Shown in pieces: positions 1 through 64,000 of a stretch of DNA of 64,000 nt; the first letter of the stretch is position 1; each line of letters starts with the position of its first letter. This DNA is from Gluconobacter oxydans (GTDB lineage Bacteria > Pseudomonadota > Alphaproteobacteria > Acetobacterales > Acetobacteraceae). Below the pieces are notes generated by a model. That model saw nothing but the letters and a program-made list of their open reading frames with translations, ran no database searches and was not told where the DNA came from. The position numbers were made by a program, and so were the translations under genes. Location: contig NZ_BJNM01000003.1 in the NCBI RefSeq assembly GCF_006539685.1, forward strand, positions 124,001 through 188,000, in the 5' to 3' direction.

Positions 1-191
1 AGCATATCGGCCAGCGCGGCCACGGCGGCGTCATCGCGAGCAACGTGGAGCAGAGGTCCGTCATGCTCGGCGAGACGCTGGCGGAGAAGAAAGGCCACAC
101 TGCCATCCGGCACGCCCCAGACGGTCGGTCCGAAAGACCTGCCGAAGGACGCTGTGGACATTTCACGGGTCATGGTTTCGTTTTGTTCCAT
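1..191 (-). CDS. mfd: Transcription-repair coupling factor Mfd, N-terminal fragment (cut by window edge)
   Basis: The reverse strand reads from an ATG at 191 for 63 codons and leaves the window still open. The peptide carries a stretch resembling the start of the UvrB-homology module of Mfd (GVPDGSVAFLLRQRL, then LLHVARDDAAVAAL). Mfd displaces RNA polymerase stalled at DNA lesions and recruits UvrA. The gene is divergent from recG, whose start lies 72 bases away. ATGs at 173 and a few codons further in are alternative starts. Only the N-terminus is visible, so the identification rests on this short match and on the frequent mfd/recG neighbourhood in alphaproteobacteria. Confidence 0.72.
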   Translation of the reverse strand, partial: MEQNETMTREMSTASFGRSFGPTVWGVPDGSVAFLLRQRLAEHDGPLLHVARDDAAVAALADM

Positions 192-263
192 CCTGCTAAT
201 GCCCTATACCTGCCGTTCCATCGCCTGTCAGCCCGAGGAGCACGGGAAGCGCCCGTTGTCACG

Positions 264-2414
264 ATGCCGTCCGAACAGTTCCTGCAGTCTCTTCCATCCC
301 ATTTCGACAAAGAACAGCGCAACGAAGCATGGAACGACCGTCTCGCTCCCCTCTTCGCATCGCTGACGAGCCTGCCCGGCATCGGCCCCCGGCACGCTAC
401 CCTGCTGGAGAAAATCGCGGGCGGCCGACGCGTTCTGGACCTGCTGTTCACTCTGCCCGAACGGGTTGTTGACCGGCGTATTCTGCGCACAGTCGCAGAC
501 GGATACAATCTCGCGCCCGGCGAAATCCTGACAGCCCATGTGCGTGTCCTCGCCCTGCGCAAGGCCGGGCGCCCCGGACAGCCCTCCATCATCCGTACCG
601 AAGACGACACCGGAAAGCTCGATCTGGTCTTCTTCCAGACGCGCAACATGCCCAGCCCCACGATCGGCGCCGAACTCCTCGTCTCCGGCAAGACCGGCAC
701 GTTTCAGGGCGAGCTGACGATGCCACAGCCCGACCATGTTGTAAGCTGGGCCAAGCGCGACAGTTTCCCCTCGCTCGAACCCGTCTGGCCCCTGACTGCG
801 GGCCTGTTTCCCTATACGGTCCGCAAGGCCATGCGTGCCGCTCTGGCACTCCTTCCCGACTTGCCGGAATGGCTGGACCCGGCTCTCGTTACCCAGCGCA
901 AGTGGCCGTCCTTCACGCAGGCCCTGCGCCTGATGCAGTCCCCCGAGATCATCCCGCCGGAAATCGCCTGGGAGCCTGTCCGCAACCGCGCCCTGTCCCG
1001 TCTCGCCGCCGATGAACTGCTGGCCGATCAGCTCTGTTTCGGTCTCGCCCGCCTCAAGGCCCGCGAACGGCACGGACGCAGCTTCCCCGGCACCGGCGAA
1101 CTCCAGGCCGAAATGCTGCGCCGCTTTGGCCATAAACCCACCCACGCCCAGACACTGGCGATTGCCGAAATCGCCGCAGATCTCTCCGCCTCAACCCCCA
1201 TGATGCGTTTGCTTCAAGGCGATGTCGGGGCAGGCAAGACCTTTGTCGCCATGAACGCCATGCTCCAGACCGTCGAGTCCGGGGCACAGGCCGCTCTGAT
1301 GGCGCCTACCGAAATCCTTGCCCGCCAGCATTTTGAAACGCTCTCCCGTCTCTGCCCGACCGAATGCGTCTATCTGAGCGGCACCATCAAGGGCGCGGCC
1401 CGGCGCAAGACCCTCGCTGCCATCGCGGATGGAACTGCAAAGATTGTCGTCGGCACCCACGCCCTGTTTCAGGACGGCGTGACCTTCCACGACCTCGGCC
1501 TTGCCGTTATCGACGAGCAGCACCGATTCGGCGTCCGCCAGCGAATGAATCTGAGCGCCAAGGGGGAAGCGACCGACATCCTCGTCATGACGGCGACCCC
1601 CATTCCCCGCACGCTCCAGCTCATGGAATGGGGTGAAATGAGCGTCAGCCGTCTGGACTCGAAACCGCCGGGCCGTCAGCCGATCCGCACGACCCTCCAC
1701 AGCATGGACTCGCTCGACAGCGTACTCGCCGGCATCAGCCGCGCCCTGCGCGATGGTGTGCAGGTCTTCTGGGTCTGCCCTCTCATCGAAAACAGCGAGA
1801 CACAGGCCGCAGCAGCGGCGGAAGAACGATGGGCGTCGCTGGAGCAGCGCTTTGAAGGGCTCGTCGGCCTTGCTCACGGCAAACAGGACATTACCGTCCG
1901 TCAGGAGGCGCTGGACAGGTTCCGTCTGGGTAAAACACGCCTTCTTGTCGCTACCACCGTCATTGAAGTGGGCGTGGACATCCCGGCGGCTTCGGTCATG
2001 GTCATCGAACAGGCCGAGCGCTTCGGTCTGGCCCAGCTTCACCAGCTTCGCGGGCGCGTCGGGCGCGGCTCGAAACAGTCCTTCTGCCTACTGCTCCACG
2101 ACAGGGCTGCCACACCGACCGCTGTTCGACGCCTGAGCCTTCTGCGCGACACGAATGACGGTTTCCTGATCGCCGACGAGGACTACAGAATCCGTGGCGG
2201 CGGCGACATTGCGGGGGACAGGCAGTCCGGACTTCCCGGCTTCCGTCTGGCGCAGGGCGCGCGTCTCAGCCTGCTGCTGACGGCCATGCAGCAGGACAGC
2301 GAGCGTGAAATCGCCCGTAACCCGCATCTGGAAGGTCCCCGCGGTCACGCACTCAGACTTCTTCTGGAAATATTTGACCGGAATGATCCGGACAGACTTC
2401 TGATTTCCGGTTAG
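264..2414 (+). CDS. recG: ATP-dependent DNA helicase RecG
   Basis: RecG remodels stalled replication forks and branch-migrates Holliday junctions. The 716-residue protein has an N-terminal wedge/OB region, then a superfamily 2 helicase core: Walker A GDVGAGKT near residue 320, the DEQH-type box II (VIDEQHRFG) near 416, motif III MTATPIPRT, and the motif VI region with QLRGRVGRG. The C-terminal TRG-type segment with DEDYRIRGGGDIAG is diagnostic of RecG. The frame is open 73 codons further upstream, but that part overlaps the divergent mfd start and looks non-coding, so the ATG at 264 is preferred. Length fits the family (about 690-700). Confidence 0.96.
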   Translation: MPSEQFLQSLPSHFDKEQRNEAWNDRLAPLFASLTSLPGIGPRHATLLEKIAGGRRVLDLLFTLPERVVDRRILRTVADGYNLAPGEILTAHVRVLALRKAGRPGQPSIIRTEDDTGKLDLVFFQTRNMPSPTIGAELLVSGKTGTFQGELTMPQPDHVVSWAKRDSFPSLEPVWPLTAGLFPYTVRKAMRAALALLPDLPEWLDPALVTQRKWPSFTQALRLMQSPEIIPPEIAWEPVRNRALSRLAADELLADQLCFGLARLKARERHGRSFPGTGELQAEMLRRFGHKPTHAQTLAIAEIAADLSASTPMMRLLQGDVGAGKTFVAMNAMLQTVESGAQAALMAPTEILARQHFETLSRLCPTECVYLSGTIKGAARRKTLAAIADGTAKIVVGTHALFQDGVTFHDLGLAVIDEQHRFGVRQRMNLSAKGEATDILVMTATPIPRTLQLMEWGEMSVSRLDSKPPGRQPIRTTLHSMDSLDSVLAGISRALRDGVQVFWVCPLIENSETQAAAAAEERWASLEQRFEGLVGLAHGKQDITVRQEALDRFRLGKTRLLVATTVIEVGVDIPAASVMVIEQAERFGLAQLHQLRGRVGRGSKQSFCLLLHDRAATPTAVRRLSLLRDTNDGFLIADEDYRIRGGGDIAGDRQSGLPGFRLAQGARLSLLLTAMQQDSEREIARNPHLEGPRGHALRLLLEIFDRNDPDRLLISG

Positions 2415-2492
2415 ACAGAAAAGTTCATGAGGATATAATGCCGCTACTTGATCAGTAATGCATTCAACTGAATTTCATGGAGTACACGCGTG

Positions 2493-4193
2493 ATGAGCAG
2501 TCCTGCCAGAGACGCTCAGAAAGAGACTTCACACGAATACTCTGGCACCTCTTCGGATCGCCGATCCCTGCTTTTTCGTCTGCTTCTGCCCGCGACGGGC
2601 GGGTCGGCAGTCGCGTTGCTGGACCTCTCCGCAAGCGGCACCCCGGATATTCTCCATGCCATCGGCCCCCTTCCGCTAGCACTGCAGAAAGCGGCTACGG
2701 GAAAGATCATTCTTTCATCGGAACAGAATCGGAATGGCGACACTCCGTTTTCTTGCCCGTTACCCGATGACTTTTCCCTTATCGGATACCCCGTCCCCAC
2801 AAGTTCGAGTGACGGCAAGTCCGGACTGTTTCTGGTCGCGCTCTGTCCACCGGGCGGACGTTTCTCGGCCACGGCTGGCCGCGCCCTGCAGGACGTCGCA
2901 GGCGAGCTTGCCAACGAGACTGCCGACTATCCGGGAAAATCCTCCTTGCCGGACCGCGAGGAAAGCCTCCGCGTCCTTCATCAGTTCATTGAACGGACAG
3001 GCAAGCTCTCACGCCGTGCCGTGTTCAGCCTGATCCATCTCAACCTGGATCATCTCTCGCTGATCAACGACCGCTATGGATGGGACACGGCTGACCTGAT
3101 CCTCGCGGAAATGATCCGCCGCCTCAGAGCCGTTCTGCCGGAAGGCTGTTTCCTCAGCTCGATCGGCGGCGGCCATTTCATGGTCCTGACACCGCCGGGC
3201 ACCACAGCCGTCACGACCCGTTCCCTGGTCAATGCGATCCTGCAGATCTCAAGCACACCCGTGTCGCTGGATATGGGCGCCATTCCGTTCTCGATTTCAG
3301 CAGGATGGAGCGTTTATCCGCAGGATGCAGGAGACGCGAACCAGCTGATCCTCGCTGCCCGCGCAGCCCTGACCGAAGCCAATCGCACTGGAGGTGGTCA
3401 TGAGCGCCGCGCCAATGCGGAACTGACGAACACCTATGCCATCACGTCAAACCTTGAGAAGGATCTGCTCAAAGCGGTCGAAGACGATGCCCTCTTTCTG
3501 AAATGGATGCCCATCGTCGATACGGCTTCCCAGAAGATCGTCGGACATGAGGCGCTTCTGCGCTGGACCCGACCGGGCCATGGTGAAGTAGCCCCCAATC
3601 TCTTCATCCGTTATGCCGAGGAAGTCGGCATGATCGAGGCACTCGACAGCTGGAGCCTGCGCAATGCCTGCCTGGCCGCCCTGCGCTGGCCGACTCCGCT
3701 GCGTGTGTGTGTGAATGTCTCGCCGGTCTGGCTGGTCAATGAACGGCTTGCCCCGCTCGTCGATACCGTCCTGACCGAGACCGGCCTTCCGCCCGGAAGA
3801 CTGCAAGTCGAACTGTCCGAATGCCGTCCCTTCGGTCCTTCCGACATCGCCTTTCGCGAGCTCTCCCGCGTCCGCGCGCTGGGTGTGCGCCTTGCCATCG
3901 ACGACTTCGGGGCCGGCTATTCCTCACTGGAGCGGCTGCGGATCTATCCTCTGGACCAGATCAAGCTCGACCGCGCCTTCGTCCAGTATCTGGGTGAAGA
4001 CATGCGTGCCGACGAGATCATGTACGCCATTCTCTCCCTTGCCCGCTCCCTGAACATCACCTGCTGCGCGAAAGGTGTTGAAACCGAACACCAGATGGCC
4101 CTGCTCGATGCCAATGGCTGCGAGGAAGTCCAGGGTTACCTGCTGGGGGCTCCGGTCCGGGACAGCCACGTCCCGCATCTCGCCCAGGCATGA
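2493..4193 (+). CDS. GGDEF/EAL-domain protein, probable c-di-GMP phosphodiesterase
   Basis: The 566-residue protein has an N-terminal part of about 150 residues without a recognised fold, a GGDEF-type domain and a C-terminal EAL domain. The cyclase signature is degenerate, SIGGGHFMVL near residue 223 in place of GGDEF, so diguanylate cyclase activity is unlikely. The EAL domain keeps its expected catalytic set: EALLRW near 352, NVSPVWL, ELSE, DDFGAGYSSL near 469, IKLDRAFV, GVETE and QGYL. It should therefore hydrolyse c-di-GMP, possibly with the GGDEF part binding GTP as an allosteric site. No membrane segment is obvious. A GTG precedes the chosen ATG by one codon, and GGAG sits about 10 bases upstream. 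Confidence 0.9.
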   Translation: MSSPARDAQKETSHEYSGTSSDRRSLLFRLLLPATGGSAVALLDLSASGTPDILHAIGPLPLALQKAATGKIILSSEQNRNGDTPFSCPLPDDFSLIGYPVPTSSSDGKSGLFLVALCPPGGRFSATAGRALQDVAGELANETADYPGKSSLPDREESLRVLHQFIERTGKLSRRAVFSLIHLNLDHLSLINDRYGWDTADLILAEMIRRLRAVLPEGCFLSSIGGGHFMVLTPPGTTAVTTRSLVNAILQISSTPVSLDMGAIPFSISAGWSVYPQDAGDANQLILAARAALTEANRTGGGHERRANAELTNTYAITSNLEKDLLKAVEDDALFLKWMPIVDTASQKIVGHEALLRWTRPGHGEVAPNLFIRYAEEVGMIEALDSWSLRNACLAALRWPTPLRVCVNVSPVWLVNERLAPLVDTVLTETGLPPGRLQVELSECRPFGPSDIAFRELSRVRALGVRLAIDDFGAGYSSLERLRIYPLDQIKLDRAFVQYLGEDMRADEIMYAILSLARSLNITCCAKGVETEHQMALLDANGCEEVQGYLLGAPVRDSHVPHLAQA

Positions 4194-4194
4194 A

Positions 4195-4228
4195 AAAAGG
4201 CCGCTTCCCGTAAGGAAAGCGGCCTTTT
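4195..4228. terminator. Bidirectional intrinsic terminator
   Basis: A perfect 12-bp inverted repeat (AAAAGGCCGCTT with its complement) flanks a 10-base loop, giving a T-run on both strands. It lies between two convergent genes, the GGDEF/EAL gene and the LpxR-like gene, and can serve both. Confidence 0.88.
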
Positions 4229-4248
4229 CAGCCCCCGGTCCGGAAACG

Positions 4249-5250
4249 TCAGAACTTGACCGAAAGCTTGAGCGATCCGTAGTTGAACAGACCCGCCTTC
4301 TGCGTCTCGAACTGTGCCGTCTGCCAGTTCTGGCTGTAGGACAGGCGCACGCCGTGCCACATGACAGCCACACCGGCATGGATCTCACCCACATCCCAGA
4401 CCTTCTCGACGTGAGGCGCATTGGGGCGGACCGTGCTGCCCTGAAGCGTCACGTCATAGCCCACGGCCTGGCCTTCGACACCGCCGTAGAAATACCAGGC
4501 AAAAGGACGGGTCGCGCGGAACGCATCCGTGCCGTCGAGTCCCGGTCCGATCGTCGCATTGCCGAAGTCACTGTCCAGACCCTGACCGATGCGGAACGTC
4601 GTCGCCACATCGGCATAGGTCCGGTAATCACCCGCCGCACCCGAGATCGCCGGCAGCACGTCGGCATGAATGCCATAGACATTCAGGACAGGCACGCGCC
4701 AGATCCGGCCGGCCTGAACCTGAAAGATCGGCTGATTGGCGAGCTGGTGTGACCAGCCGGTGCTCGGCGTATCGCTGATGGCCTTGTGAAAGCCGTTCTG
4801 GACCTGACGCCCGAGTCCCGACGGACCAAGCATGCCGAACTGGATTCCCATTACGGTCCGGGAAAGATCCGTATCATTGATGAGGTTCACGGTTCCCAGC
4901 AGCAGCCCGGCATAAGGGCGGTCACCCTGCGGCGGATTATCGGCCTGGGTGTCACGCGGCGTGTCGATGATCTGCTGCAGACCGATGCTGATACGCTGTA
5001 CGCCATCGCCCATCAGGATATGGTTCAGCTTCGCGATAGGCCGCGGAAGATTGTCCGTTCCCGATGTCCAGTTGATGCGCAGACCGGACGTATAATACTG
5101 ATCCGACGTCCCTTTCAGCGTGGAAATCGCGTCATTCTCACCCTGGACGGTCCAGGTTCCGTACGGATCCTGCAACGGCGTGGCCATGGCGGTGGAAGAC
5201 AGCGCCAGCACGGCAGTGGCTCCAATGGAAAAAGTCAGTCGGCTTCGCAT
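4249..5250 (-). CDS. LpxR/DUF2219-family outer-membrane lipid A deacylase-like protein
   Basis: A 333-residue exported protein with a clear N-terminal signal peptide (cleavage near AMA, about residue 23). The mature part matches the LpxR/DUF2219 beta-barrel family. It shows GEND at about residues 37-40, then D..YTSGLR, DRPYAG, and LGPSGLGRQVQNGFH with the conserved histidine near 155. Family members remove the 3'-acyloxyacyl group of lipid A in the outer membrane. The last residue is Phe, as usual for outer-membrane barrels. The ATG at 5250 has AGAGG five bases upstream, and a GTG two codons earlier is less likely. Substrate and activity are inferred from family only. Confidence 0.85.
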   Translation of the reverse strand: MRSRLTFSIGATAVLALSSTAMATPLQDPYGTWTVQGENDAISTLKGTSDQYYTSGLRINWTSGTDNLPRPIAKLNHILMGDGVQRISIGLQQIIDTPRDTQADNPPQGDRPYAGLLLGTVNLINDTDLSRTVMGIQFGMLGPSGLGRQVQNGFHKAISDTPSTGWSHQLANQPIFQVQAGRIWRVPVLNVYGIHADVLPAISGAAGDYRTYADVATTFRIGQGLDSDFGNATIGPGLDGTDAFRATRPFAWYFYGGVEGQAVGYDVTLQGSTVRPNAPHVEKVWDVGEIHAGVAVMWHGVRLSYSQNWQTAQFETQKAGLFNYGSLKLSVKF

Positions 5251-5256
5251 GGGCAC

Positions 5257-5527
5257 CTCTGTTACGCGCGGGATCGGGAACCACCAAGTACTGGGAAACG
5301 TGTGTATGTCATTTTCACGACCGGAATCAAAGTGTCGACGGGTCTCATCCCAATCTTAAAATTAGCGCGAGTTATGTTTCAGCCCCATATTCCCTGTGGC
5401 AGAGAAGGAAAAAAGCGTGCTAGGGATTGCTGCAGGAGAGAAACAACGTCGTTTTTTTCCAAATTTTTGAAATTACGTCACGGCAGGGTCCGCCCTATCA
5501 TGACACCCCAGTCTCGGGATTAGACCG
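5257..5527. promoter_or_regulatory. Divergent intergenic region upstream of the LpxR-like and cold shock genes
   Basis: This 271-base gap separates two divergent starts and holds no convincing gene. It is unusually T/A-rich around 5450-5475. TATCAT at 5496-5501 is a plausible -10 box for the cold shock gene, but the -35 hexamer 17 bases upstream is poor, so the promoter is only a suggestion. Confidence 0.35.
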
Positions 5528-6214
5528 TTGAGAAACAATAGAACCGACCGCAGCAGCTTCAACTCACCTCGCCGCGGCGGGTTTGACGACACATACTCGT
5601 CCCAGCCGTCCTATGGCGATCGTGGAGGCTTTGGTGGTGGAAATGGTGGTGGCGGCTACGGCGCGCCCCGTCGTAACAGCTTCGTCGCAGCTTCAGGCCC
5701 GGAAATCAGCTCCCGCGTGAAGTGGTTCAACACCGAGAAGGGTTTCGGTTTCGTTGAACTGTCCGATGGCTCGGGCGACATCTTCCTGCACGCCAACGCC
5801 CTCACCAATGCTGGTGTCAGCAACGTGAACCCGGGCGCGACCGTTGTGGTCCGCATCGGCCAGGGCCCGAAGGGCCGTCAGGTCGCTGAAGTCCTCTCCG
5901 TTGACGAGAGCACGGCAGAAGCACCGCGTCCCCGCGCTGCTTTCGGTGATCAGCCCCGCTTCGGTGGTGCACGTCCGGGCCGTCCGGCTCCGGACCTGTC
6001 CCGCGCTGAAGACATGCGTGGCACGGTCAAGTGGTACAACGCCACGAAGGGCTTCGGCTTCATCACCCCGGAATCCGGCGGCAAGGACATCTTCGTCCAT
6101 GCCTCCGCTCTCGAGCGTTCGGGCCTGCCGACGCTTGACGAAGGCCAGACGATCAACGTCAAGGTTGTTCAGGGCCAGAAGGGTCCGGAAGCTGCTGAAA
6201 TCAGCGCTGACTGA
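5528..6214 (+). CDS. Cold shock protein with two cold-shock domains
   Basis: The 228-residue protein has a Gly/Arg/Ser-rich N-terminal arm of about 58 residues followed by two cold-shock domains, at about 62-127 and 162-228. Each has RNP1 and RNP2: KGFGFVE with DIFLHA, then KGFGFITP with DIFVHAS. Such proteins bind single-stranded RNA or DNA and act as RNA chaperones; double-CSD forms are known in alphaproteobacteria. The linker is Pro/Arg-rich. No ATG occurs in frame before the first domain. The best start is the TTG at 5528 with a GGGA-type ribosome site upstream. Confidence 0.9.
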   Translation: MRNNRTDRSSFNSPRRGGFDDTYSSQPSYGDRGGFGGGNGGGGYGAPRRNSFVAASGPEISSRVKWFNTEKGFGFVELSDGSGDIFLHANALTNAGVSNVNPGATVVVRIGQGPKGRQVAEVLSVDESTAEAPRPRAAFGDQPRFGGARPGRPAPDLSRAEDMRGTVKWYNATKGFGFITPESGGKDIFVHASALERSGLPTLDEGQTINVKVVQGQKGPEAAEISAD

Positions 6215-6238
6215 ACGACCCGGACTTCGGTCTGAGTA

Positions 6239-6277
6239 AAAAAAGCCGCTGCCAGCTTCTGCTGCAGCGGCTTTTTT
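6239..6277 (+). terminator. Intrinsic terminator of the cold shock gene
   Basis: A perfect 14-base arm (6239-6252) pairs with 6264-6277. The GC core is GCCGCTGC and the arm ends in six T, directly after the cold shock stop codon. Confidence 0.9.
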
Positions 6278-6303
6278 CATGCCGGCACTGCGGCCCAGAC
6301 AAT

Positions 6304-6334
6304 AAAAAAAGGCCGGAAGAATCCGACCTTTTTT
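6304..6334 (-). terminator. Intrinsic terminator of smpB
   Basis: Read on the reverse strand, GGTCGGA pairs with TCCGGCC through one G-U wobble and is followed by seven T. The plus-strand version has a C-A mismatch, so the element fits smpB better than the convergent cold shock gene. Confidence 0.8.
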
Positions 6335-6361
6335 CAATCATCATTCCCAGAGCAAACCGGC

Positions 6362-6856
6362 TCAGTAGTCCTTGCCGCTGCTCCGGACCAGTCGCGCCTT
6401 GTCCCGCTTCCAGTCACGTTCGGCTATGGCATGCCGCTTGTCTTCCTTGCGACGTCCCTGCCCCAGGCCCAGCGTCACTTTCGCCATGCCACGGGCATTG
6501 AAATGAATATCAAGCGGCACCAGACTGGCGCCCGCACGGCTGACAGCGCCCAAAAAATGCGCGATCTGCTTGCGGTGCATCAGCAGCTTGCGCGGAGCAC
6601 GCGGCTCAAACCGGGAGAGAACGCCGCCCTGATATTCCGGAATATAGGAATTGAAGAGCCAGATCTCGCCGTCGCGCTCGGCAGCATAGGCTTCCGTAAT
6701 CGTCGCCCGGCCGAGACGCAGGCTTTTCACTTCCGGCCCCTTCAGGACGATTCCGGCTTCGGTCGTTTCCAGAATCGTATAGTCAAACCGACCCTTGCGG
6801 TTCTGTGCGGCCATGCCATGGGAAATCATGCCGCTCTTGGTTTTCTTTCCGGCCAT
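6362..6856 (-). CDS. smpB: SsrA-binding protein SmpB
   Basis: SmpB binds tmRNA and delivers it to stalled ribosomes during trans-translation. The 164-residue protein shows NRKGRFDYTILETTEAGI, GPEVKSLR, the NSYIPEY motif, and a basic C-terminal tail (RRKEDKRHAIAERDWKRD) that enters the empty mRNA channel. The ATG at 6856 is followed by in-frame ATGs at residues 10 and 15, which are possible shorter starts. The gene is last in a reverse-strand chain kdsB-pheA-dapA-smpB; only 8 bases separate it from the dapA stop, and a strong terminator follows it. Confidence 0.95.
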   Translation of the reverse strand: MAGKKTKSGMISHGMAAQNRKGRFDYTILETTEAGIVLKGPEVKSLRLGRATITEAYAAERDGEIWLFNSYIPEYQGGVLSRFEPRAPRKLLMHRKQIAHFLGAVSRAGASLVPLDIHFNARGMAKVTLGLGQGRRKEDKRHAIAERDWKRDKARLVRSSGKDY

Positions 6857-6864
6857 AGCTGTGA

Positions 6865-7758
6865 TCAGTCCAGAAGCTCAAGCGAGCGGAGGGCCGCATC
6901 GATGGCCCGACGTGTCTCTTCCTGCGGCTCTACGAGGGGCAGGCGCAGCGTTGCATTGCACAGACCAAGTCTGGAAAGCGCATATTTCACCGGACCGGGA
7001 TTGCTTTCCATGAACATGGCGTCATGCAGCGGCGTCAGGTGATCCTGAATAGCGATTGCATCCTCGATCCGCCCTTCCTGCCAGGCCAGGTGCATGTCCG
7101 CGCACAGATGCGGCACGACATTGGAGGTCACGCCAATGCAGCCGTCACCACCAGCAGCAAGAAAGGACAGAACGCTGTTGTCGTCACCGGAAAGCTGGTT
7201 GAACGGCTTGTCCACGGCACGACGCACTGCAATCGGCCGGGCCATATTGGCCGTCGCGTCCTTGGTTCCAACGATATTCGGGTGTTCGGCAAGACGCGCC
7301 ATGGTCGCGACCGAGATATCCACGACTGACCGCCCAGGGATGCAGTACAGGAACATCGGCAGCGGCGTTGCATCGGCAATCGTCATGAAATGACGATACA
7401 GTCCTTCCTGCGTCGGCTTGTTGTAATACGGCACAACCACCAGCACGCTGTCAGCCCCGACCGAATGGGCGTGCTTTGCCATGAGAACGGCTTCAGAAGT
7501 GCTGTTGGAACCCGCACCGGCCATGACGCGCACGCGGCCGTTCGCCGTCTCAACGCAATGCGCCACGACGCGACCATGCTCCTCATGCGACAGCGTCGGG
7601 CTTTCGCCTGTCGTACCGGCTGGGATCAGTGCCGTGGTGCCTGCTTCGATCTGACGCTCGATCAGCTTTGCCGAAACGTCGAAATCGATCCGTCCGTCCG
7701 TATGCATCGGAGTGACCAGAGCCGTCAGCGACCCCTGATACATGCTCGTGTCAGCCAT
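6865..7758 (-). CDS. dapA: 4-hydroxy-tetrahydrodipicolinate synthase
   Basis: DapA condenses pyruvate with aspartate semialdehyde in the lysine/diaminopimelate pathway. The 297-residue protein has the class I aldolase features AGTTGESPTL, VVPYYNKPTQEGLY, the YCIPGRS loop and the Schiff-base lysine in GTKDATAN. The frame is open far upstream, but the family start fits the ATG at 7758, which has GAAGG about 7 bases before it. An ATG at 7776 (MTEGETMAD) is the alternative. It lies between pheA and smpB on the same strand and is probably cotranscribed with them. Confidence 0.95.
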   Translation of the reverse strand: MADTSMYQGSLTALVTPMHTDGRIDFDVSAKLIERQIEAGTTALIPAGTTGESPTLSHEEHGRVVAHCVETANGRVRVMAGAGSNSTSEAVLMAKHAHSVGADSVLVVVPYYNKPTQEGLYRHFMTIADATPLPMFLYCIPGRSVVDISVATMARLAEHPNIVGTKDATANMARPIAVRRAVDKPFNQLSGDDNSVLSFLAAGGDGCIGVTSNVVPHLCADMHLAWQEGRIEDAIAIQDHLTPLHDAMFMESNPGPVKYALSRLGLCNATLRLPLVEPQEETRRAIDAALRSLELLD

Positions 7759-7796
7759 TGTTTCGCCTTCTGTCATGGGCTCTGCCTGTCCTGCCC

Positions 7797-8630
7797 TCAC
7801 GCCCGGCGTGAGAGACTGCTTGGGTAAACACCCAGAATTCTCAGATCGTCGCTGACCTGCTCCAGTTCCGCGAGCGCCGCCGCCAGAGGGGCCTGTTCCG
7901 GATGTCCCTCGACATCCATCAGGAACTGCGTCGCTGCAAACGAGCCGTCCAGCATGTAGCTTTCGATCCGCGTCATGTTGATACCATGCCGGGAAAATCC
8001 ACCCAATGCCGCATAGAGCGCACCCGGGCAGTTCCCGACCCGCATCAGCAGGGTCGTCAGCACATCTGTGCGCTCGGGCGAGGGAATGCAAGGTTTGCGG
8101 GCCACGCGATAAAAGCGCGTCGTGTTGTGCGAAGCGTCCTCGACATTACTCCGAAGCACCGTCAGTCCGTTCAGCTCGGCCGCCAGGGAAGACGCAATCG
8201 CCGCATCTTCCTTCCGTCCCCACTGCGCCACCATCTCGGCCGCACCGGCGGTATCGAACTGCGTTACTGGCTCCACACCCAGCTCGCTGATCAGTTTGCG
8301 AACCTGTCCCAATGCAACGGGATGTGTGTGTATCCGGCGGACATCTTCGATCTTCGCACCCGGCACGCCCAGAAGGCAGTGCTCGACGCGCTGGAAATAT
8401 TCCCCGACGAGGTGAAGCCCGGCGTCCGGCAGAAGCGAATGAATGTCCGGCACACGCCCGGCCAGCGTATTCTCACAGGCCAGAAGCGCTTCGTCCGCCC
8501 GACCGTCATGCACGGCGTCGATCGCATCGGCAAAGGTCGGGCACGGCAGCGTGGTCCAGCCCGGTCGCGCCTGACGGCAGGCCAGATCGGAATAGGCGCC
8601 GGGACGGCCCTGAAATGCAATAACCGGCAT
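7797..8630 (-). CDS. pheA: Prephenate dehydratase
   Basis: Converts prephenate to phenylpyruvate in phenylalanine synthesis. The 277-residue protein is a stand-alone dehydratase without chorismate mutase. It starts with FQGRPGAYSDLA, has LACENTLAGRV, and carries the catalytic-site signature SHNTTRFYRVAR near residue 165. A C-terminal ACT domain (GALYAALGGFSRHGINMTRI) would give feedback regulation by Phe; the usual ESRP motif reads ESYM here. Its ATG overlaps the kdsB stop by one base (TGATG), which suggests translational coupling. Confidence 0.94.
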   Translation of the reverse strand: MPVIAFQGRPGAYSDLACRQARPGWTTLPCPTFADAIDAVHDGRADEALLACENTLAGRVPDIHSLLPDAGLHLVGEYFQRVEHCLLGVPGAKIEDVRRIHTHPVALGQVRKLISELGVEPVTQFDTAGAAEMVAQWGRKEDAAIASSLAAELNGLTVLRSNVEDASHNTTRFYRVARKPCIPSPERTDVLTTLLMRVGNCPGALYAALGGFSRHGINMTRIESYMLDGSFAATQFLMDVEGHPEQAPLAAALAELEQVSDDLRILGVYPSSLSRRA

Positions 8631-9355
8631 CAGACCAATCCTCTCACATGCTCAAGATCAGCAGGCGTATCCACGCCCTGAGGCGCGTGGTCAATCCTCG
8701 CGCAGCCAATCGTCATGCCGGCTTCAAGCGCCCGCAGCTGTTCCAGACTTTCCCGGCGCTCCAGCGCGGAGGGCGGCAGCGTCACGAAACGCTCCAGCGC
8801 CGCGCGACGCCAGGCATAGATCCCGACATGATGCCAGTGCGGCCCCTCGCCCCACGGAATGGGCAGACGGGAGAAATACAGCGCACGCGCCACGTCCGCC
8901 CCGTCAAACGCGCAGGCAATCTTCACAACCTGGGAGGCATCATGCTCGGCATCGCTGGTCACGGGAGCCGCCAGTGTTCCGATATCGAACGTGGGATCTT
9001 CCAGTGGCTTCAGGACAGCAGTCAGACTGGACGGTTCGATCAGAGGCAGATCACCCTGAAGGTTGATCACCACATCGTGCCTGCCCTCGGGGTCCACCTC
9101 CGCAAGTGCGGCGTGCACACGGTCGGACCCGCTCGCCAGTCCCGAGTCGGTGAGCACACCCCGCACATCGGGAATATCCCTGATGACATCAAGGATTTCA
9201 GGATCCCCCGCTGCAACGACAACCGGTCCGGCCTTCGCCGCCAGCGCACGTCGGACCACCCGAACGATCATGGGCACGCCACCAATATCAGCGAGGGGCT
9301 TGCGCGGCAGGCGGGTCGAAGCAAGTCTGGAGGGGATAACGATGATCGGATGCAT
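8630..9355 (-). CDS. kdsB: 3-deoxy-manno-octulosonate cytidylyltransferase
   Basis: KdsB activates Kdo to CMP-Kdo for lipopolysaccharide core synthesis. The 241-residue protein has the nucleotidyltransferase start VIPSRLASTRLPRKPL, GSDRV, NLQGDLPLI (the metal/CTP-binding QGD) and HVGIYAWRRAALE. The frame extends upstream, but the ATG at 9355 has GAGGGG just before it and matches the family N-terminus. It is the first gene of the kdsB-pheA-dapA-smpB chain and is divergent from the hisN-like gene 75 bases away. Confidence 0.95.
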   Translation of the reverse strand: MHPIIVIPSRLASTRLPRKPLADIGGVPMIVRVVRRALAAKAGPVVVAAGDPEILDVIRDIPDVRGVLTDSGLASGSDRVHAALAEVDPEGRHDVVINLQGDLPLIEPSSLTAVLKPLEDPTFDIGTLAAPVTSDAEHDASQVVKIACAFDGADVARALYFSRLPIPWGEGPHWHHVGIYAWRRAALERFVTLPPSALERRESLEQLRALEAGMTIGCARIDHAPQGVDTPADLEHVRGLV

Positions 9356-9430
9356 GGCCCCTCTGATGCCGCCCCCCAGAACGGGCGTCAATCTCATGCC
9401 ACGCTCCTGGGACGGGAATAGACGAAAATC

Positions 9431-10219
9431 ATGAGTGAAACGGTTCTGCAGACCGCCATTGAAGCCGCCACGGCCTGCGCCGACATCGCCCGCAGGACCG
9501 TCCTGCCCCATTTCCGGACGTCCCTTCGTGCCGACGCCAAATCCGACGACAGCCCCGTCACCATCGCGGACCGTCAGGCCGAACAGGCCATGCGCAGCAT
9601 TCTTGAAGAACGTCTGCCGGAGCACGCCATTCTAGGCGAGGAAAACGGCATAAGCGGCGCCAGCAGCGACTGGCTCTGGGTTCTCGATCCCATCGATGGC
9701 ACCCGCGCTTTCCTGACCGGCCGCCCCACTTTTGGTACGCTCATTGCGCTCTTTCACAAAGGCCGCCCCGTCCTCGGGCTGATCGACCAGCCCGTTACGG
9801 GAGAGCGCTGGCTTGGCGTTACGGGGGGGCCAACCACCTTCGTGTCCGATCGTCTGCCCGGTACCATCGGCACGCGCCCCTGCCCGGAAGCGGCCGAAGC
9901 GGAACTGTCCTGCACGGCCCCAGAAATCATGACCGCGGAGCACGCCCCGCGCTTTGCCAACCTGCAAAAACATACTCGCCGCACGTCATGGGGTGGAGAC
10001 TGCTATGCATACGGACTGCTTGCCCTGGGCCAGATCGACGTCATTGCCGAATGCACCATGAAACCCTGGGACTGGGGGGCGCTCGTTCCCGTGGTGGAAG
10101 GCGCTGGCGGACGCATCACGGACTGGCAGGGCAATCCTCTCACGCTCGAAAGTGACGGCACCGTTCTGGCCTGCGGAGACGCAACCCTGCTTCCCGAACT
10201 CGTCCGCCACCTTTCCTGA
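9431..10219 (+). CDS. hisN: Inositol monophosphatase-family protein, probable histidinol-phosphatase
   Basis: The 262-residue protein is a Mg-dependent phosphatase of the IMPase superfamily. GEENG and WVLDPIDGTRAFLTGRPTFG supply the metal ligands, and MKPWDWGALVPVVEGAGG is the second signature. The RAFLTGRP form of the motif is the one seen in HisN-type histidinol-phosphatases, which make histidinol in many alphaproteobacteria lacking HisB-N. No his gene is nearby, so the substrate remains inferred; other IMPase substrates are possible. Confidence 0.83.
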   Translation: MSETVLQTAIEAATACADIARRTVLPHFRTSLRADAKSDDSPVTIADRQAEQAMRSILEERLPEHAILGEENGISGASSDWLWVLDPIDGTRAFLTGRPTFGTLIALFHKGRPVLGLIDQPVTGERWLGVTGGPTTFVSDRLPGTIGTRPCPEAAEAELSCTAPEIMTAEHAPRFANLQKHTRRTSWGGDCYAYGLLALGQIDVIAECTMKPWDWGALVPVVEGAGGRITDWQGNPLTLESDGTVLACGDATLLPELVRHLS

Positions 10220-10359
10220 ATCCCGCCAATCGGCTAGGGAGAGGACCCCGGCGAACGTGGCGGCAGACATGAGCCGGGACCGGTCTGGTCACGGCCAGAC
10301 CTGATGGAAGCAGTTTGAATTGAAACCGGAGCCTTCCGGTTCATGACCGGGACGGATTT
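10220..10359 (+). promoter_or_regulatory. serA leader with two hairpins
   Basis: Between hisN and serA lie two inverted repeats. The first is a perfect 7-bp stem with a 6-base loop (GGTCTGG at 10282-10288, partner at 10295-10301). The second, at 10321-10343, is a 9-bp stem with one bulged A. A five-codon open frame (ATG GAA GCA GTT TGA, 10304-10318) sits between them. Structured leaders (the serC motif) are known upstream of serine genes in alphaproteobacteria; membership of this one is untested. Confidence 0.45.
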
Positions 10360-11610
10360 ATGGAAACGCAGTTCTCTCTCCCCAAGAACAAGATCCGCAT
10401 TCTTCTTCTGGAAGGCATTCACGAAAGCGCCGCAGCCCATTTCGCCGCAGAGGGCTACACCGAAGTGACGCGCGTCAAGGGCGCACTCGAAGGTGATGCG
10501 CTGAAGGAAGCCCTTCAGGGTGTGCACATGGTCGGCATCCGCAGCCGGACGCAGCTGACCCGCGAAGTCCTCGAAGGCGCAGACCGCCTCATGGCCATTG
10601 GCTGCTTCTGCATTGGCACGAACCAGGTCGATCTGAACGCCGCACGCATGCTCGGCATTCCCGTCTTCAACGCACCGTTCAGCAACACCCGCTCCGTGGC
10701 CGAACTGGTGATGGGCGAGATCGTCATGCTCCTCCGCCGCATTCCGTCGCGCTCGGAAGCCTGCCACAAAGGCGGCTGGGACAAGTCCGCCACCAACGCC
10801 TGGGAAGTCCGTGGCAAAACGCTCGGTATTGTTGGTTATGGCTCCATCGGCTCCCAGCTTTCGGTCCTGGCCGAGGCGTTCGGCATGCGGGTGCTGTATT
10901 TCGACGTGATGCCGCGCCTGCCGCATGGCAACGCCATCGCCGTGTCCACCCTGCATGACCTGCTCGCACAGTCCGACATCGTCAGCCTCCATGTTCCGCA
11001 GACGCCGGAGACCGATCTGCTGATCGGAGAGACGGAAATCCGGGCCATGAAGCCCAATTCCATCCTGCTCAACAACGCGCGCGGCAACGTCGTGGAGCTT
11101 GAGGCCCTCGCAGTTGCGCTGAAGGACGGACACCTGATGGGCGCGGGCGTGGACGTGTTCCCGGTCGAACCCAAGAAGGCCGGCGAAGAGTTCAAAACGC
11201 CGCTTCAGGGCCTCGAGAACGTCATCCTCACCCCGCATATCGGCGGCTCCACGATGGAAGCGCAGGAGCGCATCGGCGTCGAAGTCGCCCGCAAGCTGGT
11301 CGATTATTCGGACGTTGGCTCCACGATCGGATCCGTCAACTTTCCCAGCGTCCAGCTTCCCGAGCGTCCCCGGGGCACGCGCTTCATGCATGTCCATGCC
11401 AACCGGCCGGGCATCATGCGCCAGATCAATGACCTGTTCGCCTCGCAGAACTGCAACGTAACGGCCCAGTACCTCCAGACGGATGGTGAAGTCGGCTACG
11501 TCGTTGTCGAAGCCGAGTCGGAAGGCCCTGACATGGACACGAAGCTGCTGGACGGCCTCAAGGCCCTCGATGGCACACTGCGTGCCCGCCTGCTGTACCA
11601 GCGCGCCTGA
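10360..11610 (+). CDS. serA: D-3-phosphoglycerate dehydrogenase
   Basis: SerA oxidises 3-phosphoglycerate to 3-phosphohydroxypyruvate, the first step of serine synthesis. The 416-residue protein is of the shorter E. coli-like type. It has a substrate domain with GIRSRTQLT, the NAD-binding fold with IVGYGSIGSQL near residue 162, the catalytic arginine/glutamate regions (NNARGNVVELEAL, GAGVDVFPVEP) and HIGGSTMEAQ with the catalytic histidine. A C-terminal ACT domain (HANRPGIMRQINDLF) implies serine feedback. The ATG at 10360 follows GGGACGG closely. Confidence 0.96.
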   Translation: METQFSLPKNKIRILLLEGIHESAAAHFAAEGYTEVTRVKGALEGDALKEALQGVHMVGIRSRTQLTREVLEGADRLMAIGCFCIGTNQVDLNAARMLGIPVFNAPFSNTRSVAELVMGEIVMLLRRIPSRSEACHKGGWDKSATNAWEVRGKTLGIVGYGSIGSQLSVLAEAFGMRVLYFDVMPRLPHGNAIAVSTLHDLLAQSDIVSLHVPQTPETDLLIGETEIRAMKPNSILLNNARGNVVELEALAVALKDGHLMGAGVDVFPVEPKKAGEEFKTPLQGLENVILTPHIGGSTMEAQERIGVEVARKLVDYSDVGSTIGSVNFPSVQLPERPRGTRFMHVHANRPGIMRQINDLFASQNCNVTAQYLQTDGEVGYVVVEAESEGPDMDTKLLDGLKALDGTLRARLLYQRA

Positions 11611-11615
11611 CACCC

Positions 11616-11635
11616 TTGCCGTTAACCAACGGTAA
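11616..11635. repeat. Short palindrome between serA and comM
   Basis: TTGCCGTT and AACGGTAA form an 8-4-8 inverted repeat with one mismatch, immediately after the serA stop. It could be a weak terminator without a T-run or a protein-binding site for comM. Neither is demonstrated. Confidence 0.35.
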
Positions 11636-11660
11636 ATAATTTCGGGCTAGGATTTGTCTC

Positions 11661-13163
11661 ATGACGAGTCCCAGCCCGCATACACCTGCCCTCGCCCGCA
11701 TCCAGAGCTTCGCCTTCTCGGGTATCGAAGCCGTTCCGGTCACGGTCGAGGTCCAGGTCTCCAGCGGCCTGCCCGCATTTCTCGTTGTGGGACTGGCGGA
11801 CAAATCCGTCGGCGAAGCCCGCGAACGTGTCCGCGCTGCCCTGACAGCCATGGGACTGGCGCTTCCGCCCAAACGCATCCTCGTCAATCTCGTGCCGGCC
11901 GACCTTCTCAAGGAAGGCGCGCATTTCGATCTTCCCATAGCCCTTGGCCTGCTGTGTGCGATGGGGATCCTCTCCTTGGAGGCCGTTTCGGCCTATGCGG
12001 CTGTGGGTGAACTGTCGCTGGACGGACGCATCAATCCCGTCGCTGGCGTTCTGTCCGCTGCCATTGGTGCCGTCCAGGATGAGCTCGGACTGATCTGTCC
12101 GGCAGCCCAGGCGATGGAAGCACGCTGGGGCAATGACAGCACGGACGTTCTCGGCGCCCCCACACTCGCGGCCCTTGTTTCCCATTTTCAGGGACAGCAG
12201 ATCCTGTCGCCGGCCTCGCTCCCGACCGAACATGTCATCGAGTACGGGCCGGATCTCGTGGACGTCAAAGGGATGGCAATCGGACGACGCGCTCTGGAAA
12301 TTGCCGCTGCCGGGGCCCATTCCATGCTCATGAGTGGACCGCCGGGTGCAGGAAAATCCATGCTCGCCAGCCGTCTGCCCGGAATTCTACCCAACCTGAC
12401 ACGGGAAGAAGCGCTGGAAACCAGTCGGATCCACAGCGTTTCAGGCATTCTGCAAAACGGAAGGCTGGTCGTCCGACCGCCCTATCGCGCCCCGCATCAC
12501 AGTGCGAGCCTTCCCGCCATTGTGGGAGGCGGTGCAAAAGCCCGACCCGGCGAAGTCAGCCTTGCCAATAACGGCGTGCTGTTTCTCGACGAGCTTCCGG
12601 AGTTCTCGCGGGCCTGTCTGGAATCCCTGCGCCAGCCCATCGAAACCGGCAGCATTTCCATCGCCCGTGCGGCCCATCACACCACCTATCCGGCCCGTTT
12701 CCAGTTCATCGGCGCCATGAATCCCTGCCGCTGCGGCTATCTGGGTGACCCCGAACGGAGCTGTCGCAAGGCCCCGCGCTGCGGCGAGGACTACACGGCG
12801 AAGATTTCCGGCCCGATGCTCGACCGCATGGATCTCTGCGTGCAGATCGAGCCGTTATCTCCCATCGAAATCAGCCGCGCGCCGAAAGGAGAGAGCAGCG
12901 CCAAGGTTCGTGCTCGCGTGGAAATTGCCCGCCAACGCCAGATCGACCGTCAGGGCGTTCCCAATTCGCAGGTCTCTCCGGACCGGCTCGATATGGACGA
13001 CGATGCCCGCTCTCTTGCCGAACAGGCCGCTGAAAGACTGCGCCTGTCCAATCGGGGCATCACGCGCCTGATCCGCGTCTCCCGCACCATCGCCGATCTG
13101 GAAGGCACCCAGAGCATCCAGCGCCATCACGTTGCTGAAGCCCTGACCTTCCGTCGCCGTTGA
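11661..13163 (+). CDS. comM: ComM/YifB-family AAA+ ATPase (Mg chelatase-like)
   Basis: ComM is a hexameric helicase that promotes branch migration in natural transformation; in non-competent bacteria its role is unclear. The 500-residue protein has the N-terminal ChlI-like domain (GLPAFLVVGLADKSVGEARERVRAA), Walker A GPPGAGKSM near residue 226, Walker B VLFLDELPEF, the four-cysteine insert NPCRCGYLGD...C...C, and a C-terminal Mg-chelatase domain ending in the usual RHHVAEAL segment. Length is typical (about 500). Confidence 0.94.
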   Translation: MTSPSPHTPALARIQSFAFSGIEAVPVTVEVQVSSGLPAFLVVGLADKSVGEARERVRAALTAMGLALPPKRILVNLVPADLLKEGAHFDLPIALGLLCAMGILSLEAVSAYAAVGELSLDGRINPVAGVLSAAIGAVQDELGLICPAAQAMEARWGNDSTDVLGAPTLAALVSHFQGQQILSPASLPTEHVIEYGPDLVDVKGMAIGRRALEIAAAGAHSMLMSGPPGAGKSMLASRLPGILPNLTREEALETSRIHSVSGILQNGRLVVRPPYRAPHHSASLPAIVGGGAKARPGEVSLANNGVLFLDELPEFSRACLESLRQPIETGSISIARAAHHTTYPARFQFIGAMNPCRCGYLGDPERSCRKAPRCGEDYTAKISGPMLDRMDLCVQIEPLSPIEISRAPKGESSAKVRARVEIARQRQIDRQGVPNSQVSPDRLDMDDDARSLAEQAAERLRLSNRGITRLIRVSRTIADLEGTQSIQRHHVAEALTFRRR

Positions 13164-13166
13164 GGT

Positions 13167-14378
13167 TCAGAACTGAAGGCTGTCCAGACCTCGTGCCAGA
13201 TCGGTCTTCAGATCCTCGACGTCTTCCAGCCCGATATGCAGACGGAATGTCGCGGATGTCGGACCACCCTCACCCGTTACGCGCCGGATATGTCCCGTGG
13301 TCGGCAGGACCAGACTTTCATACCCACCCCAGGATGCTCCGATCCCAAACATCCCAAGCCCGTCGATCATACGCTCGGCGGCTTCAACGGAGATTTCCGG
13401 CTGAAGCTCCACCCCGAACAGGCCGCACGCCCCGGTAAAATCGCGCTTCCAGAACTCATGTCCCGGACAGTCTTCCAGCGCCGGATGCAGAACCCGCGCC
13501 ACTTCGGGGCGTGTCTTCAGCCACTGCGCGATTTCCAGCGTCGAGCGCGACTGATGCGCCAGCCGCACCCCCATTGTCCGCAGCCCCCGCAGCGTCAGCC
13601 AGCAGTCGTCCGGCCCGGCGCATAGCCCCAGCTGGATTGCGGCATCGCGCAATGTCTTCCAGTGCGCCTCATTATTGACCGTGACCGACCCCATGATGAC
13701 GTCAGAATGCCCGGCGGGATATTTCGACAGCGCCTGGATCGACACATCCACACCATGAGTGAAGGGCTGGAACACACCGATCCCCCAGGTATTATCCAGC
13801 ATTAGAAGCGCTCCGGCCTCATGCGCGATTCCGGCCAGCATAGGTACGTCCTGCACCTCGAAAGTGTGACTGCCGGGACTTTCTGCGAACAGCACTTTCG
13901 TCTCCGGTCGCATGAGCGCCAGAACTTCGTCTCGGGATGCCGTGGGAGGGTAATAGGTGGTCGTCACGCCCATGCGCTGAAGCATGGTTCCCGCCAAGCG
14001 CCGCGTCGGTCCGTAAACCGAGTCGGGCAGCAGAAGATGGTCTCCACAACCCAGAAACGCCAGAAGCGGCAATGCGCAGGCGGCGAGCCCTGAGCCGACA
14101 ACCTGTGTATGGGTTCCGCCCTCGATCCGGCTGAGCATTTCCTCAAGCTGGTGCTGAATCGGCGATCCCATGGCCCCGTAAACCACCTTGTGGGCATGGC
14201 TGCGACCGTCCGTCCGGTTCATGGCTTCCAGTGATGGAAACAGCACCGTCGATCCGCGGCTCACTGGCGCATTCACGAATGTTCCCGATTCCGGAAGCTC
14301 GTGTGGACGCCCCTCGCGCACCAGCATGGAGGCCATGCGGCTCCATCCCGCGCTGACCTGCTTTTCCAGATCGCTCAT
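13167..14378 (-). CDS. metC: Cystathionine beta-lyase
   Basis: A PLP-dependent enzyme of the Cys/Met metabolism family that cleaves cystathionine to homocysteine, pyruvate and ammonia. The protein has the phosphate-binding GSGLAACALPLLAFL region, SVYGPTR, LMLDNTWG with the PLP aspartate, and the lysine motif LSKYPAGHSDVIMGS typical of MetC. The frame allows ATG at 14384 or 14378; GGGAGAGGG lies directly before the first, so the second has better spacing. The upstream sseA stop overlaps or abuts this start, suggesting coupling. It is convergent with comM. Confidence 0.92.
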   Translation of the reverse strand: MSDLEKQVSAGWSRMASMLVREGRPHELPESGTFVNAPVSRGSTVLFPSLEAMNRTDGRSHAHKVVYGAMGSPIQHQLEEMLSRIEGGTHTQVVGSGLAACALPLLAFLGCGDHLLLPDSVYGPTRRLAGTMLQRMGVTTTYYPPTASRDEVLALMRPETKVLFAESPGSHTFEVQDVPMLAGIAHEAGALLMLDNTWGIGVFQPFTHGVDVSIQALSKYPAGHSDVIMGSVTVNNEAHWKTLRDAAIQLGLCAGPDDCWLTLRGLRTMGVRLAHQSRSTLEIAQWLKTRPEVARVLHPALEDCPGHEFWKRDFTGACGLFGVELQPEISVEAAERMIDGLGMFGIGASWGGYESLVLPTTGHIRRVTGEGGPTSATFRLHIGLEDVEDLKTDLARGLDSLQF

Positions 14379-14380
14379 GC

Positions 14381-15217
14381 TCATCCCTCTCCCGTCACAA
14401 CCGGGGCGTCGGGGTCACTGCCCCATTCCGCCCAGGATCCATCATACAAAGCCGCATCGCCATATCCCGCGATCGCCACAGCCGCCACGATCGTCGCAGC
14501 TGTCAGCCCGGAGCCGCAGGTTGCGATCACCGATCGCCCCGCCGCCGCACCCAGAATCTGCTTCAGTTCGGGAGCCGGCAGAAAGCAGCCGCTTTTATCC
14601 ACAAGACGCGTCCAGTCCATGCTCATTGCGCCGGGCATGTGGCCGCTCCGCACCCCGGGACGCGGCTCCGGAACTGTCGCGGCAAACCGTCCTGCACTCC
14701 GGGCATCGAGAACGAAACTGCCCTCCCGCTCCAGCGCAAGCCGCACATCCCCCGAACCCGCCAGAAGCCCGTAGCGGGGACGGGTCCGGAAAAGGACTGG
14801 CTCCTTTGCGGACGCTGCGCCCTCTTCCACCGGGCCGCCGGCCTTCAGCCAGGCCTCCAGTCCACCATCGAGTATCCGCGCGTTCCGGTGCCCGAACAGC
14901 CGTGCAAGCCACCAGCCCCGGCAGGCACCGACACTTCCGCGCCCGTCATAAAACACGACCGGCACATCCTCGCTTACTCCAAGCGCCCCCATCAGCCGGG
15001 CGAAACGCGCGGCCCCCGGCACCGTATGCGGAAGCGGGCTGTCCGGGTCAGCAAAGACATCAATATCGAATCGCTGTGCATCGGGCAGATGGCGCTGGGC
15101 AAACGCGGCAGCGGGGTCGCCTTTCTGCCCCGGCAAAAGCACGCTGGCATCAAGGGGAATGAACCGGCCAACCTCGGAGATCAGGGTCGCGGCATCAACA
15201 AGTGGCGAGATCGTCAT
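14381..15217 (-). CDS. sseA: 3-mercaptopyruvate sulfurtransferase (two rhodanese domains)
   Basis: Transfers sulfur from 3-mercaptopyruvate or a related donor to thiol acceptors. The 278-residue protein has tandem rhodanese domains. The inactive N-terminal one shows VVFYDGRGSVGACRGWWLARLFGH (quoted in parts: FYDGRGS and WWLARLFGH). The catalytic C-terminal one has ATCGSGLTAATI, where the CGSG[VL]TA loop marks mercaptopyruvate rather than thiosulfate specificity. HMPGAMSMDW is the usual inter-domain motif. It precedes metC with a 4-base ATGA overlap if metC starts at 14384, so the two probably form a sulfur amino acid operon. Confidence 0.88.
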   Translation of the reverse strand: MTISPLVDAATLISEVGRFIPLDASVLLPGQKGDPAAAFAQRHLPDAQRFDIDVFADPDSPLPHTVPGAARFARLMGALGVSEDVPVVFYDGRGSVGACRGWWLARLFGHRNARILDGGLEAWLKAGGPVEEGAASAKEPVLFRTRPRYGLLAGSGDVRLALEREGSFVLDARSAGRFAATVPEPRPGVRSGHMPGAMSMDWTRLVDKSGCFLPAPELKQILGAAAGRSVIATCGSGLTAATIVAAVAIAGYGDAALYDGSWAEWGSDPDAPVVTGEG

Positions 15218-15346
15218 ACCCGCACCATAGGTCGAGGGATGCGTCCGACGCTAGAGCGTGCCAATGTGTCACTCCATGAACACGCAGCCCACAGAGTCAT
15301 GCCGGTCCGGGCTCCCGTCCGGCTCCAGTCAGGAGAACGGCACCGC

Positions 15347-16426
15347 ATGACGACCGAGCGGATTCTCCTTGGCCTCATCCTGGCCGGAATTGCCTATGGA
15401 TGCGGCATCATCCTGTGGCCTTTCCTCTCGGCCATCCTGTGGGCTGCGATCCTCGCCTTCACGACCTGGCCCATCTACCGCCGCATGCGCCGGCATGTCC
15501 GCCCTGCGCTGGCCGCTCTCGCCATGATGGCATTGAGCGCGCTCTTCATCGTTGTCCCTCTGGCCGTCCTGACCAGCGCGGGCATCAGCGACATTCCCGG
15601 CACGATTTCGGAAATCGACACCCTGATCCTGCATGTCACCAGCGCGAACCCGCCTCCCGCCTGGCTAAACCGTATTCCGATGGCCGGTCCTCATCTCGTG
15701 AATGCCTGGCATCATTTCAGCCATGACGTCGGCGCCTTCGCGACCGAAGTTCTGCGCCCCTATGCCGGACAGATCGCCCATCTGACGCTGACAGTCCTTC
15801 TGCGTCTGGCAGGCGGCCTCGCCGAACTCGTCATGGCGCTGTTCGTGGCGTTCTTCCTGTGGCTCAACGGCGATACACTCGGCAACACCATCACGGCGCT
15901 GATCGACCGCATCGCCGGCCCGCATACCACGCCGCGTCTCATCAACATCATCGGCCGCACAGTCCGCGGCACGGTTTACGGCATCCTTGGCACCGCCCTG
16001 ATCCAGGGCGTCCTTACAGGGATCGGCCTCATGCTGGCGGGCGTGCCCTCTCCCGTCCTCCTGGCGGGCATTACCGCTTTCGTGGCCGTCTTTCCCATTG
16101 GCGCTCCGCTCGTCTGGGTCCCGGCCGCAATCTGGCTGGGCATGACCCACCATTTCGGGCACGGCCTGTTCCTCGCCATCTACGGCATCCTGATCATCTC
16201 GGGTGCCGATCACGTCATCCGCCCGGCCTTCATCGCCCGCGGTGCCCAGTTGCCCTATCTGCTGACCGTCCTGGGCGTTCTCGGCGGCATCGTGACCTTT
16301 GGCGGTGTAGGCATCTTCCTCGGCCCCGTCCTGCTGGCTGTCGGCTATACCCTGACCAGCGAGTTCGCCGCCGGCCCCCATCACCGCGAACGCAACCCCC
16401 TCTATCTGCCGGAGCCTCCGAAATGA
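15347..16426 (+). CDS. AI-2E/PerM-family membrane permease
   Basis: A 359-residue polytopic inner-membrane protein. It has two N-terminal helices (LLGLILAGIAYGCGII, FLSAILWAAILAF), a third after a basic loop, a soluble segment, and a C-terminal bundle of helices including GILGTALIQGVLTGIGLMLAG and VTFGGVGIFLGPVLLAVGYTL. This is the layout of the PerM/YdiK/TqsA family, whose substrates are mostly unknown. The open frame begins far upstream, but AGGAG at 15331-15335 and the first hydrophobic helix support the ATG at 15347. The stop overlaps the next start by four bases (ATGA). Confidence 0.85.
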   Translation: MTTERILLGLILAGIAYGCGIILWPFLSAILWAAILAFTTWPIYRRMRRHVRPALAALAMMALSALFIVVPLAVLTSAGISDIPGTISEIDTLILHVTSANPPPAWLNRIPMAGPHLVNAWHHFSHDVGAFATEVLRPYAGQIAHLTLTVLLRLAGGLAELVMALFVAFFLWLNGDTLGNTITALIDRIAGPHTTPRLINIIGRTVRGTVYGILGTALIQGVLTGIGLMLAGVPSPVLLAGITAFVAVFPIGAPLVWVPAAIWLGMTHHFGHGLFLAIYGILIISGADHVIRPAFIARGAQLPYLLTVLGVLGGIVTFGGVGIFLGPVLLAVGYTLTSEFAAGPHHRERNPLYLPEPPK

Positions 16427-17049
16427 CGACGTCCCTTCAGTCCGGAGCCTCTTTCAAGATCCTGAGCTGGAACCTTTACCGCTGGGAAGGCGCGTCCCTC
16501 GAAGACGTCCTGACAGTTATCCGTGCGGAAGATCCCGATATCGTCGTCATGCAGGAAGCGCAGACAGCGGTGGACGAACTTCCCGAGATCCTCGGCGGCT
16601 ATTATGACCGCATCCCACTTCCCGGACGCCCGCATGGAACAGCCTGCTGGAGCCGCCTGCCGTTTACGCGCCCTCCCTCATTCTGCCGCCTGCCGCGTGG
16701 TCTGCTGGTCAAGCGCACGGCCCAGCTCATCGATTTCGGTAGCTTCTCGCTCGCCAACGTGCATCTGTCGCATGGTCAGATCCTCAACCGGCGCCAGCTT
16801 CGCAGCATCAGCGCCAACATGCGCCACCGCGCCGTCATCATGGGTGACTTCAACCTTGTCGGTCCCGTCCTGCTCCCGGGCTTTCTGGATGTTGGCCCCA
16901 AGGAAAAGACACACCGGATGCTGAACCATGTTCCGCTGAGGCTGGACCGCTGTCTCGTGCGTGGCCTGTCCCGCCTGGAAGCGCGCGCCCTGCCGCGCTT
17001 CGGCTCCGATCACCGCCCCATCTCCGTCACGCTGCGACTGGGCGCGTAA
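16423..17049 (+). CDS. Endonuclease/exonuclease/phosphatase (EEP) family protein
   Basis: A 208-residue protein with the EEP fold motifs: ILSWNLYRWE, the catalytic glutamate in VVMQEA, ANVHLSHG, IMGDFNLVG and the C-terminal GSDHRPISVTL with the active-site Asp-His. Family members hydrolyse phosphodiester or phosphate bonds in nucleic acids or lipids. It is translationally coupled to the PerM-like gene and convergent with cardiolipin synthase, five bases apart. That recalls E. coli ybhP next to clsB, so a role in phospholipid metabolism is possible but unproven. Confidence 0.83.
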   Translation: MTTSLQSGASFKILSWNLYRWEGASLEDVLTVIRAEDPDIVVMQEAQTAVDELPEILGGYYDRIPLPGRPHGTACWSRLPFTRPPSFCRLPRGLLVKRTAQLIDFGSFSLANVHLSHGQILNRRQLRSISANMRHRAVIMGDFNLVGPVLLPGFLDVGPKEKTHRMLNHVPLRLDRCLVRGLSRLEARALPRFGSDHRPISVTLRLGA

Positions 17050-17054
17050 GACCC

Positions 17055-18467
17055 TTACAGATAGGGCAACAGCAGCCTGATCGCCGAATTGCGCATCCGG
17101 GTCAGGAACGGCAGGCTGTCCAGATCATGATGCGTCAGCCGGTTGCGGCGATGCGTCTGCATGAAGGTAGACAGATCCTTCGCCACGCCGGTGTCATAGA
17201 TTTCCAGATTGATCTCGAAGTTCAGCCGCAGGGAGCGCATGTCGATATTGGCACTCCCCACAAAGCTCCATTCATCATCCACGACCATCAGCTTGGAATG
17301 ATTGAACGGCGGATCGGCCATCCACACCCGGCAGCCCGCATCCAGAAACGGCCGCAGATTGGCATCGCGCGCATGGTCGATCAGCGCGTGATTGCTGCTT
17401 CTGGGCACGACGATATCGATCACCACGCCCCGCAATGCTGCCAGAATAAGCTCCGTCGAAAAGCGGTCATCGGGCAGGAAATACGGTGTCATGACCCAGA
17501 TATGGGTCCGGGCCAACGCGAAGGCCTGCAACATCCCGTATTCGATCTTTTCCAGATCCGTATCCGGGCCTGACGTCACGATGCGCATCGGCACATCCCC
17601 CACCGGGGACGGCTCGGGCAGATAACGCTCGCCTTCGAGTTCCTCACCCGTCGTGAACGACCAGTCCCAGGCGAACGCCACGGCCAGCTGATGCACGATC
17701 GGTCCCTGAAGTCGGAAATGCGTGTCCGCCACCGGCAACTTCGTCCGCAGCCGGAGCATGTTCTCCTCGCCGATGTTCAGGCCGCCCATGAAGCCGATGG
17801 TCCCGTCCACCACGAGGATCTTGCGATGATTGCGCAGATTGATGAACGGCATGCGCCAGGGCCAGACCGAGTGCATGAAGCGTGCGCAGGCCACACCCTC
17901 ACGCCGCAGCCGGCGCTCGATCCCGCAGCGGAAATAGCCGCTCCCGATCCCGTCCACCAGAACCCGGACCTCAACCCCGCGCCGCTTCGCCGCCACCAGA
18001 GCCTCGGCAAAACGCTGCCCCACCTCATCATCGCGGAAAATATAGGAGCACAGGATGACCGATTTTTTGGCCTGACCGATTGCCTCCAGCATGACCGGAT
18101 AGGCATTGTCCCCATCATGAAGGCAGGTGATCGAATTGCCCCGCATCAGGGGCCGTTCCGTCAGACGCCCCAGCATCTTTGAAAGCGGTGCCAGATCGCC
18201 ATCCACGGTCTGGCGGTACTGCGCCAGTGGGTCGCGCCCTTCCCACAGATGCCGGTTGACCATTTTCTGCGCCCGGCGCCGGACACGGTTGATCCCGAAC
18301 ATCAGATACAGAACCGTCCCCAGAACGGGCGCAATCCAGCAGATGCCGATCCACCCCGTGCAGGACGCCGTATCGCGCTTGTGCACCAGCGCATGGACCG
18401 TGACGAGCAGGGGCAGCGTCCAGCGCAGGATCTGCATGAAAATGTGGAAAACGGTCCAGTGCGTCAT
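17055..18467 (-). CDS. cls: Cardiolipin synthase
   Basis: A 470-residue membrane phospholipase D-superfamily enzyme that makes cardiolipin from phosphatidylglycerol. Two N-terminal membrane helices (ILRWTLPLLVTVHALVH and ICWIAPVLGTVLYLMFGI) are followed by two HKD motifs: HRKILVVDGTIGFMGGLNIG near residue 207 and HSKLMVVDDEWSFVGSANID near 388. The arrangement and length match ClsA-type enzymes. The ATG at 18467 has AGGGAG about five bases upstream, and a 14-codon upstream extension of the frame is not supported. Confidence 0.94.
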   Translation of the reverse strand: MTHWTVFHIFMQILRWTLPLLVTVHALVHKRDTASCTGWIGICWIAPVLGTVLYLMFGINRVRRRAQKMVNRHLWEGRDPLAQYRQTVDGDLAPLSKMLGRLTERPLMRGNSITCLHDGDNAYPVMLEAIGQAKKSVILCSYIFRDDEVGQRFAEALVAAKRRGVEVRVLVDGIGSGYFRCGIERRLRREGVACARFMHSVWPWRMPFINLRNHRKILVVDGTIGFMGGLNIGEENMLRLRTKLPVADTHFRLQGPIVHQLAVAFAWDWSFTTGEELEGERYLPEPSPVGDVPMRIVTSGPDTDLEKIEYGMLQAFALARTHIWVMTPYFLPDDRFSTELILAALRGVVIDIVVPRSSNHALIDHARDANLRPFLDAGCRVWMADPPFNHSKLMVVDDEWSFVGSANIDMRSLRLNFEINLEIYDTGVAKDLSTFMQTHRRNRLTHHDLDSLPFLTRMRNSAIRLLLPYL

Positions 18468-18622
18468 AAATCTCCCTGCGGCGGACATCCTGTGCTGCAA
18501 ACAGCACATCAGCCCCCGGATCTTCTTCCGTCATCCTTTCGCAAAGATGGAGGATGCGCCAGCCCCCGTCCTTGCGATAGGATCATCTTCCGGCCCCGTC
18601 TTTCGAAAAAGGAGAGCGTTCC

Positions 18623-19345
18623 ATGCAGCATCGCCCACAGCTCTTCTACACGACGGCTCCGGCCCCGTGCCCCTACCTGCCCGACCGGACCGAACGCAAG
18701 GTCCTGACCGAACTCGCGGGCCCTGACGCCGTAGCCTTGCACAACCGCCTGTCCCAGGCTGGCTTCCGCCGCAGCCATGCGATCGCCTACGCCCCCGTCT
18801 GCGTCGGCTGCCGCGCCTGCACACCCATGCGTATCCCGGCCGCGACCTTCGCCCCGACCCGCACCCAGAAGAAAATCCGCAGCCGCCACACAGACCTCGT
18901 GGTGAACATCATCCCGCCGGTCCCCACCGACGAGCAGTTCCGCCTGTTCGAGATGTATCAGGCCGTCCGCCATCCCGATGGCGACATGGCCCACATGTGC
19001 TGGCGCGATTACGCGGAGCTGATCGCCAATACGCCGGTCGAGACCTTTCTGGCCGAATTCCGCCGCCCCGATGGCACGCTCGTCTGCGTCAGCCTGATGG
19101 ACCGTCTGTCGGACGGACTATCCGCTGTCTACACGTTCTATGACGTCAACGACCTGACGGCCTCATGGGGCACGTTCTCGATCCTGTGGCTGATCGAAGA
19201 GACCGCCCGCCTGGGGCTGGAACACCTGTATCTGGGCTATTACGTCCCCGGCAGCCCGAAGATGGCCTACAAGGCCGCCTTCGGCCCCCCCGAAGTCTTC
19301 CGGGACGGCCAATGGAGCCTGCTGGCAGCATTATCCCCCGCCTGA
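18623..19345 (+). CDS. bpt: Aspartate/glutamate leucyltransferase (arginyltransferase family)
   Basis: Bpt transfers leucine from Leu-tRNA to N-terminal Asp or Glu of proteins and so feeds the N-degron pathway to ClpAP. The 240-residue protein shows the family start QLFYTTAPAPCPYLPDRTER, the conserved cysteine cluster CVGCRACTPMRIP, SRHTDL, and the GNAT-like end GLEHLYLGYYVPGSPKM. GGAG lies 8 bases before the ATG. It is divergent from cls and convergent with parC. Bacterial members with this short architecture are usually Bpt, whereas eukaryotic ATE1 uses Arg-tRNA. Confidence 0.92.
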   Translation: MQHRPQLFYTTAPAPCPYLPDRTERKVLTELAGPDAVALHNRLSQAGFRRSHAIAYAPVCVGCRACTPMRIPAATFAPTRTQKKIRSRHTDLVVNIIPPVPTDEQFRLFEMYQAVRHPDGDMAHMCWRDYAELIANTPVETFLAEFRRPDGTLVCVSLMDRLSDGLSAVYTFYDVNDLTASWGTFSILWLIEETARLGLEHLYLGYYVPGSPKMAYKAAFGPPEVFRDGQWSLLAALSPA

Positions 19346-19363
19346 ATGGGGGATGATCCCGCT

Positions 19364-21574
19364 TCAGCTCTTGTTGCGGAGCATCCATTGCGGCGCCGCA
19401 CGCCCCACGGCACCGCGGCGCCCCTCAAGCGGGGCCAGATCCGCCGTCGCACGGACACGCTGGCCTTCCTGCCACAACAGTCCTTCGGACAGGGTGAGCG
19501 TCCGGATATCCCGCAGCGTGCTGTCGCCCAGCTTCTGGAACGCCACACCGCCGCCACGCGTCATTTCCGGCACCTGCTCCAGCGGGAAGATCAGCGCCCG
19601 CTTGTTCTGCCCCAGGGTCAGAACATGGGTTCCACCCACCGGAACACAGGCAAAGACCTCGTCACCGTCCTTGATGTTGAAGACCTGTTTGCCCGTCCGT
19701 TTCTCGGCCACAAGCCCCGCTTCGGACACGATCATGCCCCGCCCGGCCGCCGAAGCGATCAGACGGCGCCCCTCATCCGAAACCGGGAACAGCGTCACCA
19801 CACGGTCTTCCTGAGGCACATCCACCACAGTACGGAACGGCTGACCGAAACCACGTCCGCGTGGCAGATCCGCCGCCTTGATCGTATAAGCCTTGCCGCT
19901 GCTGGAGATCAGGCACAGACGGTCGGTGCTCTGGCATTCCACGGAGAGCCAGCCCTCATCGCCTTCCTTGAACCGGTGCCCCTGCGGATCGAGCCCATGG
20001 CCCTTCATGGCCCGGATCCACCCTTCGCGGGACAGCAGAACCGTCAGCGGCTCGCGGTCGATTTCCAGCGCCGCAGAAATATCGATGAGCTCAGGCGCGG
20101 CCGCAATCAGTGTCCGGCGCTCCCCCAGCGGACCGGAACCGAACTTCTTGATCGTGCCGTCCAGATCCTTGCCAATCCGGGTCCAGCGGCGACGCTCTGA
20201 GCCCAGCAGCGTCTCAAGGGCTTTCTGCTCGTCCGCAAGCTTATCCCGCTCACGCCGGATTTCCATTTCCTCAAGCCGCCGCAGCGAGCGCAGCCGCATG
20301 TTCAGAACAGCTTCGGCCTGAACATCCGTAAGGCTGAACGTCGCCATCAGGCTGACCTTGGGCTCGTCCTCTTCACGGATGATCCGGATCACCTCGTCAA
20401 GGTTCAGATAGACCGCAAGAAAGCCCTCAAGGATCTCCAGCCGCCGCAGCACCGCTGCGAGGCGATGGTTCGAGCGCCGCACGAGCACTTCATGAACGTG
20501 ATCCAGCCAGGCCCGCAGAACCTGCTTCAGCGACAGCACACCCGGAACACGGTCTCCACCCAGAACATTCATGTTCAGGCTGAACCGGTTCTCCAGCGCC
20601 GTGTTTCGGAAGAGCGTCTCCATCAGAACTTCAGGCTCAACACCCTTGGTCTTGGGTTCCAGCACCAGACGGATATCGGTCGTGCTCTCATCCCGCACAT
20701 CGCCCAGAAGCGGCAGCTTGCGCTGCTCCATCAGGTCGGCGATCTGCTCGATCAGACGGGATTTCTGCACCTGATACGGGATCTCGGTGACGATAATCAC
20801 CCAGGTGCCAAACCGCCCCTGCTCCACTTCCCAGCGGGCCCGCGTCCGGAAACTGCCACGGCCGGTTTCGTAGGAACGGATGATGGAGTCGCGCTCTTCC
20901 ACCAGAATACCGCCCGTCGGGAAATCCGGCCCGGGCATCAGATCCACCAGTTCGGCGATCGTCACATCCGGTTTTTCGATCAGAAGCTTGGCGGCCCGGC
21001 AGATTTCGGCGGCATTATGCGGCGGGATGCTCGTCGCCATGCCCACGGCAATGCCCGCAGCGCCATTGGCCAGCAGATTGGGGAACGTGCCCGGCAGCAC
21101 GATGGGTTCGTGATCTTCATTGTCGTAGGTCGCGCGGAAATCGACCGCATCGTCCTGAATCCCGTCCAGCAGCGCCTGCGCAACTTCCGTCAGGCGGCTT
21201 TCGGTATAACGCATGGCGGCCGCTCCATCGCCGTCGATGGAGCCGAAATTGCCCTGTCCCTCAACCAGCGGATAACGGACCGCAAAATCCTGCGCCAGAC
21301 GCACCAGCGCCTCGTACACGGAAGCATCGCCATGCGGATGGAACTTACCAATCACATCACCGACGACACGTGCACACTTTTTAAACCCTGATGTGGGATC
21401 AAGGCGGAGCTGCTGCATCGCATAAAGGAGGCGGCGGTGTACCGGCTTCAGGCCATCACGCACGTCCGGAAGGGACCGCGACATGATTGTCGACATCGCA
21501 TACGCAATATATCGCTCGCTCAGAGCCTCAGCGAGCTTGGTATCCTCGATATGACCAGCCAGATCCGTTCCCAT
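19364..21574 (-). CDS. parC: DNA topoisomerase IV subunit A
   Basis: ParC breaks and rejoins DNA to decatenate daughter chromosomes together with ParE. The 736-residue protein has the quinolone-resistance region [20 protein letters not shown] and the catalytic tyrosine in AAMRYTE at about residue 120. It also has the GyrA-type IPPHNAAEI segment, a long coiled-coil region ([19 protein letters not shown]) and a C-terminal beta-pinwheel shorter than that of GyrA. No GyrA-box is evident, which favours ParC. The ATG at 21574 has GGGGAG a few bases upstream. parE is not in the window. Confidence 0.93.
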
Positions 21575-22027
21575 GCATCTCCCCTCTTTCGTGCAGGACT
21601 TAGACACTGGCGTGCCATCCTGTCCAGCGCTCTCCTCATCAGCACGGCCGCCTGCTCACCCTATCGGCCCGTCCAGAAGGCGGAAGTGTCCTTCGCCCTG
21701 GCTGGTTTCAAGGCGCATCCTGCCGATACGACCGCACGCTGGGCGATGATGAACCTCCTGCCCCCCAACACCCTGACCTACCGCATGCAGAACGGGCAGC
21801 CGGTCCTGCTCTATGCCGATCCCATCGCCTGCGGCTGCGTCTATATGGGCGATAAAACCGCCTATGCCGCATACAAGGCCAGTCATCCGATCGATGCCGC
21901 GCATGAACAGCGCATGACGGCCGAGATCAACCAGCATCCCGGCTGGGACTGGTCCGTCTGGGACAGCACAGCCGATGTGGACGTCGTCAACGGTCTGCGC
22001 CCCGGCCCCAGCCACGTTTTCTACTGA
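21551..22027 (+). CDS. Small putative lipoprotein of unknown function
   Basis: The 158-residue product begins with a basic stretch and a hydrophobic segment ending LLISTAACS, a plausible lipoprotein signal with Cys near residue 36, although T at -3 is not ideal. The mature part has no domain I recognise; it contains PIACGCVYMGDKTAYAAYK and a Trp-rich HPGWDWSVWDS. The ATG lies inside the 5' end of the divergent parC gene, 24 bases overlapping, and has no clear Shine-Dalgarno site, so the exact start is uncertain. The 3' end overlaps recO convergently by seven bases. Codon use looks coding. Confidence 0.65.
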   Translation: MTSQIRSHASPLFRAGLRHWRAILSSALLISTAACSPYRPVQKAEVSFALAGFKAHPADTTARWAMMNLLPPNTLTYRMQNGQPVLLYADPIACGCVYMGDKTAYAAYKASHPIDAAHEQRMTAEINQHPGWDWSVWDSTADVDVVNGLRPGPSHVFY

Positions 22028-22788
22028 TCGGACTCCGCATCAGCGTCCGGTGGTGCAGGCTGAAGCCGCTGCACATACTCCACCAGCCGCTCCCGCGCCG
22101 CCGGCAGCGGCTGGTGCCGCACGCCGAATACCCAGCGTGACAGGAAATGTCCCGTCAGCGCCAGACCATCTTTCCAGTCTTCGGGTGTTCCGTCCTGTGT
22201 TTCATCCGTCATCAGCGCGGGTAACGGAAGGAGCCTGTCCCGCCATTCGCCGGCTCCTTCCCGGCTTACCGCCCGTCCCGACCGCGGTGACACGTAGACC
22301 AGATCCTCCCGCGCGCCCGTCACCGCACATTCCGACAGGTCCAGCCCATAGCCGAGCCCGGCCAGAAGCTGGGCTTCCCAGCGCAGATAGGCCCCCATCG
22401 GCGCAGGTTCGGGCGCCACGCTGATCAGCGTCAGAAGGCGAACCAGCCGCATGAAAAGCTCCGGATGCGGCTCCCCCTGAGGTAACGCCCCATCGACCAG
22501 CGCGCAGGCACTACTCACCATCTCAAGCTGCAAAGGCGCATCAAGAATGCGCCCCGCCACGCACTGAACCGGCTCGGCCGTCAAAGTCCCGAGCTGATCC
22601 GCGAGCCGCGCCCGCCACCGCGCCATGACAAGATTGCCGGTCTGCCACAAGGAAGCCTGACGACGGGACGCTCCCCCGCGCGCCATACCATGCGAGACCC
22701 CGTGCTGCTCGCTGAACAGATGAACGAGCGCACTTCCTTCACCGTAAGGCCGGACTGACAGAACCAGCGCTGCCGCTTCCCATTCCAT
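22021..22788 (-). CDS. recO: DNA repair protein RecO
   Basis: RecO works with RecF and RecR to load RecA on SSB-coated gaps. The 255-residue protein has the OB-fold start ALVLSVRPYGEGSALVHLFSEQHG, the helical middle ELFMRLVRLLTLI, and GLGYGLDLSECAVTG at the usual position of the zinc-binding or degenerate cysteine region. Only a single Cys is retained there, as in many alphaproteobacteria. The ATG at 22788 has GGAGGA six bases upstream. It follows tsf on the same strand, after a terminator-like hairpin. Confidence 0.92.
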   Translation of the reverse strand: MEWEAAALVLSVRPYGEGSALVHLFSEQHGVSHGMARGGASRRQASLWQTGNLVMARWRARLADQLGTLTAEPVQCVAGRILDAPLQLEMVSSACALVDGALPQGEPHPELFMRLVRLLTLISVAPEPAPMGAYLRWEAQLLAGLGYGLDLSECAVTGAREDLVYVSPRSGRAVSREGAGEWRDRLLPLPALMTDETQDGTPEDWKDGLALTGHFLSRWVFGVRHQPLPAARERLVEYVQRLQPAPPDADAESDQ

Positions 22789-22821
22789 CGTCCATCCTCC
22801 CCGATCCGTACGCCAAAACGC

Positions 22822-22858
22822 AAAAAGCCCCCGCACACCGGAGCGCACAGGGGCCTTT
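22822..22858 (-). terminator. Intrinsic terminator of tsf
   Basis: On the reverse strand AAAG-GCCCC pairs with GGGGC-TTT (one bulged G), followed by five T. It lies about 60 bases after the tsf stop and just before recO. Confidence 0.65.
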
Positions 22859-22920
22859 CTACAGACTTTCGAGCCCGACCTGAACCGGGCAGACCCGGAT
22901 CAGGACAGGAACGGAAAACC

Positions 22921-23829
22921 TTACTTGGTGCCGGCAGCAGCGGCGACTTCAGCAGCGAAGTCGCTCTCTTCTTTCTCGATGCCTTCACCGAGCTGGAAGC
23001 GCTCGAAACCGACCAGCTTCGCGCCAGCCTTCTCGACAACCTTGGCCACGCGGCTTTCGCCGTCCAGAACCCACACCTGCTCCAGAAGAACGACTTCTTC
23101 GTAGAATTTGCGGATACGGCCTTCGACCATCTTCTCGATGATGGCTTCCGGCTTGCCGGATTCACGGGCCTGCTCGATCAGAACGGCGCGCTCGCGCTCC
23201 AGGGCTTCCGGATCAACGCTGGCAACGTCCAGGGCAGCCGGACGGGTCGCAGCAACATGCATGCCGATCTGGCGGCCCAGCGTCAGCAGGGCGTCGGACT
23301 CGGACGGCGCTTCCAGAGCGGCCAGAACGCCGATCTTGCCAATGCCCGGACGCAGTGCGCTGTGGACGTAGCTGGCAACAACGCCGGACTCGACCGACAG
23401 GACCTTGGCGCGACGGATGGCCATGTTCTCGCCGATCGTGGCGATCAGGTGAGTCAGTTCGTCAGCGACCGTACGGCCCGACGGAACCTTGCCAGCCTTG
23501 ATGGCGTCCAGATCGTCGCCGACTTCCAGAGCCACGTGAGCGACCTGCTCGACGAATGCCTGGAATGCCTCGTTACGGCCCACAAAGTCCGTCTCGGCGT
23601 TCACTTCGACCATGGCAGCGCGGTTCTTGGCGGACGCAACACCGACCAGACCTTCAGCCGTCGTACGGCCGGACTTCTTCGCAGCCTGGGACAGACCCTT
23701 CGTACGCAGCCAGTCGATGGCGGCTTCCATGTCGCCGGCAGCTTCCGTCAGGGCCTTCTTGCAATCCATCATGCCTGCGCCAGTGGCTTCGCGAAGTTCG
23801 CGAACCAGGGCTGCTGTGATTTCTGCCAT
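22921..23829 (-). CDS. tsf: Translation elongation factor Ts
   Basis: EF-Ts exchanges GDP for GTP on EF-Tu. The 302-residue protein has the N-terminal UBA-like domain ([19 protein letters not shown]), the EF-Ts signature [13 protein letters not shown], two core subdomains and a C-terminal module with [23 protein letters not shown] precedes the ATG. It follows rpsB on the same strand, with a strong hairpin plus T-run between the two genes. Confidence 0.97.
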
Positions 23830-23843
23830 TTATCTCATCCCTC

Positions 23844-23884
23844 AAAAAAGATCATGCGGCCGGACGAACTCGCCCGGCCGCATG
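23844..23884 (-). terminator. Terminator/attenuator between rpsB and tsf
   Basis: CATGCGGCCGG and its exact complement form an 11-bp stem with a 10-base loop (23853-23884). On the reverse strand it is followed two bases later by six T (23849-23844). tsf starts only 15 bases further on. The element has full intrinsic-terminator form and should reduce tsf transcription relative to rpsB. Confidence 0.83.
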
Positions 23885-23930
23885 CCATGTTTCAGTTGCC
23901 GTTTTCCATAACCGGACTCCGGCAGTCTGT

Positions 23931-24728
23931 TCAGCCAGCGGAAGCGGGAGCTTCTGCGCCTTCAGCAGCGGCGGCTTCCAGAACAGCCGTCTCAGCCGGC
24001 AGTTCTTCAGCAGCACCGATGTCCTGACCAGAAGCAGCCAGCTCGGCGGAAATACCGTCGAGAACCGCGCCGGAGACCAGGTCGCAATACAGGGTGATGG
24101 CGCGGATGGCGTCATCGTTGCCCGGGATCGGATAGGTCACACCAGCAGGGTTGGAGTTGCTGTCCAGAACGCCGATGACCGGAATGCCAAGCTTCGTGGC
24201 TTCTTCGATCGCCAGCTTTTCCTTGTTCGTGTCGATCACGAACAGCAGGTCGGGCAGGCCACCCATTTCCTTGATGCCGCCGAGGGAACGCTCGAGCTTC
24301 TCGCGGTCACGCGTGATGTCGAGAACTTCCTTCTTCGTCAGACCGGCCGTGTCACCCGACAGCATCTCGTCGATCTGGCGCAGACGCTTGATGGAGCCCG
24401 TGATGGTCTTCCAGTTGGTCAGCATGCCGCCGAGCCAGCGATGGTTGACGTAGTACTGGCCGCAACGCTGTGCAGCTTCAGCAACATGGTCAGCCGCGGC
24501 GCGCTTGGTGCCGACGAACAGGACGCGACCACCGTTGGCGACCGTATCACGGACAACCTTCAGGGCGCGGTCCAGCATCGGAACCGTCTGCTGCAGGTCG
24601 ATGATGTGAACCTGGTTACGCACACCGAACAGGTACGGCGCCATGGCCGGGTTCCAGCGACGGGTGTGGTGACCGAAATGAACGCCGGCTTCAAGGAGCT
24701 GGCGCATGGTGAAATCAGGCATTGCCAT
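23931..24728 (-). CDS. rpsB: 30S ribosomal protein S2
   Basis: S2 is a late-assembling small-subunit protein that anchors S1. The 265-residue protein has the family start [20 protein letters not shown], then [27 protein letters not shown], and [20 protein letters not shown]. The C-terminal tail is Ala/Glu-rich (about 35 residues) and presumably disordered, a frequent alphaproteobacterial trait. AAGGA lies about 10 bases before the ATG at 24728. rpsB is followed by tsf. Confidence 0.97.
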
Positions 24729-24920
24729 GATTCAGAATTCCTTGCGTCTGGTTGAACCTCCGCATGGCAACGTCCCCGAGGGGACACCAGAAAACCCTAG
24801 AGCCATGCGTGCGGATTGCTCTCATCCGGAGAAAACTCCGTAGAAGAACGGTCGCGATATGGCGGAAAATGCCCACAGACGCAAGACCTGTCAGCAGAGT
24901 TTCACACAATACTGCCCCGG
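24729..24920 (-). promoter_or_regulatory. rpsB leader and probable promoter
   Basis: The 192 bases between the dnaE stop and rpsB contain two small hairpins on the reverse strand: CGGAG-TTTT-CTCCG and GTCCC-CTCG-GGGAC. CTGACA with a 17-base spacer to CATTTT is a weak promoter candidate near the upstream end. Many bacteria autoregulate rpsB through a structured leader; whether this one does is not shown. Confidence 0.4.
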
Positions 24921-27900
24921 TCAGACCTGTAAGGCCTTCTCAACCCCCCGCAATGTCCGCAGCCGCTCCGCAAGACGTGGCGTCACCCGGTAATGTCCCG
25001 GAATGGAGATTTCGACATCCTGCGTCTCCTCCACGGAAGGCAGCAGCTTCACACGCCCCAAGCCGCCCTGAACCTCTTCCAGCAGAGAAGCCAGATCCGG
25101 CAGGGACGCATCCTCCTTCAGCCAGACGCGGATTTCCGAACGCTCGGCCGCAGCCGCGACCTCCAGATCCATGACATTCTGAGCTGTGATCCGCAGCGCA
25201 TCGCCATCCACCTTGAGTTCCGCCGTCACCAGGATGGCCTGTCCCGCCACCAGCAGATCCCGGCAGGATGTCAGCGTCTCGGAAAACAGCGTGACCTCAC
25301 ATCCGCCACCACTATCGGACAGATTGACCCAGGCCATTTTCTTGCCGGTCCGTGTCGGCCGCTCCTTACGATCCACAACACAGCCTGCGATCTTGACGCG
25401 CGTAGTCCCTGTTTTTGCAGCATTTTCCAGCGCATTGGATGGCGTTACACCCAGCCGCCTCAGGACGCTGCGATACGCATCCAAAGGATGTGCACTCATG
25501 TGAAACCCGATAGCCGAAGCTTCCAGCGAGAGACGTTCAAAGTCGGGCCAGGGGCGACCTTCGTTCAGGCGCAGAATCTCACGTTCCTGACCCGCCCCCC
25601 CGAAAAGTCCAGCCTGACCCATCTGCTGCTCCTGGGCCCGCGCCTGCGCCCGACGCAACAGAATGTCGGCACTCGAAAAAACGATATGTCGTTCTTTGAG
25701 AAGACTGTCGAAAGCCCCTGCTTTTGCAAGACTTTCCAATTGAATCTTGTTCAGACTCTTCGGATCACAGCGCTCCGCAAAATCCGTAAGATCCTGAAAC
25801 GGTCTGTCCCCACGGCAAGCCACGACACTCTGCATCGCGGCCGCGCCCACACGTTTGATGGCCGACAACGCATAACGGATCCCCTGACGCCCGTCTTCCA
25901 GCGTTTCAATAGAAAAATCTGCCAAAGATTTATTAATATCAACGGGTAACACGGGAATATTCATTCGCCGTGCTTCCTGACACAAAGCCGCCAGCTTGTC
26001 CGTCTTTTCCCGTGCCAGAGACATGCAGCCCGCGAGGAACGCGACCGGATGGTTCGCCTTCATCCAGGCTGTCTGATAGGACACGAGCGCATAGGCTGCG
26101 GCATGCGACTTGTTAAAGCCATAATCCGCAAAACGAGCCATAAGATCAAAGACTTCGACCGCTTTTTCCTGAGGGATGCCACGCGCTGTTGCCCCCTCGG
26201 TGAAGATCGCGCGCTGCTTCTCCATTTCCGCTGCGATCTTCTTGCCCATCGCACGCCGCAGCAGATCCGCACCACCCAGACTGTAGCCCGCCATCTTCTG
26301 GGCGATCTGCATGACCTGTTCCTGATAGACCATGATCCCATAGGTCTCTTCAAGAATATCGCGGATTTCCTCGTGAGGCGGCTCCCAAGGCTCGCCATGC
26401 TTGCGGCGACAATAATCCGGGATGTTTGCCATCGGTCCGGGACGATACAGCGACACGCCCGCAATCAGATCCTCCAGCCGACTGGCCGCCATCTGCTTGA
26501 GCATGTCCCGCATGCCGGCGCCTTCGAACTGGAACACGCCGGCCGTATCGCCTTTGGCCAGCATCTCGAACGTCTTCGCATCATCCAGAGGAATACGTGA
26601 GAGATCAACCGTAATCCCCTGTTCTTTAAGGAAATCCAGACCCCGCTTGAGAATGGTGAGCGTTGTCAGGCCGAGGAAGTCAAACTTCACCAGTCCAGCC
26701 TGCTCGACATATTTCATGTTGTACTGCGTCACGAGCATGTCGCTCTTCGGATCGCGATACAGCGGCACCAACTCTACCAGTTCGCGATCACCGATCACCA
26801 CACCCGCGGCATGGGTAGATGCATGACGGTACAGACCTTCAAGCTGCAACGCGATTTCCATGAGACGCTTGAGCGACTCATCGCTGTCCCGCATTTCCTG
26901 AAGCCGTGGTTCACCCTCAATCGCGTCTGACAGCGAAACAGGCTTGGCTGGATTGTTCGGGATCAGTTCTGCGACGCGGTTGACCATCCCATAAGGCAAT
27001 CCCAGCACACGACCGACGTCCCGCACAGCGGCCTTGGCCTGAAGCTTTCCGAACGTGATGATCTGCGCGACACGGCTTCCGCCATATTCTTCGCGCACAT
27101 ACCGGATCACTTCATCGCGGCGGTCCTGACAGAAATCGATATCGAAATCCGGCATGGAAACACGCTCAGGATTCAGGAATCGCTCGAACAGCAGTCCGAA
27201 CGGAATGGGATCGATATCCGTAATCGTCAGCGCATACGCCACCAGCGAGCCTGCACCCGATCCACGCCCTGGCCCGACCGGAATATCATGCGCCTTGGCC
27301 CACTGAATGAAGTCGGCAACAATCAGGAAGTAGCCCGGGAAGCCCATCCGCGCGATGATATCGAGCTCCACCTGAAGGCGCTCGGAATAAAGCTTGCGCT
27401 TCTCTTCACCCGCATTGATCGCGTCAAGACGCTTTTCCAGCCCTTCCCAGGCCATGGCCCGAAGCGTTTCCTCTTCCGTCGAGCCTTCGCGGACCTTGGG
27501 ACAAATCGGCAGTAGCGGCTTGCGCGTGCAGGCCGCCACCGCACATTTTTGCGCAATGATCAGCGTGTTGTCACAGGCTTCCGGAAGATCATGAAAGACA
27601 GCCCGCATTTCCGCAGGCGTCTTGAACCAAGCCTGCGGAGAGACATGCCAGCGGTCTTCTTCCGCAATAGTGCGGCCCTGCGCGATACACAGCAGCGCAT
27701 CATGGGCCTCATGCATTTCAGGCTTGGGGAAAAAGCATTCATTGGTGGCGACCAAGGGAATATCCATCTGATCCGCCATCGGGATCAGAACACTTTCGAC
27801 TTCCTGCTCCCCTGCCTCTCCGAACCGGTTCAACTCAACCGCGATATTTCCCCGGAAAGCTTCTTCCAGACGGCTCAGAAGGGCCTGCGCCTCAGATTTC

Positions 27901-28343
27901 TGTTCTTCAAGGATCAGCTTGTTGATCGGCCCGCGATTGCCGCCCGTCAGCAGAAACAGTCCCGCCGCATGCTGACACAGAAAGTCGACCGCAACCGAAG
28001 GATCAGCCGGATCGCCGTTCAGAAATCCTTCAGACGACAGGATCTGGAGATTTGCCAGTCCTTCCTCATTCCGCGCCAGAACCACTAGCGGCTCGGACAT
28101 CGCTCCGGGTTTTGTGCTGCGCGGGGGGAGTGAAATCTGGCAGCCGACAATCGGCTGAACACCATTGCTGCGACAGTACAGCGAGAACTCAAGCGCACCG
28201 AACAGATTGCCGCTATCCGTCAGGGCGACGGCCGGCATGCCATTCTTGGCTGCCAGGCTCACAAGCTCCGGAATCCGGATTGCGCCCTGACTCAGGGAGT
28301 ACGCGGAATGATTTCTGAGATGAACAAAATCGGCATGAGACAT
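24921..28343 (-). CDS. dnaE: DNA polymerase III subunit alpha
   Basis: The replicative polymerase subunit. The 1140-residue protein (E. coli DnaE is 1160) starts with a PHP domain (HLRNHSAYSLSQGA, ALTDSGNLFGALEF). The palm follows, with catalytic aspartates in MPDFDIDFCQDRRDEV near residue 400. Fingers and beta-binding regions then lead to an OB domain (TRVKIAGCVVDRKERPTRTG). The GPGRGSGAGSLVAYALTITD motif is characteristic of DnaE1. It starts 67 bases downstream of lolD on the same strand. Confidence 0.97.
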   Translation of the reverse strand: MSHADFVHLRNHSAYSLSQGAIRIPELVSLAAKNGMPAVALTDSGNLFGALEFSLYCRSNGVQPIVGCQISLPPRSTKPGAMSEPLVVLARNEEGLANLQILSSEGFLNGDPADPSVAVDFLCQHAAGLFLLTGGNRGPINKLILEEQKSEAQALLSRLEEAFRGNIAVELNRFGEAGEQEVESVLIPMADQMDIPLVATNECFFPKPEMHEAHDALLCIAQGRTIAEEDRWHVSPQAWFKTPAEMRAVFHDLPEACDNTLIIAQKCAVAACTRKPLLPICPKVREGSTEEETLRAMAWEGLEKRLDAINAGEEKRKLYSERLQVELDIIARMGFPGYFLIVADFIQWAKAHDIPVGPGRGSGAGSLVAYALTITDIDPIPFGLLFERFLNPERVSMPDFDIDFCQDRRDEVIRYVREEYGGSRVAQIITFGKLQAKAAVRDVGRVLGLPYGMVNRVAELIPNNPAKPVSLSDAIEGEPRLQEMRDSDESLKRLMEIALQLEGLYRHASTHAAGVVIGDRELVELVPLYRDPKSDMLVTQYNMKYVEQAGLVKFDFLGLTTLTILKRGLDFLKEQGITVDLSRIPLDDAKTFEMLAKGDTAGVFQFEGAGMRDMLKQMAASRLEDLIAGVSLYRPGPMANIPDYCRRKHGEPWEPPHEEIRDILEETYGIMVYQEQVMQIAQKMAGYSLGGADLLRRAMGKKIAAEMEKQRAIFTEGATARGIPQEKAVEVFDLMARFADYGFNKSHAAAYALVSYQTAWMKANHPVAFLAGCMSLAREKTDKLAALCQEARRMNIPVLPVDINKSLADFSIETLEDGRQGIRYALSAIKRVGAAAMQSVVACRGDRPFQDLTDFAERCDPKSLNKIQLESLAKAGAFDSLLKERHIVFSSADILLRRAQARAQEQQMGQAGLFGGAGQEREILRLNEGRPWPDFERLSLEASAIGFHMSAHPLDAYRSVLRRLGVTPSNALENAAKTGTTRVKIAGCVVDRKERPTRTGKKMAWVNLSDSGGGCEVTLFSETLTSCRDLLVAGQAILVTAELKVDGDALRITAQNVMDLEVAAAAERSEIRVWLKEDASLPDLASLLEEVQGGLGRVKLLPSVEETQDVEISIPGHYRVTPRLAERLRTLRGVEKALQV

Positions 28344-28410
28344 GCCGCCATTCTATCAGGGACGGGCAGCGGATACAGGAGAATTTGATATCCCCGCTCC
28401 ACATCAGGCG

Positions 28411-29106
28411 TCAGAACGGAACGAGCTTTCCATCCCGCAGCGTCACAGTCCGGTCCATGCGGGAGGCCAGTTCGTCATTATGCGTGGCGATCAGGGCCGC
28501 CGCGCCCTCTTCCCGCACCACACGCAGAAGCTCGCCAAACACATGATCGGCTGTACCGATATCCAGATTGCCGGTTGGCTCGTCCGCCAGAAGCAGCTTC
28601 GGCTGATTGGCCAGCGCACGCGCAATTGCCGTCCGCTGCTGCTCGCCACCCGACAGCCGTCCCGGCAGCGAATCAAGACGATGTGACAACCCAAAGCGGC
28701 CCAGCAGATCCCGTGCCCGCTCTCGCGCCTTGCGTGGTGATACACCTGCGATCAACTGCGGCAGCATGACATTCTCGCATGCAGTGAACTCACCAAGCAG
28801 ATGATGGAACTGGTACACGAACCCGATCTGATCGCGCCGAATTGCGGTCCGGACCGTATCGCTCAGCCCGCTGGCCGGACGATCCGCCACGAAGACCGTA
28901 CCCGCCGACGGCGCTTCCAGCAGTCCTGCAAGATGCAGGAGCGTGGACTTTCCGGTTCCGCTCGGCGCCACCAGCGCCACGATTTCGCCAGCCCGGAGCT
29001 CGAATTCCGCTCCGCTCAGGATTTCGAGCGTTTCTTCACCCGACCGGAAACGGCGTGTCAGGCCTTCAAGGCGCAGGGCGCTCGCACCCGTTGAAACTTC
29101 ATTCAT
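28411..29106 (-). CDS. lolD: Lipoprotein-releasing ABC transporter ATP-binding protein LolD
   Basis: LolD powers release of outer-membrane lipoproteins from the inner membrane to LolA. The 231-residue ATPase has Walker [10 protein letters not shown] (first Gly of GxxGxGK replaced by Ala), the Q-loop region [16 protein letters not shown] typical of LolD, LSGGEQQR, Walker [10 protein letters not shown], and H-loop THNDE. Its start overlaps the end of the permease gene by eight bases, so the two are coupled. Confidence 0.94.
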
Positions 29107-30349
29107 GACGCAGCGCCTCGATCGGATCGGTTCTCGCCGCCCGCCAGGACGGATACAGCGTCGCCAGTAGCGACAGGACCAGCGACATCCCGATCACTTC
29201 CCAGACCTGCGACCACACCAGTTTCGCTGGCAGGCGCTCCAGAAAATAGACTTCCGGATTAAACAGGTTCGTCCCCGTGAGCGACTGGAGCCACTGGCGG
29301 ATCCGCTCAATGTTCAGCGCAAACGCAATGCCCAGCGCCGAGCCCGCTACAGTCCCAACAATTCCGACAGACGCACCGCACATGAGGAAAATCCGCATGA
29401 TTGCGCCCCGGCTTGCACCAAGCGTTCGCAGCACGGCGATATCCCGCGTCTTGTCCTTCACCATCATGATGAGCGACGAAATGACGTTGAATGCTGCCAC
29501 AAGGATGATCAGCGTCAGGATCAGGAACATCACGTTCTGCTCGACCGTCACAGCATCCAGAAAGCCGTTTGCGCTCTGCGTCCAGTCCAGCACGCGCAGG
29601 CGCGGGTCTTCGAGACGCGCGGCAATCGCTTTGCGCGTCGGCTGCACATTCGACGGATCAGCCGTCGAGACCTGAATGAGCGAAACGGCGGATGGCCCCA
29701 GCATCAGGAATTTCTGAGCTGCAGGCAGCGGCATCAGGACAATGCTGGAATTATAATCGTTCCAGTTGGCGTCGAAAATGACGGCCACATGATAGGTTTT
29801 CACCCGCGGCATCGTCCCGAACGGCGTCGCCTGCCCGTCCGGAGACAGAAGCGTGATCGGAGACCCGATCGTCAGCCCGGCACGATCCGCCATTGTCGTG
29901 CCGATCGCAACCGCATTATCGCCGGTAAAGTCGTTCAGACTTCCCGCAATGATCCCGCTGCTCAGCGCCGTCCAGTCCCGGAGCGATTGCTGGGACACGC
30001 CCTGCATTTCCGCCCCGGACGAGAAGCGTCCCGCTTCAACCAGCACAGTGCCCTGCGCCATGGGGATAACAGATTTTACGCCCGGAACCTGCCGGATTGC
30101 GGCAACATCGTTTTCGTAAGCCTCGATGGGACGCCCGTAGCCATAGACCGTCAGATCGCCGTGCAGTCCAAGGATGCGTCCCATCAGATCAGCCTTGAAC
30201 CCGTTCATTACCGACATAACGATGATGAGCGTTGCCACTCCAAGCGCAATCCCGATCAGGGAAAAAATGGCAATGATCGAGGCGAAACGTTCGCCACGGC
30301 GGGCGCGGAGATACCGCCCCGCCACCATGCGCTCAAAGCGGCCAAACAT
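29099..30349 (-). CDS. Lipoprotein-releasing ABC transporter permease, LolC/LolE family
   Basis: A 416-residue MacB-fold permease: one N-terminal helix ([27 protein letters not shown]), a large periplasmic domain, and three C-terminal helices. Family motifs include [16 protein letters not shown] and the [19 protein letters not shown] coupling region. The window shows a single permease gene next to lolD, so a homodimeric LolF-type or combined LolC/E arrangement is likely. Its ATG shares one base with the proS stop. Confidence 0.93.
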
Positions 30350-31665
30350 CAGGCTGCTCCGATTTTCGCCAGAGCGTCCTCGACCGACAGCTCAAACCGC
30401 TCGCCTGTGGCGCGCTGCTTGAGCTCGACCTTGCCTTCCTTGGCACCGCGCGGTCCAACGATGATCTGCCAGGGATGTCCCATCAGATCCGCATCGTTGA
30501 ACTTCACGCCAGCCCGCTCAGAGCGGTCGTCGTACAACAGGTTCTCGGGATCGGTGCCGTAGATGCGGTCGCAGATCGCATCGCATGCCTCGTCGTCTTG
30601 ACGCAGGTTCAGGATCGCGGCGCGATAGGGTGCTACGGAAGCCGGCCAGATGATGCCAGCATCGTCATGCGACGCTTCGATGATCGCACCGACCAGACGC
30701 GACACGCCCACGCCATAAGAGCCCATGTGTGGATGGAACGGCGCACCATCCGGACCGCTCACTTCGATTCCCATGGACGCGGTGTATTTCGTTCCGAAAT
30801 AGAAGATGTGACCGACTTCGATGCCACGCCCTTCACGTTTGCGCTCGGCCGGAACCTTGGCCCATTCAGCCTCGTCGTGCTTCTCATCCGTCGCCGCATA
30901 GTGATCGGTCACGGTCGCGAAGAACGTGGCCAGGCTCTCGGCATCGTCACAATCGACCGGACGGCTCAGCCAGTCCTGCTCCTCAAGCGCTGCATCGAAG
31001 AACACGGCGCTCTCACCCGTGGGCGCCAGCACCAGGAACTCGTGGCTCAGATCGCCGCCGATCGGACCGGTATCGGCGACCATCGGCACTGCCCGCACAC
31101 CCAGACGCTGGAAGATACGCAGATAGGACAGCATCATCCGGCGATAGCTGGCGACGGCACCTTCGTAGGACGCATCAAAGGAATACGCGTCCTTCATCAG
31201 AAACTCACGTCCGCGCATCACACCGAAACGGGGACGCACCTCGTCACGGAACTTCCACTGGATGTGGTAGAGCGCCTTGGGCAGTTCCTTGTAGGACTTC
31301 ACGGACGATCCGAAGATATCCGTGATCATTTCCTCGTTCGTCGGCCCATAAAGCAGGTCACGGCCATGACGGTCCTGAATGCGGAGCATCTCCGGACCAT
31401 AGGCGTCATAGCGGCCCGACCGGCGCCACAGTTCGGCCGACTGAAGCGTCGGCATCAGGACTTCCTGCGCCCCGATGGCGTCCTGCTCTTCACGGATGAT
31501 CTGCTCGATATTGCGCAGAACCCGCAGCCCGGCCGGCAGCCAGGCATAGATGCCCGAAGCGGTCTGGCGCACAAGGCCAGCCCGCAGCATCAGACGGTGA
31601 GACGCAATCTGCGCCTCGGCCGGAACTTCCTTCAGCGTCGGCTGGAAGGCTTTCGTCAAACGCAT
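30349..31665 (-). CDS. proS: Prolyl-tRNA synthetase (short type)
   Basis: Charges tRNA-Pro. The 438-residue class II enzyme lacks the editing insertion found in long bacterial ProRS, as is usual for alphaproteobacteria. Visible motifs are motif 1 around [21 protein letters not shown] (in part: [11 protein letters not shown]), motif 2 [17 protein letters not shown], motif 3 [14 protein letters not shown], and a C-terminal anticodon-binding domain. It sits between RNase J and the lol genes on one strand with very short gaps, indicating one transcript. Confidence 0.96.
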
Positions 31666-31676
31666 GTGTATTTCTC

Positions 31677-33335
31677 TCAGACGCGCAGCAGATGAACATC
31701 AACAAGCGGACGCTTCTGGAGCTTGCGCCCCAGAGCACGGCGCAGGGCCGTCTTGGCCGCATCCCGGAACGCCGCATCGTCCTGACGCAGTTCGTCGGGG
31801 ATCTGGTCGATGGCATCGGCGAATTCTTCCTGAATCCGCACGCTTTCCGGATCATCCGATTCCAGCAGACCCGGTGCGCTGATCTTCGGATCGCCGATGA
31901 CATAGCCTTCGTCATCAACGGCAAAGCTCGCCAGCACGATACCGTTGAACAGCATCTTGCGACGCGCCGCCAGAACGCCACCCGTCATCGGCAGCAGACG
32001 GCCGCCATCCAGAGCCAGACGACCCGTCGGCGCCGTATCCACGACCTTCACCTCACCCGGAGACAGGTTCAGGATATCGCCATCTTCCAGCAGGATCGGC
32101 TCGGCACCCATTTCGTGCGCCAGAGCGGCATGCGCCGTCAGATGACGCCACTCACCATGGGTCGGGATGCTGTATTTCGGACGGACGATCCGGTACAGCG
32201 TGCGAATGTCCTCGCTGGTCGCATGACCGGAGGTGTGGACCTTCGCATCCTTGTCCGTGAGGACCGTCACGCCACGACGCGACAGGTTGTCCTGTACAGC
32301 CATGACGGCCTGCTCGTTGCCCGGGATCATCCGCGAACTGTAGATCACCGTATCTCCCTCACCGAGGGCGATGTTCGGATGCGTGTCGGACGCAATGCGC
32401 GACAGGGCCGAACGCGGTTCGCCCTGACTACCCGTGATGATCATCAGCAGGTTGTCGTCTTCGACGTCCCGGGCATCCTGCTCGGTCAGGAATGGCGGCA
32501 GATCCTGGAAATAGCCGCACTCACGTGCCGCCGTTTCAAGATTGCGCAGCGAACGCCCAACAATCATGACCACACGGCCGGAAGCCTGGGCCGCCTTCGC
32601 GATGCTCTCGACGCGCGCCACGTTACTGGCAAAACACGTCACGGCAATCCGGCCTTCCAGCCCCGCGATCAGCTCCGTCAGGCCCTTGCGCACATCGGCT
32701 TCGGACTCCGACTTGCCCGGCTTGAGCACGTTCGTGCTGTCACCGACCATAGCGAGCACGCCTTCGTCACCGAGCTTGCCGAACGTCTCGAGATCCGTCA
32801 CCGGACCGACCAGCGGGTTCTCGTCAAGCTTCCAGTCACCCGTGTGAACGATCAGACCATGCGGCGTCCGCAGGGCTACGGCCTGCGCTTCGGCGACGGA
32901 ATGCGTCACGGATACGAACTGCAGATCGAACGGCCCCACGTCAAAACGCGAACCCGGACGGATGACGTGGATCTTCACCTGATTGTTCAGATGGGCTTCC
33001 TGCAGCTTGCGGCGCAGCACGGCGGCGGCAAACGGCGTGGCGTAGACCGGGCAGCGCAGATACGGCCACAGATGCGCCACCGCCCCCAGATGATCTTCAT
33101 GCGCATGCGTGATCACGAGACCGCACAGGTCCCGCGCACGATCGGCGATAAAGGTCGGATCCGGCATGAGCACTTCGGCTTCAGGCGTATCGTTGCCCGA
33201 AAACCCGATGCCGCAGTCAATGGCAAGCCAGGTGTCGTGGCCGTTCTTCGTCAGGCAGTAGAGGTTGAAATTCATGCCGATCTCGCCCGTCCCGCCCAAG
33301 GGCAGGAAGGACAGACCGTCCTGTTTTTCTGTCAT
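31677..33335 (-). CDS. rnj: Ribonuclease J
   Basis: A metallo-beta-lactamase/beta-CASP ribonuclease with 5'-3' exo and endo activities. The 552-residue protein starts with [16 protein letters not shown], carries the zinc motif [10 protein letters not shown] near residue 77, [19 protein letters not shown], the beta-CASP region with [12 protein letters not shown], and the [11 protein letters not shown] and PTHGEWRHL motifs, with a C-terminal domain. The ATG at 33335 matches the family start; an upstream extension of the frame overlaps coaX and is not supported. Confidence 0.94.
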
Positions 33336-33375
33336 GATTGTTCCTTGCAGATATGATGCATAATCAGAGTGATAT

Positions 33376-34188
33376 TCATTGCCCGATGCCCTGAGAGCGC
33401 TCGGGGGAATAGGAAAGCGGCGGACCCGTATTGCGGTCCGCCAGAAGGCGCAGGCCATCCAGCGTCAGATCGGGCGCCAGCACATCAAAAAGCGGCGTTC
33501 CCTCAGAGAACAGCGGAGCCAGACCGCCTGTTGCGATCACAGTCGGCTTTGCGTCCATTTCATCGGAAATTCGGTGGATCAGTCCCTCGACGAGACCGAC
33601 ATAGCCCCAGAACAGGCCCGAGCGCATCGCCACGCTCGTATTGCGGCCAATCGCCGCCGTAGGGCGGCCGATGCTCATGCGCGGCAGGCGGGCAGCTGCA
33701 CGGTGCAGCGCATCGATCGACAGGTTCACACCCGGAGCAATCGCGCCACCACAGAACTGTCCCGCACTGTTGACGACATCAAAGGTCGTCGCGGTCCCGA
33801 AATCGACCACGATCAGCGGTGCGCCAAAAAGCTCGCGACCCGCCAGACCGTTCAGGCGACGGTCCGCGCCAAGTTCATTCGGATTGTCGACAAGAACGTC
33901 GATACCCCAGTCCAGCCTTGCATTGGCGACCAGAGGCACGACATCCAGCCATTCACGACAGAAACGGCGCAGTTCGTAAAGCGCTACGGGCACAACCGTC
34001 CCGATAATGGCCCGCGTAATAGCCTTGGCGTTCACACCCACCCGATCGAAGAGTGTCAGAAGCCAGGCCGCATATTCATCCGCAGTTCGTGCTTCATTCG
34101 TCGAAATACGCCATTGCCCCAGCCACGACTCTCCATCGTGTACAGCGAACACGATGTTGGTGTTTCCAGCATCAATGACGAGAAGCAC
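33376..34188 (-). CDS. coaX: Type III pantothenate kinase
   Basis: Phosphorylates pantothenate in coenzyme A synthesis. The 270-residue protein has the type III motifs [14 protein letters not shown] (phosphate 1), [22 protein letters not shown] (phosphate 2) and [15 protein letters not shown]. The start codon is GTG at 34188. It lies 16 bases after birA and 40 before RNase J on the same strand, the standard birA-coaX-rnj order in alphaproteobacteria. Confidence 0.95.
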
Positions 34189-34204
34189 GTTGCGGTCCGG
34201 TCCT

Positions 34205-34936
34205 TCAGTCCAGCAGGATATCGCCGGTTACAACCGGAATGGTTTCACCGTGGGGCAAGGCAAGCAGCAGGCGTCCCTGCGCATCGAGCCCTGAAAACGA
34301 ACCTGTAATATAGGTTTCACAACGCTGAACCGCAAGCGGGGTGCCAACCGGGTGCGCCCGCGCCAGCCACGCGGCCCGAACCGGGGCAAACCCTTCCCGC
34401 TCCCGGAGGGCGGTCCAGTGTTCGATCTGTGCCACCAGCACCTTTCCGAAAGCTTCAGCAGACGGCGGATCAGTCACTTCGGAGAGCGCCGCCAGACGAC
34501 GCCCCGGAATTTCGGGCGCCTGCCGCAGATTGGCCCCGATTCCCACGACAACCCAGGGATTGCCCTGTGGACCGCCCGTCTCGATCAGCACGCCCGCCAT
34601 CTTTCGGCCGTCCATCAGAAGATCGTTGGGCCATTTAAGCATGAAGCGGGACGGCCCCGTCACAACCGGGCAGAAATGGATTGCCGTCTCAAAAAGGGCC
34701 ACAGCGACAACAAACGGAAGAGCCGCGATGAAAGCCGCAGGATCAGCCGGACGAAACAGCAGCGAAATGGCAAGATTGCCACCCGGGTCGGTCCAAGTCC
34801 GTCCGCGCGTGCCGCGCCCTGATGTCTGGGAAAAAGCCTGAACGGCAAGATGTTCGGGTTCACCGGCTTCGGCTCTGGCTTTGCACAGATCGGAAGTGGA
34901 CCCGAGCGTTTCATGATATTCGAAACGCCAGCTCAT
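34205..34936 (-). CDS. birA: Biotin--[acetyl-CoA-carboxylase] ligase
   Basis: Attaches biotin to the biotin carboxyl carrier protein. At 243 residues it is a monofunctional ligase, lacking the N-terminal winged helix that makes E. coli BirA a repressor. The catalytic core shows [15 protein letters not shown], the biotinyl-AMP loop [32 protein letters not shown] and the VVGIGANL motif. The gene starts 20 bases after tRNA-Val and leads into coaX. Confidence 0.94.
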
Positions 34937-34955
34937 GGCTGCATGATGTTCTTTA

Positions 34956-35030
34956 TGGTGGGCGATGACGGGATTGAACCGCCGACCCTCTCGGTGTAAA
35001 CGAGACGCTCTACCGCTGAGCTAATCGCCC
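34956..35030 (-). tRNA. tRNA-Val (anticodon UAC), CCA encoded
   Basis: The reverse strand folds as a full cloverleaf. Acceptor stem GGGCGAT/ATCGCCC, D-arm GCTCAGCGGTAGAGC, anticodon stem TCTCG/CGAGA around loop TTTACAC (anticodon TAC), T-arm with TTCAATC, discriminator A and an encoded CCA. It reads GUA and other Val codons. It lies between the HU gene and birA. Confidence 0.96.
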
Positions 35031-35049
35031 TCAGACTGTGTGTGCGGTC

Positions 35050-35077
35050 TATATACACGGTTCCGGATGGCGGTAAA
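35050..35077 (-). promoter_or_regulatory. Probable promoter of tRNA-Val
   Basis: On the reverse strand TTTACC (35077-35072) and TATATA (35055-35050) are separated by 16 bases, each matching the sigma-70 hexamers at four of six positions. The -10 box ends 20 bases before the tRNA 5' end. Readthrough into birA is possible. Confidence 0.5.
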
Positions 35078-35095
35078 GCCACCCGAAACCGTTTT

Positions 35096-35114
35096 GTGAG
35101 CTTTCTCAGCTCAC
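35096..35114 (-). repeat. Hairpin at the 3' end of the HU gene
   Basis: GTGAGCT and AGCTCAC form a perfect 7-bp stem with a 5-base loop that includes the HU stop codon. No T-run follows on the reverse strand, so it looks like an mRNA-stabilising 3' hairpin rather than a classic terminator. Confidence 0.4.
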
Positions 35115-35390
35115 GGCGTCCTTCAGACCCTTGCCCGGCTTGAAGCGGACAGAGGTGGATGCCGGAATGTCGATCTCTTCGCCCGTGCGCGGGTTACGGC
35201 CCTTGGCGGCCTTGCGCGTGGCAGTCACGAAGCTGCCGAAACCGACGAGACGGACTTCCTGCTTCTTGGCAAGCGTCGCCTCGATCGTGCTGAACACCGC
35301 ATCGACAACTTCGCTGGCCTTGGCCTTCGGAAGATCGGCAGCGTCTGCAACGGCGGCGATCAGTTCCTGCTTGTTGAGGGGCTTCTCCAT
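35106..35390 (-). CDS. hup: HU-family DNA-binding protein
   Basis: A 94-residue histone-like protein that bends and compacts DNA as a dimer. It has the HU/IHF pattern LNKQELIAAVADAADLPKAKA, VRLVGFGSFVTATRKAAKG, and the DNA-contacting beta-arm RNPRTGEEIDIPAS. The arm reads as HU rather than IHF. It is located downstream of lon on the same strand, about 140 bases away, a pairing common in proteobacteria. Confidence 0.94.
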   Translation of the reverse strand: MEKPLNKQELIAAVADAADLPKAKASEVVDAVFSTIEATLAKKQEVRLVGFGSFVTATRKAAKGRNPRTGEEIDIPASTSVRFKPGKGLKDAVS

Positions 35391-35531
35391 GATGTGCCTT
35401 TCTGGTGTTAGAGCGCTTGAGCCGGGCTCTGGTGAGTCCCTTCTGGCTCAGGCGCCTTGTTCGATCTGCGGCCGCACTATGAAGCGGATTTTGCCCGCGT
35501 CAACTGCTAGAATCGCAGAAGCGTGTCAGTG

Positions 35532-38096
35532 TCAGTGTGGAAGTGCCTGCGGAGCCGTCTTATCCACCGTTATTTCACCCATCGGGTCGACATTTTCGTC
35601 CCATTCGATGGCTTCCGGCATACGAGTCAGAGCGATCTTGAGCACCTCATCCACATGGCTCACGGGAATGATCTTGAGCGCGTGACGGACATTATCCGGC
35701 ACCTCCGCGAGATCCTTCTCGTTATCCTTGGGGATCAGGACCGTCTTGATGCCCGCCCGCAGAGCCGCCAGCAGCTTCTCCTTGAGCCCCCCGATCTCCA
35801 GAACGCGGCCACGCAGGGTGATCTCACCCGTCATGGCCACATCCTTGCGGATGGGAATCTGGGTCATGATGCTCACAAGAGACGTCGCAAGCGCGATACC
35901 GGCGGACGGACCATCCTTGGGCGTCGCACCTTCGGGAAGATGGATATGAATATCCCGCTTCTCGAACAGCGGCGGCCGGATCCCGAAGTCCTGCGCCCGC
36001 GAGCGGACATAGGACAGCGCGGCCGAGATGCTCTCCTGCATGACTTCACCGAGCTTGCCGGTCTGCTTGACCTGCCCCTTGCCCGGAACCATCACGCTCT
36101 CGATCGTCAGGATCTCGCCGCCGACCGAAGTCCAGGCGAGCCCTGTCACCACGCCGACCATGTCCTCCGTCTCGGTCTCGCCATGACGGTAGCGACGGAC
36201 ACCCGCATACTTCTCGAGGTTTTCAGGTGTGATCTCGACATGCTTGACACCGGTCGTGATGATTTCCTTGACCGTCTTGCGCGCGAGCTTGGCCAGTTCA
36301 CGCTCAAGGTTCCGGACGCCAGCCTCGCGGGTATAGGAGCGGATCAGTTCGCGGATCGTATCATCCGTGACCGTCCATTCATCCGGCTTCAGATTATGCG
36401 CCTCCGCCTGCTTGCCCAGAAGATGACGGCGCGCGATCTGCACCTTCTCGTCTTCCGTATAGCCGGACAGGTTGATGATCTCCATGCGGTCCAGCAGCGG
36501 CTGGGGCATGTTGAGGCTGTTGGCCGTCGTGACGAACATCACATCCGAAAGATCATAATCCACTTCCAGATAATGATCGGCAAACGTGGAGTTCTGCTCT
36601 GGATCCAGCACTTCGAGCAGTGCAGACGACGGATCACCCCTCCAGTCGGCACCCAGCTTGTCGATCTCATCGAGCAGGAACAGCGGGTTGGATGTCCGCG
36701 CCTTCTTCATGCCCTGGATGATCTTGCCCGGCATGGAGCCGATATAGGTCCGGCGATGGCCTCGGATCTCGGATTCATCGCGCACACCACCCAGCGACAT
36801 GCGGATGTAGTTCCGCCCTGTCGCCTTGGCGATCGAACGCGCCAGAGAGGTCTTGCCCACACCCGGCGGCCCGACGAGGCACAGAATTGGTCCCTTGAGC
36901 TTCTGCGAGCGCGTCTGCACCGCCAGATACTCAAGGATCCGCTCCTTGACCTTCTCCAGACCGTAATGCTCGGCTTCGAGAACGTCCTCGGCGTGCTGGA
37001 ACTCCCGCGTGATCTTGGAGCGCTTTTTCCAGGGGATTCCCAGCAGCCAGTCGAGATAGTTGCGCACAACCGTGCTCTCGGCCGACATCGGGCTCATGCC
37101 ACGCAGCTTCTTCAGCTCGGCATGAGCCTTTTCCTTGGCCTCACGGCTCAGACGGGTCTTGTTGATCTTCTCTTCAAGCTCGGAGTTCTCGTCCTTGCCG
37201 TCTTCGCCTTCGCCGAGTTCCTTCTGGATCGCCTTGAGCTGCTCGTTCAGATAGTACTCGCGCTGGGTCTTCTCCATCTGCCGCTTGACGCGGTTGCGGA
37301 TGCGCTTTTCGACCTGAAGGACACCGATTTCCGTCTCGATATGCGCGAAAACCTGTTCCAGGCGACGCGCAGCCGAGGCCGTCTCCAGAATTTCCTGCTT
37401 TTCGGAAATCTTGAGGTTCAGATGGCTCGCAATCGTATCGGCCAGCTTGGAAATACCCTCGATCTGGTTGATCGAGACCATGACTTCCGGCGGGATCTTC
37501 TTGTTGAGCTTGATATACTGCTCGAACTGCGAAACCGTCGAACGGCTCAGCGCCTCGATCTCACTTCCCGGAGCGGCATCAACAGGCTCCTCGGGGATTT
37601 CCTCGATTTCAGCCTCAAAATGCCCGTCCACATCGAACAGACGCGTGATGTGCACACGCCGCGTCCCCTCGACCAGAACCTTCACGGTCCCGTCAGGCAG
37701 TTTCAGAAGCTGAAGGATCGTCGACACCGTACCGTAGCGATAGATGTCATCGACGGACGGATCGTCCAGCGAGACATCCTTCTGCGCCACGAGCAGGATC
37801 TGCTTGCTCTCGCGCGTTACGGTCTCCAGCGCCTTCACCGACTTCTCGCGCCCGACAAACAGCGGCACGATCATGTGCGGAAACACGACAATGTTCCGAA
37901 GCGGCAGAACGGCCATCACGTCATGACGTACGGGCTGCTGCACCACAGGGGCCGCAGCTTCAGGCTCCGCCTTGCGCGCTGCAGCACGTGGCTTGCGCGT
38001 TACCTTCTTCGGAGCCGCAGCAGCTTTTTCGGAAATGGCCACATCGTCTGTCTTCTTTGTGCGGCGGCGGGTTTTCGGCTTGGTATCGTCAGTCAT
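35532..38096 (-). CDS. lon: ATP-dependent protease Lon
   Basis: Lon degrades misfolded and regulatory proteins. The 854-residue protein (usual about 780-810) has the LonN domain from VLPLRNIVVFPHMIVPLFVGRE, a coiled-coil region, the AAA+ module with GPPGVGKTSLARS and LFLLDEIDK, and the protease domain. The catalytic serine is in DGPSAGIAL near residue 731 and the lysine in GGLKEKLLAA. About 60 extra N-terminal residues are Lys/Arg/Ala-rich and probably disordered. GGAGATC precedes the ATG. Confidence 0.97.
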   Translation of the reverse strand: MTDDTKPKTRRRTKKTDDVAISEKAAAAPKKVTRKPRAAARKAEPEAAAPVVQQPVRHDVMAVLPLRNIVVFPHMIVPLFVGREKSVKALETVTRESKQILLVAQKDVSLDDPSVDDIYRYGTVSTILQLLKLPDGTVKVLVEGTRRVHITRLFDVDGHFEAEIEEIPEEPVDAAPGSEIEALSRSTVSQFEQYIKLNKKIPPEVMVSINQIEGISKLADTIASHLNLKISEKQEILETASAARRLEQVFAHIETEIGVLQVEKRIRNRVKRQMEKTQREYYLNEQLKAIQKELGEGEDGKDENSELEEKINKTRLSREAKEKAHAELKKLRGMSPMSAESTVVRNYLDWLLGIPWKKRSKITREFQHAEDVLEAEHYGLEKVKERILEYLAVQTRSQKLKGPILCLVGPPGVGKTSLARSIAKATGRNYIRMSLGGVRDESEIRGHRRTYIGSMPGKIIQGMKKARTSNPLFLLDEIDKLGADWRGDPSSALLEVLDPEQNSTFADHYLEVDYDLSDVMFVTTANSLNMPQPLLDRMEIINLSGYTEDEKVQIARRHLLGKQAEAHNLKPDEWTVTDDTIRELIRSYTREAGVRNLERELAKLARKTVKEIITTGVKHVEITPENLEKYAGVRRYRHGETETEDMVGVVTGLAWTSVGGEILTIESVMVPGKGQVKQTGKLGEVMQESISAALSYVRSRAQDFGIRPPLFEKRDIHIHLPEGATPKDGPSAGIALATSLVSIMTQIPIRKDVAMTGEITLRGRVLEIGGLKEKLLAALRAGIKTVLIPKDNEKDLAEVPDNVRHALKIIPVSHVDEVLKIALTRMPEAIEWDENVDPMGEITVDKTAPQALPH

Positions 38097-38248
38097 TCAC
38101 TTGATCTCCAGAGGGACGATCTTGCGATACCGGCCTGCCATGCAGCGCCGGGATCACATTTCTTTCATGCTTGAGCGGCATGAATTCGGACAACCTCAGT
38201 CAGTTATGTCGAAAGCCGATGGGGCCAGCACAAGAGCCGGAACCATTT

Positions 38249-39514
38249 TTACGCAGACTGCTCGGCGGGTTCGGACTTGCCCTTCCCGTAGACATAGACT
38301 GGCTGGGCCTTGTTTTCCGCCACGTCCCGGTTGATGACGACTTCTTCCACGCCTTCAAGTCCGGGAAGGTCGAACATCGTACCAAGCAGGATGCTTTCCA
38401 GGATCGAACGCAGGCCACGCGCACCGGTCTTGCGCTCGATGGCGCGTTTGGCGATCGCTGCCAGGGCATCTTCCGTGAAGGTCAGCTTGACGCCTTCCAT
38501 CTCGAAGAGACGGCCATACTGCTTGATCAGCGCGTTCTTGGGCTTGCTGAGGATCTGGATCAGTGCGGATTCATCCAGATCGTTCAGCGCCGCTATGACC
38601 GGGAGACGCCCAATGAATTCGGGGATGAGGCCGAACTTCAGCAGATCTTCCGGCTCCACGCTCTGCAGGATCGCACCAAGACGACGCTCGTCATCAGAAC
38701 GCACATCTGCACCGAAGCCGATGCCCGATCCCTTGCCACGCGCCGAAATGATCTTGTCCAGACCGGCAAAGGCGCCACCACAGATGAAGAGCATGTTGGT
38801 CGTGTCGACCTGCAGGAACTCCTGCTGCGGATGCTTGCGGCCACCCTGCGGCGGCACGGAAGCCACGGTGCCTTCCATGAGCTTCAGCAGGGCCTGCTGC
38901 ACGCCCTCGCCCGAGACATCACGCGTGATGGACGGGTTGTCGGACTTGCGGGAAATCTTGTCGATCTCGTCGATATAGACGATACCGCGCTGGGCCCGAT
39001 CGACATTGTAGTCGGCGGACTGGAGCAGCTTGAGGATGATGTTCTCCACGTCCTCGCCGACATAGCCGGCTTCGGTCAGGGTCGTGGCATCGGCCATCGT
39101 GAAGGGAACGTCCAGGATACGGGCCAGCGTCTGGGCAAGCAGGGTCTTGCCCGAACCCGTCGGGCCGATCAGCAGGATGTTGGACTTCGCAATCTCGATG
39201 TCGCTGCTCTTCGCGGCATGGGCGAGGCGCTTGTAGTGGTTGTGAACCGCCACGGAGAGCGCACGCTTGGCCTCGAACTGACCGATCACGTAATCGTCAA
39301 GGACCTTGCAGATTTCCTTGGGGGTCGGAACACCGTCGCGGGACTTCACGAGATGGGTCTTGTGCTCTTCACGGATGATATCCATGCAGAGCTCGACGCA
39401 TTCATCGCAGATGAAGACCGTGGGACCAGCAATCAGTTTGCGGACTTCGTGCTGGGATTTCCCACAGAACGAGCAATACAGGGTGTTCTTGGAATCGCCG
39501 GATTTGTTGCTCAT
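38249..39514 (-). CDS. clpX: ATP-dependent Clp protease ATP-binding subunit ClpX
   Basis: ClpX unfolds substrates and feeds them into ClpP. The 421-residue protein has the N-terminal zinc-binding domain (YCSFCGKSQ...[10 protein letters not shown]), Walker [13 protein letters not shown], Walker [11 protein letters not shown], the [11 protein letters not shown] loop, the pore loop GYVGEDVEN and the IGF-type ClpP-docking loop, here as [11 protein letters not shown] nearby. The ATG at 39514 follows AAGGGAA; an 8-codon upstream extension is less likely. Confidence 0.96.
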
Positions 39515-39637
39515 TGCTGTTCCCTTTCCCTTGCGCACGACCTGACCACATTCACGCAGCAGACATGCGAAAGAACTTTAACTTTAGGCCGAGGTCAGAG
39601 CCTTCGGCAACCCCGGAGCCCAAATGCCCCAAGACAC

Positions 39638-39667
39638 GAAAAGCGGCATATCGGAATGCCGCTTTTC
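39638..39667 (-). terminator. Terminator between clpP and clpX
   Basis: GAAAAGCGGCAT and its exact complement form a 12-bp stem with a 6-base loop; the descending arm ends in TTTTC on either strand. It lies just after the clpP stop. Confidence 0.75.
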
Positions 39668-39710
39668 TGTTCCGGTAAGGAGCATCAGGCTTCTCAGGTC
39701 CGGAAATGCC

Positions 39711-40358
39711 TCAACTCGGGTCGGGCGTGGTCTCATGCGGATTGCGTTCGACGACCTTGTCGATCAGGCCGAATTCGCGGGCCTCATTGGCCGAGAGATA
39801 GCTGTCACGCTCGAGCTTCTGCTCGATCTGCTCCAGCGTCTGGCCGGTATGTTCGCGATAGATCTCGTTCAGCCGCTGACGGATGATGAGGATTTCGCGA
39901 GCCTGGATCTCGATGTCCGAAGCCTGACCCTGCGCACCACCGGAAGGCTGGTGAACCATCACGCGGGCATTCGGAAGGGCGTAGCGATGCCCCTTCTCGC
40001 CACCTGCCAGAAGCAGGGAACCCATGGATGCGGCCTGACCGATGCAGACCGTGCTCACGGGGCAGCGGATGTACTGCATGGTGTCATAGATCGCGAGACC
40101 AGCGGAAACGACACCGCCCGGGCTGTTGATGTAGAACGAGATTTCCTTGGTGGGATTCACGCTCTCCAGATAAAGGAGCTGCGCGCAGATCAGGGACGAA
40201 ACCTGATCGTAGACGGGTCCGGTCAGGAAGATGATGCGCTCCTGAAGGAGACGCGAAAAGATGTCGAAAGAGCGCTCTCCGCGGGCAGTCTGCTCGACCA
40301 CCATCGGCACCAGAGAGTTGCTGAACACCTCGAGGGGATCACGATCCCGAATGGTCAT
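39711..40358 (-). CDS. clpP: ATP-dependent Clp protease proteolytic subunit
   Basis: The 215-residue serine peptidase forms the ClpP barrel. The catalytic serine lies in [14 protein letters not shown] near residue 107, the histidine in [17 protein letters not shown] near 131, and the aspartate in [11 protein letters not shown]. The N-terminal [19 protein letters not shown] is typical. It precedes clpX on the same strand; a hairpin terminator lies between them, and another follows tig upstream. Confidence 0.97.
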
Positions 40359-40444
40359 GCTGTCTGTTCCTCAATGCCCGATGGGCTTTCTTCTGCTCCC
40401 TAACATGGACCCGACATGCCGTTCCGTCAAAGGGAGCAGGCAGG

Positions 40445-40472
40445 AAAAAACGGGCACCCCGAAGAGTGCCCG
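40445..40472 (-). terminator. Intrinsic terminator of tig
   Basis: On the reverse strand CGGGCAC and GTGCCCG form a 7-bp stem with an 8-base loop followed by six T, 21 bases after the tig stop. Confidence 0.85.
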
Positions 40473-40492
40473 CTGGTTCCCGCGCCGAAAGA

Positions 40493-41824
40493 TCAGAGTT
40501 CGGCGGGCGGGATCTCGGCCAGTTCTTCCGGCGTCACTTCCTTGTCGGTGACGTCGGCCAGCTCGATCAGGTAATCGACGACCTTGTTTTCCAGGATCGG
40601 GCCACGGAGCCCTTCAACAGCCTGCGGGTTCTTGGAGAAGAACTCGAAAACCATCTGTTCCTGGCCCGGATAACGACGGGCTTCCTGCTGCATCGCACCG
40701 AGGAGTTCTTCGCGAGACACCTGGATTTCCTGCTTGCGGCCGATTTCAGCCAGCAGCAGACCCAGCTTCACGCGACGCTCTGCAATGCGACGGTAGTCAG
40801 CCTTGAGGGTCTCTTCGTCCTTGCCGGCATCTTCCTCGTCCAGACGACCGACCTTGCGGTCTTCCTCGACGCGGGCCCAGATCTGGTTAAACTCGGCGTC
40901 AACCATGCTGGACGGAGCTTCGAAGTCCGTCTTCTCGGACAGGGCGTCCAGAAGGTCGCGCTTGATGCGCAGACGCGAAAGCTGCTGGTATTCACCCTCA
41001 GCCTGCTCGGTGATGATCTTGCGGATCTGCTCGAGGTTCTCGAAACCGATCGTCTTGGCAAGCTCGTCATCGATGGCCGGATCAACAGCCTTCTTCAGGG
41101 ACTTCGCCTTGATGTCGAAGGTCACGGCCTTGCCAGCCAGCTCTTCAGCCTGATAGTCGGCCGGGAACGTCACGTTGATGACGCGCTCTTCGCCAGCCTT
41201 CATGCCTTCCATCTGCTCGGCGAAGCCGGGGATGAAGCCTTCGCCGCCGATTTCGACGTTCACGTCGTCAGCGGTGCCACCGTCGAACGGCGTGCCGTCC
41301 AGCTTGCCCACGAAATCGACGCACAGGACATCACCCTTGGCGGCCGGACGGTCTTCTTCGATCGTCTCGAACTTGCGGCTGCGACGGGCGACGTCGTTCA
41401 GAGCCTTGTCGACGGTCTCTTCGCTGACCTTGGCGCCAAGGCGCGTCAGCTTCAGGCCGGACAGGTCGGGAACTTCGATTTCCGGGAGAACTTCGGTCTC
41501 AACCTTGAATTCGAGATCCTTGCCGTCTTCGATGGCGGAAACCACTTCGATCTTCGGCTGCATGGCCGGACGGATCTTCTGCTCTTCGAACAGCTTGGCG
41601 GTCGCGTCGTTGACGGCTTCCTCAAGCAGTTCGGCGTTCACGGACTCGCCATAGCGCTGCTTGACGAGGGAAGCCGGCACCTTGCCCGGACGGAAGCCCG
41701 GAAGCTTGATCGTCTTGGCAACTTCGGCGAGTCGTGCATCGCGGCGGGCCTGCAGGTCGGCAGACGGGACAACGACGGTGAAGGCGCGCTTAAGTCCTTC
41801 GTTGAGCGTGGGCGTAACCTGCAT
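40493..41824 (-). CDS. tig: Trigger factor (ribosome-associated chaperone)
   Basis: Trigger factor binds ribosomal protein L23 and shields nascent chains. The 443-residue protein has the ribosome-binding signature LPGFRPGKVPASLVKQRYG, the PPIase domain with KGDVLCVDFVGKLDGTPFDGG, and a C-terminal helical chaperone domain. The open frame extends upstream into tRNA-Leu, but the family start fits the ATG at 41824 (MQVTPTLNEGLKR). It is followed by clpP and clpX, a classical order. Confidence 0.96.
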   Translation of the reverse strand: MQVTPTLNEGLKRAFTVVVPSADLQARRDARLAEVAKTIKLPGFRPGKVPASLVKQRYGESVNAELLEEAVNDATAKLFEEQKIRPAMQPKIEVVSAIEDGKDLEFKVETEVLPEIEVPDLSGLKLTRLGAKVSEETVDKALNDVARRSRKFETIEEDRPAAKGDVLCVDFVGKLDGTPFDGGTADDVNVEIGGEGFIPGFAEQMEGMKAGEERVINVTFPADYQAEELAGKAVTFDIKAKSLKKAVDPAIDDELAKTIGFENLEQIRKIITEQAEGEYQQLSRLRIKRDLLDALSEKTDFEAPSSMVDAEFNQIWARVEEDRKVGRLDEEDAGKDEETLKADYRRIAERRVKLGLLLAEIGRKQEIQVSREELLGAMQQEARRYPGQEQMVFEFFSKNPQAVEGLRGPILENKVVDYLIELADVTDKEVTPEELAEIPPAEL

Positions 41825-41884
41825 GAGCCAGGCGATCCTCTCGGTCGGTAGGTTGGTCAAATCTCTTTCTCGGGAAGCCGGGCT

Positions 41885-41969
<85 letters not shown>

Positions 41970-42037
41970 AGCGCTCGGCCTCCAGGCTCGTGTTACCGAA
42001 CCTCGGAAGCGCGGCCTTTAGCGCATGAAACGCGACT

Positions 42038-43534
42038 TCACAACAGGGAGCCGGTCGCCTTTTTGTCTCCCGCCTCCCGCGCCAGACGCGTGGCAGTCGC
42101 CCGTGCCGGCCCCAGAGGCAGATCCAGATCCTCGGCCAGGGGCCAGCCACCATGGGCTTTCCCGGCCTCGATTCCGGCTTCCCCGTGCAGCCAGACACCT
42201 GCGCAACAGCCCTCCCAGACGTCCATCCCTGCCGCAAGCAGGGCTGCGATCACACCCGTGAGGGTATCCCCCGAACCCGCTGTCGCCAGAGCGGACGACG
42301 CATGCGTATTGATGGCAAGCCGTCCATCGGGAGCAGCAATGATCGTGTCAGGCCCTTTCATGACGACAACAGCGTTGATGCGCTTTGCGGCCGCCAGCGC
42401 GGCATCCAAACGACTACCTTCGACCGGTCCGAAGAGTTTGCGGAATTCTCCGATATGGGGCGTGACGGCCGCGACCCCTTTCAGCCGCGACAGATCCTGA
42501 GCTCCCCATGCCAGTGCCCCGGCATCCGCCAGTACGATCCGGTCAGCCTTGAGAAGCTGCGGAAGGGTCGCAGCAACTTCGTCTTCAGTCAGGCCGGGAC
42601 CGCAGATCCAGACCTTGCGTCGCGCATCCTCCAGCAATTCGGAAAGCGGCGCATCGTCCACGATCAGGCCGGGATCACCGAGTCGGTAGGCAGGAGCCCC
42701 CTCGCCCGCCGAGATCCGCACAAGACCGGCCCCGCTGCGGCGCGCACCGCGAGCCGAGAGCCGGGTCGCGCCAGGCATTTCAGCCCCACCGCAAAGACTG
42801 ACGACACCACGGCGGTATTTATAGTCCCCGTCCCCCGAAACCGGCAGACTCCACAGACCAGGCTTATTATGCTGCACAACGGGTGTAATGCCGTCCCATG
42901 CCGCGTCAGGCATGCCGATATCGGCGCAGATCACCTCACCACACAGATCAGAACCGGGTTGCAGGACATGCCCGGGACGCGGACGGACAAAGGTGACCGT
43001 AAGCGTACAGTCGCGGGCCTTGCCAAGGATTTCACCCGAGGCTCCGGCCACGCCGCTCGGCATATCGATGGCAACGACCTCCCGGGCGGCCGCAAGAACA
43101 GCCGCAACATCATCCGCAACAGGACGCTTCAGCCCCGAACCGAAAACCGCATCCACGACCAGATCGGCCCCCGCCAGTTCCTCAGCCGTGAACGGCACCA
43201 TGAGGCCGGTCCAGCATGCAGCCATTTCGGCAGCAGGCGTCCCGGGTTTGGGAGCAGCGAGCGCGGCAACGCGGACAGACCACCCCCACCGCGCGAGATT
43301 GCGGGCCACGACATAACCGTCCCCGCCGTTGTTTCCCGGCCCACAGGCAACCGTGACACGACGCGGCGAAAAACGGTTACGGATGACGCGCGCCACGGCC
43401 CATCCGGCATTTTCCATCAGACGTGTGGATGGAAGGATGGCAGCAGCCGCATGATCCATGCGGTCGCTCTCCTCGGGCAACAGCAATGCGAAAGGATGGC
43501 GGGATACAGGGCTGGATATTTCAGGGCTTGGCAT
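42038..43534 (-). CDS. nnr: Bifunctional NAD(P)H-hydrate epimerase / ADP-dependent dehydratase
   Basis: Repairs hydrated NADH and NADPH. The roughly 498-residue protein fuses two domains. The N-terminal epimerase (NnrE, YjeF_N) has ACGPGNNGGDGYVVARNL, DAVFGSGLKRPV and AIDMPSGVAG. The C-terminal dehydratase (NnrD, ribokinase-like) has VTPHIGEFRKLFG, VMKGPDTIIAAPDG and the catalytic TAGSGDTLTGVIAALL. Two starts are possible, ATG 43561 or 43534; AGGAG lies upstream of the second only. It is upstream of tRNA-Leu on the same strand. Confidence 0.93.
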   Translation of the reverse strand: MPSPEISSPVSRHPFALLLPEESDRMDHAAAAILPSTRLMENAGWAVARVIRNRFSPRRVTVACGPGNNGGDGYVVARNLARWGWSVRVAALAAPKPGTPAAEMAACWTGLMVPFTAEELAGADLVVDAVFGSGLKRPVADDVAAVLAAAREVVAIDMPSGVAGASGEILGKARDCTLTVTFVRPRPGHVLQPGSDLCGEVICADIGMPDAAWDGITPVVQHNKPGLWSLPVSGDGDYKYRRGVVSLCGGAEMPGATRLSARGARRSGAGLVRISAGEGAPAYRLGDPGLIVDDAPLSELLEDARRKVWICGPGLTEDEVAATLPQLLKADRIVLADAGALAWGAQDLSRLKGVAAVTPHIGEFRKLFGPVEGSRLDAALAAAKRINAVVVMKGPDTIIAAPDGRLAINTHASSALATAGSGDTLTGVIAALLAAGMDVWEGCCAGVWLHGEAGIEAGKAHGGWPLAEDLDLPLGPARATATRLAREAGDKKATGSLL

Positions 43535-43714
43535 CTCGGGGCGTTCTCCTGCTGGACTCATGACAGCAAAGCATGACCGGCTGTTGCGTTGCCTCTTTCG
43601 GGGTCCCTCAATTCCGCTTCCCTCTGGCGCTGAGGGGCTTGCGTCGGGTATTCAGGGAAATGCTTCGGGAATGTTCTTCCCCCTTTTTTCCATTTTCAAC
43701 CATGACGAGGATCA

Positions 43715-44167
43715 ATGACAGGGTCGATCATCTGGAGCCTCGTGCTCGCAATCCATCTGCTGTGCATGACCTACTGGGTCGGCGGCTCGATCTATTCGAC
43801 GCTCGTTGTCCGCTCCACGGTCGGACTGCTGGATCCGGGCCCGCGTAACTCCGTCCTGCTTCAGGGTTACACGCGCTTTTTCCGCGGCCTCTATCAGGTC
43901 GTCCCGTTCTCGCTGCTGAGCGGCTGGGGCCTGATTTTCCATGAAGGCGGATTTGCAGCCGTGCCCTGGCCGGTCAATGCGATGCAGCTTCTGGGCCTCG
44001 CCATGGCGGTCATTTTCATTCTGACCGTTCAGGGCCCCTTCCGCCGGGCCCGACGCGCCATGCGTCCCCAGCCCGCGCTGTTCGACACCCTGCGCAGCCG
44101 TACCGCCATGATGGCGGGACTGGGTGTCCTGACCATTCTTGTCGCCGCAATGGCACGCGGCATCTGA
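43715..44167 (+). CDS. CopD-like small integral membrane protein
   Basis: The 150-residue product has four predicted membrane helices: IIWSLVLAIHLLCMTYWVGG, a helix around VVPFSLLSGWGLIF, MQLLGLAMAVIFILTVQ, and MMAGLGVLTILVAAMA. HLLCMTYWVGGSIYSTLV resembles the first helix of CopD/copper-resistance-D-like and related heme-binding membrane proteins, with His and Trp in the expected places. No function can be assigned. GAGG is nine bases upstream of the ATG. It lies alone between nnr (divergent) and the helicase gene. Confidence 0.75.
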   Translation: MTGSIIWSLVLAIHLLCMTYWVGGSIYSTLVVRSTVGLLDPGPRNSVLLQGYTRFFRGLYQVVPFSLLSGWGLIFHEGGFAAVPWPVNAMQLLGLAMAVIFILTVQGPFRRARRAMRPQPALFDTLRSRTAMMAGLGVLTILVAAMARGI

Positions 44168-44175
44168 AATCGTAT

Positions 44176-44204
44176 GCGATACGGCGCCAAAAGGGCCGTA
44201 TCGC
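44176..44204 (+). terminator. Hairpin after the CopD-like gene
   Basis: GCGATACGGC and its exact complement form a 10-bp stem; two more G-C pairs inside leave an AAAA loop and one bulged G. It lies nine bases after the stop codon. The following T-run is poor, so termination efficiency is uncertain. Confidence 0.5.
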
Positions 44205-44323
44205 TTGCCATTCCTGCCATTTATCGATAACGCACCAGTTATAGCTGCGGGCAATTGCCCCGCCCTCAACTCCGGCCCGCATCCATTCGGGTGTGCGCCG
44301 TCAAAGAGAGTCTCGAGAGTCAT

Positions 44324-46672
44324 TTGAGCGCGAAAACGACCTCCGGTCCTTCCAAGCCCCGTACGACTGCAACGCCCAGACGCGGACGCCCCTCTGCTTC
44401 GCGTGCTGCCGCAGCCGCAACTTCCCCGACTGTTGCCGATGAAGGCGAAACGTCTCCGGTAACGGAAACTCCTGCTGCCAAGGCACCGCGTACGCGCCGC
44501 ACGAAGACTGCGGCTCCCGCGACGGAAAAGACGGCGGAAGTGAAGACACCAGCACGCCGGCCCCGCAAGGCAGCCACGCCTGCTGCCGAGTCCGCGACTG
44601 AAAGCGAAGCCCCTGCTCCGAAAACGACAGGACGCCGCAAGAAGGCTGTTACAGAACCGGAAGCAGTGACCGAGCCTGCCGAGGCGGCTGCAGCCGCACC
44701 GGCCCCTCGTCGTCGTCGCTCCACAAAAGCAGCCGAGACCGTGACGGAAGAGGTCGAAGCCGCCCCCAAACGCCGTGGCCGTCCCCGCAAGACGCCGGTT
44801 GTGGAACAGCCCGCCGCCGAAGTCGTGACGGAAGAAACCGTGGAAGCTCCTGCCGCGCCGCGCCGTCGTGGCCGTCCCCGCAAGGTGGATGTCGCAGCTG
44901 CCGCAGAGGCCCCGGTAGAAGCGCCCGTCGAAAAGAAGGCGCGCCCCTCCCGTCGCAAGGCCTCCGCCCCGGTCGTGGAAACCCCGGAACCCGCTGCCGA
45001 AGAAACCCCTGCCGTTCAGGCCGAGCCCACGAAGAGCGAAAAGCCTGTACGGCGCCGCCGCACCAAAGCGGCCACTGCAACACCGGCTGTCGTTGAAGAA
45101 ACCGTTGAGGCACCCGCCGTCGTTGAGACCGTCGTGGTTGCCGAGGACGTGTCCGACAGGCCGCGCTTTGCCGATCTGGGACTGAGCGAGCCGATCATGC
45201 GGGCCATCGAGGAGCTAGGTTATGAACACCCCACTCCCATTCAGGCCCAGGCCATTCCCGAAGTCCTGAAGGGCCATGACGTTCTGGGTGTCGCCCAGAC
45301 CGGAACCGGCAAGACGGCCTCTTTCACGCTGCCGATGCTCCAGAAGCTGGCTGGCTCCCGCGCCCGCGCCCGGATGCCGCGCTCGCTGATCCTGGAGCCC
45401 ACGCGTGAACTGGCATTGCAGGTTGCCGAGAACTTCAAGCTCTACGGTAAATATCTGCGTCTGACCCATGCGCTGCTGATCGGTGGCGAGAGCATGGCCG
45501 AACAGCGTGACGTGCTGAACCGTGGCGTGGATGTACTGATCGCGACTCCGGGCCGCCTGCTCGACCTGTTCGGACGTGGCGGCCTGCTTCTGACGCAGAC
45601 CAGCACGCTCGTGATCGACGAAGCCGACCGCATGCTGGACATGGGCTTCATTCCCGATATCGAAAAAATTGTGGCACTCCTGCCCGCCCATCGCCAGACC
45701 CTGTTCTTCTCCGCCACGATGGCGCCGGAAATCCGCCGTCTGGCCGATGCTTTCCTCCGTCACCCGGTGGAAATCACGGTGTCGCGTCAATCTTCCGTGG
45801 CCACGACGATCGAAGAAGCTCTGGTCATCGTGCCGGAGGACGAGAAGCGTCGCACGCTCAAGAAGCTGCTGCGTCGTGAGAACGTCCAGAGCGCCATCGT
45901 GTTCTGCAATCGCAAGCGCGATGTGGACATGATCCAGCAGTATCTGACCAAGCATGACATCGAAGCCGGACATCTTCACGGAGATCTAGCCCAATCCCTG
46001 CGCTTCTCGACGCTGGAGCGTTTCCGCTCTGGTGAACTGAAGTTCCTGGTATGCTCGGATGTGGCAGCGCGCGGCATCGATATCGGCGGCCTGTCGCATG
46101 TTTTCAATTATGATCTGCCGTTCAACGCGGAAGATTATGTGCATCGCATCGGACGGACCGGTCGTGCAGGCAACGAAGGCCATGCCTTCAGCCTGGCAAC
46201 CCCGCGCGATCGCAGACTGCTGGAAGCCATCGAGACCCTGACAGGCAAGGTAATTGCCCGTCCGGTTCTTGAAGGCATCACGACCGTTGACTGGGCGCCC
46301 GAAGAGGGTGAACGCCGCCCGGCCGAAACCGCGACGCCCGCACCGCAGGACGTGGCGGAAGAAGGAGAGCAGCGTCCCCGCAAGCGCCGTCGTGGCGGTC
46401 GCAAGCGCAATCGTGGCGATCGCGACGAGAGCGAGACCGTTCAGCAGGTTGCTCCCACAGCCGTCGCTTCTGTCGCGGTGATCGAGGCCCCTGTCAGCCA
46501 CCGTTCGGTTGAACTGGCCCCCGCTTTCGAGAACGATGGGCCAAAGACGGGCTTTGGTGGTGATACGCCCGCTTTCATGCTGGTCCCGCGCCGCAGGAAA
46601 GTCACGGTTTCCGGTAGCACCGATCCTGCTGCTCCTGTTCAGCATGATGGGCGCCATTACGGTAATGAATGA
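44324..46672 (+). CDS. DEAD-box RNA helicase with long AT-hook-rich N-terminal arm
   Basis: An RhlE-like helicase of about 782 residues. The core (about 275-660) has FADLGLSEPIMRAIEELGY (Q-motif region), AQTGTGKTASF near 324, PTRELALQ, TPGRLLD, VIDEADRMLDMGF near 432, FFSATM, VFCNRKRDVDMI, ARGIDIGGL and HRIGRTGRAG. Before it lie some 275 residues rich in Ala, Pro, Lys, Arg and Glu with several AT-hook-like cores: RRGRPSAS near 18, RRGRPRKTP near 148, RRGRPRKVD near 181. A basic RKRRRGGRKRNRG patch follows the core. Start is probably TTG 44324; no ATG is available before the arm. Confidence 0.9.
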   Translation: MSAKTTSGPSKPRTTATPRRGRPSASRAAAAATSPTVADEGETSPVTETPAAKAPRTRRTKTAAPATEKTAEVKTPARRPRKAATPAAESATESEAPAPKTTGRRKKAVTEPEAVTEPAEAAAAAPAPRRRRSTKAAETVTEEVEAAPKRRGRPRKTPVVEQPAAEVVTEETVEAPAAPRRRGRPRKVDVAAAAEAPVEAPVEKKARPSRRKASAPVVETPEPAAEETPAVQAEPTKSEKPVRRRRTKAATATPAVVEETVEAPAVVETVVVAEDVSDRPRFADLGLSEPIMRAIEELGYEHPTPIQAQAIPEVLKGHDVLGVAQTGTGKTASFTLPMLQKLAGSRARARMPRSLILEPTRELALQVAENFKLYGKYLRLTHALLIGGESMAEQRDVLNRGVDVLIATPGRLLDLFGRGGLLLTQTSTLVIDEADRMLDMGFIPDIEKIVALLPAHRQTLFFSATMAPEIRRLADAFLRHPVEITVSRQSSVATTIEEALVIVPEDEKRRTLKKLLRRENVQSAIVFCNRKRDVDMIQQYLTKHDIEAGHLHGDLAQSLRFSTLERFRSGELKFLVCSDVAARGIDIGGLSHVFNYDLPFNAEDYVHRIGRTGRAGNEGHAFSLATPRDRRLLEAIETLTGKVIARPVLEGITTVDWAPEEGERRPAETATPAPQDVAEEGEQRPRKRRRGGRKRNRGDRDESETVQQVAPTAVASVAVIEAPVSHRSVELAPAFENDGPKTGFGGDTPAFMLVPRRRKVTVSGSTDPAAPVQHDGRHYGNE

Positions 46673-47990
46673 TACCTTGACCGGGGTTGCAGAACTCCGG
46701 ATTGAAGGACTGGGTGCGGCAGGCGACGGCGTTGCGCATCTTGATGGCCAGACCGTTTTCATCCCGGGCACTCTGCCCGGGGAAGACATCCGGGTCCGCC
46801 TTGCCCCCGCTCATCCCGAACTCATTGACATCGTTCACGCATCCCCCGACCGCGTAACGCCCCCGTGCGACCTGTTTGGCGAATGCGGCGGCTGTGCGTT
46901 GCAGCACCTCTCCCTGCCAGCCCTGCTGGACTGGAAGGCACAGCGCGTCACACAGGCCCTCACGGCAGCGGGTTTCACGGATCTGCCGCCTGCACGGATG
47001 TTCCAGACAACGCCGAAAACCCGGCGCCGCATGGATTTTGCTGTCCAGCGCGTGCCAGGCGGCGTGATCATCGGGCTGCATCGCCGCAATGGCGATCCCG
47101 TGGACATGACGGAATGTCACGTCCTGCATCCCGCGATTTTCGGACTTCTCGCCCCTTTGCGTGAGGTTCTGGGAAGTCTGGGCGCACTGACGGGCCGCGG
47201 GAGCCTGATGGTCAACCTGCTCGACAGCGGGCCTGACCTGACACTGCAGACCCCGGCTCCCCTGACGAGTGCCGACCGCCTCAAGCTGGCAGCCTTTGCC
47301 CGCGAGCATGATCTGTCGCGGATCTCCTGGCAGGATCCGAAAGATCTGGGCATCGAGACGGTGGCCCAGTCCGGCCCGGTCCGGGAAGATTTCGGTGGCG
47401 TGATCGTCTCCCCGCCTCCTTCCGCCTTTCTTCAGGCGACCGCTGATGCCGAGAAGGCCATTGTCACGGCTGTTGTGGACGGATTGCCGTCGCTCAACAA
47501 GAAGGACGTAACGGTCGAACTGTTTGCCGGATGTGGCACCCTGACCTTTCCGATGTCCGAAAAAGGCCGGGTCATGGCCTATGAAGGCAATCTGGGGGCC
47601 GCAAACTGCCTGAAGGCTGCCTCCGGTGGACGCCGCGTTGATGGATTTCATCGGGATCTGGGGCGCCAGCCGCTTCTGCCGCATGATCTGAAATCGACGC
47701 GGGCCGTGGTTCTTGATCCGCCTTACGCGGGTGCGGGCGCACAAACGATGCCTCTGGCCAAGTCGGCCGTGCCGGACATCGTTTATGTAAGCTGCAATCC
47801 GGCCGCGCTTGAAAAAGACGGCAAGGCTCTGTGGAACGCAGGCTTTTCGGTCATCGGCCTGACGATCGTGGACCAGTTCCTGTGGTCCACGGAAGTCGAA
47901 GCCGTGGTCGTGCTGTCACGTGACGTGAAGCGGATCAGACGTGAAAACTCTCGCCGCAGCCGCAACGACCTTTCTCGTTCGGATTCCTGA
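46665..47990 (+). CDS. Fe-S cluster RNA m5U methyltransferase (TrmA/RlmD family)
   Basis: A class I SAM-dependent enzyme that methylates C5 of uridine in 23S rRNA or tRNA. The 441-residue protein has a short TRAM-like N-terminus (ELRIEGLGAAGDGVAHLDG), 4Fe-4S cysteines in CDLFGECGGC (about 67, 73, 76) plus TECHVLHP near 150, the SAM loop ELFAGCGTLTF, LDPPYAGAG, and catalytic cysteine in YVSCNPAAL near 375. The start overlaps the helicase stop by eight bases; ATGs at 46644 and 46647 are alternatives. The last 18 codons run antisense to the end of sufA. Confidence 0.9.
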   Translation: MNDTLTGVAELRIEGLGAAGDGVAHLDGQTVFIPGTLPGEDIRVRLAPAHPELIDIVHASPDRVTPPCDLFGECGGCALQHLSLPALLDWKAQRVTQALTAAGFTDLPPARMFQTTPKTRRRMDFAVQRVPGGVIIGLHRRNGDPVDMTECHVLHPAIFGLLAPLREVLGSLGALTGRGSLMVNLLDSGPDLTLQTPAPLTSADRLKLAAFAREHDLSRISWQDPKDLGIETVAQSGPVREDFGGVIVSPPPSAFLQATADAEKAIVTAVVDGLPSLNKKDVTVELFAGCGTLTFPMSEKGRVMAYEGNLGAANCLKAASGGRRVDGFHRDLGRQPLLPHDLKSTRAVVLDPPYAGAGAQTMPLAKSAVPDIVYVSCNPAALEKDGKALWNAGFSVIGLTIVDQFLWSTEVEAVVVLSRDVKRIRRENSRRSRNDLSRSDS

Positions 47991-48291
47991 ACGTAAAACC
48001 GGATTCGAGGTCCTTGACCTCGTAATCCATGACAGTACCGGTCAGGAACAGGGTCGCCTTGCGATCCACCAGAAGGGTCACGCCCTGATCCTCGATCCGC
48101 TCATCAGTCGGCTCCGGGGCCGTCACGAAATTCATTTCGTAAGACAGTCCCGAGCACCCACGCGTTCCCACGCTGATGCGCAGGAGCTGCCCCTGATGGG
48201 AGCCTGCGTAAAGAGCCTTCAGGCGCCTGGCCGCCTGATCGGACAGGGTCATGAGAGCGGGCAGCAGGCGGCGCGTTGCAACGTCGGACAT
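47935..48291 (-). CDS. sufA: A-type iron-sulfur carrier protein (SufA/ErpA family)
   Basis: A 118-residue A-type carrier that receives Fe-S clusters from SufBCD and passes them to apoproteins. The three conserved cysteines occur in GTRGCSGLSY and the C-terminal GRCGCGESF. It is the last gene of the SUF cluster, 16 bases after sufT on the same strand, which favours the SufA name; ErpA or IscA would be equivalent by sequence. The ATG at 48291 matches the family start; the open frame runs 15 codons further upstream into sufT. Its 3' end overlaps the methyltransferase gene convergently by 56 bases. Confidence 0.92.
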   Translation of the reverse strand: MSDVATRRLLPALMTLSDQAARRLKALYAGSHQGQLLRISVGTRGCSGLSYEMNFVTAPEPTDERIEDQGVTLLVDRKATLFLTGTVMDYEVKDLESGFTFRNPNEKGRCGCGESFHV

Positions 48292-48307
48292 GATGGTTCT
48301 TTCCGGA

Positions 48308-48676
48308 TCAGAACATGTTGAGGGCAAGACGGGCATCGTCGCTCATGCGGCTCATATCCCACGGCGGATCCCAGACGATTTCCACCGTAGCCTGGGTAAC
48401 ACCCGGAACATGGGAAACAACATCGCGCACCATTTCCGGCAGTTCCTGCGCACTGGGGCAGTTAGGCGCCGTCAGCGTCATCTCGATATGGATACGACCG
48501 TCATCATGCAGGTCGATCGCGTAGATCAGACCGAGTTCATAGATGTTGACCGGGATTTCAGGGTCATACACCGTCGCGATGGCAGCGATGACCGCTTCCT
48601 GATCGGGCGCCGTCCCTGTTGCGGGGACAGCAGCTGTATCTTCACTGGTTGTGATATCGGTCATGGCTTCACTCAT
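48308..48676 (-). CDS. sufT: SufT/MIP18-family Fe-S assembly protein (DUF59)
   Basis: A 122-residue protein of the DUF59/MIP18 family, which helps maturation of Fe-S proteins. It shows the family motif DPEIPVNIYELGLIY, the cysteine-containing MTLTAPNCPSAQELPEMV, and EIVWDPPWDMSRMSDDAR. The first 25 residues are Thr/Ala-rich and probably disordered. Its start overlaps the sufS stop by four bases, so it belongs to the SUF operon. Confidence 0.93.
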   Translation of the reverse strand: MSEAMTDITTSEDTAAVPATGTAPDQEAVIAAIATVYDPEIPVNIYELGLIYAIDLHDDGRIHIEMTLTAPNCPSAQELPEMVRDVVSHVPGVTQATVEIVWDPPWDMSRMSDDARLALNMF

Positions 48677-49914
48677 GTGAGCATCATCCGGGCCCGTTCA
48701 AGGCCTTCGATCAGCGCATCGATCTCTTCAGTCGTGGTGTAAATGCCAAAACTGGCGCGCGCGGTGGCATGAACGCCGAGACGTCGCACCAGAGGTTCGG
48801 CACAATGCTGCCCGGCCCGGATGGCAATTCCAAGCTGATCCAGCAACGTTGCCAGATCATGCGGGTGCGCACCGTCCATGACGAAGGAGATCACGCCCCC
48901 GCGCTCTTCAGGCTCGCCCAGAATGCGCAGACTGTTGATCCCACGCATCTTTTCCAGAGCATAAGCGGTCAGCTCAGCTTCATGGCGCGAGGTAGCGTCA
49001 TAGCCGATCTCTTCCACGAAGCGGACAGCCGCCCCCAGACCGATCGTCTCCAGAATGGCGGGCGTACCGGCCTCGAACTTGTGCGGAACATGCGCCCAGG
49101 TGGCACGCTCGAAAGACACGTTCTGGATCATGTCCCCGCCGCCCATGAAAGGCGGCATAATGTCCAGCAGCTCCATCTTCCCCCAGAGCGCCCCGATCCC
49201 CGTGGGGCCATAGAGCTTGTGACCGGTGAAGGTAAAGAAATCCGCTCCAATATCCTGCACGTCGATCTTGCGATGCACCACCGACTGCGAACCATCCAGC
49301 AGGATGCGCGCGCCGTAAGCGTGAGCGATTTCCGTCAGTTTCCGGGCCGGCGTGATCGTTCCCAGCACATTGGACATGTGCGTGACGGCGACAAGCCCCA
49401 CCTTGCCATCGGACAGAAGCGCTTCATAAGCGTCCAGATCAATATCGCCGGCGTCATTGATGGGGGCGACACGCAGTTCGATACCCGCACGATCCCGGAG
49501 CATGAGCCAGGGCACGATATTGGCGTGATGCTCAAGCTCGGAAATCAGAACCGCCTGCCCCCGCTTCAGCATACTGCCGAAACTATGGGCCACGAGGTTG
49601 ATGGCCTCGGTGCTGTTACGGGTGAAAACTATTTCCCGATGATCGGGCGCATTCAGGAGACGGGCCACGTCATGACGGGCGCGCTCATAGGCTTCCGTCG
49701 TGCGCTCGCTCATCCAGTGCAGGCCACGATGGATGTTGGCATACTGGTGATATGCCGCATCCCGCATGGCCTCGATCACGACATCCGGCTTCTGGGAGGA
49801 GGCCGCGCTGTCGAGAAAGACCAGAGGCCGACCATGAACGGTTTCGTTCAGGATCGGGAAATGGGCGCGGATTTTCGGCATATCCATCCCGGTACGGCTG
49901 TCAGCGAGGGTCAT
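48673..49914 (-). CDS. sufS: Cysteine desulfurase SufS
   Basis: A PLP enzyme that takes sulfur from cysteine for Fe-S cluster assembly. The 413-residue group II desulfurase has FLDSAASSQKPDVVI, TEAINLVAHSFG, the PLP lysine in FTFTGHKLYGPTGIG near residue 229, and the catalytic cysteine in IRAGQHCAEPLVRRLG near 370. No sufE or sufU lies in the operon, so the sulfur acceptor partner must be encoded elsewhere or be dispensable. It overlaps sufD and sufT by four bases each. Confidence 0.96.
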   Translation of the reverse strand: MTLADSRTGMDMPKIRAHFPILNETVHGRPLVFLDSAASSQKPDVVIEAMRDAAYHQYANIHRGLHWMSERTTEAYERARHDVARLLNAPDHREIVFTRNSTEAINLVAHSFGSMLKRGQAVLISELEHHANIVPWLMLRDRAGIELRVAPINDAGDIDLDAYEALLSDGKVGLVAVTHMSNVLGTITPARKLTEIAHAYGARILLDGSQSVVHRKIDVQDIGADFFTFTGHKLYGPTGIGALWGKMELLDIMPPFMGGGDMIQNVSFERATWAHVPHKFEAGTPAILETIGLGAAVRFVEEIGYDATSRHEAELTAYALEKMRGINSLRILGEPEERGGVISFVMDGAHPHDLATLLDQLGIAIRAGQHCAEPLVRRLGVHATARASFGIYTTTEEIDALIEGLERARMMLT

Positions 49915-51107
49915 GACGTCATGCTCCGCAGCAGCAGATCACGCAGACCTTCGTCGGAAACCAGATCCAGCGCATCAATCAGGAAAGCGCGCACGAGCAT
50001 GTCCCGCGCATCCGCTTCCGCAATACCGCGGGAGCGCAGATAGAAGAGCTGCTCGTCATCAAGCGCCCCAACAGTCGCGCCGTGGCTACACTTGACGTCG
50101 TCAGCGTAGATTTCCAGCTCGGGCTTGCTGTTGATCTGTGCCTTTTCAGACAGCAGCAGCGCCTGGTTCATCTGATAGCCGTCAGTTTTCTGGGCCACGC
50201 GATCAACAAGGATCTTGCCCTGGAAAACACCCTGCCCGGCCTCGGACAGCACCGTCTTGACGGTCTGGCGCGAGCTTCCATCGGGGGCGGCATGGTGGAT
50301 CATGGACGTCAGGTCGTTCAGGCGCTGACCATCGACGATCTGTACGCCATTCACATGCGCCATGGCGTGAGGTGCGCCCAGTGTCACGACAGCTTCATGA
50401 CGCGCAAGGCTGCTGCCCTGGTTCAGGGTAAAGCTGTCATATTCGCCCTTCTCCGCCACATCGGCCGAAACGATGGCGAGATGCGTGGCGGTCAGGCTCT
50501 CACGCTGCACCTTGACGTGACGCAGGGTTGCCCCCTTGCCTACGACGATATCGAAACGCGGATTGGCGATATAACGCCCCTCACCTGCGCTGACATCGTA
50601 CAGTGTCAGGGACGCGCCGTCTTCCAGCACGATGCGGTGCTGAAGATGCGTCGAAACATCCTGCCCATCGGACAGGCTGACGAGCGTCAGAAGACCAGCA
50701 TCCGTTCCAGCGGGAACACGAATGTCGAGACCTCTTTCACCAAGCGCCGTATTCAGTGTCGCGGAAAACACCCCCTTAAGCGGAGAGACATTTTCCGAAG
50801 CCTGCCGAACTGTTTCTGGCAGGGCCGACAACGTGCTCAGAAGCTGGCCATTGCCATAGACCATGCGGGCGCCCGTTTCAGGCAGAACCAGACGGTCCAG
50901 CAGCGCAGTGGCGGTTTCGGTCGACAGGGGTACAGCCTTCTGCCACGCCGTATCCGCGATCGAACGCAGCGGCGTATAACGCCAGGCTTCGACGCGACGC
51001 GTCGGCAGTCCCGTGTCGGCCAGAGCCGCACCCTGCCCGGCGGCACGCGCAACAAACGCCTCCAGAGCCGGAACAGCGTTCTGCGTCACGGTTGGGGTTC
51101 CGCTCAC
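49911..51107 (-). CDS. sufD: Fe-S cluster assembly scaffold protein SufD
   Basis: SufD pairs with SufB and SufC to form the cluster scaffold. The 398-residue protein has VEAWRYTPLRSIAD, a right-handed beta-helix core and the conserved C-terminal KCSHGATVG-like segment DDVKCSHGATVGALDDEQLF with DARDMLVRAFLIDAL. The start codon is GTG, overlapping the sufC stop in a GTGA. It is embedded in sufBCDS-sufT-sufA. Confidence 0.95.
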   Translation of the reverse strand: MSGTPTVTQNAVPALEAFVARAAGQGAALADTGLPTRRVEAWRYTPLRSIADTAWQKAVPLSTETATALLDRLVLPETGARMVYGNGQLLSTLSALPETVRQASENVSPLKGVFSATLNTALGERGLDIRVPAGTDAGLLTLVSLSDGQDVSTHLQHRIVLEDGASLTLYDVSAGEGRYIANPRFDIVVGKGATLRHVKVQRESLTATHLAIVSADVAEKGEYDSFTLNQGSSLARHEAVVTLGAPHAMAHVNGVQIVDGQRLNDLTSMIHHAAPDGSSRQTVKTVLSEAGQGVFQGKILVDRVAQKTDGYQMNQALLLSEKAQINSKPELEIYADDVKCSHGATVGALDDEQLFYLRSRGIAEADARDMLVRAFLIDALDLVSDEGLRDLLLRSMTS

Positions 51108-51874
51108 GCTGCCGCCTCGAGGAACTGCGTGTAACCCTGCTTCTCAAGCGTCTTGGCGATGTCAGGACCGCCACTATGGATGATGCGACCATGCGCCATG
51201 ACATGCACGCGATCCGGCACGATGTAATCGAGCAGGCGCTGGTGATGGGTGATGACCAGAGCCGAGAAATCCGGGCTGCGCAGGGAATTCACGCCTTCAG
51301 CCACGATGCGCAGGGCATCGATGTCCAGACCGCTGTCCGTCTCGTCAAGAATGGCGAAAGACGGCTGGAGCAGACGCATCTGGAGCACTTCGTTGCGCTT
51401 CTTCTCACCGCCCGAAAAGCCAACATTGACCGCACGCTTTAGCATGTCATCGGACATGGACAGGTGCTTGGTCTCGGCGCGGACAGCCTTGAGGAAGGCC
51501 ACGGCATCCAGTTCGGCTTCACCGCGCGCCCGGCGAACGGCATTCACGGCCGTGCGCAGGAAGTTCGCGTTGTTCACACCCGGCAGTTCAACCGGCGACT
51601 GAAACGCCAGAAACAGACCAAGCGCGGCACGCTCTTCAGGTTCAAGCGCCAGCAGGTCCTGGCCTTTGAACGTGGCGGAACCGCCCGTAACCTCGTAGTC
51701 GTCACGACCGGCCAGCACATAGGACAGCGTGGATTTACCCGAACCGTTCGGCCCCATGATGGCGTGGACTTCGCCCTTGGGCACCTCGAGATCGAGCCCC
51801 TTGAGGATGTCCTTAGGCGTGCCGTCGGCGTCGATGCGGGCCTGAAGACCCTGAATTTTCAGAAAATCGCTCAT
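51104..51874 (-). CDS. sufC: Fe-S cluster assembly ATPase SufC
   Basis: A 256-residue ABC-type ATPase that drives conformational change of the SufBCD scaffold. It has GPNGSGKSTLSYVLAGR, the Q-loop LFLAFQSPVELPGVNN characteristic of SufC, the signature FSGGEKKRNEVLQM, Walker B AILDETDSGLDIDAL and the THHQRLLDYI switch. The ATG at 51874 matches the family; an upstream extension lies inside sufB. One base separates it from the sufB stop. Confidence 0.96.
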   Translation of the reverse strand: MSDFLKIQGLQARIDADGTPKDILKGLDLEVPKGEVHAIMGPNGSGKSTLSYVLAGRDDYEVTGGSATFKGQDLLALEPEERAALGLFLAFQSPVELPGVNNANFLRTAVNAVRRARGEAELDAVAFLKAVRAETKHLSMSDDMLKRAVNVGFSGGEKKRNEVLQMRLLQPSFAILDETDSGLDIDALRIVAEGVNSLRSPDFSALVITHHQRLLDYIVPDRVHVMAHGRIIHSGGPDIAKTLEKQGYTQFLEAAA

Positions 51875-51875
51875 A

Positions 51876-53357
51876 TTAACCCACACTTCCTTCGAGGCTG
51901 ATCTGCAGAAGCTTCTGCGCCTCGACCGCGAATTCCATCGGGAGCTCCTTGAGCACCTCGCGGCAGAAACCATTGACGATCAGACCGACTGCATCTTCTT
52001 CCGACAGGCCGCGCGAACGGCAGTAGAAGAGTTGGTCTTCGGAGATTTTGGACGTGGTCGCTTCATGCTCCACGCGCGCCGTCATGTTGCGGCTTTCGAT
52101 ATAGGGCACCGTATGCGCGCCGCACTGGTCGCCGATCAGAAGGCTGTCGCACTGCGTGAAGTTGCGTGCGTTGCGCGCCTTCGGCTGCATGCGGACCAGA
52201 CCGCGATAGGTGCTGTCGGAGTGCCCGGCGGAGATGGTCTTGGCGATGATCGTCGAGCGCGTGTTCGGCGCCAGATGGATCATCTTCGTGCCCGTATCGG
52301 CCTGCTGATGATTGTTGGTCACCGCAACCGAATAGAACTCGCCAACCGATCCCTCACCGGCGAGCACGCAGGACGGATATTTCCACGTAATGGCAGAGCC
52401 GGTTTCGACCTGCGTCCAGGAAATCTTGGACCGCGCGCCCCGGCAGATGCCACGCTTGGTGACGAAATTGTAGATGCCGCCACGGCCTTCATCGTCGCCC
52501 GGATACCAGTTCTGGACGGTGGAATACTTGATCGAGGCGTCTTCCATCGCGACAAGCTCGACCACAGCCGCATGAAGCTGGTTTTCGTCACGCTGCGGCG
52601 CCGTGCAGCCTTCCAGATAGGAGACGGTGGCGCGATCCTCCGCGATGATGAGCGTACGCTCGAACTGTCCCGTATTACGCGCATTGATGCGGAAATAGGT
52701 GGACAGCTCCATTGGGCAACGCACGCCCTCCGGAATGTAGACGAACGAGCCATCCGTGAAGACGGCAGAGTTCAGGGCCGCAAAGAAGTTGTCCGCCACC
52801 GGAACCACCGTGCCCAGATATTTCTGGACCAGTTCGGGATGCTCACGGATGGCGTCGGAGATCGGGCAGAAGATCACCCCGGCTTCGGCAAGCGTCTTGC
52901 GGAAGGTCGTCGCGACGGACACGCTGTCAAAAACGGCATCCACGGCAACGGGCAGACGCTCCTCTGCACCTTCGACACCGGCGAGCAAAGCCTGCTCATG
53001 CAGGGGAATACCCAGCTTGGCGTAGGTCTTGAGCAGCTCGGGATCGACTTCGTCAAGGCTTTTGGGGCCGGGCTTCTTCTTCGGCTGCGCGAAATAATGC
53101 GCATCCTGATAGTCGATCGGCGGATGATGGATATGGGCCCAGGTCGGCTCTTCCATTTCCAGCCACGCGCGAAAGGCCTTCAGGCGCCAGTCCAGCATCC
53201 ACTGCGGCTCACCCTTGCGCTCGGAGATCAGGCGAACCGTCTCCTCGTTGAGGCCCTTGGGCGCGATATCCATCTCGATATCGGTCTCGAAACCCCATTC
53301 GTAGCTGGATTTCGCGAGCTTTTCGACTGTCTCGCGGGTTTCCGTCACGGCTGGCAT
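51876..53357 (-). CDS. sufB: Fe-S cluster assembly scaffold protein SufB
   Basis: The main scaffold subunit of the SUF system. The 493-residue protein begins with the usual [20 protein letters not shown], followed by [34 protein letters not shown], the conserved [20 protein letters not shown] and the C-terminal [17 protein letters not shown] region with [21 protein letters not shown] lies nine bases before its ATG. It is the first scaffold gene, 12 bases downstream of the Rrf2 regulator. Confidence 0.97.
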
Positions 53358-53369
53358 GGTGTGTTGTCC

Positions 53370-53852
53370 TTAACTGACCGCGTCGGTCACGGAAGAAGTC
53401 TCCGCTCCGGCGGGGGCGACAGGTGCAGACGCGGGGCTGCGCCTTGGCAGGCGCTCCGCGTGACGGCCCATATCTGCCAGTGTGATGCTGTTGAGCGTTT
53501 TGAGGATGGCGTCATTCACGACATCCCACTGTCCGGACAGGCCGCACAGCGAACTGTGCTCGCACTCGCGTCCGTCACAGCAGGCCGTGATGGCGATCGG
53601 ACCATCCACAGCAGCAATAACGGTTGCGACCGTCACGGTTTCAAGTTCGCTGGAAAGACGGTATCCGCCGCGGGCGCCACGATGGGACAGAACCAGGCCA
53701 CTGGAGGCCAGTCCCTTGAGAAGCTTGGCGACGGTCGGTTCAGGAACGCCGGTTTCCACTGCAAGGGCTGCTGCTGTTGCCAGTCCTTCGTGACGACCGA
53801 GATGGACCAGAAGGACAGTGGCGTAATCGGCCAGTTTTGACAGCCTCAGCAT
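53370..53852 (-). CDS. Rrf2-family Fe-S regulator of the SUF operon (IscR/RSuf type)
   Basis: A 160-residue winged-helix transcription regulator. It has the Rrf2 start MLRLSKLADYATVLLVHLGRH, recognition helix around PEPTVAKLLKGLASSGLV, wing SHRGARGGYRLS, and three cysteines spaced C-x5-C-x5-C (about residues 91, 97, 103), the IscR cluster-binding pattern. It should sense Fe-S status and repress sufBCDS. The C-terminal 35 residues are Pro/Ala-rich. The frame is open 26 codons upstream, but that part covers a likely operator; GTG 53867 is the alternative start. Confidence 0.9.
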   Translation of the reverse strand: MLRLSKLADYATVLLVHLGRHEGLATAAALAVETGVPEPTVAKLLKGLASSGLVLSHRGARGGYRLSSELETVTVATVIAAVDGPIAITACCDGRECEHSSLCGLSGQWDVVNDAILKTLNSITLADMGRHAERLPRRSPASAPVAPAGAETSSVTDAVS

Positions 53853-53880
53853 CGCTTGCACACTCACATCTTGTTCTAAT

Positions 53881-53901
53881 TCAAGACTTGCTAAGTCCTG
53901 A
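53881..53901. promoter_or_regulatory. Putative Rrf2/IscR operator upstream of the SUF operon
   Basis: TCAAGACTT-GCT-AAGTCCTGA is a 21-base palindrome with one mismatch among nine pairs. It is centred about 40 bases upstream of the regulator's ATG. An isolated TCAAGACTT half-site recurs at about 53944-53952. Position and symmetry fit an autoregulatory site for the Rrf2 protein; binding is inferred. Confidence 0.55.
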
Positions 53902-53972
53902 TTTGTTCCAAATGACCCAATCCCGGGCAAAGGTCAAGACTTCTGTATCCCCCCGTCTCCGGACATGGAATG

Positions 53973-55262
53973 TTACACGCCAAAAAACAGTCGGGAAACG
54001 CCGTCGAGCGCCGCTCCGGCAAGAAAACCGACAACGGTGCCATTTATGCGGATATAGGCCAGATCCCGCCCCACCCGCGACTCCAGCCGGGCCGCCAGAT
54101 CATTACCATCCCAGCCCGCCATGACAGCCGCGATAAACCCCGAGAGCTTTTCACGCAGGCCAGGCAGGATCCGCTGGACGGTACTTTCGACAGCCTGATT
54201 AACCTTCAGCCGCAGGGATTCATTGGAGCGCAGGGCACTGGCGAGCTGGACGATGGCCGCATCGATGACGGTGGCGCTCCAGCCATCCTCGCGTCCGCTG
54301 TCTTCCTCAACCATGCGCCGCAGACGCTCCCACAGCTCCGAACTCCATCCCTTGAGGCTGGTATGCGTCAGGACAGACGTGATCGTATCGGCCATGTCCT
54401 TGCGCCGGGCAGGATCGTTTTCAATACGGTCGATCTCACCCCGGACCCAGGTGGTGAACCCGTGCCGCAGTTCCGAGTCCATCGGATCGACCCGCTCGAA
54501 CTCGGCATGCAGCGCCATGAGGACGCGGCTGGCGACCGAACCACCAATGGCCCAGCCCAGAAAACGCCCCCCCTGCTCGCGCACACGTTCTTCCACGAAA
54601 TGACGCAGATCGGACTCACGGGAGGTCACGGTCGTCTTAATGCGCTCCAGCAGGAAGGACAGGACCTCCTGATGCATCTCGCTGTCCACCATCGCCCGCA
54701 TCCCACGCGAAACGAGGGGAGCCATTTCCTCACCATTCAGCAGAACCGGAAGCGCGCGCGAAATGGCAGTCTTGGCGCGCCCGTCTTCCATCCGGTCGAA
54801 CATCAGCGGAATGGCGGAGCGCATGCTGGTGACGAGCGTCTGGCGGTTCGCCGGGTCGTTCAGCATGTCGGCAATCAGGCCGGAGAGGTCGATTTTCGAC
54901 AGGGCACGGCGGACATCGTCCTCCGTGAAGAACTGACCGGAAATGAAGCGCCCCAGCGCCTGGCCGAGCCGTTCTTTCTGCCGCGGCAGAATGGCCGTAT
55001 GGGGAATGGGCAGCCCCAGCGGATGACGGAACAGGGCCGTAACCGCAAACCAGTCAGCAAGACCACCCACAACGCCTGCCCGCGATCCGGCACGCAACAG
55101 GCCGAACGCAAGACTGCCGTCCCCGATATGACGGGCGGCTGCAAGTGTCGTTCCCGCAGCGAGAACACCCATGCCGACGAGCAGGCCGCCGGCCATGAAC
55201 CTGGGCGAGAAACCTGTGGGGCTGGATTTCCGGGAAACGGGTGGGGTCGTGTCCGCGTGCAT
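53973..55262 (-). CDS. DUF445 (YjiN-family) membrane protein
   Basis: A 429-residue DUF445 protein of unknown function. A membrane helix near residues 22-45 (FMAGGLLVGMGVLAAGTTLAAA) is followed by the family signature GLADWFAVTALFRHPLGLPIPHTAILPR (in part: ADWFAVTALFRHPLG). A long helical, amphipathic middle and a C-terminal hydrophobic segment (INGTVVGFLAGAALDGVSRL) follow, also with the typical RINGTVVGFLAG motif. The start ATG 55262 follows from the family N-terminus; the frame opens earlier but overlaps the divergent ppc region. A role at the cell envelope is likely but unproven. Confidence 0.88.
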   Translation of the reverse strand: MHADTTPPVSRKSSPTGFSPRFMAGGLLVGMGVLAAGTTLAAARHIGDGSLAFGLLRAGSRAGVVGGLADWFAVTALFRHPLGLPIPHTAILPRQKERLGQALGRFISGQFFTEDDVRRALSKIDLSGLIADMLNDPANRQTLVTSMRSAIPLMFDRMEDGRAKTAISRALPVLLNGEEMAPLVSRGMRAMVDSEMHQEVLSFLLERIKTTVTSRESDLRHFVEERVREQGGRFLGWAIGGSVASRVLMALHAEFERVDPMDSELRHGFTTWVRGEIDRIENDPARRKDMADTITSVLTHTSLKGWSSELWERLRRMVEEDSGREDGWSATVIDAAIVQLASALRSNESLRLKVNQAVESTVQRILPGLREKLSGFIAAVMAGWDGNDLAARLESRVGRDLAYIRINGTVVGFLAGAALDGVSRLFFGV

Positions 55263-55390
55263 GAGCGCACCGATAGCATCATCCTGCCGTGCTGTCGCGC
55301 CCAGAGCAAGGTTGCGCTTGATGACAGGGCATGAAAAGTATTGCGCCCCGTCTTCGTCCCATTTTTTCCGCAGAAGCGAGACTGCTCCCG

Positions 55391-58168
55391 ATGTCTGACT
55401 GCGCCTCCCGGCTCGATCCGTCCCTCCATGACCGTATTGACGCAATGACGTCACGGCTTCTCCATGAGCGCGATGGCCTCGCAGACCTGATTGCATCCAT
55501 TGGACAGGGCCTGTCGGACGACGACCGGAGCGAGAGCAGGACGCAGCTGGACGAAATCGAGAATGTCGTCCGCGCCCTGCGTGACGAGCATTTCGTAGAA
55601 CGGGCCGCCCATCTGCGCTCCTATGTCGGGCTCGATACCGCTGCTCCCCAGGGCCGCCTCGAAGCCGTGGCGAAACGCCTTGTCGATCAGGCCCCGGCTG
55701 CCGTCTCCCTGACGGTGCCGCAGATTGCCGCCGTCTTTACCGCCCACCCGACCTTCGCACTGGCGGACGGCGTCTATGAAATCCTGACGCAGCGTGCTGA
55801 AAATCCGGAACTGCCGGTGCCCTGCCTGAAGACGCATCGCCGTCCGGCCCCCCCGACACTGGCGCAGGAACAGGCGCTAGCTCTGGCAGCTATCCTGCGG
55901 GGACGTGATGCGCTCGACGATCTGACCGAAGCGCTGCTACAGGAAATGTCCCAGCGCTGGTCCGGCGAGGCCGGTCAGGTCGATCCCTCGCCCGTCATCC
56001 TCGCAAGCTGGGTCGGGTTCGATACCGATGGCCGGAACGACATCGGCTGGTGGGACACGCTGCGGATCCGCCTTGAGCTGAAATCCTCCCAGCTTCATCG
56101 CCTCACGGACGGACTGGAGCGCCTGGGCCTGCAGGACAGCGCACTGGCCATGCGCGCGCGCCGGGCGATCGAGGCGGTCAAGACGCAGCACGCCGCCTGC
56201 CCGACCGGCAAGGACGCAGCTCCGGAAATCATCAAGGATTTTGCTCAGACACTGATCGCCTGCCGGGACAAGGCGCTGCTCGACGCCACCGAGCTTCTGC
56301 CGCTGTTCCAGGACGCAGCGGTCGGGCTGGATGATGAAGCCAGACTGCACCTGCGAACCATCCGTGCCGGCTTCATGAACCACGGCCTCGGGATCGCCCG
56401 GATCCATACAAGGCTGAATGCCGCACAGATCTACAACGTGGCCCGCACCCGGCTTGGCCTGACCGATGATCCCGCCCTGCCCTCACGTCGGCGCGTTCTG
56501 CTGGCCAGGATCGATGAGGCCCTTTCGGACCTGAAACCCCGCGCCGTGGATTTCGGAGCCCTGCTGGTCGAGCCCGCCTCAGCCGCGCGGCTGATGATGA
56601 CGATGGCGCAGATCCTCAAGCACATCGATTCCGGCTCGCCCATCCGCTTCCTCATTGCCGAAACCGAAAGCGGCTATACCCTGCTCGCCACGCTCTGGCT
56701 GGCACGCCTGTTCGGGATCAAGGACAACCAGATCGAGATCTCGCCGCTGTTCGAGACGGAAAGCGCGCTTGAAAACGGCGAGACCATTCTGGAAGAGGCT
56801 TTCCGCTCCAGCCACTGGCGCGATTACCTGAGGGCGAACGGCCGCCTGTCGCTTCAGTTCGGATATTCCGACTCGGGTCGTTATGTCGGACAGCTCGCAG
56901 CCACCAACCTGGTCGAACGCCTGCGCATGCGGACCCTTTCCCTGCTGGCAGAGCACGGCCTGGAGGACGTCTCCCTGACGCTGTTCGACACGCATGGCGA
57001 AAGCATCGGACGGGGCGCGCATCCGTTCAGCCTGCGCCAGCGTCTGGACTATTTCTCCCCTGCCCGCACGCGCCTTGCCATGCGCGAGGCCGGGATCGGC
57101 TGCCGGGTCGAAACCGCATTCCAGGGCGGAGACGGCTACACGCTGTTCGGCACGAAGGCGCTTGCGGCCTCCACCATCGCAACGCTGGCGGAACATGTGG
57201 CCGATATCCCGCTGGACACGAAAGATCCGGTTTATACGCGGCCTGACTTCGCATCGGATTTCTTCTCCACCATCGCGCTCGACATGGGCGCACTGGTCGA
57301 TGATCCGGGCTATGCAGCGCTGCTGAGCGCATTCGGTCCGGCCCTGATCGACAAGACAGGATCGCGTCCTTCCGCGCGTCAGTCGGACGCGGCGACGGTC
57401 ACACGCATCACCCATCCGGGACAGCTCCGCGCCATTCCCAACAACGCCATTCTCCAGCAGCTGGGCTGGTGGGCGAATGTGCTGCATGGACTTGGCAACG
57501 CGGCGCAGCGTCATCCCGAAACATTCGAGCAGTTCGCCACGGAATCCTCGCGTTTCCGCGAAGCCATGGATTTCGCCCGTCAGGCCCTGGCCCACTCGGA
57601 TCTGGACGTACTGCGGACGACGATCCACCAGCTCGATCCCGGAACCTGGCTGGACCGTGCAGCGAAAGCCCGGAGCGATGAAGAACGTCAGAGCCTGCTG
57701 TGCATTTCGCACGGTCTGGAACTGCTGCGCTTCTGGGCCAGTGGCCCGGCCATGTTCCGGCGCATCCAGGCGGATCATATCGCCCTGCGCGCAGCCTGGC
57801 CGGATGCGCCCCGTATGGAAGCCCGCGAGAAGCTGCTTCATGCCATCCGTTTCGCCCTCATCGACCGGCTGTGGGCGCTTTCAACCCGCATCCCCTATTT
57901 CGGGCCGCGCAACAGCCTGACACGCGAAGCGATCACGAACCTGATCCTCTGCCTGGATGTGCCGCGCGCGCTGCATCTGCTGGAAGATCTGTTCCCGGTC
58001 ACCGCTCCCAGCGTTGCCAATCTCGACTTCGGGGAGCCGGGTGACGCCGCTGAAGCCGCCGGTTTCGCGCGGGAGCATGAGGAAATCTTCGCGCCGCTGT
58101 CACGCTGCTTTGCACTGCTGCGTGAGATCGGCGTGGCGATCATGCACGCCAACCGGGCTTTCGGCTGA
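55391..58168 (+). CDS. ppc: Phosphoenolpyruvate carboxylase-family protein with altered catalytic loop
   Basis: The 925-residue protein matches PEP carboxylase over its length. VFTAHPTFAL near 116 keeps the catalytic histidine, SPLFETESAL near 451 keeps a metal-binding glutamate, and FGYSDSGRYVG near 490 keeps the metal aspartate. Two hallmark sites deviate. The glycine loop FHGRGGxxGRGGxP reads LFDTHGESIGRGAHP near 530-540, and the GYSDSxKDAG lysine and aspartate are R and Y. The C-terminal QNTG is absent (ends ANRAFG). It may still be the anaplerotic enzyme, but activity cannot be assumed. An ATG at 55331 would add 20 residues. Confidence 0.78.
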   Translation: MSDCASRLDPSLHDRIDAMTSRLLHERDGLADLIASIGQGLSDDDRSESRTQLDEIENVVRALRDEHFVERAAHLRSYVGLDTAAPQGRLEAVAKRLVDQAPAAVSLTVPQIAAVFTAHPTFALADGVYEILTQRAENPELPVPCLKTHRRPAPPTLAQEQALALAAILRGRDALDDLTEALLQEMSQRWSGEAGQVDPSPVILASWVGFDTDGRNDIGWWDTLRIRLELKSSQLHRLTDGLERLGLQDSALAMRARRAIEAVKTQHAACPTGKDAAPEIIKDFAQTLIACRDKALLDATELLPLFQDAAVGLDDEARLHLRTIRAGFMNHGLGIARIHTRLNAAQIYNVARTRLGLTDDPALPSRRRVLLARIDEALSDLKPRAVDFGALLVEPASAARLMMTMAQILKHIDSGSPIRFLIAETESGYTLLATLWLARLFGIKDNQIEISPLFETESALENGETILEEAFRSSHWRDYLRANGRLSLQFGYSDSGRYVGQLAATNLVERLRMRTLSLLAEHGLEDVSLTLFDTHGESIGRGAHPFSLRQRLDYFSPARTRLAMREAGIGCRVETAFQGGDGYTLFGTKALAASTIATLAEHVADIPLDTKDPVYTRPDFASDFFSTIALDMGALVDDPGYAALLSAFGPALIDKTGSRPSARQSDAATVTRITHPGQLRAIPNNAILQQLGWWANVLHGLGNAAQRHPETFEQFATESSRFREAMDFARQALAHSDLDVLRTTIHQLDPGTWLDRAAKARSDEERQSLLCISHGLELLRFWASGPAMFRRIQADHIALRAAWPDAPRMEAREKLLHAIRFALIDRLWALSTRIPYFGPRNSLTREAITNLILCLDVPRALHLLEDLFPVTAPSVANLDFGEPGDAAEAAGFAREHEEIFAPLSRCFALLREIGVAIMHANRAFG

Positions 58169-58178
58169 GGAATGATCC

Positions 58179-58208
58179 GCGGCCGCAACTCTTGTCCAGT
58201 GCGGCCGC
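58179..58208 (+). terminator. GC-rich hairpin downstream of ppc
   Basis: GCGGCCGCA and its exact complement form a 9-bp stem with a 12-base loop, starting 11 bases after the stop codon. Each arm contains a GCGGCCGC palindrome. No T-run follows, so it may be a Rho-dependent pause or mRNA 3' end structure. Confidence 0.5.
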
Positions 58209-58257
58209 CTGCGGTTAGAAAGCTCGCGTCATAACATTCAACGGAAAGTTCCTCTGC

Positions 58258-59841
58258 ATGCTTCGCAAGGCCCTTCTTCTGGGTGCAGCCATGATGGCTG
58301 TGCCTGCTCTGGCGGCAGGTCCTGCCACACCGGCGCCCAATGCTGACAGCGTGACGAACGGAACCGTAACGGTCAATGGTGCGACCATCCCCTACCGGGC
58401 AGTTGCAGGCACCATTCTGGTTCATGGCGCCGACTACAACGATTCCGGCGATATCCTGGCCAAGCGTGGCACCAAGCTCGATGGCGGCAAGGATGACGAC
58501 AGCAAGAACGCGCCCGTCGCCTCCATGTTCTACACCGCCTATTTCAAGGAAGGCGTTCCCGCCGAAAAGCGCCCGATCACCTTCCTCTATAACGGCGGTC
58601 CGGGCTCGGCCTCTGTCTGGGTTCACATGGGCACCTTCGGCCCGCGCCGCGTGAACACGCCGGGTGACACCCATCTGCCGGCCGCTCCGTATGCGCTCAT
58701 CAACAACCCGCAGTCCCTGCTGGACGTCTCGGACGTCGTCTTCATCGACGCGCCGGGCACGGGTTTCTCGCGGATTGCCGGCAAGGACGCTGACAAGGAA
58801 TTCCTTGGCGTCGATGGTGACGGTGAAGCCTTCACCCACTTCATCTCGAAGTTCCTGGCCAAGTATCACCGCTACAACTCGCCCAAATACCTGTTCGGCG
58901 AGAGCTATGGCACGATGCGCTCGGCCGTGGTCATCAACGACCTTGAGCAGGACGAGAACATCGACTTCAACGGCGTGATCCTGCTGTCGCAGATCCTGAA
59001 CTACGACAACAGCGATGACAGCCCGCAGTTCAATGCAGGCATGGACGATCCGTATGTGCTCGCCCTGCCCACCTACGCCGCCACGGCCTGGTACCATCAC
59101 TGCCTGCCGGCCGAACATCCGGACCTGAAGGCTTTCCTGCATGAGGTCGAGCATTTCGCAATGACCGACTACACGCTGGCCCTGCGTCAGGGTGCGGATC
59201 TGCCGGAAGACCAGCGTCAGGCCATTGCGGCAAAGCTGCATGACTACACGGGCCTGCCGGTCGACTACATTCTGCGGGCGGATCTGCGCGTCAATGGCGG
59301 CGAATTCGACCAGCAGCTTCAGGCGAAGACCGGGATGGCGACGGGCCGTCTGGACACCCGCTATTCAAGCCCGACGATCGATCCGATGAGCCAGGAAGTG
59401 GATTACGATCCGCAGTCCAGCGCCATCAGCTCGGCTTATGTCACGGTCTTCAACGACTACGTCCGCAACACGCTCAAATACGGCACGGACGAGGATTACC
59501 GCCTCTATAACAGCCAGGACCACTGGGACAGCCATCACCGTCAGCCCGGCCACGGCTACCAGCCCAAGGGCGAGCCGAACGTCATGACGGATCTGGCCAT
59601 GGCGATGAAGACCAATCCGAACCTGCATGTCATGCTCAACGCCGGCTACTACGATCTCGCAACGCCTTATTTTGAAGGCGTGTACGAGATGAAGCATCTG
59701 CCGATGCCGAACAGCCTGCAGAAGAACATCGAATATGCGCAGTACACGTCCGGCCACATGGTCTATGTGGACCCGGCGACGCTGCAGCAGCTCCATGACA
59801 ACGTGGCAGCCTTCATCCGTCGGACAGACAATCTGCACTGA
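58258..59841 (+). CDS. Secreted S10-family serine carboxypeptidase-like peptidase
   Basis: A 527-residue protein with a signal peptide (MLRKALLLGAAMMAVPALAA) and an alpha/beta-hydrolase fold of the S10 family. It shows LYNGGPGSASVW, IDAPGTGFSRIAG, the nucleophile GESYGTMRSA near residue 216, the Asp in NAGYYDLATPYF near 464 and the His in TSGHMVY near 498, giving a complete Ser-Asp-His triad. S10 enzymes remove C-terminal residues and work best at acid pH, which would suit a periplasm exposed to organic acids; that link is inference. Confidence 0.9.
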   Translation: MLRKALLLGAAMMAVPALAAGPATPAPNADSVTNGTVTVNGATIPYRAVAGTILVHGADYNDSGDILAKRGTKLDGGKDDDSKNAPVASMFYTAYFKEGVPAEKRPITFLYNGGPGSASVWVHMGTFGPRRVNTPGDTHLPAAPYALINNPQSLLDVSDVVFIDAPGTGFSRIAGKDADKEFLGVDGDGEAFTHFISKFLAKYHRYNSPKYLFGESYGTMRSAVVINDLEQDENIDFNGVILLSQILNYDNSDDSPQFNAGMDDPYVLALPTYAATAWYHHCLPAEHPDLKAFLHEVEHFAMTDYTLALRQGADLPEDQRQAIAAKLHDYTGLPVDYILRADLRVNGGEFDQQLQAKTGMATGRLDTRYSSPTIDPMSQEVDYDPQSSAISSAYVTVFNDYVRNTLKYGTDEDYRLYNSQDHWDSHHRQPGHGYQPKGEPNVMTDLAMAMKTNPNLHVMLNAGYYDLATPYFEGVYEMKHLPMPNSLQKNIEYAQYTSGHMVYVDPATLQQLHDNVAAFIRRTDNLH

Positions 59842-59862
59842 TCCCTGACGGGACCGGACAAG

Positions 59863-59895
59863 GCGGCGAAGGGGAAACCTTTCGCCGCTTTTTTT
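59863..59895 (+). terminator. Intrinsic terminator of the S10 peptidase gene
   Basis: GCGGCGAAGG pairs with CCTTTCGCCGC (one bulged T), followed by seven T, 20 bases after the stop codon. Confidence 0.85.
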
Positions 59896-59899
59896 GTGC

Positions 59900-60274
59900 T
59901 CAGCCCTTCCGGACAGGCCAGCCGATCCGCACAAGGACGCAGTCAGGCCCGTTGACCGCAAACTCGTACATGCCCCAGGGCCTGACCGACGGCCCTTCCT
60001 TCTCAAGGACTTGGCCAGCGAAGGCCTGCGCCAGCGCACCCACATCCGGACGACGGAAATAAAGACCGAACGGATTGTGCCCGGCCTCCACCCAGCCGGG
60101 AACAGCCTGCGTCAGATGGAGTTCCTCACCGTCCGCCGTTTCCAGAAGCCTGTATTCGGCTGAACTTCCGTTGCGGGACGAGAAGCCGAGGACCGCAAAA
60201 AACTGCTCTGCCTGCGCGAGATCGTTCACCGGCAGAATGGCAATGACGGATCTCCGGGGTTCAGACTGGGACAT
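59900..60274 (-). CDS. Glyoxalase/bleomycin-resistance (VOC) family protein
   Basis: A 124-residue single-domain VOC protein. It has IAILPVNDLAQAEQFFAVLGF, a central GEELHLTQAV strand and the C-terminal WGMYEFAVNGPDCVLVRIG typical of bleomycin-resistance-like members. The usual metal ligands are not all obvious (His in ELHLT, Glu in MYEFAV), so it may bind a drug or small molecule rather than catalyse glyoxalase chemistry. The ATG at 60274 is preferred; the frame runs upstream through the fusA terminator, which is not coding. Confidence 0.85.
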   Translation of the reverse strand: MSQSEPRRSVIAILPVNDLAQAEQFFAVLGFSSRNGSSAEYRLLETADGEELHLTQAVPGWVEAGHNPFGLYFRRPDVGALAQAFAGQVLEKEGPSVRPWGMYEFAVNGPDCVLVRIGWPVRKG

Positions 60275-60300
60275 CAGGTTTTTCCTTGAAAGGGGAACAC

Positions 60301-60330
60301 AAAAAACCCCGCCAGATTGCTCTGGCGGGG
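60301..60330 (-). terminator. Intrinsic terminator of fusA
   Basis: CCCCGCCAGA and TCTGGCGGGG form a perfect 10-bp stem with a GCAA loop, followed by six T on the reverse strand, 27 bases after the fusA stop. Confidence 0.93.
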
Positions 60331-60356
60331 TCTGATGTTTCACCGGAGTGAAGAAA

Positions 60357-62459
<2,103 letters not shown>

Positions 62460-62483
62460 GGAGAACCTCCAAAATACAATGAA

Positions 62484-62536
62484 AGGTGTTTCAGCCTGAA
62501 CCGAAACACCTCCGCTGCGGTCCTATTGAAAGGACC
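62484..62536 (-). promoter_or_regulatory. Tandem hairpins in the rpmB-fusA intergenic region
   Basis: Two perfect inverted repeats lie between rpmB and fusA: GGTCCT/AGGACC (62519-62536, loop 6) and AGGTGTTTC/GAAACACCT (62484-62511, loop 10). On the reverse strand the second is followed by TTTC and a further T-rich stretch, about 20 bases before the fusA ribosome site. They could form an attenuator or a weak terminator for rpmB. Confidence 0.5.
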
Positions 62537-62629
62537 GAACCTGATTTATCCCAGTGGCGGCTGAATGACGCAGACCGCCATGGTTTTCAAGAGCAATCTT
62601 GTTACCAAACAAAGTCCGGCAAAGATTTC

Positions 62630-62932
62630 TCAGGCGGTCTGGGCAGCCTTGCGTTCCTGAACGCGCAGGATACGGCGCTTGATGACCTGGGCTTCCGTCG
62701 GAAGCTTGCGGTTCGGCGTACCCAGCAGGAACGAATCCAGTCCACCGTTGTGCTCGACCGTGCGGATACCGTCGGTGGACAGGCGCATGCGCACCGAAGC
62801 ACCGAGAATATCGGAGATCAGCGTGGTCTCCTGCAGGTTCGGGAGAAAACGACGGCGGGACTTGTTATTGGCGTGGCTGACGTTGTTGCCCGTCAGCACG
62901 CCCTTGCCCGTGATCTGGCAACGGCGAGACAT
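62630..62932 (-). CDS. rpmB: 50S ribosomal protein L28
   Basis: A 100-residue large-subunit protein. It starts [24 protein letters not shown] and continues [33 protein letters not shown], all typical of L28 of alphaproteobacterial length. It lies alone, not with rpmG, 170 bases upstream of fusA and 71 bases after the Atm1-like gene on the same strand. Confidence 0.95.
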
Positions 62933-63003
62933 GGTGGTACTTTCCTCGATGCTGGATGACGCAGGACAGCGAGGTCCGGCGTGTTCCGTAAATCAGGCGC
63001 GGC

Positions 63004-64000
63004 TTATGACGTATGCTTGGGGGCTTCGTCAACCCCCGAGAGCTGTCCAGCGACGTTTTCACCGGCCTGTGCGGCCCACATTGCGGCATAATGGCCACCT
63101 GCAGACAGCAGTTCCGTATGGCTTCCCTGCTCCACCACGCGCCCCGCGTCAAGCACCACGATGCGATCGGCATCCTGAACCGTGGAAAGACGGTGCGCGA
63201 CAATAACTGTCGTGCGCGCCTGCGACAGGACGGCCAGCTCCTTCTGGATGGCGACTTCCGTGCGGGTATCAAGCGCGCTCGTAGCCTCGTCCAGCAGAAG
63301 GATGCGCGGGTCCTTGAGGATGACGCGCGCAATGGCCACACGCTGCTTCTCTCCCCCGGAAAGCTTCAGGCCGCGCTCGCCAACAACAGTGTCATATCCA
63401 TCGGGAAGTTCACGGATGAAGGCATCGATCTGCGCACTCCGGGCCGCCTTCTCGATCTCCTCACGCGACGCTGACAGGTCCCCATAGGCAATGTTTTCGC
63501 CGATGCTGGAATTGAAGAGCACCGTGTCCTGCGGAACCGTCCCGATGATGTTCTGAATGTCAGTCGGCGCAATATCGCGCAGGTCATGACCGTCAATGCA
63601 GACCGAACCTTCGGTCGGATCATAGGCCCGGGTCAGCAGACGCCCCAGGGTGGATTTGCCTGACCCGGTATGCCCCACAATGGCCAGAGACGTACCTGCG
63701 GGAATATTGATGGAAACATCATGCAGGATCTGCCGCGCAGGGCTGTAGCCAAAGGAAACATGCCGGAACGCAACGGACGCCGCCCCCGCTTCCGACAGCT
63801 TTCCCGGCAGACGAACCGGCTGGACGGCATGGGTGATCTCGGAGCGCACGGCAAGCAGTTCGAGATAATTCTCCAGATCAACGCGCGCATTGCGCCAGCC
63901 TGCACTGACGTAATTCAGGGCGCCTACGGATGAGTACAGTCCGCTCAGATAACTGCCGATCAACACGAACTGCGCAACCGCCAGCCGGTGCGCCACGATA
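63004..64000 (-). CDS. Atm1-type ABC exporter, C-terminal part (cut by window edge)
   Basis: The frame enters from beyond 64000 and ends at 63004. The visible part begins in the last membrane helices of an ABC exporter and contains WRNARVDLENYLELL with ITHAVQPV, the segment that in Atm1/HMT1 proteins precedes the ATPase. The ATPase has GHTGSGKSTLGRLLTRAYDP, VPQDTVLFNSSIGENIAYGD, LSGGEKQRVAIARVILK, LLLDEATSALDTRTE and the HRLSTV switch. Atm1-like proteins export glutathione-linked sulfur or metal compounds. The SUF operon is 10 kb away. Confidence 0.87.
   Translation of the reverse strand, partial: IVAHRLAVAQFVLIGSYLSGLYSSVGALNYVSAGWRNARVDLENYLELLAVRSEITHAVQPVRLPGKLSEAGAASVAFRHVSFGYSPARQILHDVSINIPAGTSLAIVGHTGSGKSTLGRLLTRAYDPTEGSVCIDGHDLRDIAPTDIQNIIGTVPQDTVLFNSSIGENIAYGDLSASREEIEKAARSAQIDAFIRELPDGYDTVVGERGLKLSGGEKQRVAIARVILKDPRILLLDEATSALDTRTEVAIQKELAVLSQARTTVIVAHRLSTVQDADRIVVLDAGRVVEQGSHTELLSAGGHYAAMWAAQAGENVAGQLSGVDEAPKHTS

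Follow-up and report, generated by a model that had tools for sequence, protein, structure and literature searches.

The window, a 64,000-nucleotide stretch of a Gluconobacter genome, contains on its forward strand the coding sequence of a divergent phosphoenolpyruvate carboxylase (PEPC) homologue (55391..58168, 925 aa plus stop). The reading frame was open throughout from the ATG at 55391 to the stop codon at 58166-58168, and starting instead from the in-frame ATG at 55331 would lengthen the protein by 20 aa. A DUF445 gene (PF04286, 301 bits; window 53973-55496, minus strand) adjoins the homologue on the opposite strand, and a serine carboxypeptidase-family gene (PF00450, 62 bits; window 58258-59841, plus strand) follows 90 bases downstream on the same strand. 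No link to PEP metabolism was found for these two neighbours.

The motifs TAHPT, PLFET, GYSDSGRY and FDTHGESIGRGA and the end ANRAFG, all on the forward strand, were present as the earlier note had quoted them. The TAHPT motif (aa 117-121; 55739..55753) contains H119, the equivalent of E. coli His138, and R341 (56411..56413) is the equivalent of Arg396, a placement with which the profile-profile alignment agreed. In PLFET (aa 452-456; 56744..56758), E455 corresponds to Glu506, which we take to be a metal ligand, and in GYSDSGRY (aa 491-498; 56861..56884) Asp543 is kept as D494, with R497 standing for Lys546 and Y498 for Asp547. The glycine loop FDTHGESIGRGA (aa 532-543; 56984..57019), in place of FHGRGGxxGRGG, was rewritten with D533, T534, H535 at the position of Arg581, E537 at that of Gly583 and R541 as the retained Arg587. 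R659 (57365..57367) and R680 (57428..57430) are the equivalents of Arg699 and Arg713, respectively. The C-terminal [QR]N[TS]G was absent, and ANRAFG (aa 920-925; 58148..58165) replaced xxRN[TS]G, the last four residues being RAFG with the terminal Gly alone retained.

Homology to PEPC was far above chance (Pfam PF00311, 65.4 bits vs a cut-off of 22.4), and the match covered residues 405-545 only. The PEPC name of the gene rests on this partial Pfam match, since the NCBIfam equivalog model NF000584 scored 71.8 bits and missed its cut-off of 815 bits; the same model matched 32 of 32 members of the set used for profile A1, with a best E of 2.1e-23. By sequence, the nearest solved structure was E. 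coli PEPC (E 8.5e-8). The protein was 98-99% identical to the copies of G. aidae and G. sphaericus, its nearest named relatives in Gluconobacter. In comparisons with six relatives in Gluconobacter, the most distant of which had saturated dS, dN/dS lay between 0.04 and 0.08, and this low ratio indicated that the Gluconobacter gene is under purifying selection.

The AF2 model (pLDDT 83.0, pTM 0.87) was compared with solved structures. Against E. coli 1jqn it gave Z 27.9 over 745 residues (rmsd 4.7, 14% identity), and against maize 5vyj Z 28.4 over 733 residues (rmsd 4.0), the structural alignments reaching model residue 923 and residue 881 of the 1jqn chain, and 925 and 970 for 5vyj. Sixteen PEPC entries aligned along almost the entire chain at Z 26.0-28.4, and seven further PEPC entries gave Z 20.1-25.9; the next matches were the archaeal-type PEPC 3odm (Z 15.1, 452 residues) and then mostly pyruvate kinase barrels at Z of about 13. 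The best 50 Foldseek rows listed were all PEPC chains, with modest TM-scores of 0.49-0.62 and rmsd of 9.4-12.3 over the full alignment. The model thus predicted a nearly complete, whole-chain PEPC fold. Because the active-site loops (495-498, 536-542 and 652-691) had pLDDT below 50, no pocket geometry is claimed.

To place the changes in a wider set, 22 canonical PEPCs (E. coli, 18 alphaproteobacterial and 3 of a second type) were aligned jointly with 101 distinct variants, these being the variants fetched and no random draw, with L121, L148, L198 and the fragment L205 left out. The positions of E. coli H138, R396, E506, D543, G582, R587, G588, R699, R713 and the terminal G883 were invariant in both sets. 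Other active-site positions were replaced with the same consistency: K546, Lys in 22/22 canonical sequences, was Arg in all 101 variants, and R581 was His, G580 Thr and N/A545 Gly in all 101 likewise. G583 was Glu in 100 variants and Asp in one, H579 was Asp (87), Asn (13) or Ser (1), and D547 was Tyr (80), Phe (16) or His (5). The signature F[DNS]THG[ED]SxGRG was found in 100/101 variants and 0/22 canonical sequences, and FHGRG in 22/22 canonical sequences and 0/101 variants. The active-site correspondences were reproduced by hhalign profile-profile alignment of two separately built alignments. In a tree rooted on E. coli, all 101 variants fell into one clade with a support label of 0.54 after re-rooting, and an earlier 78-row tree, one row of which was a wrong ORF, gave the clade a support of 0.997; because these labels disagree, the clade is defined here by its sequence signature.

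His138 and Arg587 take part in the carboxylation half-reaction, and Arg581 and Lys546 are treated as fixed parts of the PEPC catalytic pocket, distinct from the inhibitor site. The alignment with canonical PEPCs divided the claims of the earlier note. Its reading of the GYSDSxKDAG lysine and aspartate as Arg and Tyr was borne out, whereas the loss of the loop arginines held for the first only, because the Arg587 equivalent was kept while Arg581 was always His; His138, Arg396, Arg699 and Arg713 were retained as well. The lost C-terminal QNTG proved to be a substitution and no truncation, as the final Gly was found in 101/101 relatives. With one basic residue of the loop lost and the neighbouring lysine changed to arginine, a re-wiring of the pocket is suggested. 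Decay or sequencing error as the source of the altered loop was rejected, since the loop was conserved in the 101 relatives and dN/dS was low.

The variant was widespread in its family. Of the 200 Acetobacteraceae genomes searched, the window's own among them, 165 matched strongly (weakest E 9.5e-200), 3 weakly and 32 not at all, twelve of these 32 misses being inferred from absence in the match table. With G013, G156 and G177, whose matches were weak (E 1.9e-4 to 6.9e-7), 35 genomes are taken here to lack the variant; the weak match in G013 and G177 could be a broken or contig-end copy. Each of the 18 genomes drawn from the window's genus had exactly one variant and exactly one PF00311 match. 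Using profile A1, built from 32 members, strong matches were found in 45 of 289 class-wide genomes (weakest E 7.4e-151) and a weak match in one. In a phylum draw of 299 genomes, all 17 matches at E <= 1e-160 belonged to Alphaproteobacteria; 10 weak matches in other classes (E 4.8e-13 to 7.5e-9) covered about 100-120 model positions of the shared core and were taken for cross-hits on canonical PEPC. Judged from these sequence matches, the clade is old and alphaproteobacterial within the one phylum searched. A single short, weak PF00311 match, typical of the variant, was also present in 8/8 genomes of named acetic acid bacteria (Komagataeibacter xylinus CGMCC 21569 and K2G30, K. europaeus, Gluconacetobacter diazotrophicus and liquefaciens, Acetobacter pomorum and tropicalis, and Saccharibacter floricola). 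The copy of Asaia prunellae JCM 25354 (L148:5001-7748) has a stop codon within the matched stretch, which points to a disrupted gene or to an error in the sequence. L113, whose record is titled 'Neisseriaceae bacterium ESL0693', encodes a version with 63% identity to the protein of Gluconobacter and may come from an Acetobacteraceae assembly that was mislabelled or mixed.

The window genome (107 contigs, completeness 100) was searched for PF00311, pyruvate carboxylase, PEPCK_ATP, PEPCK_GTP and malic enzyme. The second canonical ppc that the earlier note had proposed to look for was not found in this assembly, the sole PF00311 match being the variant itself. Neither a full-length pyruvate carboxylase (the best of three matches spanned only 1-450 of 1143) nor PEPCK_ATP, PEPCK_GTP or malic enzyme was found there. 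Across the family, and with Fisher tests that treat genomes as independent and ignore kinship, canonical full-length ppc (about 1000 bits) occurred in 0/165 Acetobacteraceae with the variant vs 8/35 without it (4e-7), and full-length pyruvate carboxylase in 1/165 vs 8/35 (3e-6). In genomes without variant, canonical ppc and pyruvate carboxylase, ATP-PEPCK was present in 19/21, vs 2/11 hand-picked variant genomes (Fisher 9e-5). Of the 35 Acetobacteraceae without the variant, 33 thus had canonical PEPC, pyruvate carboxylase or PEPCK; the remaining two, G069 and G111, had none of variant, ppc, pyruvate carboxylase, PEPCK_ATP and PEPCK_GTP, and therefore the set of enzymes examined is incomplete. 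Malic enzyme, a possible substitute, was present in 11/14 genomes, including 2/5 of the window's genus, to which all 3 genomes missing it belong. In G182, which lacks the variant and has pyruvate carboxylase, the pattern departed from the other 25 sampled genomes of its genus, all of which have the variant.

Class-wide, the exclusion of canonical ppc by the variant was weak (1/45 variant genomes vs 30/244 others, p = 0.06, a fragmentary match in G360 being uncounted); for pyruvate carboxylase the counts were 1/45 vs 42/244 (p = 0.006). The variant stood beside a second ppc of 737-783 bits in G009, G028, G029 and G155 of the Acetobacteraceae draw and beside a second ppc in G479, and beside pyruvate carboxylase in G132 and G453. 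Three of these companion genes, L207, L208 and L209 (from G009, G479 and G155), represent a second PEPC type with 737-783 bits to PF00311. A third and far more divergent PEPC-like type was observed in small alphaproteobacterial genomes, namely L202 (1039 aa), L203 (1143 aa) and L204 (1094 aa) from G308, G209 and G368, with weak PF00311 matches and no A1 match. TAHPT was present in 2 of these 3 and the other motifs were mostly altered, e.g. FFEGGSIS in L202; they are possibly pseudo-enzymes or yet another PEPC class.

Biochemical reports on related bacteria were also considered. For G. xylinus CGMCC 2955 and a mutant derived from it, measurements of PEPC activity have been published, the activity not being tied to a gene in the accessible part of that report (PMC4047042); in the two sequenced K. 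xylinus strains (CGMCC 21569 and K2G30), the variant was the only PEPC type present. Benziman 1969 is cited for PEP carboxylation in A. xylinum in the available text of PMC5259782. In G. oxydans 621H, GOX0102 is annotated as ppc in the text seen of PMC6191907, and, as the sampled genomes of the genus have one PF00311 gene each, we infer that it is the ortholog of the window gene. Two reports were counted against activity, namely that ppc expression is low in G. oxydans and its importance doubted (PMC6191907), and that the annotation of A. pasteurianus 386B lists the gene as a pseudogene with a frameshift (PMC6915089), both as given in the parts available.

Taken together, the gene very probably encodes an active PEPC from a divergent clade, which would convert PEP and HCO3- to oxaloacetate and Pi. 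This reading is drawn from the invariant catalytic set, including the equivalents of His138, Arg587 and the metal ligands, the profile-profile mapping, the PEPC fold, purifying selection, the single PF00311 gene with no other anaplerotic carboxylase detected, the distribution of the enzymes, the activity published for K. xylinus and the assay of a purified Acetobacter PEPC (PMC5259782). Of the two options offered by the earlier note, the first, an active but divergent clade, is thus well supported by these data, and the second, an enzyme that catalyses something else, is weighed below. Against activity stand the replacements of Arg581, Lys546, His579 and the RN[TS]G tail. With residue roles carried over from E. 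coli PEPC, Mg or Mn would be bound by E455 and D494, and PEP by R341, R680 and R659; phosphate would be transferred to bicarbonate, and the CO2 of carboxyphosphate would then join the enolate, aided by H119 and the mobile-loop residue R541. Loss of the Arg581 side chain together with the change of Lys546 to Arg497 would represent a coordinated re-wiring of the phosphate/bicarbonate pocket, in which R497 may compensate for the missing R581.

In E. coli PEPC, K773, R832 and N881 bind aspartate together with R587. The K773 position was Lys in 0/101 variants (H 52, L 11, C 11, F 10, V 9, S 4, A 2, I 1, N 1) and the N881 position was Asn in 0/101 (A 83, S 8, others 10), while the tail was GAFG in 51/101 and ended in Gly in all. 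R832 was matched by Asp or Glu in the joint alignment, a placement that was unstable and fell on D795, R833 or R761 depending on the alignment. These replacements suggested that feedback control is probably altered in the divergent clade. It is possible, if rather doubtful, that the changes are chiefly regulatory, in which case an active PEPC with the usual chemistry, as in the preferred reading with which this overlaps, would have lost or moved its aspartate/malate site and the loop changes would be early-fixed neutral ones. The complete absence of Lys773 and Asn881 and the acidic residue aligned with Arg832 favour such a shift; the dependence of the R832 mapping on the alignment weakens the last point, and R581 and K546, residues of the catalytic pocket, have invariant replacements with no sign of drift. 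Archaeal-type PEPCs likewise lack the inhibitor residues and show competitive inhibition according to section 9 of PMC8100219. In contrast, aspartate and malate both acted as inhibitors of a purified commercial Acetobacter PEPC, the encoding gene not being stated in the part of the report available (PMC5259782), which argues against a vanished site if that enzyme belongs to the clade. If so, inhibition must take place at another site or by competition with PEP, the latter by analogy with the archaeal type.

A different reaction is improbable. An enzyme of this kind would keep the PEPC scaffold and the binding of PEP and metal and use PEP or a similar enol phosphate as substrate, for example as a bicarbonate-dependent PEP phosphatase or in the carboxylation of a different acceptor, with oxaloacetate coming from elsewhere. 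The fixed changes of Arg581, Lys546 and Gly580, the near-fixed ones of Gly583 and His579, and the genomes listed above in which the variant stands beside a second ppc or pyruvate carboxylase would fit it. Set against it are the invariant equivalents of His138 and Arg587, both important for E. coli PEPC catalysis as cited in the available text of PMC11832675, and the presence of another candidate anaplerotic enzyme in nearly all family genomes that lack the variant. The same source cites His579 as important in E. coli, and its replacement in the variants was counted against an active PEPC (PMC11832675). A weak or decaying enzyme kept for a structural or regulatory role, with which the low expression, the pseudogene annotation and the stop codon in the Asaia prunellae copy would agree, is very hard to reconcile with dN/dS of this order, retention in 165/200 family genomes and strictly invariant active-site residues.

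The active, divergent PEPC preferred here was compared with the known types. It shares with E. coli Ppc (PF00311) its length, a near whole-chain fold, the His of TAHPT, the Glu of PLFET, the Asp of GYSDS, Arg396, Arg587, Arg699 and Arg713, and the terminal Gly, and differs from it in Arg581 to His, Lys546 to Arg, Gly583 to Glu, His579 to Asp and the replacement of Lys773 and Asn881. In the second alphaproteobacterial type (L207-L209), Lys773 and Asn881 are likewise missing and the C-terminus reads G[TA]TG in place of RN[TS]G, but FHGRG, Arg581, Lys546 and His579, all replaced in the variant, are kept there. The core aligned with archaeal-type PEPC (PF14010, TIGR02751; 3odm) over the 452 residues given above, and both depart from the bacterial inhibitor site as it is described in section 9 of PMC8100219. 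Membership of the archaeal type was rejected, as PF14010 scored 10.6 vs 25 bits and TIGR02751 11.2 vs 146 bits, and the archaeal-type protein is 55-60 kDa according to the portion of PMC8100219 available, vs 925 aa here. Because it departs from the canonical loop, lysine and tail, the variant is best classed as a divergent clade of its own in the PEPC superfamily, apart from the standard bacterial Ppc.

Four PEPC types are described in section 9 of a 2020 review (PMC8100219), and the divergent clade is not among them in that section; no description of it was found in our literature search, whose coverage leaves out most subscription papers. The chances are about even that the clade is a fifth kind of PEPC next to the bacterial, plant, plant bacterial-type and archaeal-type enzymes, alphaproteobacterial, without Arg581 and Lys546, with a re-wired His/Arg/Glu pocket and feedback inhibition away from the E. 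coli aspartate site, and the working PEPC of acetic acid bacteria. As a large natural clade in which both Arg581 and Lys546 are swapped in all members examined, it would offer a ready test of which residues are needed for PEPC and for holding bicarbonate and the PEP phosphate. In industrial acetic acid bacteria the variant matters as well, since it was the only anaplerotic carboxylase detected in the window genome, and it is probably the chief or sole carboxylase from which this Gluconobacter obtains its C4 acids.
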